Positions 1 to 44,656 of a stretch of 44,656 nucleotides of DNA are shown here, one piece after another. Each line of letters begins with the position of its first letter. Positions within the stretch are counted from its first letter, which is position 1. The position numbers were made by a program, and so were the translations under genes. Under the pieces are notes generated by a model that had not been told where the DNA came from, did not search any database, and worked only from the letters and a program-made list of their open reading frames with translations. Source of the DNA: an uncultured Pelagibacteraceae bacterium (GTDB lineage: Bacteria; Pseudomonadota; Alphaproteobacteria; Pelagibacterales; Pelagibacteraceae); NCBI GenBank assembly GCA_902624185.1, contig CACNWU010000006.1, forward strand, positions 1 through 44,656. The letters run 5' to 3'.

Positions 1-813
<813 letters not shown>

Positions 814-832
814 CTAGTTTAAAGTTGTACTA

Positions 833-1087
833 TTAATTGGGCTTTACTGAAACAAAAGTTCTATCTGATTTTGTTTTTTTAAAAACAACTTTACCTTTAA
901 CTACTGAGAATATTGAGTGATCCTTACCCATACCAACATTTTCGCCTGGAAAAATCTTGGTTCCTCTTTGTCTAACAATTATATTCCCAGGTATTACAGA
1001 CTCACCACCATATTTTTTTACACCAAGTCTTCGGCCAGCACTATCTCTGCCGTTCCTCGATGATCCACCTGCTTTTTTTGTTGCCAT
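833..1087 (-). CDS. rpmA: 50S ribosomal protein L27
   Basis: L27 (84 aa, normal length) lies near the peptidyl-transferase centre of the 50S subunit. The N-terminus [16 protein letters not shown] and the following [11 protein letters not shown] are diagnostic of the family. There is no N-terminal extension before the conserved ATKKAGG, so the cleaved leader known from Firmicutes is absent. AGGAAC lies a few bases before the ATG and may act as a ribosome binding site. The gene sits 12 bases after rplU and 28 bases before obgE, so the three probably form one transcript. Confidence 0.98.
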
Positions 1088-1099
1088 AAATGTTCCTAA

Positions 1100-1495
1100 T
1101 TATTTTTTTTCTTCTTTTTTGGCCTCTTCTTTTTTAACGGGCTTTAATTTTTCGGCCTCAGATAAAATTTTACCATCTTTTGAAAAAATTTTATTAATTC
1201 TTATCATGGAGTATTGTTGTCTATGACCATTTTTTCTTCTTGAGTTTTGTCTTCTTCTTTTTTTAAAAATTAAAATAGTTCTGTTTTTACTATTTTTTAT
1301 AAGATTTGCCTCAACCTTGGCCCCTTGAATAATTGGTAACCCAATCTCAATAGCTTTACTATCCCCATAAGCCAAAACTTCTTTAAATTCTATTTTAGTG
1401 TCAGGTTTTGAGTCTATTAATTTCTCAATCTTTAATATCTCTCCAGACCTCACTTTGTACTGTTTACCACCTGTTTGTATTACTGCGTAAGACAT
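1100..1495 (-). CDS. rplU: 50S ribosomal protein L21
   Basis: L21 binds 23S rRNA during early 50S assembly. The start MSYAVIQTGGKQYKVRSGE is the family signature and KKRRRQNSRRKNGHRQQY carries the basic C-terminal RNA-binding stretch. At 131 residues it is longer than the roughly 103 residues typical of bacterial L21. The extra 25 or so residues form a Lys/Glu-rich tail (SEAEKLKPVKKEEAKKEEKK), a low-complexity extension also common in other alphaproteobacterial L21 proteins. First gene of the rplU-rpmA-obgE set, with a sigma-70-like promoter just upstream. Confidence 0.98.
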   Translation of the reverse strand: MSYAVIQTGGKQYKVRSGEILKIEKLIDSKPDTKIEFKEVLAYGDSKAIEIGLPIIQGAKVEANLIKNSKNRTILIFKKRRRQNSRRKNGHRQQYSMIRINKIFSKDGKILSEAEKLKPVKKEEAKKEEKK

Positions 1496-1522
1496 AATGT
1501 TTATGTAATTTTTAATTAAGGC

Positions 1523-1550
1523 AATATAGTCTGAGCAGTGTTTTAGTCAA
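1523..1550 (-). promoter_or_regulatory. Sigma-70-type promoter for rplU-rpmA-obgE
   Basis: On the minus strand TTGACT (1545-1550) is followed after 16 bases by TATATT (1523-1528). The predicted start of transcription falls about 20 bases before the rplU ATG. The -35 box lies only 10 bases beyond the gloB stop codon, so the ribosomal operon appears to have its own promoter instead of reading through from gloB. No hairpin separates gloB from it. Confidence 0.6.
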
Positions 1551-1560
1551 GTAATATGAG

Positions 1561-2280
1561 CTAAAAATTATCCTTTAAATCTCTTAATTTTGAAAAGCTT
1601 TTAATATCATCGGCTCTTAAAAATATATTACATTCTAATTCATCATTTAAAATTGTTGGTATTGTAGGAAGACCATTCTCAAGTTTTTCTTTAATTTCAA
1701 TTATTTTCTTTTTTAACTTTAAATTTTCAGGATCATTTAATTTACAAAAATTTGAATTTTGAAGTGTGTACTCATGGCCACAATAAATTTCTGTTTCTCT
1801 CGGCAGTGCTTTGATTTTGGATAATGAGTCAAACATCTGTTTGTATGTTCCTTCAAAAATTCTACCACATCCTAGAGAAAATAGAGTATCACCAGTAAAA
1901 ATCTTTTTTTCATTAAAAAAATGAAAGGCAATATGTCCCGAGGTATGACCAGGAATATGATAGACTTTAGCTTCGAAACTTTCTTCTTTCCAAATTTGGT
2001 TATCAGAGACAAGAATATCAATTTCCGGTATCCGATCTTTGTCTCCTTTAAAACCCACAATTTTAGAGTTATATCTTTTTTTTAGTTCTTGATTTCCACC
2101 GACATGATCATAGTGATGATGGGTATTAAGAATAAATCTTAAATTAATTTTATTTTTTTCAATGAAATCAATTATTGGTTTTGCTTCACTAGGATCTATT
2201 ACACAAGCATTTTTGCTTACTTCATCGACAATTACATAACTATAATTATCTTGAAGACATTTAATTATTCTAATTTCCAT
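1561..2280 (-). CDS. gloB: Hydroxyacylglutathione hydrolase (glyoxalase II)
   Basis: Glyoxalase II hydrolyses S-lactoylglutathione to lactate and glutathione, ending methylglyoxal detoxification in the cytoplasm. The metallo-beta-lactamase motif THHHYDH is at residues 53-59, with metal ligands expected at His54, His56, Asp58 and His59. Further ligand motifs are HIPGHTSGH and FTGDTLF. I place the start at the ATG at 2280 (MEIRIIKCLQDNYSY, 239 aa) because that is where family homology begins. A longer frame reaching 2346 would run backwards through the end of metW and carries no recognisable domain. It begins one base after the metW stop, so it probably belongs to the metX-metW transcript. Confidence 0.93.
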   Translation of the reverse strand: MEIRIIKCLQDNYSYVIVDEVSKNACVIDPSEAKPIIDFIEKNKINLRFILNTHHHYDHVGGNQELKKRYNSKIVGFKGDKDRIPEIDILVSDNQIWKEESFEAKVYHIPGHTSGHIAFHFFNEKKIFTGDTLFSLGCGRIFEGTYKQMFDSLSKIKALPRETEIYCGHEYTLQNSNFCKLNDPENLKLKKKIIEIKEKLENGLPTIPTILNDELECNIFLRADDIKSFSKLRDLKDNF

Positions 2281-2281
2281 G

Positions 2282-2878
2282 TTATTTTTCAATCTGAAAA
2301 ATCCCGAGTTCTGCAAATAAATTCTTAAAAAAAAGATTTGAAACATTAATATTTGAAACTTTTTTATCCTTTAAAGCTAAAGATTTAGAAATTTTAAAAT
2401 TTACAATTTTTGAAAACTTAACAAAATCTTTAATTGTACACATATGTATGTTTGGCGTATTATACCAATTGTTTGGCAGCGTTTTAGTAACAGGCATGGT
2501 TCCATGAGTTAACAAGTCAAATCTTACTTTCCAATGTCCAAAATTGGGAATTGTCACAATTGCTTTTTTTCCAACTCTTAAAAGTTCTTTAATAACAATT
2601 TCGGGATTTACAAAAGCTTGTAATGTTTGTCCTAAAATAACGTAGTCAAAAGAATCTTTAGGAAATTGTTTAAGGTCTACTTCAGCGTTACCTTCAATAA
2701 CTGTTAAACCTTTCGATATACAAATCTGAACTTTATCTTTTGATATTTCAATCCCCCTTATATTTACTTCTTTGTTCTTTTTTAAAAACTCCATCAAAGT
2801 TCCATCGTCACAACCAACGTCTAGAACAGATGTTTTTTTTTCAATCATAGCTGCAATTACCTTATATTCTGGTTTCAT
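2282..2878 (-). CDS. metW: Methionine biosynthesis protein MetW
   Basis: MetW (198 aa) is a methyltransferase-fold protein that partners MetX in proteobacterial methionine synthesis. In several proteobacteria MetX needs MetW for full activity. The SAM-binding-like motif VLDVGCDDGTL spans residues 18-28, followed by FDYVILGQTLQ and the MetW-typical segment TIPNFGHWKVR and NNWYNTPNIH. It starts three bases after the metX stop, which is the conserved metX-metW pairing. The SAM-II riboswitch upstream of metX should therefore control it as well. Confidence 0.95.
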   Translation of the reverse strand: MKPEYKVIAAMIEKKTSVLDVGCDDGTLMEFLKKNKEVNIRGIEISKDKVQICISKGLTVIEGNAEVDLKQFPKDSFDYVILGQTLQAFVNPEIVIKELLRVGKKAIVTIPNFGHWKVRFDLLTHGTMPVTKTLPNNWYNTPNIHMCTIKDFVKFSKIVNFKISKSLALKDKKVSNINVSNLFFKNLFAELGIFQIEK

Positions 2879-2881
2879 AAA

Positions 2882-3997
2882 TTACTCTGAATATGATTTA
2901 TCTAAAAAGTTTTTAAGAGCTTTTAAAAAATCTGGAACATCTAATAAGAAAGAATCATGCCCTTTGTCTGACTCTATTTCTACAAAACCTACATCTGCTC
3001 CAATAGCATTTAAAGCAATGACTATATCTTTATTTTCTTGTGTGGGATAAAGCCAATCTGAAGTAAAAGATATTACAAAAAATTTTGCTTTTGTATCTTT
3101 GAAAGCATCTGATAAATTTCCATTATATTGTTTTACCAAATCAAAATAATCCATAGCCCTAGTAATATATAGATAGCTATTAGCATCAAATCGATCAACA
3201 AAAACAGATCCTTGATATCTTAAGTAGCTTTCTATTTGAAAGTCAGCATCAAAACCAAATTTAAGATCATCACGTTCTTGAAGTTTTCTACCAAATTTTT
3301 CTTGAAGACCCTTCTTTGATAAATAGGTAATATGTGCTGCCATTCTTGCAACTGCCAAACCTTTATTTGGAATAATTTTTTTTGAGGAATATTCACCATT
3401 TGACCAATTGTGATCAGCAGTTATAGCCTGTCTTCCAAGTTCATTTAAAGCAATATTTTGAGCTGAATGACTTGAAGTACACGCAATGGGTACAGCTGTT
3501 TTTGTTTTATCTGGAAAGTTGCTTACAAACTGTAGGACTTGCATTCCGCCCATTGAGCCACCAACAACTGAAAATAGTTTTTTTATTCCAAAATGATCTA
3601 ACAAATTTACTTGAGCGTTAACAATATCATTTATCGTAATGACAGGAAAATCCGTACCATAAATTTTTTTTGTTTCGGGATTTTCATGGCTTGGACCAAA
3701 TGAACCCATACATCCCCCAATTACATTTGCACATATTACAAAATATTTGTTTGTATTTATCGATTTATCTGGACCTACCGCATAAGACCACCATCCATCC
3801 TTATTAGTCACTGGGTTTAATCCTGTAACAAATTGATCTCCAGTTAAAGCATGACAAACCAGAATTGCGTTATCTTTCTTTTCATTTAGAGAACCATAAG
3901 TCTCATATGCTAGGGGGTAATCATTAATAGTTAGACCACAATCTAACTTTAAAGGTTTCTTAACAATTAGTAATTTAATATTTTCTCTATTATTCAT
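2882..3997 (-). CDS. metX: Homoserine O-acyltransferase MetX
   Basis: MetX (371 aa) is an alpha/beta-hydrolase-fold enzyme that acylates homoserine, the entry step to methionine. Whether the acyl donor is acetyl-CoA or succinyl-CoA cannot be decided from what I can see. The nucleophile elbow GGSMGG is at residues 146-151 (Ser148). The other expected catalytic residues are the Asp in FTSDWLYP and the His in KGHDSFLLD. Other family motifs are CHALTGD and GGCMGSFGPS. The 5' leader holds a SAM-II-type riboswitch directly after a strong promoter, so feedback by S-adenosylmethionine is likely. No clear Shine-Dalgarno sequence precedes the ATG. Confidence 0.96.
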   Translation of the reverse strand: MNNRENIKLLIVKKPLKLDCGLTINDYPLAYETYGSLNEKKDNAILVCHALTGDQFVTGLNPVTNKDGWWSYAVGPDKSINTNKYFVICANVIGGCMGSFGPSHENPETKKIYGTDFPVITINDIVNAQVNLLDHFGIKKLFSVVGGSMGGMQVLQFVSNFPDKTKTAVPIACTSSHSAQNIALNELGRQAITADHNWSNGEYSSKKIIPNKGLAVARMAAHITYLSKKGLQEKFGRKLQERDDLKFGFDADFQIESYLRYQGSVFVDRFDANSYLYITRAMDYFDLVKQYNGNLSDAFKDTKAKFFVISFTSDWLYPTQENKDIVIALNAIGADVGFVEIESDKGHDSFLLDVPDFLKALKNFLDKSYSE

Positions 3998-4012
3998 AAC
4001 AAAGGTCTAAAA

Positions 4013-4070
4013 ACTGAATTGTGAGAAAAAAACTTTTTTAGCGGTTTTTTTAAAGCGCTCGCAATTCAGT
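4013..4070 (-). promoter_or_regulatory. Inverted repeat competing with the SAM-II aptamer (expression platform)
   Basis: Read on the minus strand, the aptamer segment ACTGAATTGCGAG (4058-4070) is complementary at 12 of 13 positions to the downstream segment CTCACAATTCAGT (4013-4025), with one C/A mismatch. The upstream arm contains pseudoknot-loop nucleotides and most of the 3' strand of aptamer stem P1, so this hairpin and the ligand-bound aptamer cannot coexist. The downstream arm runs straight into a T5 tract, then the metX ATG 15 bases beyond the arm. It could be an intrinsic terminator or a translational switch; the direction of control is not settled by sequence. Confidence 0.65.
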
Positions 4071-4082
4071 TAAATCAGCGCA
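4033..4082 (-). promoter_or_regulatory. SAM-II riboswitch aptamer upstream of metX
   Basis: The minus strand reads GCGCTGATTTAAC, then TTGCGAGCGC, then GCTAAAAAAG after an A-rich linker. This closely follows the SAM-II (metA motif) class, an H-type pseudoknot that binds S-adenosylmethionine and is known upstream of metA/metX in alphaproteobacteria. Stem P1 is GCGCU paired with AGCGC. The conserved GAUUUAAC loop and the 3' GCUAAAAA strand of the pseudoknot are both present. The predicted transcription start lies at the 5' edge of the aptamer. Confidence 0.9.
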
Positions 4083-4087
4083 TAAAT

Positions 4088-4116
4088 TTTGTACAAGATG
4101 TTATTTAGTATGTCAA
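4088..4116 (-). promoter_or_regulatory. Sigma-70-type promoter for metX-metW
   Basis: Perfect -35 box TTGACA (4111-4116), a 17-base spacer and TACAAA (4088-4093) on the minus strand. Transcription should begin near 4081, so the RNA opens almost exactly with the SAM-II aptamer. This is among the closest matches to consensus in the window. Confidence 0.75.
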
Positions 4117-4189
4117 TTTTTTAAATATTGTCACTAATGCTATATAAATAATTGATATTTTATTTATAAAGAGTCTTAAATTTAAAAAA

Positions 4190-5275
4190 ATGACAAATTT
4201 ACGATTTAGAAAATTAAAGATTGATGCTTATAAACCAGGCAAATCTCAAGTCAAAAAATTAAAAAAAGTCATAAAACTTTCAGCTAACGAGTCTGCTTTA
4301 GGATTTAGCCCAAAAGTTAAGAAAGTTTTATTAAGTAAAAATCTCAATTTTTTCAGATACCCGGATGGCAAGTCAAAAAGACTAAGAATTCAAATATCTA
4401 AAAAGTTCAAGTGTAATAAAGACAGAATTATTTGTGGTGCAGGCTCTGATGAAGTTATTCAAATGTTGTGTCAGCTATTCTTGAGAGAAGATGATGAGGT
4501 AATTGTTCCACAATTCAGTTTTTTAATGTATAGAATTTATTCAAAAATTGTTGGAGCTAAAGTAATTTTTGCTAAAGAAAAAAATTACAAAGTGTCGGTT
4601 GATGAAATACTTAAAAAAGTTTCAAAAAAAACAAAATTAGTCTTTTTAGCTAACCCAAATAATCCAACAGGCACATACCTTAATAAGTTTGAAATAATAA
4701 CACTTAGAAAAAAATTGAGAAAAAATATATTATTAGTGATAGATGATGCTTATGCGGAGTATATGAAAAATTCAGATTATAAATCTGGGCTTAACTTATT
4801 TAAAAATAAAAAAAATGTTTTTATTTTGAGAACATTTTCAAAAATATATGGTCTAGCCTCCTTGAGAATCGGCTGGGGTTATGGACCTAAAGAAATTATT
4901 AATGCATTAAATTTGATTAAACCTCCATTTAATGTGAGTGAAATTGCACAAAAAGCAGCAATAGAATCCCTGAAGGATAATAAATTCATATCGCACTCCA
5001 TAAAGCACAATATAATTTACGCAAAAAAAATTAAAAAGTTTCTTAGTAAATACAATATCGATACAAATAATATATCTGCAAATTTTTTACTATTAGATTT
5101 TTCAAATTGTAAATTAAAGTCTAAAAACTTTTATCTAAAATTGAAAAAAAAAGGTATAATTTTGAGATCGACTGAAGATGGTTATAAAATAAAAAATATG
5201 TTGAGATTAACAATTGGTTCAAGAGCTGATAATATCAAATTTATGCAAGCCACAGAAAGTATATTTAAAAAATGA
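4190..5275 (+). CDS. hisC: Histidinol-phosphate aminotransferase (HisC family)
   Basis: Class I/II PLP-dependent aminotransferase (361 aa) converting imidazole-acetol phosphate to histidinol phosphate. Many HisC proteins also transaminate aromatic keto acids. Seen: substrate and cofactor motifs ANES (residues 32-35), GAGSDEVI (83-90), NPNNPTG (155-161) and IDDAYAEY (184-191). The PLP Schiff-base lysine is Lys218 in RTFSKIYGLASLRIGWG. The stop overlaps the tyrA start by 4 bases (ATGA), and pairing with prephenate dehydrogenase suggests a role in tyrosine/phenylalanine synthesis as well as, or instead of, histidine. The metX-metW set is divergent from it across a 192-base gap, a neighbourhood seen in other alphaproteobacteria. 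Confidence 0.93.
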   Translation: MTNLRFRKLKIDAYKPGKSQVKKLKKVIKLSANESALGFSPKVKKVLLSKNLNFFRYPDGKSKRLRIQISKKFKCNKDRIICGAGSDEVIQMLCQLFLREDDEVIVPQFSFLMYRIYSKIVGAKVIFAKEKNYKVSVDEILKKVSKKTKLVFLANPNNPTGTYLNKFEIITLRKKLRKNILLVIDDAYAEYMKNSDYKSGLNLFKNKKNVFILRTFSKIYGLASLRIGWGYGPKEIINALNLIKPPFNVSEIAQKAAIESLKDNKFISHSIKHNIIYAKKIKKFLSKYNIDTNNISANFLLLDFSNCKLKSKNFYLKLKKKGIILRSTEDGYKIKNMLRLTIGSRADNIKFMQATESIFKK

Positions 5276-6165
5276 AAAATATTTTAATTATTGGTTGTGG
5301 ATTGTTAGGGTCATCTCTGCTGAGAAAAATTTACAAAAAAAAAATTGCAAAGAAAGTTTTTGTATACGAAAAATCTAAAAAAAATATTTCAAAATTTAAA
5401 AAATTAAAATTACCAGGAATATTAGTAAAACGGCCAGAAGATGCAGTCATGAAATCTAATTTAATTATTATATGTGCCCCTATGAGTGAATATAAAAATA
5501 TTATTCTTAAACTTAATGATTCTTTAACTCAAAAACATTTTATTACTGACGTAGGTTCTTCAAAATTAAAATCATTGATAATTATAAGGAAAAATTTGAA
5601 AAAAGGTGTTATTTGGGTCCCAAGCCATCCGATTGCTGGATCAGAAGTAAGTGGTCCAGAACATGGAAAAGAAAATCTTTTTAAAGACAGATGGTGTATC
5701 CTTATAAAGGAAAAAAGAACTAAAGCTAAGCATATAAAATTTCTAAGCTCTTTCTGGAAAAAAATTGGGTCTAAAATAGTTACTATGAACTCAGAAAAAC
5801 ATGATAAAATTTTTTCAATAACTAGCCATCTACCTCATTTAATAGCTTACAATTTAGTAAAATCGGCTCAAGATTTTCAAAAAAAACAAAAGTTTGATTT
5901 GATAAAGTATAGCGCAGGAGGTTTGAGGGACTTTTCAAGAATTGCAGCCTCTAATGAAATTATGTGGAGGGATATTTTTTTTGACAATAAACAAAATGTC
6001 TCTAAAGCTATTGATTTATTTATTAAAAATCTTATTGAATTTAAAAAAGATATTAATTCGAAAAAAAATAAATCAATTTTAAAAAAATTGACTCAAACTA
6101 AAAAAGTAAGGACTCAAATTATAAGATTTAAACAAGATATTAATAAGCCAGATTTTGGTAGATAA
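5272..6165 (+). CDS. tyrA: Prephenate/arogenate dehydrogenase
   Basis: TyrA-family NAD(P)-dependent dehydrogenase (297 aa) performing the oxidative decarboxylation of prephenate or arogenate in tyrosine synthesis. The N-terminal Rossmann motif IIGCGLLGSSLL covers residues 6-17. Family motifs VPSHPIAGSEVSGPEHG and ITSHLPHLIAYNL (with the expected catalytic His) follow, then the dimerising helical domain with SAGGLRDFSRIA. No chorismate mutase or ACT domain is fused. It is coupled to hisC by a 4-base overlap, so the aminotransferase and dehydrogenase are probably made together. Its stop is one base from the end of the convergent TPR/sulfotransferase gene, leaving no room for a terminator. Confidence 0.92.
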   Translation: MKNILIIGCGLLGSSLLRKIYKKKIAKKVFVYEKSKKNISKFKKLKLPGILVKRPEDAVMKSNLIIICAPMSEYKNIILKLNDSLTQKHFITDVGSSKLKSLIIIRKNLKKGVIWVPSHPIAGSEVSGPEHGKENLFKDRWCILIKEKRTKAKHIKFLSSFWKKIGSKIVTMNSEKHDKIFSITSHLPHLIAYNLVKSAQDFQKKQKFDLIKYSAGGLRDFSRIAASNEIMWRDIFFDNKQNVSKAIDLFIKNLIEFKKDINSKKNKSILKKLTQTKKVRTQIIRFKQDINKPDFGR

Positions 6166-6166
6166 T

Positions 6167-7699
6167 TCAGTATTTGATATTTTCTACTAATTCTTTAAGA
6201 AACTCTTTATAAATTTCAGATTGTTTGATTGCAGACTTATATATCGGCCTTCTTGCCTGTGATGAACTTGCAGTTTTAATTGATCTTGTATTTTTGTGGT
6301 GGTTTAGACAATTTTCGTCCCAATTTAATTCACAATAATCTAAAAGTTTAGATATTTCTTTTTTGGGATTACTGATCAAATTTTCGTAGTTCATATCATA
6401 AATAAATTTTGGGAATTTTTCCCTCCAAAAAGAAAGTAATTCTTCATAAGCATTATAAAAATTAGCAATATCTTTAAGGTTATTGGAAAAATGTAATGCA
6501 CCTGAAAAATAATTTTTGAAGATTGACCAAGAAACATCTATTGAGTCTCTTTTACAATTAATAATTTTTGCTGCTGGGAAAATATATTTTATAAAACCAA
6601 TATACCTAAAATTTAGAGGGGCTTTATCAGTAAAGAAGGTTTTTTCCTTATCTAAAAAAGAAATCTTATTAAAATATTCTCTTTCAGAAATTGAGAGTAA
6701 TTCTTGAAAGTTTATGCCATTATTGACATTATCTAGAAAATACTTTTTTATCATTTTATCTAAAAATACTAATTCGCCACCACCAAAAACATTTTTATGT
6801 GATGACAATATTTGTTCAATTAACGAGGTACCAGATCTTGGCATACCAACAATAAAAATTATTTTTCTATCATCAGTTTTTTTTACTTCCTTTAATTTAT
6901 TAAAGGGAAATTTCCTTATTTTTTGGAAAATTTCCTCATCTCTTTCAAAATTGTATTTTGAAATATCTTTTATAATTTTATTACCTTTAGAAAAATGAGT
7001 AAATGATTTTTTATAATCTTTAATATCTTCATAATATTTTCCTAAACCAAAATATAAGTGAGAGGATTGTAGTTGATTCATATCATTGTTTGATAGTTTA
7101 TTTTTCATTTGATTAAAATGTTCGTGATTTTCATCGTATTTAATAATATTTGAATAAATTCTATCAGCTTCGGTAAAATTTGGCTGATAAATTTGAATTT
7201 TTTTAAGATACTTTTTTGCATTTTCAAAATCTCCCAACGACTCATAACTAAGAGATAAATTAAATAAAACAGGAACAAGATCTTCTTTTATTGATAAGCA
7301 TTTTTTGTAAAAACTAATTGCCTCTTCAGTAAAATTTAAATCACGTTTTAAATTTCCCAAATTATTAATAATATTTATATATTTAGGTTCAACTTCAAGG
7401 CCTCTTTTAAAAAAGTATTCTGCTTTGTCAAAATTATCAAGTCTGTAATGGCTTACACCCATATTATTTAAAAAGTGAGGATTTTTGGGATTTGCTTTTA
7501 AGGCTTGGTCCATTATTTCTATAGCTTCATTAAATTTACCTAAATTTTGGTATGCAATACAAAGTATATTAAAAAAAACTTGATGTTTTCTTTTTTTAAG
7601 TAAAGTTTTAGACTCAATTATAACATCTTCAAACAAACCAGCTTTTAATTTGTTGTTAAGAATTTCAAATTTTTTTTTTAATTCAGTATCTGAAATCAT
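6167..7699 (-). CDS. TPR-repeat sulfotransferase-family protein
   Basis: Two-part protein of 510 aa. Residues 1-260 are tetratricopeptide repeats, for example units around NPKNPHFLNNMGVSHYRLDN and the following 34-residue periods. Residues 280-510 form a sulfotransferase domain with the PAPS-binding loop VGMPRSGTSLIEQIL at about 284-298 and a 3'-phosphate-binding-like INCKRDSIDVSWS segment. Such TPR-sulfotransferases are frequent in marine alphaproteobacteria; acceptors are unknown. I see no signal peptide, so it is likely cytoplasmic. The ATG is immediately next to the stop of the NlpC/P60 gene upstream, so it is probably the last gene of the trkH-ampG-nlpC set. Confidence 0.85.
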   Translation of the reverse strand: MISDTELKKKFEILNNKLKAGLFEDVIIESKTLLKKRKHQVFFNILCIAYQNLGKFNEAIEIMDQALKANPKNPHFLNNMGVSHYRLDNFDKAEYFFKRGLEVEPKYINIINNLGNLKRDLNFTEEAISFYKKCLSIKEDLVPVLFNLSLSYESLGDFENAKKYLKKIQIYQPNFTEADRIYSNIIKYDENHEHFNQMKNKLSNNDMNQLQSSHLYFGLGKYYEDIKDYKKSFTHFSKGNKIIKDISKYNFERDEEIFQKIRKFPFNKLKEVKKTDDRKIIFIVGMPRSGTSLIEQILSSHKNVFGGGELVFLDKMIKKYFLDNVNNGINFQELLSISEREYFNKISFLDKEKTFFTDKAPLNFRYIGFIKYIFPAAKIINCKRDSIDVSWSIFKNYFSGALHFSNNLKDIANFYNAYEELLSFWREKFPKFIYDMNYENLISNPKKEISKLLDYCELNWDENCLNHHKNTRSIKTASSSQARRPIYKSAIKQSEIYKEFLKELVENIKY

Positions 7700-8434
7700 C
7701 TATATTTTAATTGGTTTTAATTTTGTTGTCTGAAAAATTTTATCTATTGTTTTATTAATATCCATTATTAAAACCTTCTTTTTAGGACCGTATGCATGAA
7801 TTAATTTTTTTTTAGTCAAGCAAAAAGCCACATGTCCCTTCCAAAAAATAATATTTTTTTTACGTAAAAACTTAATTTTTTTTTTCTTACAAAATTTAAT
7901 TTGATCTTTTGTATCTCTCGGAAAAAAAATTCTATTATAGTAAAAAAAAATTTGAATTAAAGCTGAACAATCGATACCATTCACAGTTTTTCCACCCCAT
8001 AGATATTTTGTATTTAAAAATAATTTAAAAATTTTTGAAAAATCTTTTTCATAATGGTTAATATCCTTTAGATCATTTCTTCTAATCCATTTATTTTTTT
8101 CAAATTCAACGTATTTTTTATGGGTATTTTTTATTGAAACTCCTGAAGCAAAATATAAAAAATTTTTTATCGGAAGAAATTTATTTTTTTTTTTTTTAAA
8201 AATTTGTGATTTAATTTTGTAAACCTTATATTTTGGATTAAAGTTTTTATCATAATCAGAATTTTTTATAAAACCAGTATAATTGTCAAAATAAGTTTTT
8301 ATTTTTATCCAATTTTTTTTTTTAGATAAAATTTTAAATTTTTCACCATATAAAATTTGAGAGACAACTTCAGCATTTAATGAAGGTCTTAAATTTAAAT
8401 TTGTTACAGGTTTTTTAAAAAAATTATTTTTCAC
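7700..8434 (-). CDS. NlpC/P60-family cell-wall peptidase with SH3-like domain
   Basis: C40-type cysteine peptidase (244 aa). An SH3-like region occupies residues 8-60 (NLNLRPSLNAEVVSQ, then GFIKN). The catalytic domain has LWGGKTVNGIDCSALIQIFF with Cys156, and GHVAFCL with His201. This layout resembles dipeptidyl-peptidase VI/YkfC enzymes, which trim L-Ala-gamma-D-Glu-containing muropeptides. There is no signal peptide, consistent with cytoplasmic recycling. It starts with GTG inside the end of ampG (11-base overlap), and AmpG imports muropeptides, which supports a joint recycling role. The coding strand contains a run of 14 adenines (8184-8197), which could cause slippage. Confidence 0.85.
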   Translation of the reverse strand: MKNNFFKKPVTNLNLRPSLNAEVVSQILYGEKFKILSKKKNWIKIKTYFDNYTGFIKNSDYDKNFNPKYKVYKIKSQIFKKKKNKFLPIKNFLYFASGVSIKNTHKKYVEFEKNKWIRRNDLKDINHYEKDFSKIFKLFLNTKYLWGGKTVNGIDCSALIQIFFYYNRIFFPRDTKDQIKFCKKKKIKFLRKKNIIFWKGHVAFCLTKKKLIHAYGPKKKVLIMDINKTIDKIFQTTKLKPIKI

Positions 8435-9800
8435 TTAATTTAAGTTTATCTTTCATAAGCCATAAAATGATAAGTGATGGTATTACCATTAAAGCTGTTA
8501 AAATAAAAAAAGTTCCCCAATCTCCATTCAGCCAATCAACAAGCGCTCCAGATGATGATGCTAATGTCGTTCTACCTGCAGTTCCTATTGATGCTAATAA
8601 TGCATATTGGGTTGCTGTATACGCTCTATCAACAAGTAATGATATAAACGCAACAAATGCTACAGTGGCAAAAGCAGCAGCAATATCATCAAAAATCACT
8701 GCTATAGCAAAAAGTATTTCTGATTTATCACTCCAAGCTAAAATACTAAATAAAATATTCGTACTAGCCATTATGACCCCTGCCAAAAACATTGCTTTTA
8801 ATACACCAGATCTAATTACAAAAAGACCTCCTAATAGAGTAAAAATTACAGTTGTGATCCAGCCAAGGGTTTTTGAATAAATAGCAATATCAGTCTTACT
8901 AAAACCGATTTCTTTATAAAAAATTATAGACATTCTACCTAAAAAAGCCTCTCCAACTTTAAATAAAAATACAAAAGATAAAATACCTAATGCGATTGAA
9001 AAACTGTTTTTTTTAAAAAAACTTATTATAGGTCCACCGAGTGTACCACCGATCCATGTAGTAAACTTAGTAAAAAAATTTTCATTTATAAAATTTTTTG
9101 AAATTAAATTATCTGTTTCTTTTTGTTTATTTAACCTTTCATATGATCCAGATTCTTCAATAAACATTAGGCCTATATTCATCAAAATAACCAAAGTTCC
9201 CAAGATTAGAAATGTTAATTGCCAGTAGTTTTCAAATCCTGCTCTTTGTAAATATTCGGCAGAAAATAGGGATAATACCCCTCCAAGCTTATATCCACTC
9301 CACCAACCAACAACTGCCATTGCTGCTCCAGCGGCCATTGATTTTCCCTCGTGTTCCCCAATTTGCTCAATTCTTAGAGCATCTACTGTGATATCTTGAG
9401 TTGCTGACGCAATTGCGATTAACAATCCAACTGAAATTATCAATGCTAAATTTTCTGATGGCTTCATTACACTCCATAATAAAAGTGAAATTAATATGGA
9501 TATCTGCATAAGAACTATCCAGCCTCTTCTATGACCTATTTTTTTTGTTAAATAAGGAATTTGAATTCTATCAACTAAAGGAGCCCATAAATAATTAAAT
9601 GCATAAACTCCAAATATTAATCCTGCCCAACCAATAGTAGATCTACTTAATCCATCCTCTTTTAACCACAAGCTAAGACTGCTACCTATCAAAACCCATG
9701 GAAAACCTGAAATTGATCCTAGTAATAAAATTTTTAACATCCTTTTATCGAAATAAACTAAAAACATTTCAGAAAAAGATTGTTTTTTTATTTCTAACAT
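8424..9800 (-). CDS. ampG: AmpG-family muropeptide permease (MFS)
   Basis: Major-facilitator inner-membrane protein (458 aa, about 12-14 hydrophobic segments) of the AmpG/PAT family, which imports anhydromuropeptides for peptidoglycan recycling. Family signatures include GFPWVLIGSSLSLWLKEDGL at about residues 33-52, LWAPLVDR, GHRRGWI, and ATQDITVDALRIE near 133-145. It overlaps the NlpC/P60 gene by 11 bases and follows trkH after one base, so these genes are translationally linked. With amgK and murU elsewhere in the window it completes an import-to-reuse route. Substrate assignment rests on family membership. Confidence 0.87.
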   Translation of the reverse strand: MLEIKKQSFSEMFLVYFDKRMLKILLLGSISGFPWVLIGSSLSLWLKEDGLSRSTIGWAGLIFGVYAFNYLWAPLVDRIQIPYLTKKIGHRRGWIVLMQISILISLLLWSVMKPSENLALIISVGLLIAIASATQDITVDALRIEQIGEHEGKSMAAGAAMAVVGWWSGYKLGGVLSLFSAEYLQRAGFENYWQLTFLILGTLVILMNIGLMFIEESGSYERLNKQKETDNLISKNFINENFFTKFTTWIGGTLGGPIISFFKKNSFSIALGILSFVFLFKVGEAFLGRMSIIFYKEIGFSKTDIAIYSKTLGWITTVIFTLLGGLFVIRSGVLKAMFLAGVIMASTNILFSILAWSDKSEILFAIAVIFDDIAAAFATVAFVAFISLLVDRAYTATQYALLASIGTAGRTTLASSSGALVDWLNGDWGTFFILTALMVIPSLIILWLMKDKLKLSEK

Positions 9801-9801
9801 T

Positions 9802-11241
9802 TTAATTTTTCCAAAAAGAAGGTAAGAATAATACTAATATTGCAAACAGCTCAAGTCTACCCAAAATCATACCTAGAGATAATATCCATTTAGAAACGTC
9901 AGGTAATGAGGAAAAATTTCCATTGGGTCCAATAATTGATCCCAATCCAGGACCAACATTAGAAATTGAGGTTGCCGCACCAGATATCGAAGTAATAAAA
10001 TCCAAACCTGTCAGAGAAAGTAAAGCTGAAATAATAAAAAAAATAACCAGATACATATAAATAAAAGATATTATCGAAGCAACAAACTTGTCGTCGACAG
10101 GGTTCCGATTATATTTTAGAACAAAAATACCTTTGGGATATATAATCCTCTTTAACTGATTCGATATAAATGAATATAAAATTTGAATTCTAAAAATTTT
10201 GATACCACACGTTGTTGAGCCAGCGCATCCACCAATAAACATTAAACCTAAAAACAAAATTAAAGGAAAACCTCCCCAATTGTCAAATTGGGCATTGACA
10301 TATCCTGTACCTGTTAAAATTGAAACTACATTAAAAAAAATTGATCTTATGTCAACGCTTTGTGAATTATCTAAAACTAAATATGTTGAAATAATAATTA
10401 CACTGAATAAAATAATTTTTACAAAAGTTTTGACCTGAATATCAGAAAAAAAAATTTTTTTATCACCATTCAAAAATTTTATATAAGCTATAAAGGGCAA
10501 ACTTCCTAAAATTATAAAAACCATTGCTGAAATTTCTATGGGAAAGCTATTAAAAAAACCAATAGATTCATTATAATTTGAGAATCCTCCTGTTGCAATT
10601 GTAGTCATTGAATGTGTTAAACTGTCAAAAAAATTCATTCCAAGAATTTTATAGGAAATAGCGCATAATACAGTCAAACCAAAATAAATATAAATTAATC
10701 GTAAAGCAATTTCTTTAGATTTGGGTAGAATTTTTTCTGAACTATCATTGTTTGATATTTTAAATAATTGCATACCACCAACATTCATTATTGGCATTAG
10801 TGTAATTGCCATTACTATTATTCCTATACCACCTAACCATTGGAGAATAGCTCTCCATAATAAAATACCTTTCGGCATACTTTCTAAGTTGGATATGATT
10901 GTTGATCCAGTTGTTGTAATTCCTGACATGCTCTCAAAAAAAGCATTAGTAAATGAAAATTCAACGCTTGAAAAAATAAAAGGAAGAGACCCAAAAATTG
11001 CTATACTTATCCAAGATAAAGCTGTTAATAAAAAAGCCTGTTGAAGATTCAATTTTTTATCATGATCTAAATTTGATAAAAAAAATAAAATTCCAAAAAT
11101 AATTGTGACAATTGATGCACCAAAAAAAGATGAGTCAATTTCTTTATAAAAAAATTGCACTATAACAGGTATCAACATAAAAATTCCAAGAATTATTTGA
11201 AGAATCCCAAGTGTAAAAAAAACAGTTTTATAATTTGACAT
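9802..11241 (-). CDS. trkH: TrkH-family potassium uptake protein
   Basis: Membrane subunit (479 aa) of a Trk-type K+ transporter, built from four M1-P-M2 pore repeats. Visible selectivity-filter-like segments are SGITTTGST, ATGGFSNYNES, TGTGYVNAQ and ISNVGPGLG, each carrying the key glycine. The helix between repeats three and four includes GGCAGSTTCGIKIFR, typical of TrkH/KtrB. No TrkA regulatory subunit is encoded in this window. It is the first gene of a minus-strand group ending with the TPR/sulfotransferase gene and is divergent from lysK across 88 bases. Confidence 0.93.
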   Translation of the reverse strand: MSNYKTVFFTLGILQIILGIFMLIPVIVQFFYKEIDSSFFGASIVTIIFGILFFLSNLDHDKKLNLQQAFLLTALSWISIAIFGSLPFIFSSVEFSFTNAFFESMSGITTTGSTIISNLESMPKGILLWRAILQWLGGIGIIVMAITLMPIMNVGGMQLFKISNNDSSEKILPKSKEIALRLIYIYFGLTVLCAISYKILGMNFFDSLTHSMTTIATGGFSNYNESIGFFNSFPIEISAMVFIILGSLPFIAYIKFLNGDKKIFFSDIQVKTFVKIILFSVIIISTYLVLDNSQSVDIRSIFFNVVSILTGTGYVNAQFDNWGGFPLILFLGLMFIGGCAGSTTCGIKIFRIQILYSFISNQLKRIIYPKGIFVLKYNRNPVDDKFVASIISFIYMYLVIFFIISALLSLTGLDFITSISGAATSISNVGPGLGSIIGPNGNFSSLPDVSKWILSLGMILGRLELFAILVLFLPSFWKN

Positions 11242-11329
11242 TTTGAAAGGACATTATTTTATGGTAAATAAATTTCAACTCTATAAGAATTAACTAAATC
11301 GTTAAATTTAGATTTTATTTGAATTATTC

Positions 11330-12892
11330 ATGATTAAAAAAGAAAATTTAGAAAAAACAAGCGCATGGCCTTTTGTTGAAGCAAAAAAGATGCTTCGAGA
11401 GAGAAAATCTATTATTGAGAAAAAAGGAAAGATAACTCTTCAAACAGGGTACGGTCCAAGTGGTCTTCCTCACATAGGAACTTTCGGGGAGGTTGCTAGA
11501 ACATCAATGATGGTTAATGCTTTAAGTTATCTAACTGATTTGCCAACGGAAATAATCACTTTTTCAGATGATATGGACGGATTAAGAAAAGTTCCAGACA
11601 ACGTGCCACAAAAAAATCTGCTAGAGAAAAATTTACAAAAACCACTTACTCAAGTTCCTGATCCTTTTAATAAATATAGTAGTTTTGGGGAGCATAACAA
11701 TGAAATGTTAAAAAAATTTTTAAATAATTTTAATTTTAAATATACCTTCAAAAGCTCGACATCACTTTATAAATCTGGTTTTTTTAATTCTTCTCTTCAA
11801 AAAATTTTAGAGAATTATGATGAAATAATGAAAATTATTTTACCCACTTTAGGAAAAGATCGTCAAAAAACTTATAGCCCATTTTTACCTGTTTGTCCTG
11901 AAACAGGAAAAGTTCTAGAAATTCCAGTTAAAAAATTTGATGAAAAAAAATCAAAAATAATTTTTGATAATAATGGGCAAGAATTAGAGACGAGTATTTT
12001 AAATGGAGATTGTAAATTACAATGGAAAGTAGACTGGGCTATGAGATGGTATGCTTTGGATGTAGATTTTGAGATGTATGGAAAGGATCTAATTGAAAGT
12101 GCAATTTTATCAACTAAGATAATTAAGTTACTTGGAAAAAAAAATCCATCTGGATTTGCATATGAACTTTTTTTGGATGAAAAAGGGGAAAAAATTTCAA
12201 AATCTAAAGGTAATGGAATTACCATAGATCAGTGGCTTGAATATGCCTCTCCTGAAAGTCTCTCACTATTTATGTATCAAAATCCAAAAAGAGCAAAAAA
12301 ACTTTATAATGAGATTGTCCCTAAGGCAGTCGACGAATATTTGGATTTTATTGAAAAATCAAAATCTCAAAATGAATTACAACTACTTATGAATCCAGTG
12401 TGGCATGTTCACAATAGTGAAATCCCAAAAGAAAATATGATAATGTCTTTTTCAATGCTGTTAAACCTTGTTGAAACTAGCAACGCAGATAACAAAGACC
12501 TGTTATGGAAATTTGTTAAAAAATATAAAACAAATATCTCGGAAAAAGATCACCCTATCTTTGATAATCTAGTTGGATATGCAATTAAGTATTTTAATGA
12601 TGTTATTAAACTTAAAAAAAAATATAAAAAACCTAATAGTGAAGAAAAAAATGCTTTAGAGGCATTAACTTTAGCTCTTGATAAGTGCAACGATAAAATG
12701 ACTCCTGAGGAAATACAGACAATTATTTATTCCACAGGTAAAGATAATGGATATTCTGAAAATCTTAGGGATTGGTTTAAATTGATTTATGAAGTCGTAT
12801 TTGGTGATGAAAATGGTCCTCGAATGGGTTTTTTTATAAGTTTTTTTGGTGTTAATGAAACAAAAGATCTTATAATAAATAAAATTAAATAA
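11330..12892 (+). CDS. lysK: Lysyl-tRNA synthetase, class I
   Basis: Class I (archaeal-type) LysRS of 520 aa, which charges tRNA-Lys with a Rossmann catalytic domain unlike the class II enzyme of most bacteria. The HIGH-like motif GPSGLPHIGT is at residues 42-51 and the KMSKS-like motif GEKISKSKGNG at about 283-293. Alphaproteobacteria are one of the bacterial groups known to use this form. The C-terminal 150 residues are the helical anticodon-binding part. The stop TAA shares one base with the pyrD ATG (TAATG), so the two are translationally coupled. Confidence 0.96.
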   Translation: MIKKENLEKTSAWPFVEAKKMLRERKSIIEKKGKITLQTGYGPSGLPHIGTFGEVARTSMMVNALSYLTDLPTEIITFSDDMDGLRKVPDNVPQKNLLEKNLQKPLTQVPDPFNKYSSFGEHNNEMLKKFLNNFNFKYTFKSSTSLYKSGFFNSSLQKILENYDEIMKIILPTLGKDRQKTYSPFLPVCPETGKVLEIPVKKFDEKKSKIIFDNNGQELETSILNGDCKLQWKVDWAMRWYALDVDFEMYGKDLIESAILSTKIIKLLGKKNPSGFAYELFLDEKGEKISKSKGNGITIDQWLEYASPESLSLFMYQNPKRAKKLYNEIVPKAVDEYLDFIEKSKSQNELQLLMNPVWHVHNSEIPKENMIMSFSMLLNLVETSNADNKDLLWKFVKKYKTNISEKDHPIFDNLVGYAIKYFNDVIKLKKKYKKPNSEEKNALEALTLALDKCNDKMTPEEIQTIIYSTGKDNGYSENLRDWFKLIYEVVFGDENGPRMGFFISFFGVNETKDLIINKIK

Positions 12893-13938
12893 TGTTTTCA
12901 AATTTAAGATCCTTAATTTTTAAATTAGATCCTGAGACAGCTCATAGTTTAGCAATTAAGTCTTTAAAATTTAATTTTGTGCCAAATATTTTCGATGAGA
13001 ATAAAAATAATCCTTTATTTCATACAAAATTATTTAATAAAAATTTAGAAAATCCAATAGGCATTGCTGCGGGTTTTGACAAAAATGCTGAGGTATATAA
13101 CTCATTGTTTAGGTTAGGTTTCGGTTTTGTTGAAGTTGGAACAGTCACGCCATTAAAACAATATGGAAATAATAAACCAAGAGTTTTTAGACTGTTAGAA
13201 GACGAAGCTTTAATCAACAGACTTGGTTTTAACAACGTTGGTGCCAAAAATGTTGCAAAGCGAATAAAACTAAATCAACCCATCGGTCTACTTGGGATCA
13301 ATATAGGGCCAAACAAGGATACAACAGATAGATTAAACGATTATATTGAATGTTTGAAAACTTTCCATAATCTAGCTGATTACATAACTATAAATATATC
13401 TTCACCAAATACAGAAGATTTAAGAAGTCTTCATAATCAAAAAAAATTAAATCAGTTGTTACAGATGATAGATTCAGAAAAGAAAAATTTGAACTCTAAA
13501 ACTCCAATAGTAGTAAAAGTTTCTCCCGATATTGAAGAAAGAGAAATAAATGAAATTTCCGAGGTTCTTTTGAATAATTATATTGAAGCAGTAATTATTT
13601 CTAATACATCAGACGCAACAAGAGATAATTTAAAAAATCATCAGAGCCACCAAAAAGGTGGTTTATCAGGTAAGCCAATTGACAAAAAATCAACTAAATT
13701 AATCAGCAAATTTTATAAAATTTTGAAAGGAAGAATAAACATTATTGGAGTAGGTGGTGTAAGTTCAGGTAGAAGCGCATATGATAAATTTTTAGCAGGT
13801 GCAAATTATTTACAGCTCTATACCGGTATGGTCTTTAGAGGGCCAAATATAGTTAACATGATAAAAAAAGAGCTAAAAGAATTATTAATAAAAGATGGAG
13901 TTAAAAATTTTAGTGAAATAATAGGAAAAAAAGGGTAA
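12892..13938 (+). CDS. pyrD: Dihydroorotate dehydrogenase (quinone), class 2
   Basis: PyrD (348 aa) oxidises dihydroorotate to orotate in pyrimidine synthesis, passing electrons to the quinone pool. Class 2 features are seen: an N-terminal membrane-associating extension (residues 1-40, FKLDPETAHSLAIKSLKF), then the FMN-binding barrel with NPIGIAAGFDKNAEVYN, GFGFVEVGTVTPLKQ and the active-site segment ITINISSPNTEDLRSLH carrying the catalytic serine. IGVGGVSSGRSAYDKFLAGA and QLYTGMVFRGP bind FMN phosphate. Coupled to lysK by a one-base stop/start overlap. Confidence 0.96.
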   Translation: MFSNLRSLIFKLDPETAHSLAIKSLKFNFVPNIFDENKNNPLFHTKLFNKNLENPIGIAAGFDKNAEVYNSLFRLGFGFVEVGTVTPLKQYGNNKPRVFRLLEDEALINRLGFNNVGAKNVAKRIKLNQPIGLLGINIGPNKDTTDRLNDYIECLKTFHNLADYITINISSPNTEDLRSLHNQKKLNQLLQMIDSEKKNLNSKTPIVVKVSPDIEEREINEISEVLLNNYIEAVIISNTSDATRDNLKNHQSHQKGGLSGKPIDKKSTKLISKFYKILKGRINIIGVGGVSSGRSAYDKFLAGANYLQLYTGMVFRGPNIVNMIKKELKELLIKDGVKNFSEIIGKKG

Positions 13939-13954
13939 CTCAAATCTTATAAAC

Positions 13955-13983
13955 TTGACGCAATCACCTTCTCACTTTATATA
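13955..13983 (+). promoter_or_regulatory. Sigma-70-type promoter for rpmB
   Basis: TTGACG (13955-13960), a 17-base spacer and TATATA (13978-13983). The expected transcription start is near 13990, only about six bases before the rpmB ATG at 13996. The mRNA would have almost no leader and no room for a Shine-Dalgarno sequence. Confidence 0.65.
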
Positions 13984-13995
13984 GTCGGTGTTATT

Positions 13996-14310
13996 ATGCC
14001 AAAAAAATGTGAACTTACAGGAAAAAATCCTATGAAAGGTCATAATGTTAGTCATGCTAACAATAAGACTAAAAGAAGATTTCTTCCTAACCTAAAAAAA
14101 GTAAAATTTACAAGTGAAGTTTTGAAGAAAAGTTTAAAGTTAACTGTTAGTAATGCTGGCGTTAGATCAGTTGATAAAAAAGGAAGTTTTGATGAGTTTT
14201 TAAAAACTGTAAAAAATAAAAATTTGTCACCAAGATTAAAAAAGTTAAAAAAAAGTATTCTTGTAAAAGTACCTTTTCAAAAAAAAGTAGCTCAATCTAA
14301 AACAGCTTAA
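13996..14310 (+). CDS. rpmB: 50S ribosomal protein L28
   Basis: L28 (104 aa) of the large ribosomal subunit. The start [20 protein letters not shown] and the following [15 protein letters not shown] are diagnostic, and [19 protein letters not shown] matches the middle of the family. It is longer than the 78 residues of E. coli L28, as usual in alphaproteobacteria, with a lysine-rich C-terminus. It shares one base with the following transporter start (TAATG) and has its own well-formed promoter. Confidence 0.97.
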
Positions 14311-14858
14311 TGAGTAAACTATTTTTATTACTCTCATTTATAATGGGGGTTGTTGTATTGGCCTCAAATTATTTAGTTCAATTTCCAATACATTATTATG
14401 GCCTTGAAGAGATACTAACTTATGGGGCATTTAGTTATCCAGTAGCATTTCTAATTACTGACCTTGCCAATAGATCTTACGGTAAAGCGGTTGCTAGACA
14501 AATTGTATATATTGGGTTTGCCATAGGTGTTACTTTTACTCTTATATTTTCGACAAATTTTGCAGATATGATATCAGTTAGAATCGCGATTGGATCAGGA
14601 ACAGCATTTCTCGTTGCTCAACTTTTAGATGTAAAAATTTTTGATAATCTTAGAAAAAAAGAATGGTTTATAGCTCCTTTAACCTCATCAATTATTGGTT
14701 CAACAGTTGACACTTTTTTATTCTTTTCAATATCATTTTATGCGACAGGGGTGCCTTGGTTGACACTTTCTCTAGGTGATCTATCTGTAAAAATTTTAGT
14801 AGCATTGATGATGTTAATCCCTTTCAGATTACTTTTAAAAACATTTAAACCAGTTTGA
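14310..14858 (+). CDS. VUT-family transporter, probable queuosine-precursor uptake (YhhQ-like)
   Basis: Small integral membrane protein (182 aa, about six hydrophobic segments) of the YhhQ/VUT family, whose characterised members import queuosine precursors such as preQ0 or preQ1. Supporting sequence: FPIHYYGLEEILTYGAFSYP, PVAFLITDLANRSYGKAVAR (typical polar motif in the second helix region) and SIIGSTVDTFLFFSISFYATG. It is coupled to rpmB by a one-base overlap. Substrate is inferred from the family only; no queuosine-synthesis gene is in this window. It ends two bases from the convergent agmatinase gene. Confidence 0.82.
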   Translation: MSKLFLLLSFIMGVVVLASNYLVQFPIHYYGLEEILTYGAFSYPVAFLITDLANRSYGKAVARQIVYIGFAIGVTFTLIFSTNFADMISVRIAIGSGTAFLVAQLLDVKIFDNLRKKEWFIAPLTSSIIGSTVDTFLFFSISFYATGVPWLTLSLGDLSVKILVALMMLIPFRLLLKTFKPV

Positions 14859-14860
14859 AT

Positions 14861-15736
14861 TTAAAATAAATATTTATAAGACAATATTTTATATGCTAAT
14901 TTTGCAACTAAAAAGTTATAAGAGTTAAAACCTTTAATTGGCGCAAGTTCATTTATATCTGCTCCTACGATATTAGAGTTTTTTGCAGCAATTTTTATTA
15001 TATCTAAAGTCTCATCCCACAATAATCCACCCGGTTCTGGTGTGCCAGTAGCAGGCATAATACTTGAGTCTAAACCATCCACATCAAAGGTTAAATACAC
15101 CGTCTTATTTTTTATCATCTTCTTAAAACTTTGTAGGCTCCATTTATCTTTATCTTTTGCCCAGAAAAATTTTATCCTAGATTTATTTTTATTTAAAAAA
15201 GGTATTTCACCCTGAGAAATATTTCTAATACCAAATGAGATTAATGATACATTTTTATAATCTAAACATCTTCGGATAGCTGAAGCATGTGAAAATTTCT
15301 CACCATTATAACTTTCTCTTAAATCTGCGTGTGCATCAAAATGTAAAAGACAAATCTTTTTATATTTTTTTGTAAAAGGCTCTATACATCCAGGGGTTAT
15401 TGAATGTTCACCACCTAAAGTCATCGGAAAGAGTTTTTTATCCAAGATCTCTTTATTTACATTTGAAATTTTTTTAAGGGCTTTTTTAATATTCTTATCA
15501 ATTTTAAAAGGTTTCAATGTTTTAATACCTATCTTTTTGTAAGGTTCACATTTTAACTCTTCATCGTAAAGTTCAACCTGATGTGAAGCTTTAATAATTT
15601 CCTTAGGACCATTTTTTGTTCCACCACCGTAGCTAACGGTTTTTTCTAAACCAAATGGAACAATTACAACTTTTTCTTTAAAATTGAATTTATTATCAAT
15701 TCCCAAAAAACCATTTTTATTTGACAAATATTGCAA
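14861..15736 (-). CDS. speB: Agmatinase-family ureohydrolase
   Basis: Ureohydrolase of the arginase/agmatinase family, removing urea from agmatine or a related guanidino compound to give an amine. Mn-binding motifs are present: LGGEHSIT, LLHFDAHADLRE and TFDVDGLDSSIMPATGTPEPGG. The start is uncertain. I prefer TTG at 15736 (292 aa), preceded by GGA at normal spacing inside the end of the upstream gene. An in-frame ATG at 15814 would give 317 aa but its first 24 codons would overlap the conserved C-terminus of the deoxyhypusine-synthase-like gene. TTG at 15727 is also possible. Last gene of the polyamine operon; it could act on agmatine or on a guanidinylated intermediate made by its neighbour. 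Confidence 0.88.
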   Translation of the reverse strand: MQYLSNKNGFLGIDNKFNFKEKVVIVPFGLEKTVSYGGGTKNGPKEIIKASHQVELYDEELKCEPYKKIGIKTLKPFKIDKNIKKALKKISNVNKEILDKKLFPMTLGGEHSITPGCIEPFTKKYKKICLLHFDAHADLRESYNGEKFSHASAIRRCLDYKNVSLISFGIRNISQGEIPFLNKNKSRIKFFWAKDKDKWSLQSFKKMIKNKTVYLTFDVDGLDSSIMPATGTPEPGGLLWDETLDIIKIAAKNSNIVGADINELAPIKGFNSYNFLVAKLAYKILSYKYLF

Positions 15737-15740
15737 TATT

Positions 15741-16784
15741 TTATCCGAAAATTTTTGAAAAGTTTTTTCTGCCTCTGTTTTTCCACTCACCTCTATGATA
15801 AGCATCACTTGCAATTAAAGGTAAAACGCTTGTTGCTTCAGCAAAAACCATTTGTTCTTTTGTCACGTCAACCTTTCCCCATGAACTAGCTTCTTTCAAG
15901 GTTGAGCTACTGCAAGCCCCATCTCTAGAATCTGCAACGGTTATTTGTATAGCATATTTGTGCATATCAACTTCTTTGCCTAATAGTTCAGCACAAATTA
16001 CTGTATCCTGTATAAAATTTTTTGGAACACCCCCACCAATCATAAACAATCCAGAGCCTTTAGATTTAATCTTTATTTCAGTCAATTCTCTAAATTCTCT
16101 TATTGTGTCGATTGTTAAGTGTTTTTTAGGATTTTTTTCCTGATGTATCACAAGTCCAAAACCAGCGCTCGAGTCTGTAAATGCAGGACAAAATATTGGA
16201 ACATTATTGTCATAGGCTGTCTCAATTAGAGAGTCTTTTTTTACTGAATTAGTTTTAAGATATTTACCTATCTCATAGATAAATTCTCTAGAAGTATAGC
16301 TTTTAGCTTCTAAACCATCAGCTATTTCACAAATTTTTTTATCACAAATTTGTAATTCATCCTCATCAATATAAGTATCATAAATTCTATCAATATAATT
16401 TTTTCTTAACTCCTTATCATCTTGAAATTGAGATCCCTGATAATGTTTAAATCCTAAAGCCTCAAAGAAATCCATATCAATTATTGAGGCACCTGTAGCA
16501 ACAATTGCATCAACCATATTATATTTTACTAAATCTTTATAAATATTCATGCAACCAGCCGCAGAAGTTGAACCAGCTAAAGTTAAAAAAATTGTACATT
16601 CTTGGTCTTTAAGCATTTCGTTGTAAATATTTGCTGCATTAGCAGTTTCTCTAGAAACAAATGACATTTTTTCCATTGATGAAATTATTTTTCTGGAATC
16701 GAAAGAGGTTATATCAATATGTTCAATTGGTTTTTGTAAAAAATCTTTTTTACTATTATGACCTAAATTTTTATTTTCTGACAT
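15741..16784 (-). CDS. Deoxyhypusine-synthase-like polyamine enzyme (homospermidine or bis-guanidino-azanonane synthase)
   Basis: Member of the deoxyhypusine synthase fold (347 aa). Bacteria lack the eIF5A substrate, and bacterial homologues are reported to make sym-homospermidine from putrescine, or the guanidino analogue 1,9-bis(guanidino)-5-aza-nonane from agmatine. Seen: the NAD-binding segments LTLAGSTSAAGC and ATGASIIDMDFFEALG, PAFTDSSAGFG, GGGVPKNFIQDT, and EASSWGKVD with Lys304 aligning with the lysine that carries the enzyme intermediate in DHS. The ATG at 16784 overlaps the decarboxylase stop by one base (TGATG); an in-frame TTG just before it is less likely. Genes for a decarboxylase upstream and an agmatinase downstream support a polyamine role. 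Confidence 0.9.
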   Translation of the reverse strand: MSENKNLGHNSKKDFLQKPIEHIDITSFDSRKIISSMEKMSFVSRETANAANIYNEMLKDQECTIFLTLAGSTSAAGCMNIYKDLVKYNMVDAIVATGASIIDMDFFEALGFKHYQGSQFQDDKELRKNYIDRIYDTYIDEDELQICDKKICEIADGLEAKSYTSREFIYEIGKYLKTNSVKKDSLIETAYDNNVPIFCPAFTDSSAGFGLVIHQEKNPKKHLTIDTIREFRELTEIKIKSKGSGLFMIGGGVPKNFIQDTVICAELLGKEVDMHKYAIQITVADSRDGACSSSTLKEASSWGKVDVTKEQMVFAEATSVLPLIASDAYHRGEWKNRGRKNFSKIFG

Positions 16785-17968
16785 CAAGCCACCAAAGTAG
16801 CTTTATTGATACTTTTATCATAAAGGCTCATTATTGGATTATCCTCAACTTCATAAATTTCATCAGAATAAAAACCATTAAATTGAGTTCTAAATGTTAA
16901 TCCATAAGACCCTAATTGACCAAGCTCAATATAATCATTTTCTTTTATGTTATTTGGAAGAAGAAAAGGACCTTTCATGTAGTCCATGCTATCACACGTT
17001 GGACCATAGAAATCAAATGCAGTCATCTTTTTTGAAATAATTTTATGAGAACTGTCTTTAATCATCTTTGATGGAAAAACTATATTTGGAGTTCCAGCAT
17101 CAAAAAGTGTGCCATAGGTTCCATCATTAATGTAAAGTTTTTGTTTTTTTCTTAGATTAACCCTCACTATTGTTGAGCCACTTTCAGCAACAAGTGCTCT
17201 TCCAGGTTCACAAATTATTTCTGGTAAATTATCAATCTTTAAATTTTCTAATCCTTTCTCTATTTCCTTAAAATAATTATTTAAAGATTGTGGAATTAAG
17301 TCTGGATATATTGTTGGAAATCCACCCCCAATATTTATATAATTTGGAATTATTTTTGTTTTCTTAATAATATTTCCTATTTCACTTATACCCTTTGCAT
17401 ATGAGATTGGGTGCATACATTGAGATCCTACATGAAAACTTAAACCAATTTTATTGGAATGTTGTTTCGCTAGCCTTAAAAGGCCAGCTGCCTCTGAATT
17501 TAATGCACCAAATTTTTTTGATAAATCAATCTCTGCATGCTCATTTGAAACAGATACCCTTACAAATAATTCCAAGTCTTTTGCGTTATTTGTACTCTTG
17601 ATGATTTTTATTAGTTCGTCTTTTGTATCCAACGCAAACGTTTTAATTCCAAATTTAAAATAAGCCTCACTTATACTTTCTCTACTTTTAACCGTATGCA
17701 TATATGAGCATTTAGCTGATTGACTAAATTTTCTTACAGCTTTTATCTCTTCAATTGAAGCAACATCAAATTGATTAATACCACTTTTTATTAGAGTTTT
17801 AATTACCTCAGGATGAGGGTTTGTTTTTACAGCATATAAAATTTTTCCTGGAAATTTTTTTTGAAAGAAATTTGATGCAGAAAGAATTGAATTCTTTCTA
17901 ATACAATAAACAGGTTTATCAGGTTTCAGCTGATTTACTAATTCTTCAACTGACTTAAATTTTTGCAT
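16784..17968 (-). CDS. Ornithine decarboxylase-type enzyme (alanine-racemase fold)
   Basis: PLP-dependent group IV decarboxylase of 394 aa, the size of ornithine (or lysine/ornithine) decarboxylase and too short for biosynthetic SpeA. The PLP lysine is Lys48 in ILYAVKTNPHPEV; SFHVGSQC, NIGGGFPT and CEPGRALVAESGS bind the cofactor. The catalytic cysteine lies in YGPTCDSMDYM, a motif of ornithine decarboxylases. It should supply putrescine to the next gene, with which it overlaps by one base. The start codon lies in a small palindrome (GCATTTTAAATGC), preceded by a run of six G, unusual in so AT-rich a genome. The structured leader upstream may regulate it. Confidence 0.9.
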   Translation of the reverse strand: MQKFKSVEELVNQLKPDKPVYCIRKNSILSASNFFQKKFPGKILYAVKTNPHPEVIKTLIKSGINQFDVASIEEIKAVRKFSQSAKCSYMHTVKSRESISEAYFKFGIKTFALDTKDELIKIIKSTNNAKDLELFVRVSVSNEHAEIDLSKKFGALNSEAAGLLRLAKQHSNKIGLSFHVGSQCMHPISYAKGISEIGNIIKKTKIIPNYINIGGGFPTIYPDLIPQSLNNYFKEIEKGLENLKIDNLPEIICEPGRALVAESGSTIVRVNLRKKQKLYINDGTYGTLFDAGTPNIVFPSKMIKDSSHKIISKKMTAFDFYGPTCDSMDYMKGPFLLPNNIKENDYIELGQLGSYGLTFRTQFNGFYSDEIYEVEDNPIMSLYDKSINKATLVA

Positions 17969-17991
17969 TTAAAATGCCCCCCAAAAAAATT

Positions 17992-18028
17992 TAACAAAAA
18001 AAAGTCTTTTTAAATTTAAAAAAACTTT
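17992..18028 (-). promoter_or_regulatory. Possible attenuator hairpin in the ornithine decarboxylase leader
   Basis: On the minus strand an almost perfect self-complementary segment of 28 bases (18001-18028; 14 pairs on paper, one U-G, so 11-12 once a loop is allowed) runs into a further five T, making T8 with the end of the stem. It resembles a rho-independent terminator but is built only of A-U-rich pairs. It lies 24-60 bases before the decarboxylase start, so if real it would be an attenuator of the polyamine operon. A/T self-complementarity arises easily by chance in such a genome. Confidence 0.35.
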
Positions 18029-18044
18029 AGTAATTGCAGCAATT

Positions 18045-18090
18045 AATTCAATAGTTATTCAATGTAAAGCAAATAATTACCTATTGAATT
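18045..18090. repeat. 10-bp perfect inverted repeat between the decarboxylase gene and regA
   Basis: AATTCAATAG (18045-18054) and CTATTGAATT (18081-18090) are perfect inverted copies. Just inside them TTATT (18055-18059) and AATAA (18072-18076) extend the pairing, giving a 15-bp stem with a 4-base bulge and a 12-base loop. It is placed where transcripts or promoters of both divergent genes could be affected: a regulator-binding dyad in DNA, or a structured RNA leader on either strand. Confidence 0.55.
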
Positions 18091-18117
18091 GTGGAAAAAA
18101 ATAACCATATCTAGGAT

Positions 18118-18681
18118 ATGAAAAATGAGCCTGTATTACAAAATTTAAGCGATTTTGATAACAAATCCTTATTGATTGTAGATGATGACAATCCATTTAG
18201 AGAAAGATTGGCAAGAGCCATGGAAAAGAAGGGTTTTGAGGTTATTCAAGCTGAAGGTGTACAAAAAGGCATAGATTCGGTTAAAGCAAAAAAACCAGGT
18301 TTTGCTGTAGTTGATTTAAGACTTGGGGACGGAAATGGTTTAGAGGTTGTAAAACAAATACAATCATCTAACGCGCAAAGTAGGATAATTATGCTTACTG
18401 GCTATGGAAATATCCCAACAGCGGTTGCTGCAATAAAAGAGGGTGCGATAGATTATTTAGCTAAACCAGCAGATGCAGATGATGTTGAAAAAGCACTTCT
18501 AGCCGACCCTTCAAAAAAAGCTGCTCCACCAGAAAATCCAATGTCAGCTGATAGAGTTAAATGGGAACATATCCATAGAGTATTTGAATTATGCAATAGA
18601 AACGTTTCAGAAACTGCTAGACGACTTAAAATGCATAGAAGAACTTTACAAAGAATTCTCTCTAAAAGATCACCTAAATAA
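18118..18681 (+). CDS. regA: RegA/PrrA/ActR-family response regulator
   Basis: Redox-type global response regulator (187 aa). The receiver domain occupies residues 16-130 with the acidic cluster VDDD (21-24), phospho-acceptor Asp66 in FAVVDLRLGDGNG and the conserved lysine in YLAKPAD. A short linker leads to a Fis-like helix-turn-helix (VSETARRLKMHRRTLQRIL), the hallmark of RegA/PrrA/ActR, which control energy and carbon metabolism genes in alphaproteobacteria. The partner kinase RegB/PrrB is not in this window. AGGAT sits too close to the ATG to be a normal ribosome binding site. The 3' end overlaps bioY by 8 bases. Confidence 0.93.
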   Translation: MKNEPVLQNLSDFDNKSLLIVDDDNPFRERLARAMEKKGFEVIQAEGVQKGIDSVKAKKPGFAVVDLRLGDGNGLEVVKQIQSSNAQSRIIMLTGYGNIPTAVAAIKEGAIDYLAKPADADDVEKALLADPSKKAAPPENPMSADRVKWEHIHRVFELCNRNVSETARRLKMHRRTLQRILSKRSPK

Positions 18682-19225
18682 ATTTTCTTAGTTTAAAAAT
18701 TTTTTTTGCTAAAATAGTAAGTATTATTAACTTTAAAAACTCTGCAAGTAAAAATGGCATTACTCCTAATTCAAAAATAGGCTTATCCCATCCTATTAAT
18801 GTCCCTAGCCATAAAATGCCAAAAATATAAATAGTGGAAACTGATAAAACTAATTTAAAAAAAACTAAAAAATATTTATCATCTATTTTAACAAAAGAAG
18901 CTAAAAAACATGCCGAGAGAAATCCAATCAAATACCCCATTGTGGGACCTGTAAAGTAGATTAAACCGATTCCTCTTTCTGGAGAGTTTGAAAAAACTGG
19001 TAAACCGATTATGCCCTCTAACAAGTATAAACCAACCGTAGCTAGAGCAATTTTATATCCAAAACCTATCCCTAGAAATAAAACTACAAAAGTTTGCATT
19101 GTCATAGGCACAGGATAAAAAGGTATTTTAACTTTAGCTGAAATTGCTAGAATAATAGAACCTAAAAAAATAATAAGTAATGATTTAATTATTTGTGATT
19201 GAGTATTTTGCTTTATAAGTTCCAT
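18674..19225 (-). CDS. bioY: Biotin transporter BioY
   Basis: BioY (183 aa) is the substrate-binding membrane S-component of biotin ECF-type transporters and can work alone in some bacteria. About six hydrophobic segments are visible. Family motifs are KIPFYPVPMTMQTFVVLFLG at about residues 33-52 (TMQT is typical), GLYLLEGIIGLPVFS, and IYFTGPTMGYLIGFL. No BioM or BioN gene lies nearby. No biotin-synthesis gene is seen in the window, so uptake of exogenous biotin is plausible. It is convergent with regA and divergent from polA. Confidence 0.93.
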   Translation of the reverse strand: MELIKQNTQSQIIKSLLIIFLGSIILAISAKVKIPFYPVPMTMQTFVVLFLGIGFGYKIALATVGLYLLEGIIGLPVFSNSPERGIGLIYFTGPTMGYLIGFLSACFLASFVKIDDKYFLVFFKLVLSVSTIYIFGILWLGTLIGWDKPIFELGVMPFLLAEFLKLIILTILAKKIFKLRKFI

Positions 19226-19269
19226 AAAAAATAATACTCTTATTTTAATCGATAATCTATAAATTTATA

Positions 19270-22044
19270 ATGGACAAAATTCAAAAAACAGATCATTTTT
19301 ATCTCATTGATGGCTCAGGATATATATTTAGAGCGTATTATGCATTGCCACCTTTAACTAGAAAAAGTGATGGATTGCCAACAGGTGCAGTAAGCGGATT
19401 TTGTAGCATGTTGTTTAAGTTGCTTGAGGATTCAAAATCTAAAGAGAATAAACAGAGACCAAGTCATTTTGCAGTAATTTTTGATTCAGCAAGAAAAACT
19501 TTCAGAAATGAAATTTACAGTGAATATAAAGCAAATCGGGCAGAAGCTCCTGATGATTTAGCACCACAATTTGAATACATCAGAAAATCAGTCTTAGCTT
19601 TTAATCTACCTTCAGTAGATTTAGTTAATTATGAGGCTGACGATTTAATAGCAACTTATGTTGAGCAAATTTTAAAAAAAGGTGCAAAAGTAACAATTGT
19701 TTCTTCTGACAAAGATTTAATGCAATTATATAAGAAGGATGTTCGAATTTTTGATCCCATGAAAAATAAATTTATTTCAAGTGAGGATGTAAAAAATAAA
19801 TTTGGAGTAAGTGCTGAAAAAGTAATTGATGTTCAAGCTTTGGCTGGAGACAGTAGTGACAATGTCCCAGGTGTTCCGGGCATTGGAGTAAAGACTGCAG
19901 CTGAATTAATTAATAAATTCGGAAATTTAGAAACTCTTTTGAAGTCTGCAAATCAAATTAAACAGAATAAAAGAAGAGAAACTCTTATCGAAAACAAGGA
20001 TAAGGCAATAATAAGTAAGAAATTAGTAACCCTTAAACACGATGCTCCCGTAGATAGGGATTTAACTGAGTTTAAATTAAAAGAGATAGATAGAGGTAAA
20101 CTTTATAAATTTTTAAGAGAAATGGAATTTAATAGATTATTGAGTTCTGCAATATCAGCCTACGGTGAACCAAACTTTAACAATGTAAAAAATAATCTAA
20201 AGCTTAAAGAAAATCAAAAAGTGATTGATAAAAGCGCATATCGATTAGTCACAGATGTAAATGAGATAGATAATTGGATAAGAGAAGCTGAGGAATTGGG
20301 CGAAGTTGCTGTCGACACTGAAACAAGTTCATTAGATCCTCACCAGGCCGATTTGATTGGAATTTCTTTGAGTTCTAAAATAGGTAAGGCTTGTTACATA
20401 CCAATCGGACACAATTCACACAAATGTCTTAACAAAGAATTAGTTTTAGAAAAACTGAAACCTTTACTTGAAGATGTAAGCATAAAAAAAATAGGTCAAA
20501 ACATTAAATTTGATTTTATAGTTTTGTCTAAACACAACATAATTATTTCCTCCATGGAGGACACAATGTTAATGTCATATGTTTTAGATGCTGGAAAAAA
20601 TAGACACAATATGGATACCTTATCCGAAATTCATTTAAATCATAAAACAATCCCCTTTAAAGATCTGGTGGGTACTGGAAAAAAAGCAATAAATTTTAGT
20701 GAGGTAGATATTGAAAAAGCGAAAGATTATGCAGCAGAGGATGCTGACATAACTTTAAGGTTATACAAAAAATTTTATAAAAGTCTTAAAGATGATAAAA
20801 TGATTAAGATTTACGAAATTTTTGAAAAACCAATGATAAAAATTTTAGCTTTTATGGAAATTGAAGGTATTAAAATAGATAGTGAATTTCTAAAAATTTT
20901 ATCTTCGAAATTTGAAAAAAAAATTGAAAAAATTCAAAAAGAAGTTTTTAAAATTTCAAAAAAAGAATTTAATATTGCCTCTCCAAAACAGTTGGGAGAA
21001 ATTTTATATAACGATCTTAAAATTGCCGACCTAAAAAAAACGAAAAAAGGGAGTTTTGCTACAAGTGCATCGGTATTAGAAGACCTTGCTTTTAAAGGAC
21101 ATAAATTCCCAAAACTAGTTTTAGACTGGAGGCAAGTTTCTAAATTAAAAAATACCTACTCGGACTCCTTACCAGAACACATAAATCCTAAAACAAAAAG
21201 AGTGCATACGTCTTTTTTACTTGCAGCAACTACAACAGGAAGATTAGCTTCTAGTGACCCCAATTTGCAAAATATACCAATTAAATCAGAAGATGGCAAA
21301 GATATTAGAAAAGCTTTTATTGCCAAAAAGGATTATGTTTTGATCTCAGCTGATTATAATCAGATTGAGATGAGGATTTTAGCAGACTTAGCTAATGTAA
21401 AAGAATTAAAAAAAGCTTTTAAAAATAATGAGGACATTCATTCACTTACTGCTAGTCAAATTTTTAACATTGATATTAAAAAAGTTAATCAAGATCAAAG
21501 AAGAAAAGCAAAAGCGATAAATTTTGGAATTATTTATGGAATCTCACAATACGGACTAGCAAAACAAATTAATGTATCTAATTATGAAGCTGAAGAGTTT
21601 TTAAAAGCTTATTTTTCTAAATTCCCTGAAATAAAAATCTATATGGACCAAACAATTAAATTTTGTAGAAAAAATGGTTATGTGAATAACATTTTTGGAA
21701 GAAAATCGCATTTTATCAATATTAATGATAAAAATTACAATATTAGGAATTTTCAAGAACGTGCTGCAATAAATGCTCCTATCCAAGGATCTGCATCAGA
21801 AATTATGAGATTAGCGATGATAAGATTAAATAAGAAATTAAATGAGAAGAAGAACCAAAATTCAAAAATGTTACTTCAAATTCACGACGAATTGATTTTT
21901 GAGACTCCAAAAGACGAGGCAAAAAGAATTGGTAAAATAATAATTGATGAAATGTCTAGCGCAGCTATTAGTGATCAACATTCTTTTTCAATTCCTTTGA
22001 CTGTAGATTTGAATATTGGTGATAACTGGGGCACTCTTCACTAA
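19270..22044 (+). CDS. polA: DNA polymerase I
   Basis: Full-length Pol I of 924 aa for Okazaki-fragment processing and repair. The 5' nuclease domain fills residues 1-290 (FYLIDGSGYIFRAYYALPPL, SSDKDLMQLY, GDSSDNVPGVPGIGVKTA). The 3'-5' exonuclease domain lies at about 320-500 and keeps the acidic motif AVDTETSSLD, so proofreading is probably active, unlike some Pol I proteins that lost it. The polymerase domain carries TTGRLASSDPNLQNIP, motif A SADYNQIEMR, the O-helix RRKAKAINFGIIYG and motif C QIHDELIFE. Its start lies 44 bases from divergent bioY. Confidence 0.98.
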   Translation: MDKIQKTDHFYLIDGSGYIFRAYYALPPLTRKSDGLPTGAVSGFCSMLFKLLEDSKSKENKQRPSHFAVIFDSARKTFRNEIYSEYKANRAEAPDDLAPQFEYIRKSVLAFNLPSVDLVNYEADDLIATYVEQILKKGAKVTIVSSDKDLMQLYKKDVRIFDPMKNKFISSEDVKNKFGVSAEKVIDVQALAGDSSDNVPGVPGIGVKTAAELINKFGNLETLLKSANQIKQNKRRETLIENKDKAIISKKLVTLKHDAPVDRDLTEFKLKEIDRGKLYKFLREMEFNRLLSSAISAYGEPNFNNVKNNLKLKENQKVIDKSAYRLVTDVNEIDNWIREAEELGEVAVDTETSSLDPHQADLIGISLSSKIGKACYIPIGHNSHKCLNKELVLEKLKPLLEDVSIKKIGQNIKFDFIVLSKHNIIISSMEDTMLMSYVLDAGKNRHNMDTLSEIHLNHKTIPFKDLVGTGKKAINFSEVDIEKAKDYAAEDADITLRLYKKFYKSLKDDKMIKIYEIFEKPMIKILAFMEIEGIKIDSEFLKILSSKFEKKIEKIQKEVFKISKKEFNIASPKQLGEILYNDLKIADLKKTKKGSFATSASVLEDLAFKGHKFPKLVLDWRQVSKLKNTYSDSLPEHINPKTKRVHTSFLLAATTTGRLASSDPNLQNIPIKSEDGKDIRKAFIAKKDYVLISADYNQIEMRILADLANVKELKKAFKNNEDIHSLTASQIFNIDIKKVNQDQRRKAKAINFGIIYGISQYGLAKQINVSNYEAEEFLKAYFSKFPEIKIYMDQTIKFCRKNGYVNNIFGRKSHFININDKNYNIRNFQERAAINAPIQGSASEIMRLAMIRLNKKLNEKKNQNSKMLLQIHDELIFETPKDEAKRIGKIIIDEMSSAAISDQHSFSIPLTVDLNIGDNWGTLH

Positions 22045-22095
22045 TTTTAATTTGATTGCCCAAATTAGAACAATTTAGTATTTTTATATTAAGTT

Positions 22096-22803
22096 ATGCA
22101 TAAACAAACAATTGCCCTGATAGATGATGATAGAAATATTTTAACTAGTCTAAGTATTGCATTAGAAAAAGAGGGATTTAATGTTCAAACTTATATTGAT
22201 GGTGAAAGTGCTTTAATAGGTTTAACAAGAAATCCACCAGACCTGGCTATAGTTGATATAAAGATGCCAAAAATGGACGGAGAAGAATTATTAAAAAAAT
22301 TAAGAAAAAAAACATCCTTACCTGTAATTTTTTTAACATCAAAAGATGATGAAATAGATGAATTACTTGGTTTAAAATTAGGTGCTGATGATTTTGTAAA
22401 AAAATCTGGAGGTTTTTCAATTAAAGTTTTGATTGAAAGAATAAGAGTTCAGCTTCGAAAAAAAGATTCAAAAGAAACACTTGAAGAAAACAAAAGTATC
22501 ATTTCTCATGGAAAATTAAAATTAGATCCTTCTCAATTAGAATGTGAATGGAATGGAAAACAGCTACCAGATAAATTAACAACAACAGAATTCTTACTTG
22601 TTAAAGAATTAGCAAAAAGACCTGGGATTATAAAAGAAAGAGCCCAGCTCATGGACATAGCATATAGAGAGGATACCGATATTGAAGATCGAACAATTGA
22701 TAGCCATGTTAAAAGAATTAGGAAAAAATTTAAAAAGGTTGATCCTGAATTTTCTGCAATAGAGACTAGATATGGAAGTGGGTATAGGTGGAATGTTAGC
22801 TAA
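22096..22803 (+). CDS. chvI: ChvI-type response regulator (OmpR family)
   Basis: OmpR/PhoB-family regulator (235 aa). The receiver domain spans residues 4-120 with acidic residues DDD at 10-12, phospho-acceptor Asp54 in LAIVDIKMPKMDG and the conserved lysine in DDFVKKSGG. The C-terminal winged helix includes LTTTEFLLVKELAKRPGIIK and DRTIDSHVKRIRKKF. The SGGFS insertion after the lysine and pairing with a stimulus-sensing kinase identify the alphaproteobacterial ChvI/ExoS-system regulator of envelope and pH responses. Its stop shares one base with the chvG start. Confidence 0.9.
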   Translation: MHKQTIALIDDDRNILTSLSIALEKEGFNVQTYIDGESALIGLTRNPPDLAIVDIKMPKMDGEELLKKLRKKTSLPVIFLTSKDDEIDELLGLKLGADDFVKKSGGFSIKVLIERIRVQLRKKDSKETLEENKSIISHGKLKLDPSQLECEWNGKQLPDKLTTTEFLLVKELAKRPGIIKERAQLMDIAYREDTDIEDRTIDSHVKRIRKKFKKVDPEFSAIETRYGSGYRWNVS

Positions 22804-24344
22804 TGTTCAACAATATTCTTAAAAATCTCTCTATACTTAAAAAATTTTTATTTATAAATTCAATTTTTTTTACAGTTATTGGTTTATTCACATTTATTTA
22901 CATAAAAAATGTACAACCTAATTTGATAAAAAAAAAATCTTCAATTCATATTGAAGTAATAAATAATACAATAGACAATCTAAAAAGATTAAATGTCAAA
23001 TTTGTTGAGGAAGATATAAGAAGCTTCTTATTTTCTACAAGATTTCTTTTTCAAAATCTTGATAGAGTCATATTCTTTGATAATGAACTTAATTTGGTTG
23101 GAGACACAGATACTTTGGATCTTGATCCAAGATCATTTTCAAAAAGATTAGATACTGTTGAATTAGAAATATTGAACGAGAAAAAAACAAAAGAAATAAC
23201 AGAAAAAAAAAATATTGATATTGGAAATGAAAATGCGATTTCTTTAAACGATGTATTGTATAATTACGCTGCCTCAAAGAATTTTGGTATTCCTTTTACT
23301 TTTACCCAGGAAGAATTTAATAAATTCAAATTAACTACAATAAAAAATGTAATGCAAAATGGTAAAAATATTGGCTATTTAGCAATTACAGAAAATGCCA
23401 ATGACATTAAAGCTGCGATTGATGAAAGAAAAACATTTATTATTAGAACAGCTATAGCCGTTGGAATTGTAATATTGATTTTTTCATTTGTATTAAATAG
23501 ATATTTTTTAAAACCTATTAAAAATTTAGTAAGTTACACAAAAACAATTAAAAACAAAGATCTTAAAACCACTAATATTGACTCATTAAAATTAAGAAAT
23601 GATGAGTTAGGATTACTCTCAAACTCTTTAGATGACATGACATTAGAATTGCAAAAACGGATAACACATGCAGAGAATTTTTCTACTGATCTTGTTCATG
23701 AGATTAGAAATCCCCTTGCTTCTCTTAAAAGTGCTTCTGAAATTTTACATGATACTAACGATATTAATCAAAGAATTAAATTGATTGATATTTTAAGCCA
23801 TGATGTACAAAGGATTGAAAGATTGATTACTGATTATTCCCAAATTCTTAAAGACGAAGTTGCTTTAAGTAAAGAAAAAATAAAAAAATTAGATATAGAG
23901 CCTATAATTAAATCAGTCGTAGATGATTTTAATAATATATATAAATTGAAAAGAGGGATTAAAATTTCTTATGCAAATGATAAAAAAAATAAATACTTTG
24001 TTTATGGGATTGAAAATAGAATTGAACAAATAGTAGCTAACTTATTAGATAATGCAGTTTCTTTTAGCGAGGATAACAAGGAAGTAATTGTTAGAGTATC
24101 AAAATCAAATGATAATAAAGTAATTATAAATATATTAGATGAAGGAGAAGGTTTTAAAGAAAAAGATACAAACAAGATATTTAAGAGATTTTATAGCAAT
24201 AGACCTGATAAATTTGGTCAACATTCTGGTCTCGGTTTGAATATTGTTAAAAACTTAGTTGATTTACACAATGCTACAATTAAAGCTTCCAATAGACTAA
24301 ATCAAAAGGGTGCAAGCATGGAAATAATATTTCCCAAAGTGTAA
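22803..24344 (+). CDS. chvG: ChvG-type sensor histidine kinase
   Basis: Inner-membrane sensor kinase of 513 aa. A first membrane segment is at residues 13-33 and a second at about 213-232 (TAIAVGIVILIFSFVLNRYF); between them lies a periplasmic sensing region of roughly 180 residues. A HAMP linker follows, then the dimerisation/phosphoacceptor box TDLVHEIRNPLASLKSASEI with His299, then ATPase motifs NLLDNAVSFS (N box), DEGEGF (G1) and HSGLGLNIVKNLV (G2). One-base overlap with chvI shows a coupled two-component pair. The HPr-kinase and phosphotransferase genes often found next to chvG in other alphaproteobacteria are absent; ahcY follows instead. Confidence 0.9.
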   Translation: MFNNILKNLSILKKFLFINSIFFTVIGLFTFIYIKNVQPNLIKKKSSIHIEVINNTIDNLKRLNVKFVEEDIRSFLFSTRFLFQNLDRVIFFDNELNLVGDTDTLDLDPRSFSKRLDTVELEILNEKKTKEITEKKNIDIGNENAISLNDVLYNYAASKNFGIPFTFTQEEFNKFKLTTIKNVMQNGKNIGYLAITENANDIKAAIDERKTFIIRTAIAVGIVILIFSFVLNRYFLKPIKNLVSYTKTIKNKDLKTTNIDSLKLRNDELGLLSNSLDDMTLELQKRITHAENFSTDLVHEIRNPLASLKSASEILHDTNDINQRIKLIDILSHDVQRIERLITDYSQILKDEVALSKEKIKKLDIEPIIKSVVDDFNNIYKLKRGIKISYANDKKNKYFVYGIENRIEQIVANLLDNAVSFSEDNKEVIVRVSKSNDNKVIINILDEGEGFKEKDTNKIFKRFYSNRPDKFGQHSGLGLNIVKNLVDLHNATIKASNRLNQKGASMEIIFPKV

Positions 24345-24389
24345 AGAGTGCTATTGATTAATTAATCCTTTATTGTTAGAAGACTTTCG

Positions 24390-25676
24390 ATGGATGATTT
24401 CAAAGTAAAAGATATTTCGCAAGCAGAATTTGGCCGTAAAGAAATTTCAATAGCAGAAAGTGAAATGCCTGGGTTAATAGCGTTAAGAGAAGAATATTCA
24501 GGAAAATCACCTCTTAAAGGAGCAAAAATTATTGGCTGTCTCCATATGACAATTCAAACTGCTGTATTAATAGAAACTCTTGTGGATTTAGGGGCGGAGG
24601 TAAGATGGTCTTCTTGTAATATTTTTTCAACTCAAGATCATGCTGCCGCTGCAATAGCAAAAGCAGGTATACCTGTTTATGCATGGAAAGGAGAAACAGA
24701 AGAGGAATATCTTTGGTGCATCAAGCAAACAATCATAGGTAAAAAAGATTGGAAGCCAAATATGTTGCTGGATGATGGTGGTGATTTGACAGCTATAATG
24801 CACAATGAATATAAAGATTTGCTTAAAGATATTAAAGGTGTTTCAGAAGAAACAACTACAGGAATTAAGGCTTTAAACAAAATGGAAAAAGACAAATCTC
24901 TTTTAGTGCCAGCAATCAATGTTAATGACTCAGTTACCAAATCAAAATTTGATAATCTCTATGGCTGCAGAGAAAGTTTAGTAGATGGAATAAGAAGAGC
25001 TACAGATGTTATGATGTCGGGAAAAATTGCTATAGTTGCAGGATTCGGGGATGTTGGAAAAGGTAGCGCTGCATCTCTAAGACAAAGTGGAGCAAGAGTT
25101 CTAGTCACTGAGGCAGACCCCATATGTGCATTACAAGCTGCGATGGAGGGATACGAAGTAGTTTTGATGGAGGAAGCTATTTCTAAAGCTGATATTGTTG
25201 TAACAGCAACTGGCAACAAAGATATAGTTACAGCTGATCATATGAGAGAAATGAAAGATAGAGCAATACTTTGTAATATCGGTCATTTTGATAATGAAAT
25301 TCAAGTTGAGGCTTTGAAAAACTATAAATGGACTGAAGTTAAACCACAAGTACATGAGATAGAGCTTCCAAGCAAAAAAAGAATAATTCTTTTAGCGGAG
25401 GGAAGATTAGTAAATTTAGGTTGCGCGACAGGTCATCCGAGTTTTGTGATGAGCGCATCATTTACTAATCAAGTAATTGCTCAAATAGAGCTTTGGAATA
25501 ATCATAAAAATTATGAAAATAAAGTTTATGTTTTACCAAAGCATTTAGATGAAAAGGTGGCAACTCTTCACCTTAGAAAAGTCGGAGCAAAATTAACAAA
25601 ACTTTCAAAAGAGCAAGCTGACTATATTAGTGTCGGAGTAGAAGGTCCTTTTAAACCTAATGCCTATCGCTACTAA
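24390..25676 (+). CDS. ahcY: Adenosylhomocysteinase
   Basis: S-adenosylhomocysteine hydrolase (428 aa) splits SAH into adenosine and homocysteine, relieving product inhibition of methyltransferases and returning homocysteine for remethylation. Seen: [14 protein letters not shown] near residue 52, the NAD-binding [11 protein letters not shown] at about 216-226, CNIGHFDNE with the expected catalytic-region residues, and the C-terminal KPNAYRY that completes the neighbouring subunit's NAD site. It carries no obvious SAH riboswitch; the upstream gap is only 45 bases. Functionally linked to metX/metW through the methionine cycle, though about 20 kb away. Overlaps tsaE by 17 bases. Confidence 0.97.
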
Positions 25677-26115
25677 AAGTGATAAAATAGACCTATCTTC
25701 AGAAAATAAAACAGAAGAATTAGCAAAAAAATTTTTAATAAAACTGAAACCAGGTAGCATAATTTTTCTATATGGGGAAATGGGAGTTGGTAAAACAACT
25801 TTTGTGAAATATTTAGTAAATGCTTACCAAAAAAAATATAATTTGAAACAGACAGAAGTAACAAGTCCTACATTTAATCTGCTAAATGAGTATCAAATTA
25901 AACAATTTAAAATAAATCATTATGATCTATTTAGATTAAAATCGAGTAACGAATTAAGAAATTTAGGATTATTTGAAGATAATTTAAATACAATTACACT
26001 AATAGAATGGCCACAAATAATTAAAGAAAAACCTGAAAACTTGATAGAGTTAACTCTACTGTATGAAGATAATCATAAAAATAGATCAGCACAAATTAAA
26101 GGTCTAGATTTGTAA
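25660..26115 (+). CDS. tsaE: tRNA threonylcarbamoyladenosine ATPase TsaE
   Basis: TsaE (151 aa) is the ATPase partner of TsaB/TsaD in making the t6A modification at position 37 of ANN-decoding tRNAs. Walker [11 protein letters not shown] is at residues 39-48, followed by [11 protein letters not shown] and the Walker-B-like NHYDLFRL, with LIEWPQII near the end, all family signatures. The ATG lies 17 bases inside ahcY, in another frame; no better start is seen before the first conserved motif. Six bases separate it from amgK, an arrangement (tsaE-amgK-murU) common in proteobacteria. Confidence 0.93.
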
Positions 26116-26121
26116 GTTTTT

Positions 26122-27063
26122 ATGAAAAATCTAAAAAAAATAGCTGGCGATGCATCAATCAGAAAATTTTATAGAAAAAAAAATAAATTAATAAATACAA
26201 TCTTAGTTTTTTCTGAAAAAGAAAAAGTCGAAAATCTACTTAATTATGATGCAATTAACAAAATTCTTATTAAAAATAAGATTTTAGCACCTAAGCTATA
26301 TCAGGAAAATTATCAAAAAAACTATATAGAAATTGAGGATTTTGGTAATGATACCATTTTTACAATTTTAAAAAAAAATAAAAAAAATAATTTTTTTTAT
26401 TTCAGAAAAATTATTAAAACCTTAAATCAGATACAACTAATTAAGAATACGAAAATCAAAAATTTCCAAAAAAAAGGATTTTATGTTTCAAAATATAATA
26501 AAGAAATTTTGATTAAAGAGGCTAATTTATTTTGTGATTGGTATATGAAAAAAAATTTTTCAATTAAAAACAAAAATTTGTTTACGAAAAAATTTAAAAG
26601 CATTGTTAGAAAATTAACTTTAAATTTAAAACTTAAAAATAATACTTTTGTTCATCGAGACTTTCATGTTTCAAACTTGATGTTGGTTAATAATCAAATA
26701 GGAGTAATAGACAGTCAAGATGCCTTGATTGGAAATAAAGCCTACGATTTAGCATCTTTAATTGATGATGTTCGTTTCAAAACTTCTATATCATTGAAAA
26801 ATAGAATTTATAAATTATACATTAGAAATCAAAAAAAATTAGATAAGCAAAAATTTAAAAATGATTTTGAAATATTATCAATTTTGAGAAATTTGAAGAT
26901 AATCGGAATATTTACACGTCTGGCTATAAAAGATAAAAAAAAAGATTATCTTAAATTAATACCTTACGCTTGGACCTTAATAAATATTAGAATTAATAAA
27001 AACGAAATATTTAAAGATTTAAAAGAACTTTTAAAACAAAATTTTAAGGGAAAAATAAAATGA
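26122..27063 (+). CDS. amgK: Amino-sugar kinase AmgK-like (APH fold)
   Basis: Aminoglycoside-phosphotransferase-fold kinase (313 aa). Placed between tsaE and a MurU-type nucleotidyltransferase it matches AmgK, which phosphorylates N-acetylmuramate (and GlcNAc) at the anomeric carbon to bypass de novo UDP-MurNAc synthesis. Seen: a GDASIRKFYRKK start typical of the family (residues 9-20), the catalytic loop VHRDFHVSNLMLV at about 176-188 and the metal-binding IGVIDSQDALIGN at about 193-205. The protein is unusually lysine- and asparagine-rich, reflecting the AT bias. Its stop overlaps the murU start by 4 bases. Confidence 0.83.
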   Translation: MKNLKKIAGDASIRKFYRKKNKLINTILVFSEKEKVENLLNYDAINKILIKNKILAPKLYQENYQKNYIEIEDFGNDTIFTILKKNKKNNFFYFRKIIKTLNQIQLIKNTKIKNFQKKGFYVSKYNKEILIKEANLFCDWYMKKNFSIKNKNLFTKKFKSIVRKLTLNLKLKNNTFVHRDFHVSNLMLVNNQIGVIDSQDALIGNKAYDLASLIDDVRFKTSISLKNRIYKLYIRNQKKLDKQKFKNDFEILSILRNLKIIGIFTRLAIKDKKKDYLKLIPYAWTLINIRINKNEIFKDLKELLKQNFKGKIK

Positions 27064-27749
27064 AAATTAATACAGCTCTTATATTATGTGCAGGGTTAGG
27101 CAAAAGGCTAAATCCGTTAACTTTGGAAACCCCTAAACCACTTTTAAAATTAGGTAATAAAACATTGTTGGAGAGGTGTATTAATTTAATCAAAAAATTA
27201 GGAATAAAAAAAATTTTACTAAATTCCTTTCATTTAAATGATAAAATTTTAGATTATATTAAAAGAAATAATTTTTCTTTAGACATCCAAATTATAGATG
27301 ATGGAGAGAAAATTTTAGATACTGGGGGTGGATTACTTAATATGATTAATCATTCTCAGGATAATGATTTTTTAATTTTTAATCCTGATACTCTTTGGTC
27401 GGATAAAAATATTGATGAAATAACAAAAATGCAAAAATTTTATTTTTCAAATAAATTGAATAATATTCTTTTAGTTGCAAAAAGTGATTTAAGTTATGAT
27501 CCAGATCTTAAAGAAGATTTTGAGCTTATCAAGAATTTATTAAAAAAAAATGAAAAAAAAAATGTAATTTTTATTGGATGTCAAATTCTTAATAAAAATT
27601 TATTTAAAAATTACAAGGTAAAAGATTTTCCTATTTCAGAGATCTGGAATGAATTACTAAAAAACAATGACCTTAATGGATATGAAAGTTTGAGCAAATT
27701 TTATCATGTGACTAATTTGAAAATGTTTAAAAAACTACAAGACTTTTAG
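27060..27749 (+). CDS. murU: N-acetylmuramate-1-phosphate uridylyltransferase MurU-like
   Basis: Nucleotidyltransferase of 229 aa that would join MurNAc-1-phosphate with UTP to give UDP-MurNAc, the second step of the AmgK/MurU recycling bypass. The signature LCAGLGKRLNPLT then TPKPLLKLGNK occupies residues 10-33; GGGLLNMI and FNPDTLW (metal-binding Asp) follow. Its size and coupling to amgK favour MurU over other NTP transferases such as glucose- or mannose-1-phosphate enzymes. The 3' end runs 23 bases into the convergent gpmA gene. Confidence 0.84.
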   Translation: MKINTALILCAGLGKRLNPLTLETPKPLLKLGNKTLLERCINLIKKLGIKKILLNSFHLNDKILDYIKRNNFSLDIQIIDDGEKILDTGGGLLNMINHSQDNDFLIFNPDTLWSDKNIDEITKMQKFYFSNKLNNILLVAKSDLSYDPDLKEDFELIKNLLKKNEKKNVIFIGCQILNKNLFKNYKVKDFPISEIWNELLKNNDLNGYESLSKFYHVTNLKMFKKLQDF

Positions 27750-28440
27750 AACGTTCTTTATCGAGATACTCACAACTTTTTATATTAAGTTGATTATCAA
27801 TGTTTATCATTAACGGATTTCCTGTTGGTATCTCTAAAGTTGAGATTTGTTGATTATCCAATTTAAAGAGATATTTACATAAAGCTCGTATTGAATTTCC
27901 ATGTGCTGAAATTAGAATATTCTCATTTACTAAATATCTATTTATCTCTTTATTAAAATATTTAATAACTCTGTCATAAGTATCTTTTAAAGATTCAGTA
28001 TTTGGTATTATTTCTTTAGGAATATCTTTATATACTTCAATATTTAAAGGATGATATGGACTATCTTTCTTTAATGGCTCAGGTTTGACGTCCCAAGACC
28101 TGCGAAATTCAAATACTTTATCACTACCAATTTTATTGCTCATTTCAATTTTATTTAAACCTGTTAGTGCACCATAATGTCTTTCATTAAGTTGCCAAGC
28201 TTTAGTAAAACTTTTTTCACTATCTAAAACTTTTTGAATTATTTCTAAAGTATGATTTGCTCTAAGCTGAAAAGACGAATAGAAACGATGTATTTCAATA
28301 TTTTTATCTTTAATTAAAGACCCAGCTTTTTCTGCTTCCGACTCACCTTGTTCAGTAAGACCAACATCTACCCATCCAGTAAATCTCTTTTCAAGATTCC
28401 ATGTACTCTGACCGTGTCTTACTAATATTAAAAAACTCAT
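27727..28440 (-). CDS. gpmA: 2,3-bisphosphoglycerate-dependent phosphoglycerate mutase
   Basis: Cofactor-dependent phosphoglycerate mutase (237 aa), interconverting 3- and 2-phosphoglycerate. The active-site motif LVRHGQSTWN has the phospho-acceptor His9; RFTGWVDVGLTEQGESEA, ERHYGALTGLNK and the second catalytic histidine in ISAHGNSIRALCKYL are all present. Length is near that of the E. coli enzyme (250 aa). It stands alone on the minus strand between murU and the VanZ-like gene; its last 23 bases overlap murU, so transcription from each side must run into the other gene. Confidence 0.95.
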   Translation of the reverse strand: MSFLILVRHGQSTWNLEKRFTGWVDVGLTEQGESEAEKAGSLIKDKNIEIHRFYSSFQLRANHTLEIIQKVLDSEKSFTKAWQLNERHYGALTGLNKIEMSNKIGSDKVFEFRRSWDVKPEPLKKDSPYHPLNIEVYKDIPKEIIPNTESLKDTYDRVIKYFNKEINRYLVNENILISAHGNSIRALCKYLFKLDNQQISTLEIPTGNPLMINIDNQLNIKSCEYLDKERSKSLVVF

Positions 28441-28485
28441 GTTGTTATTTTTAAGATATATTTATAAATAAAACTATAAAATTAA

Positions 28486-28881
28486 ATGATAAAATTTTTT
28501 TCTAAATATAAAATAATTTTTTATTGTATCAACTTTTTTTTGATTATTTTGTATCTTTATCCGGGAAGTTTATTAGGTTTAATTATTTATGAGGATAAAA
28601 GAATACAACCTCAAATAACACCTGATTTCATTGTTTCATCGAATCATTTCTATGTATTTTTTTTTATTTCTATAATTGGTTTTCTAAGTTTCATTAAGCC
28701 AAAACAAATTAATCTTCTAATAATTTATTTAATTTTTTTGTCGATTTTATTGGAGATTTTACATGTATTTATCCCTGAAAGAAGTTTTCAATGGTCAGAT
28801 TTAACCGGAAATATATTTGGAGTGATGATTGTAATTATAATTAAGAATCTTATAAGTAAATATGGTCCATTTAAAAAATAG
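28486..28881 (+). CDS. VanZ-like membrane protein
   Basis: Small membrane protein of 131 aa with about four hydrophobic segments (residues 9-32, 52-69, 74-92, 104-122). The segment LLEILHVFIPERSFQWSDLT followed by GNIFGV matches the VanZ-like family, where a conserved EXXQXXXPXRSXXXXDXXXNXXG pattern is typical; here H replaces the usual Q. Function in this family is unclear outside teicoplanin resistance. It overlaps the next gene by 20 bases, a transglycosylase-like lipoprotein, hinting at an envelope role. Confidence 0.75.
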   Translation: MIKFFSKYKIIFYCINFFLIILYLYPGSLLGLIIYEDKRIQPQITPDFIVSSNHFYVFFFISIIGFLSFIKPKQINLLIIYLIFLSILLEILHVFIPERSFQWSDLTGNIFGVMIVIIIKNLISKYGPFKK

Positions 28882-29461
28882 ATTAGTCATATTAATTTTT
28901 TTTTTACTAACTGGATGTTCCTCAATACCAAAGGACACGGCTAATAGCTGCTCAATTTTTAATGAAAGATATCTTTGGTATAAGCATACAAAAAAAGTAG
29001 AGAAAAAATGGGGAACACCAATTTATATTCAGTTAGCAATAATAAAGATGGAGTCAGATTTTGATTGGCTTGCTAAACCAGCAAGGCAAAAAATTTTTAA
29101 GATTATACCTTTTAAAAGACCTTCAAGCTCTTTTGGCTATTCTCAGGCAGTAAAAGGAACTTGGGAACAATACAAGATAGAAACAGGAAATAGACTAGCA
29201 ATAAGATTAAGATTTAAAGATAGCGTTGACTTTATTGGCTGGTACACAAATAAAACTGAGACTATTTTAAAAATTTCAAAGAAAGATGCTTTTAAGCAAT
29301 ATATCGCATATCATGAAGGCTGGGGTAATTTCAAAAATTATAAAAAAAATAAAAAAGTGATCGATTTAGCTAAGAAAGTAAAAAAACAATCAAACATTTA
29401 TAAAAAACAACTACTGAAATGTAAAAAAAATCTCAATAAAAATAAATATATTATTTTTTAG
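28862..29461 (+). CDS. Lipoprotein with lytic-transglycosylase-like (SLT) domain
   Basis: Predicted lipoprotein of 199 aa. A short signal peptide ends in the lipobox LLTGC, with Cys19 as the lipidated residue. The SLT-like core contains LAIIKMESDFDWLAKP with a candidate catalytic Glu64, GYSQAVKGTWEQYK (matching the family's GLMQvmpgTW) and YIAYHEGWGNFKNY (matching the AYNAG motif). Such enzymes cleave glycan strands to anhydromuropeptides, the substrate imported by AmpG. The core is small and divergent, so activity is inferred. The start ATG lies inside the VanZ-like gene; the end overlaps the RND permease gene by 11 bases. Confidence 0.78.
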   Translation: MVHLKNRLVILIFFLLTGCSSIPKDTANSCSIFNERYLWYKHTKKVEKKWGTPIYIQLAIIKMESDFDWLAKPARQKIFKIIPFKRPSSSFGYSQAVKGTWEQYKIETGNRLAIRLRFKDSVDFIGWYTNKTETILKISKKDAFKQYIAYHEGWGNFKNYKKNKKVIDLAKKVKKQSNIYKKQLLKCKKNLNKNKYIIF

Positions 29462-32400
29462 ATAGTTCTTTTTTTAGCTCTAAATCTACTTCATCGATTC
29501 TCTTCGTATTTTTTGCAAACGCTAAATACATTGACGGAGTAATGTATAATGTAAAAAATGTTGAAATAATCATGCCACCTAATATTGTAGAGCCTACAGC
29601 TAATCTAGAGCCTTCACCCGCACCTGGACCAATATTACCTATTACAAGAGGCATCATTGCAATCATTGTACTAAGAGAAGTCATGAGGATAGGTCTAAAT
29701 CTGACGGCGCATGCCTCTTTTACTGCTGTTTCGATATTTTTACCTGTAGTTCTAATTTGATTTGCATAATCAACAATTAAAATACTATTTTTAGTTGAGA
29801 TACCTATAAGTATAATTAATGCGATTTGGGAAAAAATATTTACTGAACTGTTCAAAAATAAAATAAATACTAAACCACCAAAAATAGCTAATGGTACTGT
29901 CAAAATAATTATAAATGGATGTATGAATGAATTAAAAGTTGCTGCCATTACTAAATATGCTGTTAATAAAGCCAAAGTAAAAATAATGAACATTTCGTTA
30001 CTTGTTTCTTTAATCTCCTCTGATTTTCCTTTCCAGGTAATCTGATTTTCTGGAGCTAGTTCAAGCATGGTTTTTTCAAAAAAACTTATAGCTTCCGTTA
30101 AAGTATAATTATCTCCAATATTAGCTGAAATCGTAACTGCTCTTTGTCTATTATATCTTGCAAGTTCTTTAGCTATACCTTCTTCTTGAAAGTTAACAAG
30201 ATTTCCTAAAGATATAAGTTTACCATTAGTTTCAGATCGCACAAATATTTTAGAAATTCCATCTTTATTTCTTCTATCAGATAAATATTGTTGAACAATA
30301 ATTGGATACTCTTTTCCAAGCTTATTAAATGTAGTAATTTTTTTCCCCCCGTAAAGTGTCTCGAGTGTTTCGCCTATTGCTTTTGTTGAAACTCCGAGAT
30401 CTTTAGCTTTGTTTTTATTGATCCGTAATTTTACTTCTGGTTTATTCCGATTGTAATCAGACTCAATTCTTGAAAGATTTTTATTTGTTCTAAGTTTTTG
30501 AATTACGTTTTTTTGAATTTCTTCTAGTTCTTCATAAGTATTTCCATAAATTACCATCTGTACCGGTTTATTATAATTCGAAACTCTTATTGATTGAGGG
30601 GAAATTGGAAAAGCTACTGCTTGTGGCAAAGTTACAATTTTCCCAATTGCTTCCCTTAAAATAGTTTGTTGACCTTTTTTTCTATTTTTCCAGTCATCAA
30701 GAAGTGCAATTATTATGAAACTATTGTATGTATTGGCTGAACTTCCAAATCCAGGGACTCTCATGATAAATCTAGAATATGGGCTATCTTCAGCTTGTAA
30801 TAACGGGATTAATCTTGCTTCTACTTTTTGAGCTTGCTCTTGTGTGTATTCAAAAGAACTGCCTTCATCAGTCATTCCAATTATTAAATATGCACCTCTA
30901 TCTTCCATAGGCAAAAGTTCTTTCTTTGAAAAAGTGAATAATAATACAGATGCAATAATAATAAAAATTATAAAAAAACCTATGACTTTAGTTTTATGCA
31001 TTATTGTATTTAAAGTTTCTTTATAAAAATTTGCAAAGTTTAAAAAAATTTTTTCAAATTTCATCAAAAAATTTTTTTTAGATATTTTTTTTTGTAAAAA
31101 TTTACTTGCAAGCATAGGAGATAAAGTAAGTGCTACAAAAGATGATACGATTATAGAAAATGATAAAGCTATTGCAGTCTCACGAAATAAGGTTCCTGAA
31201 ATACCTTCAATAAAAATTAAAGGTAAAAAAACAGCTACTAAGATTAAAGTAGTAGCTATAATAGCAAATGAAATTTGCTTAGAACCTTTGAAAGCAGCGA
31301 CTAGTGGTGTTTCACCATTTTCAATCCTTCTATAAATAGCATCCGTCATAATAACAGAGTCATCTGTAATTATTCCAATAGCCAAAATAAAACTTAAAAG
31401 AACAAAAATATTTATTGATAAACCAAAAATATAAAGACCCAAAAATGATGCGATTAGACTTACTGGGAGTGCAATAGCAGGCACAATTACAGCCTTAAGG
31501 TTACCCAAAAATAAATAAATAATCAGTACCACTAAGATAAACGCTATTAAAAGAGTTTTATAAACTTCCTCAATAGCTGCCTCGACGTAATTTGCCCTAT
31601 TAAAGGAAACCCTTAAATCAAGCTCTTCAGGTAGAGATTTTTTTACCTCTTTTATTCTTTCTTTTACATCTTTTGCAAGTTCAACAGTTGATGCTCCACT
31701 TCTGGCATAAATTCCAATTCCAACGGTTCTAAGATTTATCTGGTCCTTAGTTTGTGCTTTAAACAAAGTTTTTTCTGAAACTGGTCCAAACTCAACATTA
31801 GCAACATCAGATAGTAATATAACCTTATTATCTGTTTTTTTTATTGGTAGTTGTTTAATCGCATCTATATTATTATATGATTTATCTAAATTGAGTGTTA
31901 AATCAATATTATTTGCTTCTAATGTACCAGCTGGAAGACTAATATTTTCTCCTCGTAAAGCAACTTCTACTTCTTGAATTGTCAAATTATTTGCTGCTAG
32001 TTTAATAGGATCAATCCAAACTCTTATACTTAGTTCTCTAAGTCCACCCACTCTTATTCTGCCAACATTTTTCACACTTGAGAATTGATCAATTAAATAC
32101 CTTTCTGCATAATCACCTAATTCTAAATCACTCCAAGTAGATGAGGATAACGATAGCCACATCGTTGTAGTAAAACCTGCTGCTCTTTTAAGTATTTGTG
32201 GAGGTTCAGACTCAGAGGGTAAATTATCCACAACTCTAGCAACTCTTTCTCGTATATCGTTTGCAGCATTATCTAAATTAATGCTCGTATCAAATTCTAC
32301 ATTAATTGTGCTTCTTCCATTTTCAGACTTTGAGTCAATATTCTTTATTCCTTCTGCTCCTCCAACAACATCCTCAACAATTTGAGTTACCTCTTGATCA

Positions 32401-32579
32401 ACTATTGATGCTGCAGCAGAACTATAATTTATTTGGACTTGAACAACGGGTGGTTGGATCCCATTAGGCAATTCTCTTACAGGCAGTTTCCAAAAAACAA
32501 ATAATCCAAAAATTATCAAGATTAATGACATAACCCATGAAATGGTTGGTCTCTTAATACTTAATTCCGTAATAAACAT
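29451..32579 (-). CDS. RND efflux pump permease (AcrB/HAE1 type)
   Basis: Inner-membrane proton-driven exporter of 1042 aa, typical RND length. A first membrane helix is followed by a large periplasmic loop, helices near residues 338-560 including a charged helix-4 segment (LAIGIITDDSVIMTDAIYRR), a second periplasmic loop and helices near 855-1030. RND signatures include ETAIALSFSIIVSSFVALTL and LAIFGGLVFILFL. In place of the common double-Asp (DD) of AcrB helix 4, DD is visible at IITDDSVI. The substrate cannot be told. The adaptor gene lies directly upstream; no outer-membrane TolC gene is in the window. Confidence 0.93.
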   Translation of the reverse strand: MFITELSIKRPTISWVMSLILIIFGLFVFWKLPVRELPNGIQPPVVQVQINYSSAAASIVDQEVTQIVEDVVGGAEGIKNIDSKSENGRSTINVEFDTSINLDNAANDIRERVARVVDNLPSESEPPQILKRAAGFTTTMWLSLSSSTWSDLELGDYAERYLIDQFSSVKNVGRIRVGGLRELSIRVWIDPIKLAANNLTIQEVEVALRGENISLPAGTLEANNIDLTLNLDKSYNNIDAIKQLPIKKTDNKVILLSDVANVEFGPVSEKTLFKAQTKDQINLRTVGIGIYARSGASTVELAKDVKERIKEVKKSLPEELDLRVSFNRANYVEAAIEEVYKTLLIAFILVVLIIYLFLGNLKAVIVPAIALPVSLIASFLGLYIFGLSINIFVLLSFILAIGIITDDSVIMTDAIYRRIENGETPLVAAFKGSKQISFAIIATTLILVAVFLPLIFIEGISGTLFRETAIALSFSIIVSSFVALTLSPMLASKFLQKKISKKNFLMKFEKIFLNFANFYKETLNTIMHKTKVIGFFIIFIIIASVLLFTFSKKELLPMEDRGAYLIIGMTDEGSSFEYTQEQAQKVEARLIPLLQAEDSPYSRFIMRVPGFGSSANTYNSFIIIALLDDWKNRKKGQQTILREAIGKIVTLPQAVAFPISPQSIRVSNYNKPVQMVIYGNTYEELEEIQKNVIQKLRTNKNLSRIESDYNRNKPEVKLRINKNKAKDLGVSTKAIGETLETLYGGKKITTFNKLGKEYPIIVQQYLSDRRNKDGISKIFVRSETNGKLISLGNLVNFQEEGIAKELARYNRQRAVTISANIGDNYTLTEAISFFEKTMLELAPENQITWKGKSEEIKETSNEMFIIFTLALLTAYLVMAATFNSFIHPFIIILTVPLAIFGGLVFILFLNSSVNIFSQIALIILIGISTKNSILIVDYANQIRTTGKNIETAVKEACAVRFRPILMTSLSTMIAMMPLVIGNIGPGAGEGSRLAVGSTILGGMIISTFFTLYITPSMYLAFAKNTKRIDEVDLELKKELSKK

Positions 32580-33449
32580 TTAATTTTTAATAGGTTTAAT
32601 TTTTCCTCGAGGTCTTACTTTTTTCAAACCCTCAGCCACAATTACATCGCCTTCAGTTAATCCAGATATAATCTCTATATTTTGTTCACTTCTTAAACCT
32701 GTATTTACCTCAGTTTTGTTTGCAATATCTTCATTATTTACTTTGTAAACATAGGATTTATCACCTTCAACCATTATACTGGTATCAGGAACACTTAATG
32801 AACTTCTTAAGTTAAATTTTACACTTACCTCTAACAGGGAGCCAGACATTAATTCTAAATTTTTATTTTCAATCTTTATTCGAGATAATAAACTTCTAGT
32901 GTCAGCATTTATTCTACTTGAGACAAAGTCGATTTCACCCTCAAAAATCTGATCTTTATAGCTTGATATTTTTACTTCTACAGGTAGGCCTTTTTTTATG
33001 AATGCTGAATAATTTTCTGGAATTTTTATATCAGAATAAATAGTTGAGTTGTCATCAAGGGTAATTACAAATATATTATTTGATAAAAGAATATCTTCAG
33101 TCAACCCCGTGTAACCAAGAACACCACTAAATGGAGCTACTATATCCCCACTTTTTAGTTTAATTAAAACTTCTCCTTTTTTTACAATATTTTTTAGTTT
33201 CATATCTTCATAAAGATCATCTTTTTTAATTTTAAAAGACTCCGAGTTTTTTGATATAGCTGTTCCGAATGTTTCAATTTTTTCCGAGAATTCTCTCATA
33301 ACAACTTCGGTTACGATTATCCCAGGAGGTGGAGTTTTACTAAATTTCTTCTTGAAATGATTTCCAATCATAGTTCTTCCTATGATTACAATTGCTATGA
33401 TAAGAAAAAAAATAAATATTATTGAAGTAATTTTTGTAGATCGTTTCAT
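32580..33449 (-). CDS. RND periplasmic adaptor (membrane fusion protein) lacking the alpha-hairpin
   Basis: Membrane fusion protein, 289 aa, anchored by an N-terminal hydrophobic helix (residues 7-26). The first lipoyl half (about 66-98, ending VKKGEVLIKLK) passes straight into the second half (IVAPFSGVLGY, about 103-113) with only about four residues between. Ordinary adaptors place a long coiled-coil hairpin exactly here. The beta-barrel and membrane-proximal domains follow (VEVKISSYKDQIFEGEIDFV, then VPDTSIMVEG and GLTEGDVIVAEGLKKVRPRG). The reading frame is intact, so this is a compact form and not a broken gene. It abuts the permease with no intergenic base. Confidence 0.88.
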   Translation of the reverse strand: MKRSTKITSIIFIFFLIIAIVIIGRTMIGNHFKKKFSKTPPPGIIVTEVVMREFSEKIETFGTAISKNSESFKIKKDDLYEDMKLKNIVKKGEVLIKLKSGDIVAPFSGVLGYTGLTEDILLSNNIFVITLDDNSTIYSDIKIPENYSAFIKKGLPVEVKISSYKDQIFEGEIDFVSSRINADTRSLLSRIKIENKNLELMSGSLLEVSVKFNLRSSLSVPDTSIMVEGDKSYVYKVNNEDIANKTEVNTGLRSEQNIEIISGLTEGDVIVAEGLKKVRPRGKIKPIKN

Positions 33450-33456
33450 ATTAAAT

Positions 33457-34272
33457 TTAAATTATGCCGTATTCAGCCCAAGAACCATCATAGATGCATG
33501 GGTGATATTTATCATTTATTAGAGAATAAGCTAGTGCCAAAACACACGCAGTAACACCAGAACCACATGAAAAAACAATATTTTTTTCCTCTATATTTTT
33601 TAAACAAGTTTTAAAAATAATTTTAAGATCATCTTTTTTTTTAAATGTTTTGTCATCATTTAAACATTCGTTAAAAGGAATACAAAAGGAATTTTTGATA
33701 TTACCACTTCTTAAACCCTTTCTCGGCTCTGGAATTTTTCCTTCAAATCTTTCTTTACTTCTAGCATCAATCACTATGAATTCTTGTGAATTGATATTTT
33801 GATCAATAAATTTTTTATTTTTAACAAATTCTTTATTTTCAAAACTTGTATAATCAGAAATCTTTATATTAGTAAGATGATTTGTAATTTCTTTTTTTTC
33901 AAGCATCCATTTTTTTAATCCACCATTAAGAACATGAACTAAGTTTGGATCGTGTCCAAAATAAATAAAATTAAACCAACATCGACAAGAACTTATAACA
34001 TCTGAATTATCGTAAATAATTATTTCATCATTTTTTTTTATTCCCATTTTAGAAACAATTTTTTCCCAATTATTCTGACTTACTAACATATGTGGTAAGT
34101 CAGTATTTTTTTCTGAATTATCGTCTAAATTAAAAAAAATTGCATTAGGAATGTGTTGATCTTTGTATTCTTTATAACCATCTCTCTGCGTTTGAGGCAT
34201 ATGCCAAGAACAATCTATAATTTTTACATCATTTATTTTTTTTTCTAACCAATCTGTCTCTACTAATGACAT
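33457..34272 (-). CDS. sseA: 3-mercaptopyruvate/thiosulfate sulfurtransferase (two rhodanese domains)
   Basis: Tandem-rhodanese sulfurtransferase (271 aa). The first domain is inactive-type (WHMPQTQRDGYKEYKDQHIP); the second has the active-site loop FSCGSGVTACVLA with the persulfide-forming cysteine. A CGSGVTA loop is typical of 3-mercaptopyruvate sulfurtransferases, while CRKGVTA is typical of thiosulfate rhodaneses, so the former is favoured. It lies one base after msrA and 7 bases before the RND adaptor gene on the same strand. Sulfur mobilisation from cysteine-derived mercaptopyruvate fits the window's sulfur/methionine theme. Confidence 0.9.
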   Translation of the reverse strand: MSLVETDWLEKKINDVKIIDCSWHMPQTQRDGYKEYKDQHIPNAIFFNLDDNSEKNTDLPHMLVSQNNWEKIVSKMGIKKNDEIIIYDNSDVISSCRCWFNFIYFGHDPNLVHVLNGGLKKWMLEKKEITNHLTNIKISDYTSFENKEFVKNKKFIDQNINSQEFIVIDARSKERFEGKIPEPRKGLRSGNIKNSFCIPFNECLNDDKTFKKKDDLKIIFKTCLKNIEEKNIVFSCGSGVTACVLALAYSLINDKYHPCIYDGSWAEYGII

Positions 34273-34273
34273 T

Positions 34274-34717
34274 CTATCTTTTTTCTAAATATTTTTGATG
34301 ATACTCTTCAGCTGGACAATAATTTTTTAACATAGAAATTTTAGTAACCACCTTACCTGATAATCTTTCATTAACAGCATTTAATACTTTTTCAGCAACA
34401 GTTCTTTGAGTATCATTTAAACAAAATATTTCGCTTCTGTATTGTGTCCCAAAATCCGGCCCTTGAGAATTTAAAGTGGTTGGATCATGGATTTGAAAAA
34501 AAGTTTTCAAAATTTTTTCATAAGAAATTATTTTTTCATCAAAATCAAGTTTTACCACTTCTGCGTGATTAGTATTGCCAGAACAGACTTCTTTATAAGT
34601 TGTGGTTGGACTGTTACCCCCACAATACCCAACTTCTGTTTTAATAATACCATCAATTTTACTAAATTTAATTTCTGGTCCCCAAAAACATCCAAGTGCT
34701 AAAACTGCTATTTCCAT
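34274..34717 (-). CDS. msrA: Peptide methionine-S-sulfoxide reductase MsrA
   Basis: MsrA (147 aa) reduces S-sulfoxides of methionine in oxidised proteins. The catalytic motif GCFWGPE holds Cys10, very close to the N-terminus; VGYCGG, SGNTNHAEVV, FFQIHDPTTLNSQGPDFGTQYRS and AEEYHQKYL are further family motifs. It is shorter than many MsrA proteins (170-210 aa) because it lacks N- and C-terminal extensions. No MsrB gene is adjacent. It heads a minus-strand group msrA-sseA-adaptor-permease and is divergent from an EamA transporter across 35 bases. Confidence 0.95.
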   Translation of the reverse strand: MEIAVLALGCFWGPEIKFSKIDGIIKTEVGYCGGNSPTTTYKEVCSGNTNHAEVVKLDFDEKIISYEKILKTFFQIHDPTTLNSQGPDFGTQYRSEIFCLNDTQRTVAEKVLNAVNERLSGKVVTKISMLKNYCPAEEYHQKYLEKR

Positions 34718-34752
34718 TGATTATGATTTAAATTAATTTACAAATTATTCAT

Positions 34753-35637
34753 ATGCTTAGTAAAAATCAATTAGGTTTTTTGTACATGTTTATGTCTATT
34801 TGTGCATTTTCTCTAATGGATGTTATAGTTAAATGGTCTGTAGATTACCCAATTGGTCAGGTTTTGTTTTTTAGAGGTTTTTTTGGAATAATTTTTTATT
34901 TTTTCGTTATTCCAAAAGAAAGATTACATAATTTCTATACAACTAAAAGACCTGGTTTACATTTTTTAAGGTGTACATCAGGATTGATCGCTTTAGTCGC
35001 AATATTTATTGCCTTAAGAGAATTGCCCTTAGCGACAGTGGTAAGCATATCTTTTGCAGCTCCAATATTTACAACTATTTTTTCAATTTTTTTATTAAGT
35101 GAAAAAGTGGGGATTTTTAGATGGCTTGCAGTAATTGTGGGGTTCATTGGTATATTAATTATTACCGAGCCAGGAATTAGTGAACTAAATATTTATTATA
35201 TTTTTCCAATAATTTTTTGTCTAGGACTTTCTTATGTTGCGATTGCAATTAGACAGCTTTCTTCAACAGAGCCAGTTTGGTTAATTTCATTTTATTTTTC
35301 TCTCTCAATTACTTTATTAAGTTTTTTTACAATCCCACAAGGTTGGGTGATGCCAAGTTTAAATCATTTAGTTTTGCTATCTCTGGTGGGGATATTTGGT
35401 GGGGTTGCTAATTTATGGCTGAGCCAGTCTTATAAATACTCAGAAGTTTCTCTTGTTACCCCACTGAAATACTTGGCATTAGTTTTTGCTATAATTTTTG
35501 GTTATTTCATTTGGGACGAAATTCCAACTATTAAAACTTTAGTTGGTGCTTTTTTAGTAATTATTTCAACATTAATTATTTTTAGAAGAGAAATTTATAA
35601 AAAGAAGATTATTACCTCTAAAGCAATTAATGACTAG
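34753..35637 (+). CDS. DMT-family (EamA) transporter
   Basis: Drug/metabolite-transporter-superfamily membrane protein of 294 aa with ten hydrophobic segments in two EamA repeats. Typical sequence: SICAFSLMDVIVKW at the start, LFFRGFFGII, LPLATVVSISFAAPIFTTIF at about residues 91-110 and the second-repeat equivalent YSEVSLVTPLKYLALVFAII. Characterised EamA proteins export metabolites or import small organic solutes; the substrate is not evident. Overlaps the following glycosylase gene by 8 bases. Confidence 0.88.
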   Translation: MLSKNQLGFLYMFMSICAFSLMDVIVKWSVDYPIGQVLFFRGFFGIIFYFFVIPKERLHNFYTTKRPGLHFLRCTSGLIALVAIFIALRELPLATVVSISFAAPIFTTIFSIFLLSEKVGIFRWLAVIVGFIGILIITEPGISELNIYYIFPIIFCLGLSYVAIAIRQLSSTEPVWLISFYFSLSITLLSFFTIPQGWVMPSLNHLVLLSLVGIFGGVANLWLSQSYKYSEVSLVTPLKYLALVFAIIFGYFIWDEIPTIKTLVGAFLVIISTLIIFRREIYKKKIITSKAIND

Positions 35638-36265
35638 AACACCAAAATATTGGATTAAGGCAAAAAAATATTTGTCTAAAAAAGATAAAGTAATATCTAA
35701 GTTGATTAATGATTATAAAAGCCCTTCAGAAACTATCCTTACTTCTAGGAAAGATATTTTTTTTTCTTTGTGTAAAAGCATTATTGGTCAACAAATTAGT
35801 GTTATAGCTGCTGATGCAGTTTTTTTAAAATTTAAAAAAAAATGTAAAAATAAAATTAATCCTAAAATAGTATCGAGATTATCTACTCAACAATTAAAAA
35901 GCTGCGGGTTGAGTCGACAAAAAGTATCTGGAATTAAAAACTTAGCTAAACAAATATTAGACAAGTCGTTTAATCCAAGATTAATCGAAAAAATGAATGA
36001 TGAGGAGGCAATTGTTTACCTGTCTAGCTTAAAACAGATAGGAAGATGGTCTGCTGAAATGATTTTGCTTTTTACTTTTAATAGATCAAATATATGGCCA
36101 GTGCAAGATATTGGACTTTTAAGAGCTATATCAAAAAATTATAAGAGAAAATATTTACCTCCGGAAACATTTGTAAACCTTTTAAAAAAAAGATTTTCTC
36201 CTTATTGTTCTGTAGCTACATGGTATCTTTGGAGAAGTATTGATCCAAAACCAATTCAATATTAG
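35630..36265 (+). CDS. DNA-3-methyladenine glycosylase II-like (HhH-GPD)
   Basis: Base-excision repair glycosylase (211 aa) of the AlkA-like HhH-GPD superfamily, removing alkylated purines. The segment CKSIIGQQISVIAADAVF (about residues 48-65) is the typical start of the domain. The helix-hairpin-helix is LSSLKQIGRWSAEMILLF and the catalytic aspartate lies in WPVQDIGLLRAI. No Fe-S cysteine cluster is seen at the C-terminus, which argues against endonuclease III or MutY. It lacks the AlkA N-terminal domain and resembles the shorter bacterial and yeast Mag1-type enzymes. Last bases overlap the convergent DUF1330 gene by 4. Confidence 0.88.
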   Translation: MTRTPKYWIKAKKYLSKKDKVISKLINDYKSPSETILTSRKDIFFSLCKSIIGQQISVIAADAVFLKFKKKCKNKINPKIVSRLSTQQLKSCGLSRQKVSGIKNLAKQILDKSFNPRLIEKMNDEEAIVYLSSLKQIGRWSAEMILLFTFNRSNIWPVQDIGLLRAISKNYKRKYLPPETFVNLLKKRFSPYCSVATWYLWRSIDPKPIQY

Positions 36266-36549
36266 GTGCCTTCGACGATTTGTATATGTCTATTAAATTC
36301 TCCCTTACCAATCTTCATTGCTTCTTGATATTCATTTGAATTGTAACATTGCAAAGCATCACTCATTGATGGGAATTCTATTAGAACAGTTCTAGGCGAA
36401 GGATTGCCTTCAATGGTTTCAGTTTTACCACCTCTTGCAAGAATAATTCCATTAAATTTTTTTATAGCCGGTGTCGCTTTCTCACCATATTTTTTAATGT
36501 TCTCAGGATTTTTCATATCTTTATATACTGCGATCCAATAAGCTTTCAT
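36262..36549 (-). CDS. DUF1330-domain protein
   Basis: Small protein of 95 aa with the ferredoxin-like alpha-beta fold of the DUF1330 family. MKAYWIAVYKDMKNPENIKK is the usual start; GGKTETIEGNPSPRTVLIEF and YQEAMKIGKGEFNRHIQIVEG follow. I use the ATG at 36549; a TTG at 36564 in the same frame would add five residues with no homology. Biochemical function of the family is unknown. TTGAAA and TATATT spaced by 16 bases lie upstream at about 36600-36630 and may be its promoter. Confidence 0.85.
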   Translation of the reverse strand: MKAYWIAVYKDMKNPENIKKYGEKATPAIKKFNGIILARGGKTETIEGNPSPRTVLIEFPSMSDALQCYNSNEYQEAMKIGKGEFNRHIQIVEGT

Positions 36550-36684
36550 AAATAATCTATTCAATTTTTATAATTAATTTATGTTTTTTAATATATAAAA
36601 ATATTTATTGATTTCAAATTTTTCTTATTTTCTTAAATAAATTTTTACACTGTACTTAAATTCTATTTATTAAGAAAAATTGAA
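36550..36684. other. Gene-free A/T-rich spacer
   Basis: These 135 bases between two minus-strand genes consist mostly of A and T. Apart from the possible promoter for the DUF1330 gene I see no hairpin of note, no repeat unit and no RNA gene. It marks the boundary between conserved genes and a pair of glycosyltransferase genes of more accessory character. Confidence 0.5.
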
Positions 36685-37578
36685 TTAATTTTTGTAAAAC
36701 CAATTATCAAATTTAACAAAGTTATCTTTAATATATTTTGGTAATAACTCTTTATTAAAAAAACTTAATTTTTTTTTAGTATATCTTTCTGATCTTTTAT
36801 CAGCTGCATGGTCATAATTAATTTCTCTTTCATTGATCATTTTTTCTAAAAAGGTCTTGTCAGTGATATCTTTTGGAATTTCACCATGATGTAAATAGGA
36901 TCTTAACTTATACTCTAATTTTTCAGGACTCATTATATTAGTAAAATGCCAACCCCCATTTTCAACTATATGTATATTAGTATATTTTTTTTTTGAAAAA
37001 TAAGCGTCTAATCGATAAAAATCATATTTCTTATTTTTAATATTTCTCAACCATTGTGGAGATATAAAATTTTTTTTCGAACAAGCTTTTGAACCAAAGA
37101 AAAAAAAATTATCTAAAAACAAATCAAATCTATACTGAAAAAAATATTGTTTAAATAAAATAATCTTATTTATATTTTTCTTAAAATTTACTTTTTCTAA
37201 ATTTGGTATTTCATCTAAATCTGAAATTAAAATCATATCATCATTTTCTGCTGAGTTTAGACCTCTGTTAAGACAATTGCGTTGAAAATTTTCTATTAAA
37301 AGTGCATTTTGAATTTCTTTATGACACTTAATTACCTCATTATCTGTAGTATCTATTACAGATAAATTTTTTGGATTATCATCGATTTGTATATATTCAA
37401 TTTTATCAGAAAATTTTCTGAAATTTTTTATATCAAAATTATAATCTTTTGTTACTCCACTGTGCGTATGTTTGCTCTCAACAATAACAAATTTATCAAT
37501 TTTATTATAAAGTTCGTGCAACCTAATATCTAAAATTAGGTCCTCATTAAAATACATGAAACAATCAAATATTTTCAT
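36685..37578 (-). CDS. Glycosyltransferase family 17-like protein
   Basis: Protein of 297 aa resembling GT17 (beta-1,4-N-acetylglucosaminyltransferase-type) enzymes. The start FDCFMYFNEDLILDIRLHEL followed by VIVESKHTHSG is characteristic, and ILISDLDEIPN (near residue 112) offers a DxD-like metal site. NGGWHFTNIMSPEKLEYKLRS is a second conserved block. Bacterial members occur in polysaccharide clusters of marine bacteria; the acceptor is unknown. TATAAT lies at 37586-37591 on the minus strand, only 7 bases before the ATG, so the message may be nearly leaderless. Very A/T-biased, like the next gene upstream. Confidence 0.83.
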   Translation of the reverse strand: MKIFDCFMYFNEDLILDIRLHELYNKIDKFVIVESKHTHSGVTKDYNFDIKNFRKFSDKIEYIQIDDNPKNLSVIDTTDNEVIKCHKEIQNALLIENFQRNCLNRGLNSAENDDMILISDLDEIPNLEKVNFKKNINKIILFKQYFFQYRFDLFLDNFFFFGSKACSKKNFISPQWLRNIKNKKYDFYRLDAYFSKKKYTNIHIVENGGWHFTNIMSPEKLEYKLRSYLHHGEIPKDITDKTFLEKMINEREINYDHAADKRSERYTKKKLSFFNKELLPKYIKDNFVKFDNWFYKN

Positions 37579-37619
37579 TATTACTATTATACATTAAAAA
37601 AAATTTTAGCTGTCATTGA

Positions 37620-38720
37620 TTAACTTATAATATTATCATAAAATTTTTTTTCATTAAAATTATTATTAAAAAATTTAATCTCAAATTTTTTCAAGCCTAA
37701 GATGTAGGACTTATATTTATTTGACTCCCTTTTTGGAAAATCTTTAAATTCATTAAGATTTTTAATTGTATAACCACATTTAAATTTACTAACCTTTTTA
37801 GAGAGCCAGTCATTTTTTTTAAAACAGATAATTGGAACTTTTAAACGCACAGCTAAATATAAAGTGCTTACCTCAAGTCTTTTATCAAATAAATGATCAT
37901 AAAGTAATATAATATAATCTAAAGATTTGCTTTTTTTAACCAATTGATCAAATTCTATAAAATCTTTTTTCGAGGTAAACGATTTATTCAAAAAACTAAA
38001 TTCTTTTTTGGTTTTTTGATTTGCATACCCACCAATTATTGAAAATTTATAATTTTTTTTTTTCTCAAAATAATCATTTAAAAATCTTAAAGATTTGCCA
38101 TCTCTAATCTGACCAACACTAGCAAATTTTAACTTTCCTTTTTTTTTTATTTTTTTATAATTAAATGAGGGGTAATCAATACTTTCAATATATTTTATTT
38201 TTTTTTTATAATTATATAAAATTTTTTGCCAAGATTTTTTTAGTTCTATTGTTCTGCAAAAAATTTGAACATTATTTAAACTGAGAAATAACTTGAATAA
38301 ACTTGTTTTTAGAAGAGATTTTTTTAAAAATTCTGGACCAAAAAAAACATATATAATAATTTTTTTCTTTTTAAAAAGGGGTCCTAAAAGTATAAAAAAA
38401 TATGCCAAAATAAAAGCATGAAAATCATAAAAGAAAAACACATCAAATTTTTTTCTAAGATTGTAAACATAAATTAAAGCTTTAATTGCATTCATATTGC
38501 TTACAGAACTTTTGGATGATTGAAAGGTGTGTATTTTCATATTTTTTTTAATCTTAATAAAGTCTTTGAAAAAAACTTTGTTTTTAATTTTCATATTTAA
38601 AGACATCAAAAATTCATAACTTTTAAATTTTCCAATATTTTTAATAAGATTATTGAAAGATTGAAAAAAATGACCTCCATAAAAATAATAAGGTTGAATA
38701 AATAAAATTTTTTTTTTCAT
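37620..38720 (-). CDS. Probable GT-B-fold glycosyltransferase
   Basis: Protein of 366 aa, not confidently assigned. The opening KKKILFIQPYYFYGGHFFQS suggests a GT-B N-terminal Rossmann domain with a GG loop. The second half has features of GT4-like enzymes: KLKFASVGQIRDGKSLRFL (start of the C-terminal domain, about residue 198), YKFSIIGGY, and an EVSTLYLAVRLKVPIICF stretch where donor-binding residues usually lie. The middle includes a hydrophobic segment (FHAFILAYFFILLGPLF, about 103-119) that may bind the membrane. It is extremely rich in Lys, Phe and Ile. Lies 41 bases from the GT17-like gene and may act with it in surface-glycan synthesis. Confidence 0.6.
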   Translation of the reverse strand: MKKKILFIQPYYFYGGHFFQSFNNLIKNIGKFKSYEFLMSLNMKIKNKVFFKDFIKIKKNMKIHTFQSSKSSVSNMNAIKALIYVYNLRKKFDVFFFYDFHAFILAYFFILLGPLFKKKKIIIYVFFGPEFLKKSLLKTSLFKLFLSLNNVQIFCRTIELKKSWQKILYNYKKKIKYIESIDYPSFNYKKIKKKGKLKFASVGQIRDGKSLRFLNDYFEKKKNYKFSIIGGYANQKTKKEFSFLNKSFTSKKDFIEFDQLVKKSKSLDYIILLYDHLFDKRLEVSTLYLAVRLKVPIICFKKNDWLSKKVSKFKCGYTIKNLNEFKDFPKRESNKYKSYILGLKKFEIKFFNNNFNEKKFYDNIIS

Positions 38721-38763
38721 AAATTTATTTTTACTTTTATTTATTTATATAATAAAAACTTTC

Positions 38764-39285
38764 ATGGCAGAGAAATTAATTATTAGTTTTGATGAATACT
38801 CAAAAATCGTCGAAAAATTGGCTATAGAAATTTATAGAGATTATCAGCCAACTGTTTTAGTAGGAATTATGAGAGGTGCTGCTCCCATTTTAGATATTCT
38901 CTCTAGAATATTGAAATTACCAATAGCATATATTGTAATCCAAAGTTATTCTGGGAAAAAAATGGAAGACCAGCAAGGCCAATTAATGTTTGCTAGAGAG
39001 ATAAGTTCTTTGGCAAAAAATGAAGATTTTAAAAAAGTACTTTTAATTGATGATTTATCAGATACTGGATTAACACTTAATAAAAGTATTGAATGGTTAA
39101 AAGATTACGGACCCATTAAAAATTATATTAAAGAAGTTAAAACTGCTTGTTTATGGAAAAAAAAATCATCGACCTTTGAACCAGACTTTTGTCCTGTGAG
39201 ATTAGACTCAGATCCTTGGATTGTTCAACCTACCGAGCACTATGAAGAATTATCTATTGACGAAATTATAGAAAAAAATAAATAA
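38764..39285 (+). CDS. Purine phosphoribosyltransferase (Gpt-like, COG2236)
   Basis: Type I phosphoribosyltransferase (173 aa), probably for xanthine, guanine or hypoxanthine salvage. The PRPP-binding motif VLLIDDLSDTGLTL is at about residues 92-105, with the N-terminal VGIMRGAAPILDILSR forming the pyrophosphate loop. WIVQPTEHYE near the C-terminus recalls the base-contacting segment of Gpt-type enzymes. It is convergent with a purine-type NCS2 permease and shares its terminator, an uptake-plus-salvage pairing. A TATAAT (38748-38753) lies 10 bases before the ATG. Confidence 0.82.
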   Translation: MAEKLIISFDEYSKIVEKLAIEIYRDYQPTVLVGIMRGAAPILDILSRILKLPIAYIVIQSYSGKKMEDQQGQLMFAREISSLAKNEDFKKVLLIDDLSDTGLTLNKSIEWLKDYGPIKNYIKEVKTACLWKKKSSTFEPDFCPVRLDSDPWIVQPTEHYEELSIDEIIEKNK

Positions 39286-39303
39286 GGCCAGCTTAAACTG
39301 GCC
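39286..39303. terminator. Bidirectional hairpin between phosphoribosyltransferase and NCS2 permease
   Basis: GGCCAG-CTTAAA-CTGGCC forms a perfect 6-bp GC-rich stem starting right after the phosphoribosyltransferase stop. Plus-strand transcripts then meet CTATTAAATTTT; minus-strand transcripts meet TTATTTATTTTTTT. It is one of only two GC-rich terminator-like hairpins I find in the window. Confidence 0.75.
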
Positions 39304-39318
39304 CTATTAAATTTTAAT

Positions 39319-40629
39319 TTATGCAACTACAAAGCTTATTATACTAAGTATTGCCACAACCCATATAGCTGGGGAAGTGCTTGCAAATTTTCCAGTAAAT
39401 ATTTTAATTAAAGCATATGATACAAATGCCAAGGCTATACCATTACTTATACTGTAAGTTAACGGCATCGAAATCATTGCAAGAATAGCAGGAGCAGATT
39501 CAGCAATATCATTCCATTCAATATCTGTAATATTTCTTACAAATAAAACAGACACAAAAAGTAAGGCTGCACCATCAATTTGTTTTGGCAAGCTAGTTGC
39601 TAAGGGAGCAAAGAAAATACATGCTAAGAAAAGTAAACCAATAACAAGAGATGTCATTCCAGTTTTTCCTCCAGCTTTTACACCCGCTCCAGACTCAACA
39701 TAACTCGTGACTGTTGTTGTTCCCATTAAAGCTCCGGCAACTGTTCCAACGCTATCTGATAACATTGCTTTATTAATATCCTGAACTTTTCCTTTGCTAT
39801 CTACTTTTCCGGCAACATTAGCAACTGATGTTAAAGTTCCAGCTGTATCAAAAAAATCAATAAACAAAAGAGTGAATATTACAGTTGACATTCCAGCAGT
39901 CATCGCTGCGGACAAATCAAACTCAAAAAGATAAGTCATTGGTGGTGGTGAGCTTGCAATACCATTAAATTTTGCAAGTCCTGCAACCCAAGCTATGATA
40001 CTAAATGCTAAAATACCTATAATGATATTTCCTTTTACATTCATCTTTTCTAATACAATTATTGTAATAAAAGTAGCACAACCTAATAGAACCAATGGAT
40101 TGCTAAGGTCTCCCAATTTTACCAGTGTAACTGGATCATCAACTACAACTTCCATTATTTGTAGTCCAATAATTGCTAAGAATAAACCAATACCAGCTCC
40201 AATTCCTAATTTAAGGCTTTTTGGAATTGAGTTAATTAACCACGCTCTTATCGGAGTGAGTGAAATAATTAAGAAAAGCACTCCCGCAACCAGAACAGCT
40301 CCCAAAGCTTCCTGAGGTGTGTAACCCATTCCTGCACAAACTCCAAAAGCTACAAAAGCATTAATTCCCATTCCTGGTGCTAATCCGATGGGCCATGTTT
40401 TTCCATAAAAAGCCATTATAAAGCAAGCTAAAGCTGTAGCTAAAATTGTTGCCGTATATACTGCACCAAAATCAAAGAAACCTTTATCAGGTCCGGCAAA
40501 TTCTCCTGATAGAATAAAAGGATTTAAAAACATTATGTAAGCCATGGTTAAGAATGTTGTTGTCCCAGCTATCACTTCAGTTTTAAAATCTGTTTTGTGT
40601 TTTTTATAATTAAAATAATTTTCAAGCAT
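39319..40629 (-). CDS. NCS2-family purine permease (AzgA/GhxP-like)
   Basis: Nucleobase:cation symporter of 436 aa with about 13 hydrophobic segments. AzgA-like signatures are the start YFNYKKHKTDFKTEVIAGTT followed by TFLTMAYIMFLNP, GLAPGMGINAFVAFGVCAGM at about residues 88-107, LFIDFFDTAGTL, and GTTTVTSYVESGAGVKAGGKTG. This subfamily imports adenine, guanine and hypoxanthine. The neighbouring phosphoribosyltransferase would trap the base as nucleotide. It has an unusually strong ribosome binding site. No purine riboswitch is seen in the 97-base leader region. Confidence 0.9.
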   Translation of the reverse strand: MLENYFNYKKHKTDFKTEVIAGTTTFLTMAYIMFLNPFILSGEFAGPDKGFFDFGAVYTATILATALACFIMAFYGKTWPIGLAPGMGINAFVAFGVCAGMGYTPQEALGAVLVAGVLFLIISLTPIRAWLINSIPKSLKLGIGAGIGLFLAIIGLQIMEVVVDDPVTLVKLGDLSNPLVLLGCATFITIIVLEKMNVKGNIIIGILAFSIIAWVAGLAKFNGIASSPPPMTYLFEFDLSAAMTAGMSTVIFTLLFIDFFDTAGTLTSVANVAGKVDSKGKVQDINKAMLSDSVGTVAGALMGTTTVTSYVESGAGVKAGGKTGMTSLVIGLLFLACIFFAPLATSLPKQIDGAALLFVSVLFVRNITDIEWNDIAESAPAILAMISMPLTYSISNGIALAFVSYALIKIFTGKFASTSPAIWVVAILSIISFVVA

Positions 40630-40633
40630 TTGT

Positions 40634-40639
40634 CCTCCT
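40634..40639 (-). promoter_or_regulatory. Consensus ribosome binding site of the NCS2 permease
   Basis: AGGAGG, four bases before the ATG at 40629. Most genes in this window have weak or no Shine-Dalgarno sequence; only this gene and hsp20 carry a complete AGGAGG. It also confirms the chosen start. Confidence 0.75.
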
Positions 40640-40753
40640 ATCCATGATAAATATTTGATTCTTTTGAAAATTACCCATTAAAACTCTTATTTATTCACAT
40701 ATTTCAACTAATAAGTTTATATTTAAGTGATTATTTGCTTGTTAATATCAATT

Positions 40754-41059
40754 ATGTCTAAACTTAAATTTATTCTATTAGGTTTGTTTTTATTAATTCT
40801 ATTTAGTGGATGTGAGACTATTAAACAAAAAACAGATGCAATAGTTGAAAAAGAAAATCAAAAGTTAAGTGAATTTATAGGAAAGACCTTAAGTAATCTC
40901 AAAATAGAGCTTGGAAACCCAGATGAGGATTTTAAAAATGAGAGAGGGAATTTAGTATTAGTTTATAATTCCAAAAAATACGGTATTCCATGTGAAAGAA
41001 GATTTGAAATTAATTCTAACTCAATAGTAATAGGTTTTTTATCTAACGGGTGTTTTTAA
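40754..41059 (+). CDS. Small hypothetical lipoprotein
   Basis: Predicted lipoprotein of 101 aa. The signal peptide MSKLKFILLGLFLLILFSGC ends in lipobox LFSGC, with Cys20 lipidated. The mature part begins with a charged helical stretch (ETIKQKTDAIVEKENQ) and then FIGKTLSNLKIELGNPDEDF, which resembles the SmpA/OmlA-like pattern of small envelope proteins in which a short helix is followed by G-P and a beta-sheet; two cysteines (PCERR and SNGCF) could form a disulfide. I chose ATG 40754 because a GTG at 40727 would add nine residues before the signal peptide. Function unknown. Confidence 0.72.
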   Translation: MSKLKFILLGLFLLILFSGCETIKQKTDAIVEKENQKLSEFIGKTLSNLKIELGNPDEDFKNERGNLVLVYNSKKYGIPCERRFEINSNSIVIGFLSNGCF

Positions 41060-41065
41060 AAAAAT

Positions 41066-41092
41066 ACTTGCGGAGATTTTCACTCCGCAAGT
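41066..41092 (-). terminator. Rho-independent terminator of hsp20
   Basis: Perfect 10-bp stem ACTTGCGGAG/CTCCGCAAGT with a 7-base loop. On the minus strand it is followed by ATTTTTTT, a canonical terminator after the hsp20 stop. On the plus strand it follows the lipoprotein gene but lacks a T tract, so it mainly serves hsp20. Confidence 0.88.
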
Positions 41093-41102
41093 AAGGTTAA
41101 AC

Positions 41103-41549
41103 TTATCTAATTTCTATAAGTTTTTTCTTTTTATGTTCTGGAACTATTCTTTCACAAGATATTGTTAAAAGACCATCTTTTAGCTCAGCCCCGTTAACTT
41201 TTACATCGTCTGCTATTGTAAACGACCTGGCAAACTGTCTTTGTGAAATACCTTTGTGAATTATTTCTCCATTTCCATTTTTATCTTCAGATTTATCAAC
41301 TTGTTTTGTCCTCACAGTTAATAAATTATCTTCAAACTCCACCTCAACATCTTTTTTATTAAAACCGGCCAGTGCAACCTCTATAGCGTAGTTATCCTTA
41401 CCAGTTTTCCTAATATTGTATGGTGGATAATTAGATTGCATAGTCAATGCACCATTACCCAACATATTTTCAAATTGGTCAAACATATCGTCGAATCCAA
41501 TTGAAAATGGTCTTAGTGAGTTAAATATAGATAGATCCTTACTTGTCAT
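41103..41549 (-). CDS. Small heat-shock protein, Hsp20/IbpA type
   Basis: Alpha-crystallin-type chaperone of 148 aa that holds unfolding proteins for refolding. The start LSIFNSLRPFSIGFDDMFDQ matches IbpA-like class A proteins. The alpha-crystallin domain runs from about residue 39 (YPPYNIRKTGKDNYAIEVAL) to DGLLTISCERIVPE, and the C-terminal tail ends KKKLIEIR with an I-x-I/L-type anchor. Regulation is clearly visible: a sigma-32-type promoter, a ROSE-like hairpin that hides the AGGAGG site, and a strong terminator after the gene. It is therefore a single-gene heat-induced unit. Confidence 0.96.
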   Translation of the reverse strand: MTSKDLSIFNSLRPFSIGFDDMFDQFENMLGNGALTMQSNYPPYNIRKTGKDNYAIEVALAGFNKKDVEVEFEDNLLTVRTKQVDKSEDKNGNGEIIHKGISQRQFARSFTIADDVKVNGAELKDGLLTISCERIVPEHKKKKLIEIR

Positions 41550-41554
41550 AGTAT

Positions 41555-41573
41555 CCTCCTTTTATTAAGCAAG
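41555..41573 (-). promoter_or_regulatory. ROSE-like RNA thermometer hairpin covering the hsp20 ribosome binding site
   Basis: On the minus strand CTTGCTT (41567-41573), loop AATAA (41562-41566) and AAGGAGG (41555-41561) form a hairpin in which the entire Shine-Dalgarno sequence is paired. Pairs are C-G, U-G, U-A, a G-G mismatch, C-G, U-A, U-A. An UUGCU strand facing AGGAG with a G-G pair is the hallmark of ROSE thermometers known upstream of hsp20 genes in proteobacteria. The ATG is five bases downstream. Further possible short stems (around GGCTGCC and GGGGC, 41584-41602) occupy the leader upstream. Confidence 0.78.
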
Positions 41574-41611
41574 TTATAATTTATAAGCCCCATTAGGCAG
41601 CCTATAAAAAA

Positions 41612-41640
41612 TAATATGGGTATTAAGTATTTTTTTTCAA
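41612..41640 (-). promoter_or_regulatory. Sigma-32 (RpoH)-type heat-shock promoter of hsp20
   Basis: TTGAAA (41635-41640), a 14-base spacer and CCCATATTA (41612-41620) on the minus strand match the RpoH consensus CTTGAA/CCCCATNT. Transcription should start near 41605, giving a leader of about 55 bases that contains the ROSE-like hairpin. The -35 box lies about ten bases after the oligopeptidase gene. Confidence 0.82.
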
Positions 41641-41650
41641 GATGAGATAA

Positions 41651-43726
41651 TCAAATTTTTTTTGAGATTTTTAAAGCAAAAGCATAATCAAGAGCAATCT
41701 CTTCAATTGCACCATCCCTACCAGATTTACCACCATGACCAGCATTCATCTCTGTTTTTAAAAGTAATAAATTGTTATCTGTTTTATAATCTCTTAACTT
41801 TGCTGTAAATTTTGCTGGCTCATCAAATAGCACTCGGTTGTCACTTAAGCTTGTTGTAATTAATATATGGGGATAATCCATTTTTTTTATATTGTTATAC
41901 GGGGCGTATGAAAAAATATAATCAAAATGATCTTTATTCTCTTTTGCATTTCCAAATTCATCAAATTCACCAACCGTTAATGGCAAGGAATGATCAAGGT
42001 TAGTTGTTAACGAGTCCACAAATGGTACAGCCATTAGTAGTCCTAAAAATAATTCTGGAGCCTGATTAGCAACAACGCCCATTAATAATCCACCAGCCGA
42101 TCCACCCATCCCAATTATTTTACCCTTAGAAGTGTATTTTTTATCAATTAAATATTTTGCTGCGTATATAAAATCTTCAAATGTATTTTTTTTATTTGTT
42201 AATTTTCCCTCTTTCCACCACTTCATTCCTTTTTCCATACCACCTCTTATGTGTGCAGTTGCCCAGATTATATCTCTATCAATTAAACTAAATTTAGTTG
42301 AGGAAAAACCTGGACTCATTGAATTTCCATATGAACCATATCCATATAATAACAAATGTGCGGAACCATCAATTTTTGTTTTTTTATGTCTTGTGATTGT
42401 CAAAGGAACCAACCTACCATCATGTGATTTAAAATCTATTCTTTCAACAATATAGTCATCTGGTTTATGTCCTGAGGGAATTTCTTGTTCCTTTACTAAT
42501 TTTTTTGATTTATTCTTGAGATTATATAAATAAACTCTTGATGGAGTTTTTGGCGATGAATAACCTAGGTAAACTTCATCAGTATTTTTATCTTTTTGTC
42601 TTAAAGAAATATTTGGCACGAAAACTTTTTCATCAGTAAACACCAATTGCTCTTCATGTCCTGTAGAAATATTTTTAACGTATAACTTGTCTAATGCATC
42701 AGAGGTCTCAGATCGAATTATCCAATTTTCCAAAAAAACACAACCGCCAATTAAAACTTCATCTTTTGCGGCTATATAGGTTCTCCAATTTTGATTATCC
42801 AAACTGTCTGAAATATCAATTTTAAAATCTTCGGCGTCTTGATTTGTATGATTATAAAATTTATTTTTCCACGAACTTATAGAATATAAAATACCTTTTT
42901 TTCTTTTTCTAATTAACACAGGATTTGGAACTTTTTCATTAACATTAAAGTAATATTGTTCAGAGGTATTGTGATCAGAAGTGGTTATAAAATAATATTT
43001 TTCATCAGAACTTAAGCTTATACCAACTGTAAAAGCTTCATTTTTTTCCTCAAAAATTAAATCATCGTCCTCTTCAAAATTTCCTATTTTATGCCTATAA
43101 ATTTTTCTAGCCCTATGATTTTCATCTAATTTTGAGTAAAAAATATATTTATCATCTAAACTAAAAGTAATACTTCCGGAGGTATCAATAATTTTTTTCG
43201 TTACAATTTCATTAGTATTAATGTTCCTAATAAATATCGTGTAATATTCAGAACCTTTAATGTCCAGAGAGTAGGCAAGAAATTTGTCGTTATGACTTAC
43301 TTCGAGATCTCCAATTCCAAAATATTCTACACCTAATTTTTTCTTCTCTTTATCTCCATTCCAAATTTCCTCAATTTTTGTTTCACCAATTTTTTTTCTT
43401 AATTTTATAGAATAATTTCCTTCTGTGGTAGTTTTAGTCCAATATTCGTATGTATGGTCTTTGTAAGGTAGAGACTCATCATCAAGTTTGATTCTTCCTT
43501 TAATTTCATTAAATAAATTTTTTTGTATGCTCGCTGTATCTTTTAAGTGATGTTCCGTATAAGCATTTTCTTGAATTAAATATTCTTGAACTTCGGGGTC
43601 TAACTTATTCTTATCTTTTAAAACCTCTAAAATATTTTTCTGATGTATCCAGCTATAATTGTCTTCCCATGTGATATTGTGACAAGATTTTGTTTCTAGT
43701 TTCTTTCTAAGTTGTGGTATTTTCAT
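41651..43726 (-). CDS. ptrB: Oligopeptidase B (S9A serine peptidase)
   Basis: Prolyl-oligopeptidase-family protein of 691 aa that cuts short peptides after basic residues. The N-terminal beta-propeller (about residues 70-400) acts as a size filter. The catalytic alpha/beta-hydrolase domain has LLYGYGSYGNSMSPGFSSTK, AHIRGGMEKGMKWW, the nucleophile Ser in GMGGSAGGLLMG, and the His in NAGHGGKSGR near the end. The presence of YGSYG and the acidic residues around the active site favours oligopeptidase B over prolyl endopeptidase. No signal peptide, hence cytoplasmic. It is separated from the hsp20 promoter by about ten bases. Confidence 0.92.
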   Translation of the reverse strand: MKIPQLRKKLETKSCHNITWEDNYSWIHQKNILEVLKDKNKLDPEVQEYLIQENAYTEHHLKDTASIQKNLFNEIKGRIKLDDESLPYKDHTYEYWTKTTTEGNYSIKLRKKIGETKIEEIWNGDKEKKKLGVEYFGIGDLEVSHNDKFLAYSLDIKGSEYYTIFIRNINTNEIVTKKIIDTSGSITFSLDDKYIFYSKLDENHRARKIYRHKIGNFEEDDDLIFEEKNEAFTVGISLSSDEKYYFITTSDHNTSEQYYFNVNEKVPNPVLIRKRKKGILYSISSWKNKFYNHTNQDAEDFKIDISDSLDNQNWRTYIAAKDEVLIGGCVFLENWIIRSETSDALDKLYVKNISTGHEEQLVFTDEKVFVPNISLRQKDKNTDEVYLGYSSPKTPSRVYLYNLKNKSKKLVKEQEIPSGHKPDDYIVERIDFKSHDGRLVPLTITRHKKTKIDGSAHLLLYGYGSYGNSMSPGFSSTKFSLIDRDIIWATAHIRGGMEKGMKWWKEGKLTNKKNTFEDFIYAAKYLIDKKYTSKGKIIGMGGSAGGLLMGVVANQAPELFLGLLMAVPFVDSLTTNLDHSLPLTVGEFDEFGNAKENKDHFDYIFSYAPYNNIKKMDYPHILITTSLSDNRVLFDEPAKFTAKLRDYKTDNNLLLLKTEMNAGHGGKSGRDGAIEEIALDYAFALKISKKI

Positions 43727-43741
43727 ATTGAAAAAAAATAT

Positions 43742-44245
43742 ATGAATATAATAATTTATACAGTAGTTATATTGACAATCTTTTATTTTCTACTGAAATT
43801 ATTTAGTAGAATTTCATCAAAAAAGATATCAAAAAGTCTAAGGATTTTAATAATATTAGGATTAATTATTTTGGCAATTCTATTTGCTATTGGTGGTAGG
43901 TTTTTATTAACTTTACCACTTACTTTGGCTAGTCTAGCTTTATTAAAATTAAAAGGCTTATCACTCTTCCAATTAATTTCGCTTTTTCGATTGATTCAAA
44001 CATTAAGAAGATCTGGAAGATTTTCATTTAATAAAACAAATTTAAATAATTCATCATCTATATCTATTCCAGAAGCTTATAAAATTTTGAATTTAGAAAG
44101 AGATAAAAAGATTACCAAGGATGATGTTAACAAAGCTTATGTTAAGATTCAAAAAAAGATTCATCCTGATATTTCTCCAGAAACTGCAAGATTATCGTCA
44201 ATAGTTAATGAGGCTAAAGATATCGTTTTAAACGACATCGCTTAA
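43742..44245 (+). CDS. Membrane-anchored J-domain protein (Tim14/Pam18-like)
   Basis: Protein of 167 aa with two N-terminal hydrophobic segments (about residues 2-17 and 33-66) and a C-terminal J domain. The J domain begins IPEAYKILNLERDKKITKDD and contains the HPD motif in KIHPDIS, needed to stimulate DnaK. A membrane helix followed by a C-terminal J domain is the architecture of mitochondrial Tim14/Pam18 and its reported alphaproteobacterial relatives. The ATG at 43742 is preferred; a TTG at 43712 would overlap the divergent ptrB start. Overlaps the convergent GT9 gene by 4 bases. Confidence 0.82.
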   Translation: MNIIIYTVVILTIFYFLLKLFSRISSKKISKSLRILIILGLIILAILFAIGGRFLLTLPLTLASLALLKLKGLSLFQLISLFRLIQTLRRSGRFSFNKTNLNNSSSISIPEAYKILNLERDKKITKDDVNKAYVKIQKKIHPDISPETARLSSIVNEAKDIVLNDIA

Positions 44246-44656
44246 TCAATTATTTCTATAATTTTATTATATATCTTTTCTGGATTTATTTTTTCTTTAC
44301 CAAGTGTATTATGTGAAACAGTTTCTTCTCCATCAGGAATTATTGGGAACATTTTAGAACTATAGCTTCCGTATATAAGAGGGGTATCTGCCATTAAAGT
44401 AATAGTTTTAATTCCTAAAGCTGCAGATAAGTGACTAAAACTCGAGTCATTACAAATAGCAAGATTACAATTTTTTATAATTGGTAAAGTTTCTTTAATT
44501 GATAAATTATCTAATGCAACACAACGATTTTTAAACTTAGAATCTAGTATTTCATTTAAGATAAACTGCTCTTCATTATTTTTGCCTGTGGCAAGAAAAA
44601 ATTTACAATCTTTATATTTTAAGGTTTTTTCTATAACATCTAAAAATATTTTAGCG
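44242..44656 (-). CDS. Glycosyltransferase family 9 protein, C-terminal part only
   Basis: The last 138 codons of a gene whose start lies beyond the window. The reading is open from 44656 to a TAA at 44242-44244. The block LAICNDSSFSHLSAALGIKT followed by ITLMADTP is the donor-binding signature of heptosyltransferase-type (GT9) enzymes, usually NDSGPMHLAAALG; here SSFSH replaces the usual SGPMH. It probably transfers a sugar to lipopolysaccharide core or another surface glycan. Confidence 0.8.
   Translation of the reverse strand, partial: AKIFLDVIEKTLKYKDCKFFLATGKNNEEQFILNEILDSKFKNRCVALDNLSIKETLPIIKNCNLAICNDSSFSHLSAALGIKTITLMADTPLIYGSYSSKMFPIIPDGEETVSHNTLGKEKINPEKIYNKIIEIID

Follow-up and report, generated by a model that had tools for sequence, protein, structure and literature searches.

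The window, a 44,656-nt stretch of DNA from an uncultured Pelagibacteraceae bacterium, carries on its minus strand, in this order, a promoter, a SAM-II aptamer (approximately 4081-4031), a U7 tract, a strand complementary to the aptamer, and metX, which starts at 3997. The regulated gene metX (2882-3997) encodes a homoserine O-acetyltransferase (NF001209, 515.6 bits against a cut-off of 331) and is followed by a second minus-strand gene, metW (2282-2878; TIGR02081, 232.5 bits against a cut-off of 189.5), which is probably in the same operon. An earlier note on this DNA had proposed a near-consensus promoter, and this was confirmed on the minus strand; the -35 element TTGACA (4116-4111), which is invariant in 109/109 same-genus leaders and lies 34-36 nt before P1, is separated by 17 nt from the -10 element TACAAA (4093-4088), which is variable among relatives. 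Within the aptamer, P1 is formed by two GCGC strands (5' strand at 4078-4081, 3' strand at 4055-4058), the 5' strand of P2 together with the ligand-binding segment (AACUGAAUUGC) occupies 4061-4071, and the 3' strand of P2 (GCUAAAAAAGUU, 4031-4042) closes the pseudoknot; the U7 tract (4026-4032) follows directly 3' of P2 and shares its last two bases.

Assignment to SAM-II, already made in the earlier note, is supported by the P1 stem, the H-type pseudoknot P2, and the letters UGAUUUA, UUGC and GCUAAA in the window RNA, as well as by a placement that fits this class, just 3' of a promoter and upstream of a methionine/SAM gene. A search with RF00521 matched the aptamer on metX-metW at 30.5 bits (E 2.8e-5), under the gathering score of 36, and RF01726 matched it at 31.9 bits, under a gathering score of 44. 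The RF00521 gathering score, a curation cut-off and not a biological feature, does not discriminate here because it is passed by 0 of 247 genomes of the family (152 genomes have a match with E <= 0.001) and because the locus L120, which contains the crystallised RNA unaltered, reaches only 34.1 bits. As no match in these 247 genomes reaches the gathering score, default annotation will overlook SAM-II throughout Pelagibacteraceae. SAM-V was considered instead and rejected (RF01826, only 18.9 of 41 bits, E 0.97). Judged by its sequence, the window RNA is a genuine SAM-II riboswitch that is predicted to bind SAM. Its P2 3' strand contains no Shine-Dalgarno sequence and lies more than 30 nt before the AUG, so that the arrangement is not of the direct-occlusion type. 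A SAM-II riboswitch on metX (SAR11_0217) was already known in Candidatus Pelagibacter ubique HTCC1062 (PMC2704228), with the same aptamer, gene and position as in the window; the accessible text of that account describes the aptamer only, without arms or a missing terminator.

Downstream of the aptamer, the strand 4025-4013 pairs at 12 of 13 positions with 4070-4058, as the earlier note had claimed, with C4061.A4022 as the mismatch (minimum free energy, MFE, -22.2 kcal/mol; z -3.1). Leaders of metX from the same genus were compared in two sets (109 parsed first and 40 more later), and 120 distinct leaders entered the pairing counts, which represent non-independent events because the leaders are related to one another. 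The strand, whose absence from relatives the earlier note had named as grounds for giving up its proposal, is kept throughout the genus. Its conserved part, here termed arm 1, is CUC-A-CAAUUCA (4015-4025), with UGAAUUG-C-GAG (4068-4058) as partner, that is, UGAAUUG within the P2 5' strand segment and GAG at 4060-4058; by contrast, the last bases CAGU of the strand as originally drawn are specific to the window, where an extension GUUU (4011-4014) that is not found in relatives pairs through G4014-U4012 with C4069-A4071. Genome G176, which we take to be Ca. P. ubique HTCC1062, belongs to the window's genus and has the same arm.

In the genus, GCGCUGAUUUA-N-CUGAAUUGCGAGCGC, the core of the aptamer, is near-invariant, and so is CUC-(A/U/C)-CAAUUC downstream of it. 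Ten of the 11 positions of arm 1 are standard-paired with the aptamer in 96-100% of the 120 distinct leaders, and the position that faces the invariant C of the aptamer is unpaired in 119 of them (A 91, U 22, C 6, G 1). The predicted energy of the core:arm duplex is -9.1 to -11.4 kcal/mol in all 120 distinct leaders, and downstream pairing of the aptamer core has a mean probability of 0.68 in real leaders, as opposed to 0.04 once the sequence 3' of the aptamer is shuffled. Variants with insertions or deletions retain the pairing, in L012 and L271 by a bulge and in L082 and L099 with the mismatched base deleted; in L092 the mismatch is shifted by one base and pairing is likewise kept. The aptamer bases that face arm 1 are invariant in the 120 same-genus leaders except for the base(s) before CUG, whereas the same bases vary in sister genera, which lack the arm. 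With regard to the covariation between arm and aptamer that the earlier note had suggested checking, pairing is thus kept through indels, but with columns this constant there is little classical two-sided covariation (conservation of 0.96 for the arms versus 0.999 for the aptamer). The case for arm 1 as a pairing partner, read from aligned leaders, rests on conservation, on pairing kept through indels, and on the contrast with sister genera. A tract of U7-9 between P2 and arm 1, which the earlier note did not mention, is present in 104 of 109 relatives and is predicted to pair with the A-rich J segment when the RNA adopts its SAM-free fold.

A second anti-aptamer strand, arm 2, also absent from the earlier note, consists of UYRGY and lies between arm 1 and the AUG, in a tail that varies elsewhere; it is complementary to the P1 5' strand GCGCUGA (GCGC with U4077-A4075) and ends 5-10 nt before the AUG genus-wide. 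In the window, arm 2 is UUAG (4007-4010), is paired with CUGA (4078-4075) in the MFE structure, and ends 9 nt before the AUG. The pairing score of arm 2 was 9.82 as compared to 6.54 for shuffled tails, and targets that had been reversed or complemented scored at chance level; of 99 distinct tails, 55 paired strongly to GCUGA and 4-7 did so when the target was reversed or complemented. The result held in 23 further tails, collected once the hypothesis was in place (10.39 versus 6.75 for shuffled tails). The letters opposite G, U and G of GCUGA switch between C/U, A/G and C/U, respectively, which are changes tolerated by G.U pairing. Arm 2 is missing from some subclades of the genus. The predicted pairing shows that two mutually exclusive folds are possible, the SAM-II pseudoknot (P1 plus P2) and a two-armed anti-aptamer structure in which arm 1 would pair with UGAAUUG-C-GAG and arm 2 with GCGCUGA, together engaging the whole 5' half of the aptamer.

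SAM-II riboswitches are most often associated with terminators according to the literature (PMC1273637, PMC2258182), contrary to the earlier note, which had described the class as usually a compact translational switch. A scan for terminator-like sites found none in the window region and none in 150 leaders of the genus (0/150), while the same scan detected a site in 58/58 sister leaders, which served as positive control; three outgroup leaders (L302-L304), in which CCGCC...GGCGG and a T-run are visible, were missed by the scan because their loop is long. Two further candidates were rejected, namely a small hairpin (CUUA/UAAG) before U8 as a terminator stem, whose two sides were seen by eye not to co-vary, and the survival of an ancestral antiterminator, in which UUUAGC of the tail would pair with GCUAAA and for which there was no enrichment (mean p 0.47).

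In other genera of Pelagibacteraceae (g2, g3, g4, g6 and g8), the metX aptamer is followed by GCCCAGUUUAGCUGGGC-U8-9, which nearly touches the AUG, and the loop of this terminator contains UUUAGCU, a complement of AGCUAAA in the aptamer. We infer that these sister leaders would act as ordinary SAM-OFF attenuators, in which free GCUAAA serves as an antiterminator that SAM removes. In a MetX tree, the window's genus forms one clade (100/99) that is sister to g3/g6/g8 and lies within terminator-bearing lineages, and an outgroup family also has SAM-II and a terminator; the terminator is therefore ancestral, and, on the tree and the leader alignments, terminator loss and arm gain map to the stem of the window's genus. 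Since the sisters have a terminator and 0 of 150 leaders in the window's genus do, the expression platform was swapped within one family, providing a natural experiment on expression-platform evolution in which the same gene and aptamer are found in close genera with either a terminator or a bipartite anti-aptamer. The literature accessible to the search yielded no description of a two-armed anti-aptamer or of such a swap; what is new is the two-armed platform and the swap, and what was already known is the riboswitch class and its metX location in this lineage.

The crystallised SAM-II RNA (52 nt, Sargasso Sea metagenome metX, 2QWY; sequence from PMC8494917) shares aptamer class, gene and family with the window. 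The earlier note had suggested that the two represent the same lineage, which is correct at the family level; the genus differs, as the exact 52-mer occurs in two g4 contigs (L208 and L212), where it has a canonical terminator and no arm. All 38 matching g4 loci (L181-L218) run on into the GCCCAGUUUAGCUGGGC-U9 terminator and the metX AUG, and in the leader of the crystallised RNA, AGCUAAA of the aptamer finds its complement in the terminator loop. A review labels the crystallised RNA a direct-occlusion translational switch (PMC10907184); in its native context, however, this textbook model of a translational SAM-II RNA is immediately followed by an intrinsic terminator, the loop of which is able to pair with the ligand-binding GCUAAA, and this calls the translational label into question. 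An AUG just after the GGGG of the crystallised RNA shares the reading frame of metX through the terminator, but some loci lack it.

Among other known systems, the tandem SAM-II/SAM-V riboswitch on bhmT in SAR11 resembles the window in having a downstream strand complementary to the aptamer, and its linker has been reported to block SAM binding (PMC9481103, PMC11508383). In tandem SAM-II leaders, CGCUUUAGC in the terminator loop is complementary to GCUAAAGCG; this competitor thus belongs to an intrinsic terminator and is directed at the 3' strand of P2, whereas the arms in the window target the 5' half of the aptamer. The SAM-II riboswitches on metZ and metA of Sinorhizobium meliloti likewise have platforms beyond simple Shine-Dalgarno occlusion, a terminator for metZ and a Shine-Dalgarno sequence in P2 plus a terminator for metA, with no anti-aptamer arms reported in the accessible text of that study (PMC9373788).

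For the window's genus we favor, at a probability of about 0.5, a SAM-II switch with a genus-specific two-armed platform that is read post-transcriptionally and in which SAM turns metX off. SAM would stabilize the pseudoknot and thereby release the arms and the U7-9 tract; as transcription of the U tract precedes that of the arms and no terminator is left, the output would be post-transcriptional, with readout by the ribosome at the metX start or by mRNA decay. In SAM-free mRNA, the arms and the U tract would be locked away and the AUG free, while with SAM the freed U-rich strand might pair with the A-rich metX start, or single-stranded RNA might be exposed to nucleases. The constant mismatch opposite the aptamer C may keep the anti-aptamer structure at a stability that SAM can overcome. 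The OFF direction is preferred because all relatives have a terminator platform that presumably acts as an OFF switch, and because of the feedback logic of the pathway. According to the accessible part of a report on sulfur-limited HTCC1062, mRNA levels of bhmT, metY and mmuM rose 34-, 7- and 6-fold, respectively, and metX was outside the set of 23 genes with a change of at least 6-fold (PMC5069961); that metX, unlike the terminator-bearing bhmT, is not among these strongly changed mRNAs is consistent with no transcriptional attenuation and does not indicate a direction.

Predicted structure and sequence are ambiguous as to polarity. Opening of positions -6 to +9 at the AUG was harder with the aptamer formed (+1.3 kcal/mol; 53 versus 6 leaders), whereas opening of -20 to +12, the full 30S footprint, was harder in the SAM-free fold (+1.7 kcal/mol; 58 versus 17 leaders), with energies that exclude the pseudoknot and SAM in both cases; modelled accessibility hence points to SAM = OFF with the former and to SAM = ON with the latter, flipping with the footprint. 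A start sequestor, U8CUC/AUUCA with AUGAAU...GAGAAAA, gave 1.66 kcal/mol, better than the 0.45 kcal/mol of random gene starts but no better than the 1.96 kcal/mol of sister metX starts; it is not specifically selected, and the window does not have it (5.29 versus 5.38 kcal/mol). The cost of opening the full footprint, the position of arm 2 with its narrow spacing before the AUG, and the lack of both a compensating Shine-Dalgarno sequence and a conserved start sequestor would all suit a reversed polarity, in which the SAM-free anti-aptamer helix blocks the ribosome and the SAM-bound pseudoknot exposes the start and a U-rich standby site, turning metX on. We consider this unlikely, as it runs contrary to feedback logic for a methionine biosynthesis gene, as the terminator platforms of all close relatives agree with SAM-OFF, and as AUG-proximal bases open more easily in the SAM-free fold. 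It is similarly doubtful that the platform swap on the branch to the Ca. P. ubique genus yielded a SAM-activated SAM-II switch; if true, one of the ocean's most abundant bacterial groups would have a SAM-ON SAM-II switch.

Retention of the ancestral transcriptional logic would be explained if the SAM-bound pseudoknot itself served as terminator stem, with the arms folding later and locking read-through mRNA in a SAM-blind state. It would fit that 104 of 109 leaders have U7-9 immediately 3' of P2, longer than the U5-7 of most sister leaders; this reading is nevertheless quite improbable, since the arms, being located downstream of the U tract, could have no effect on that decision, yet are conserved at nearly the level of the aptamer, since P2 is A/U-rich here, and since in the accessible part of the report metX falls outside the strongly changed mRNAs of sulfur-limited cells (PMC5069961). 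Incidental RNA pairing of a DNA operator or other element is very improbable; the two halves do form a near-palindromic DNA repeat with a constant mismatch, but indel variants preserve RNA pairing and not register or symmetry, and arm 2 varies at G.U-tolerant positions. Hardly credible is the possibility raised in the earlier note that the arm hairpin followed by T5 halts transcription without SAM; the window does have a stable hairpin before a few T, but no terminator-like site occurs in 150 leaders of the genus, relatives have 0 to 5 T after the arm, so that T5 is window-specific and not part of an intrinsic terminator, and these bases are mostly used in pairing (in the MFE structure the stem includes U4013 and U4012, and the P1 5' strand is the partner of U4010-U4009). 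The dilemma that the note derived from it, a permissive anti-repressor or an unusual polarity, persists in a new form as the question of direction.

Other SAM-II elements of the family include metX leaders (L299, L300 and L301, in g12, g9 and g7, respectively) whose shortened aptamer has GAGG or AAGG at its end; weak A/T-rich hairpins stand right before the AUG, and these leaders apparently represent a third platform type. In g5, a SAM-II aptamer with a short terminator precedes a MetW-like gene, not metX (L149, L150 and L151). At L169 (G012:C1:419804-420428), SAM-II precedes a bhmT-like gene, seemingly without the G+C-rich terminator usual in tandem SAM-II/SAM-V leaders. Finally, a SAM-II-like element (27.8 bits with RF00521 for L170) was found in the window's genus (L170, L171, L172 and L173), in g3 (L161 and L164) and in g4 (L139), before a gene for a conserved protein of 55-61 amino acids with no significant Pfam family; GGAGG or GGAG stands directly after GCUAAA and a few nt before the ATG, and this group looks like a candidate direct Shine-Dalgarno-occlusion switch.
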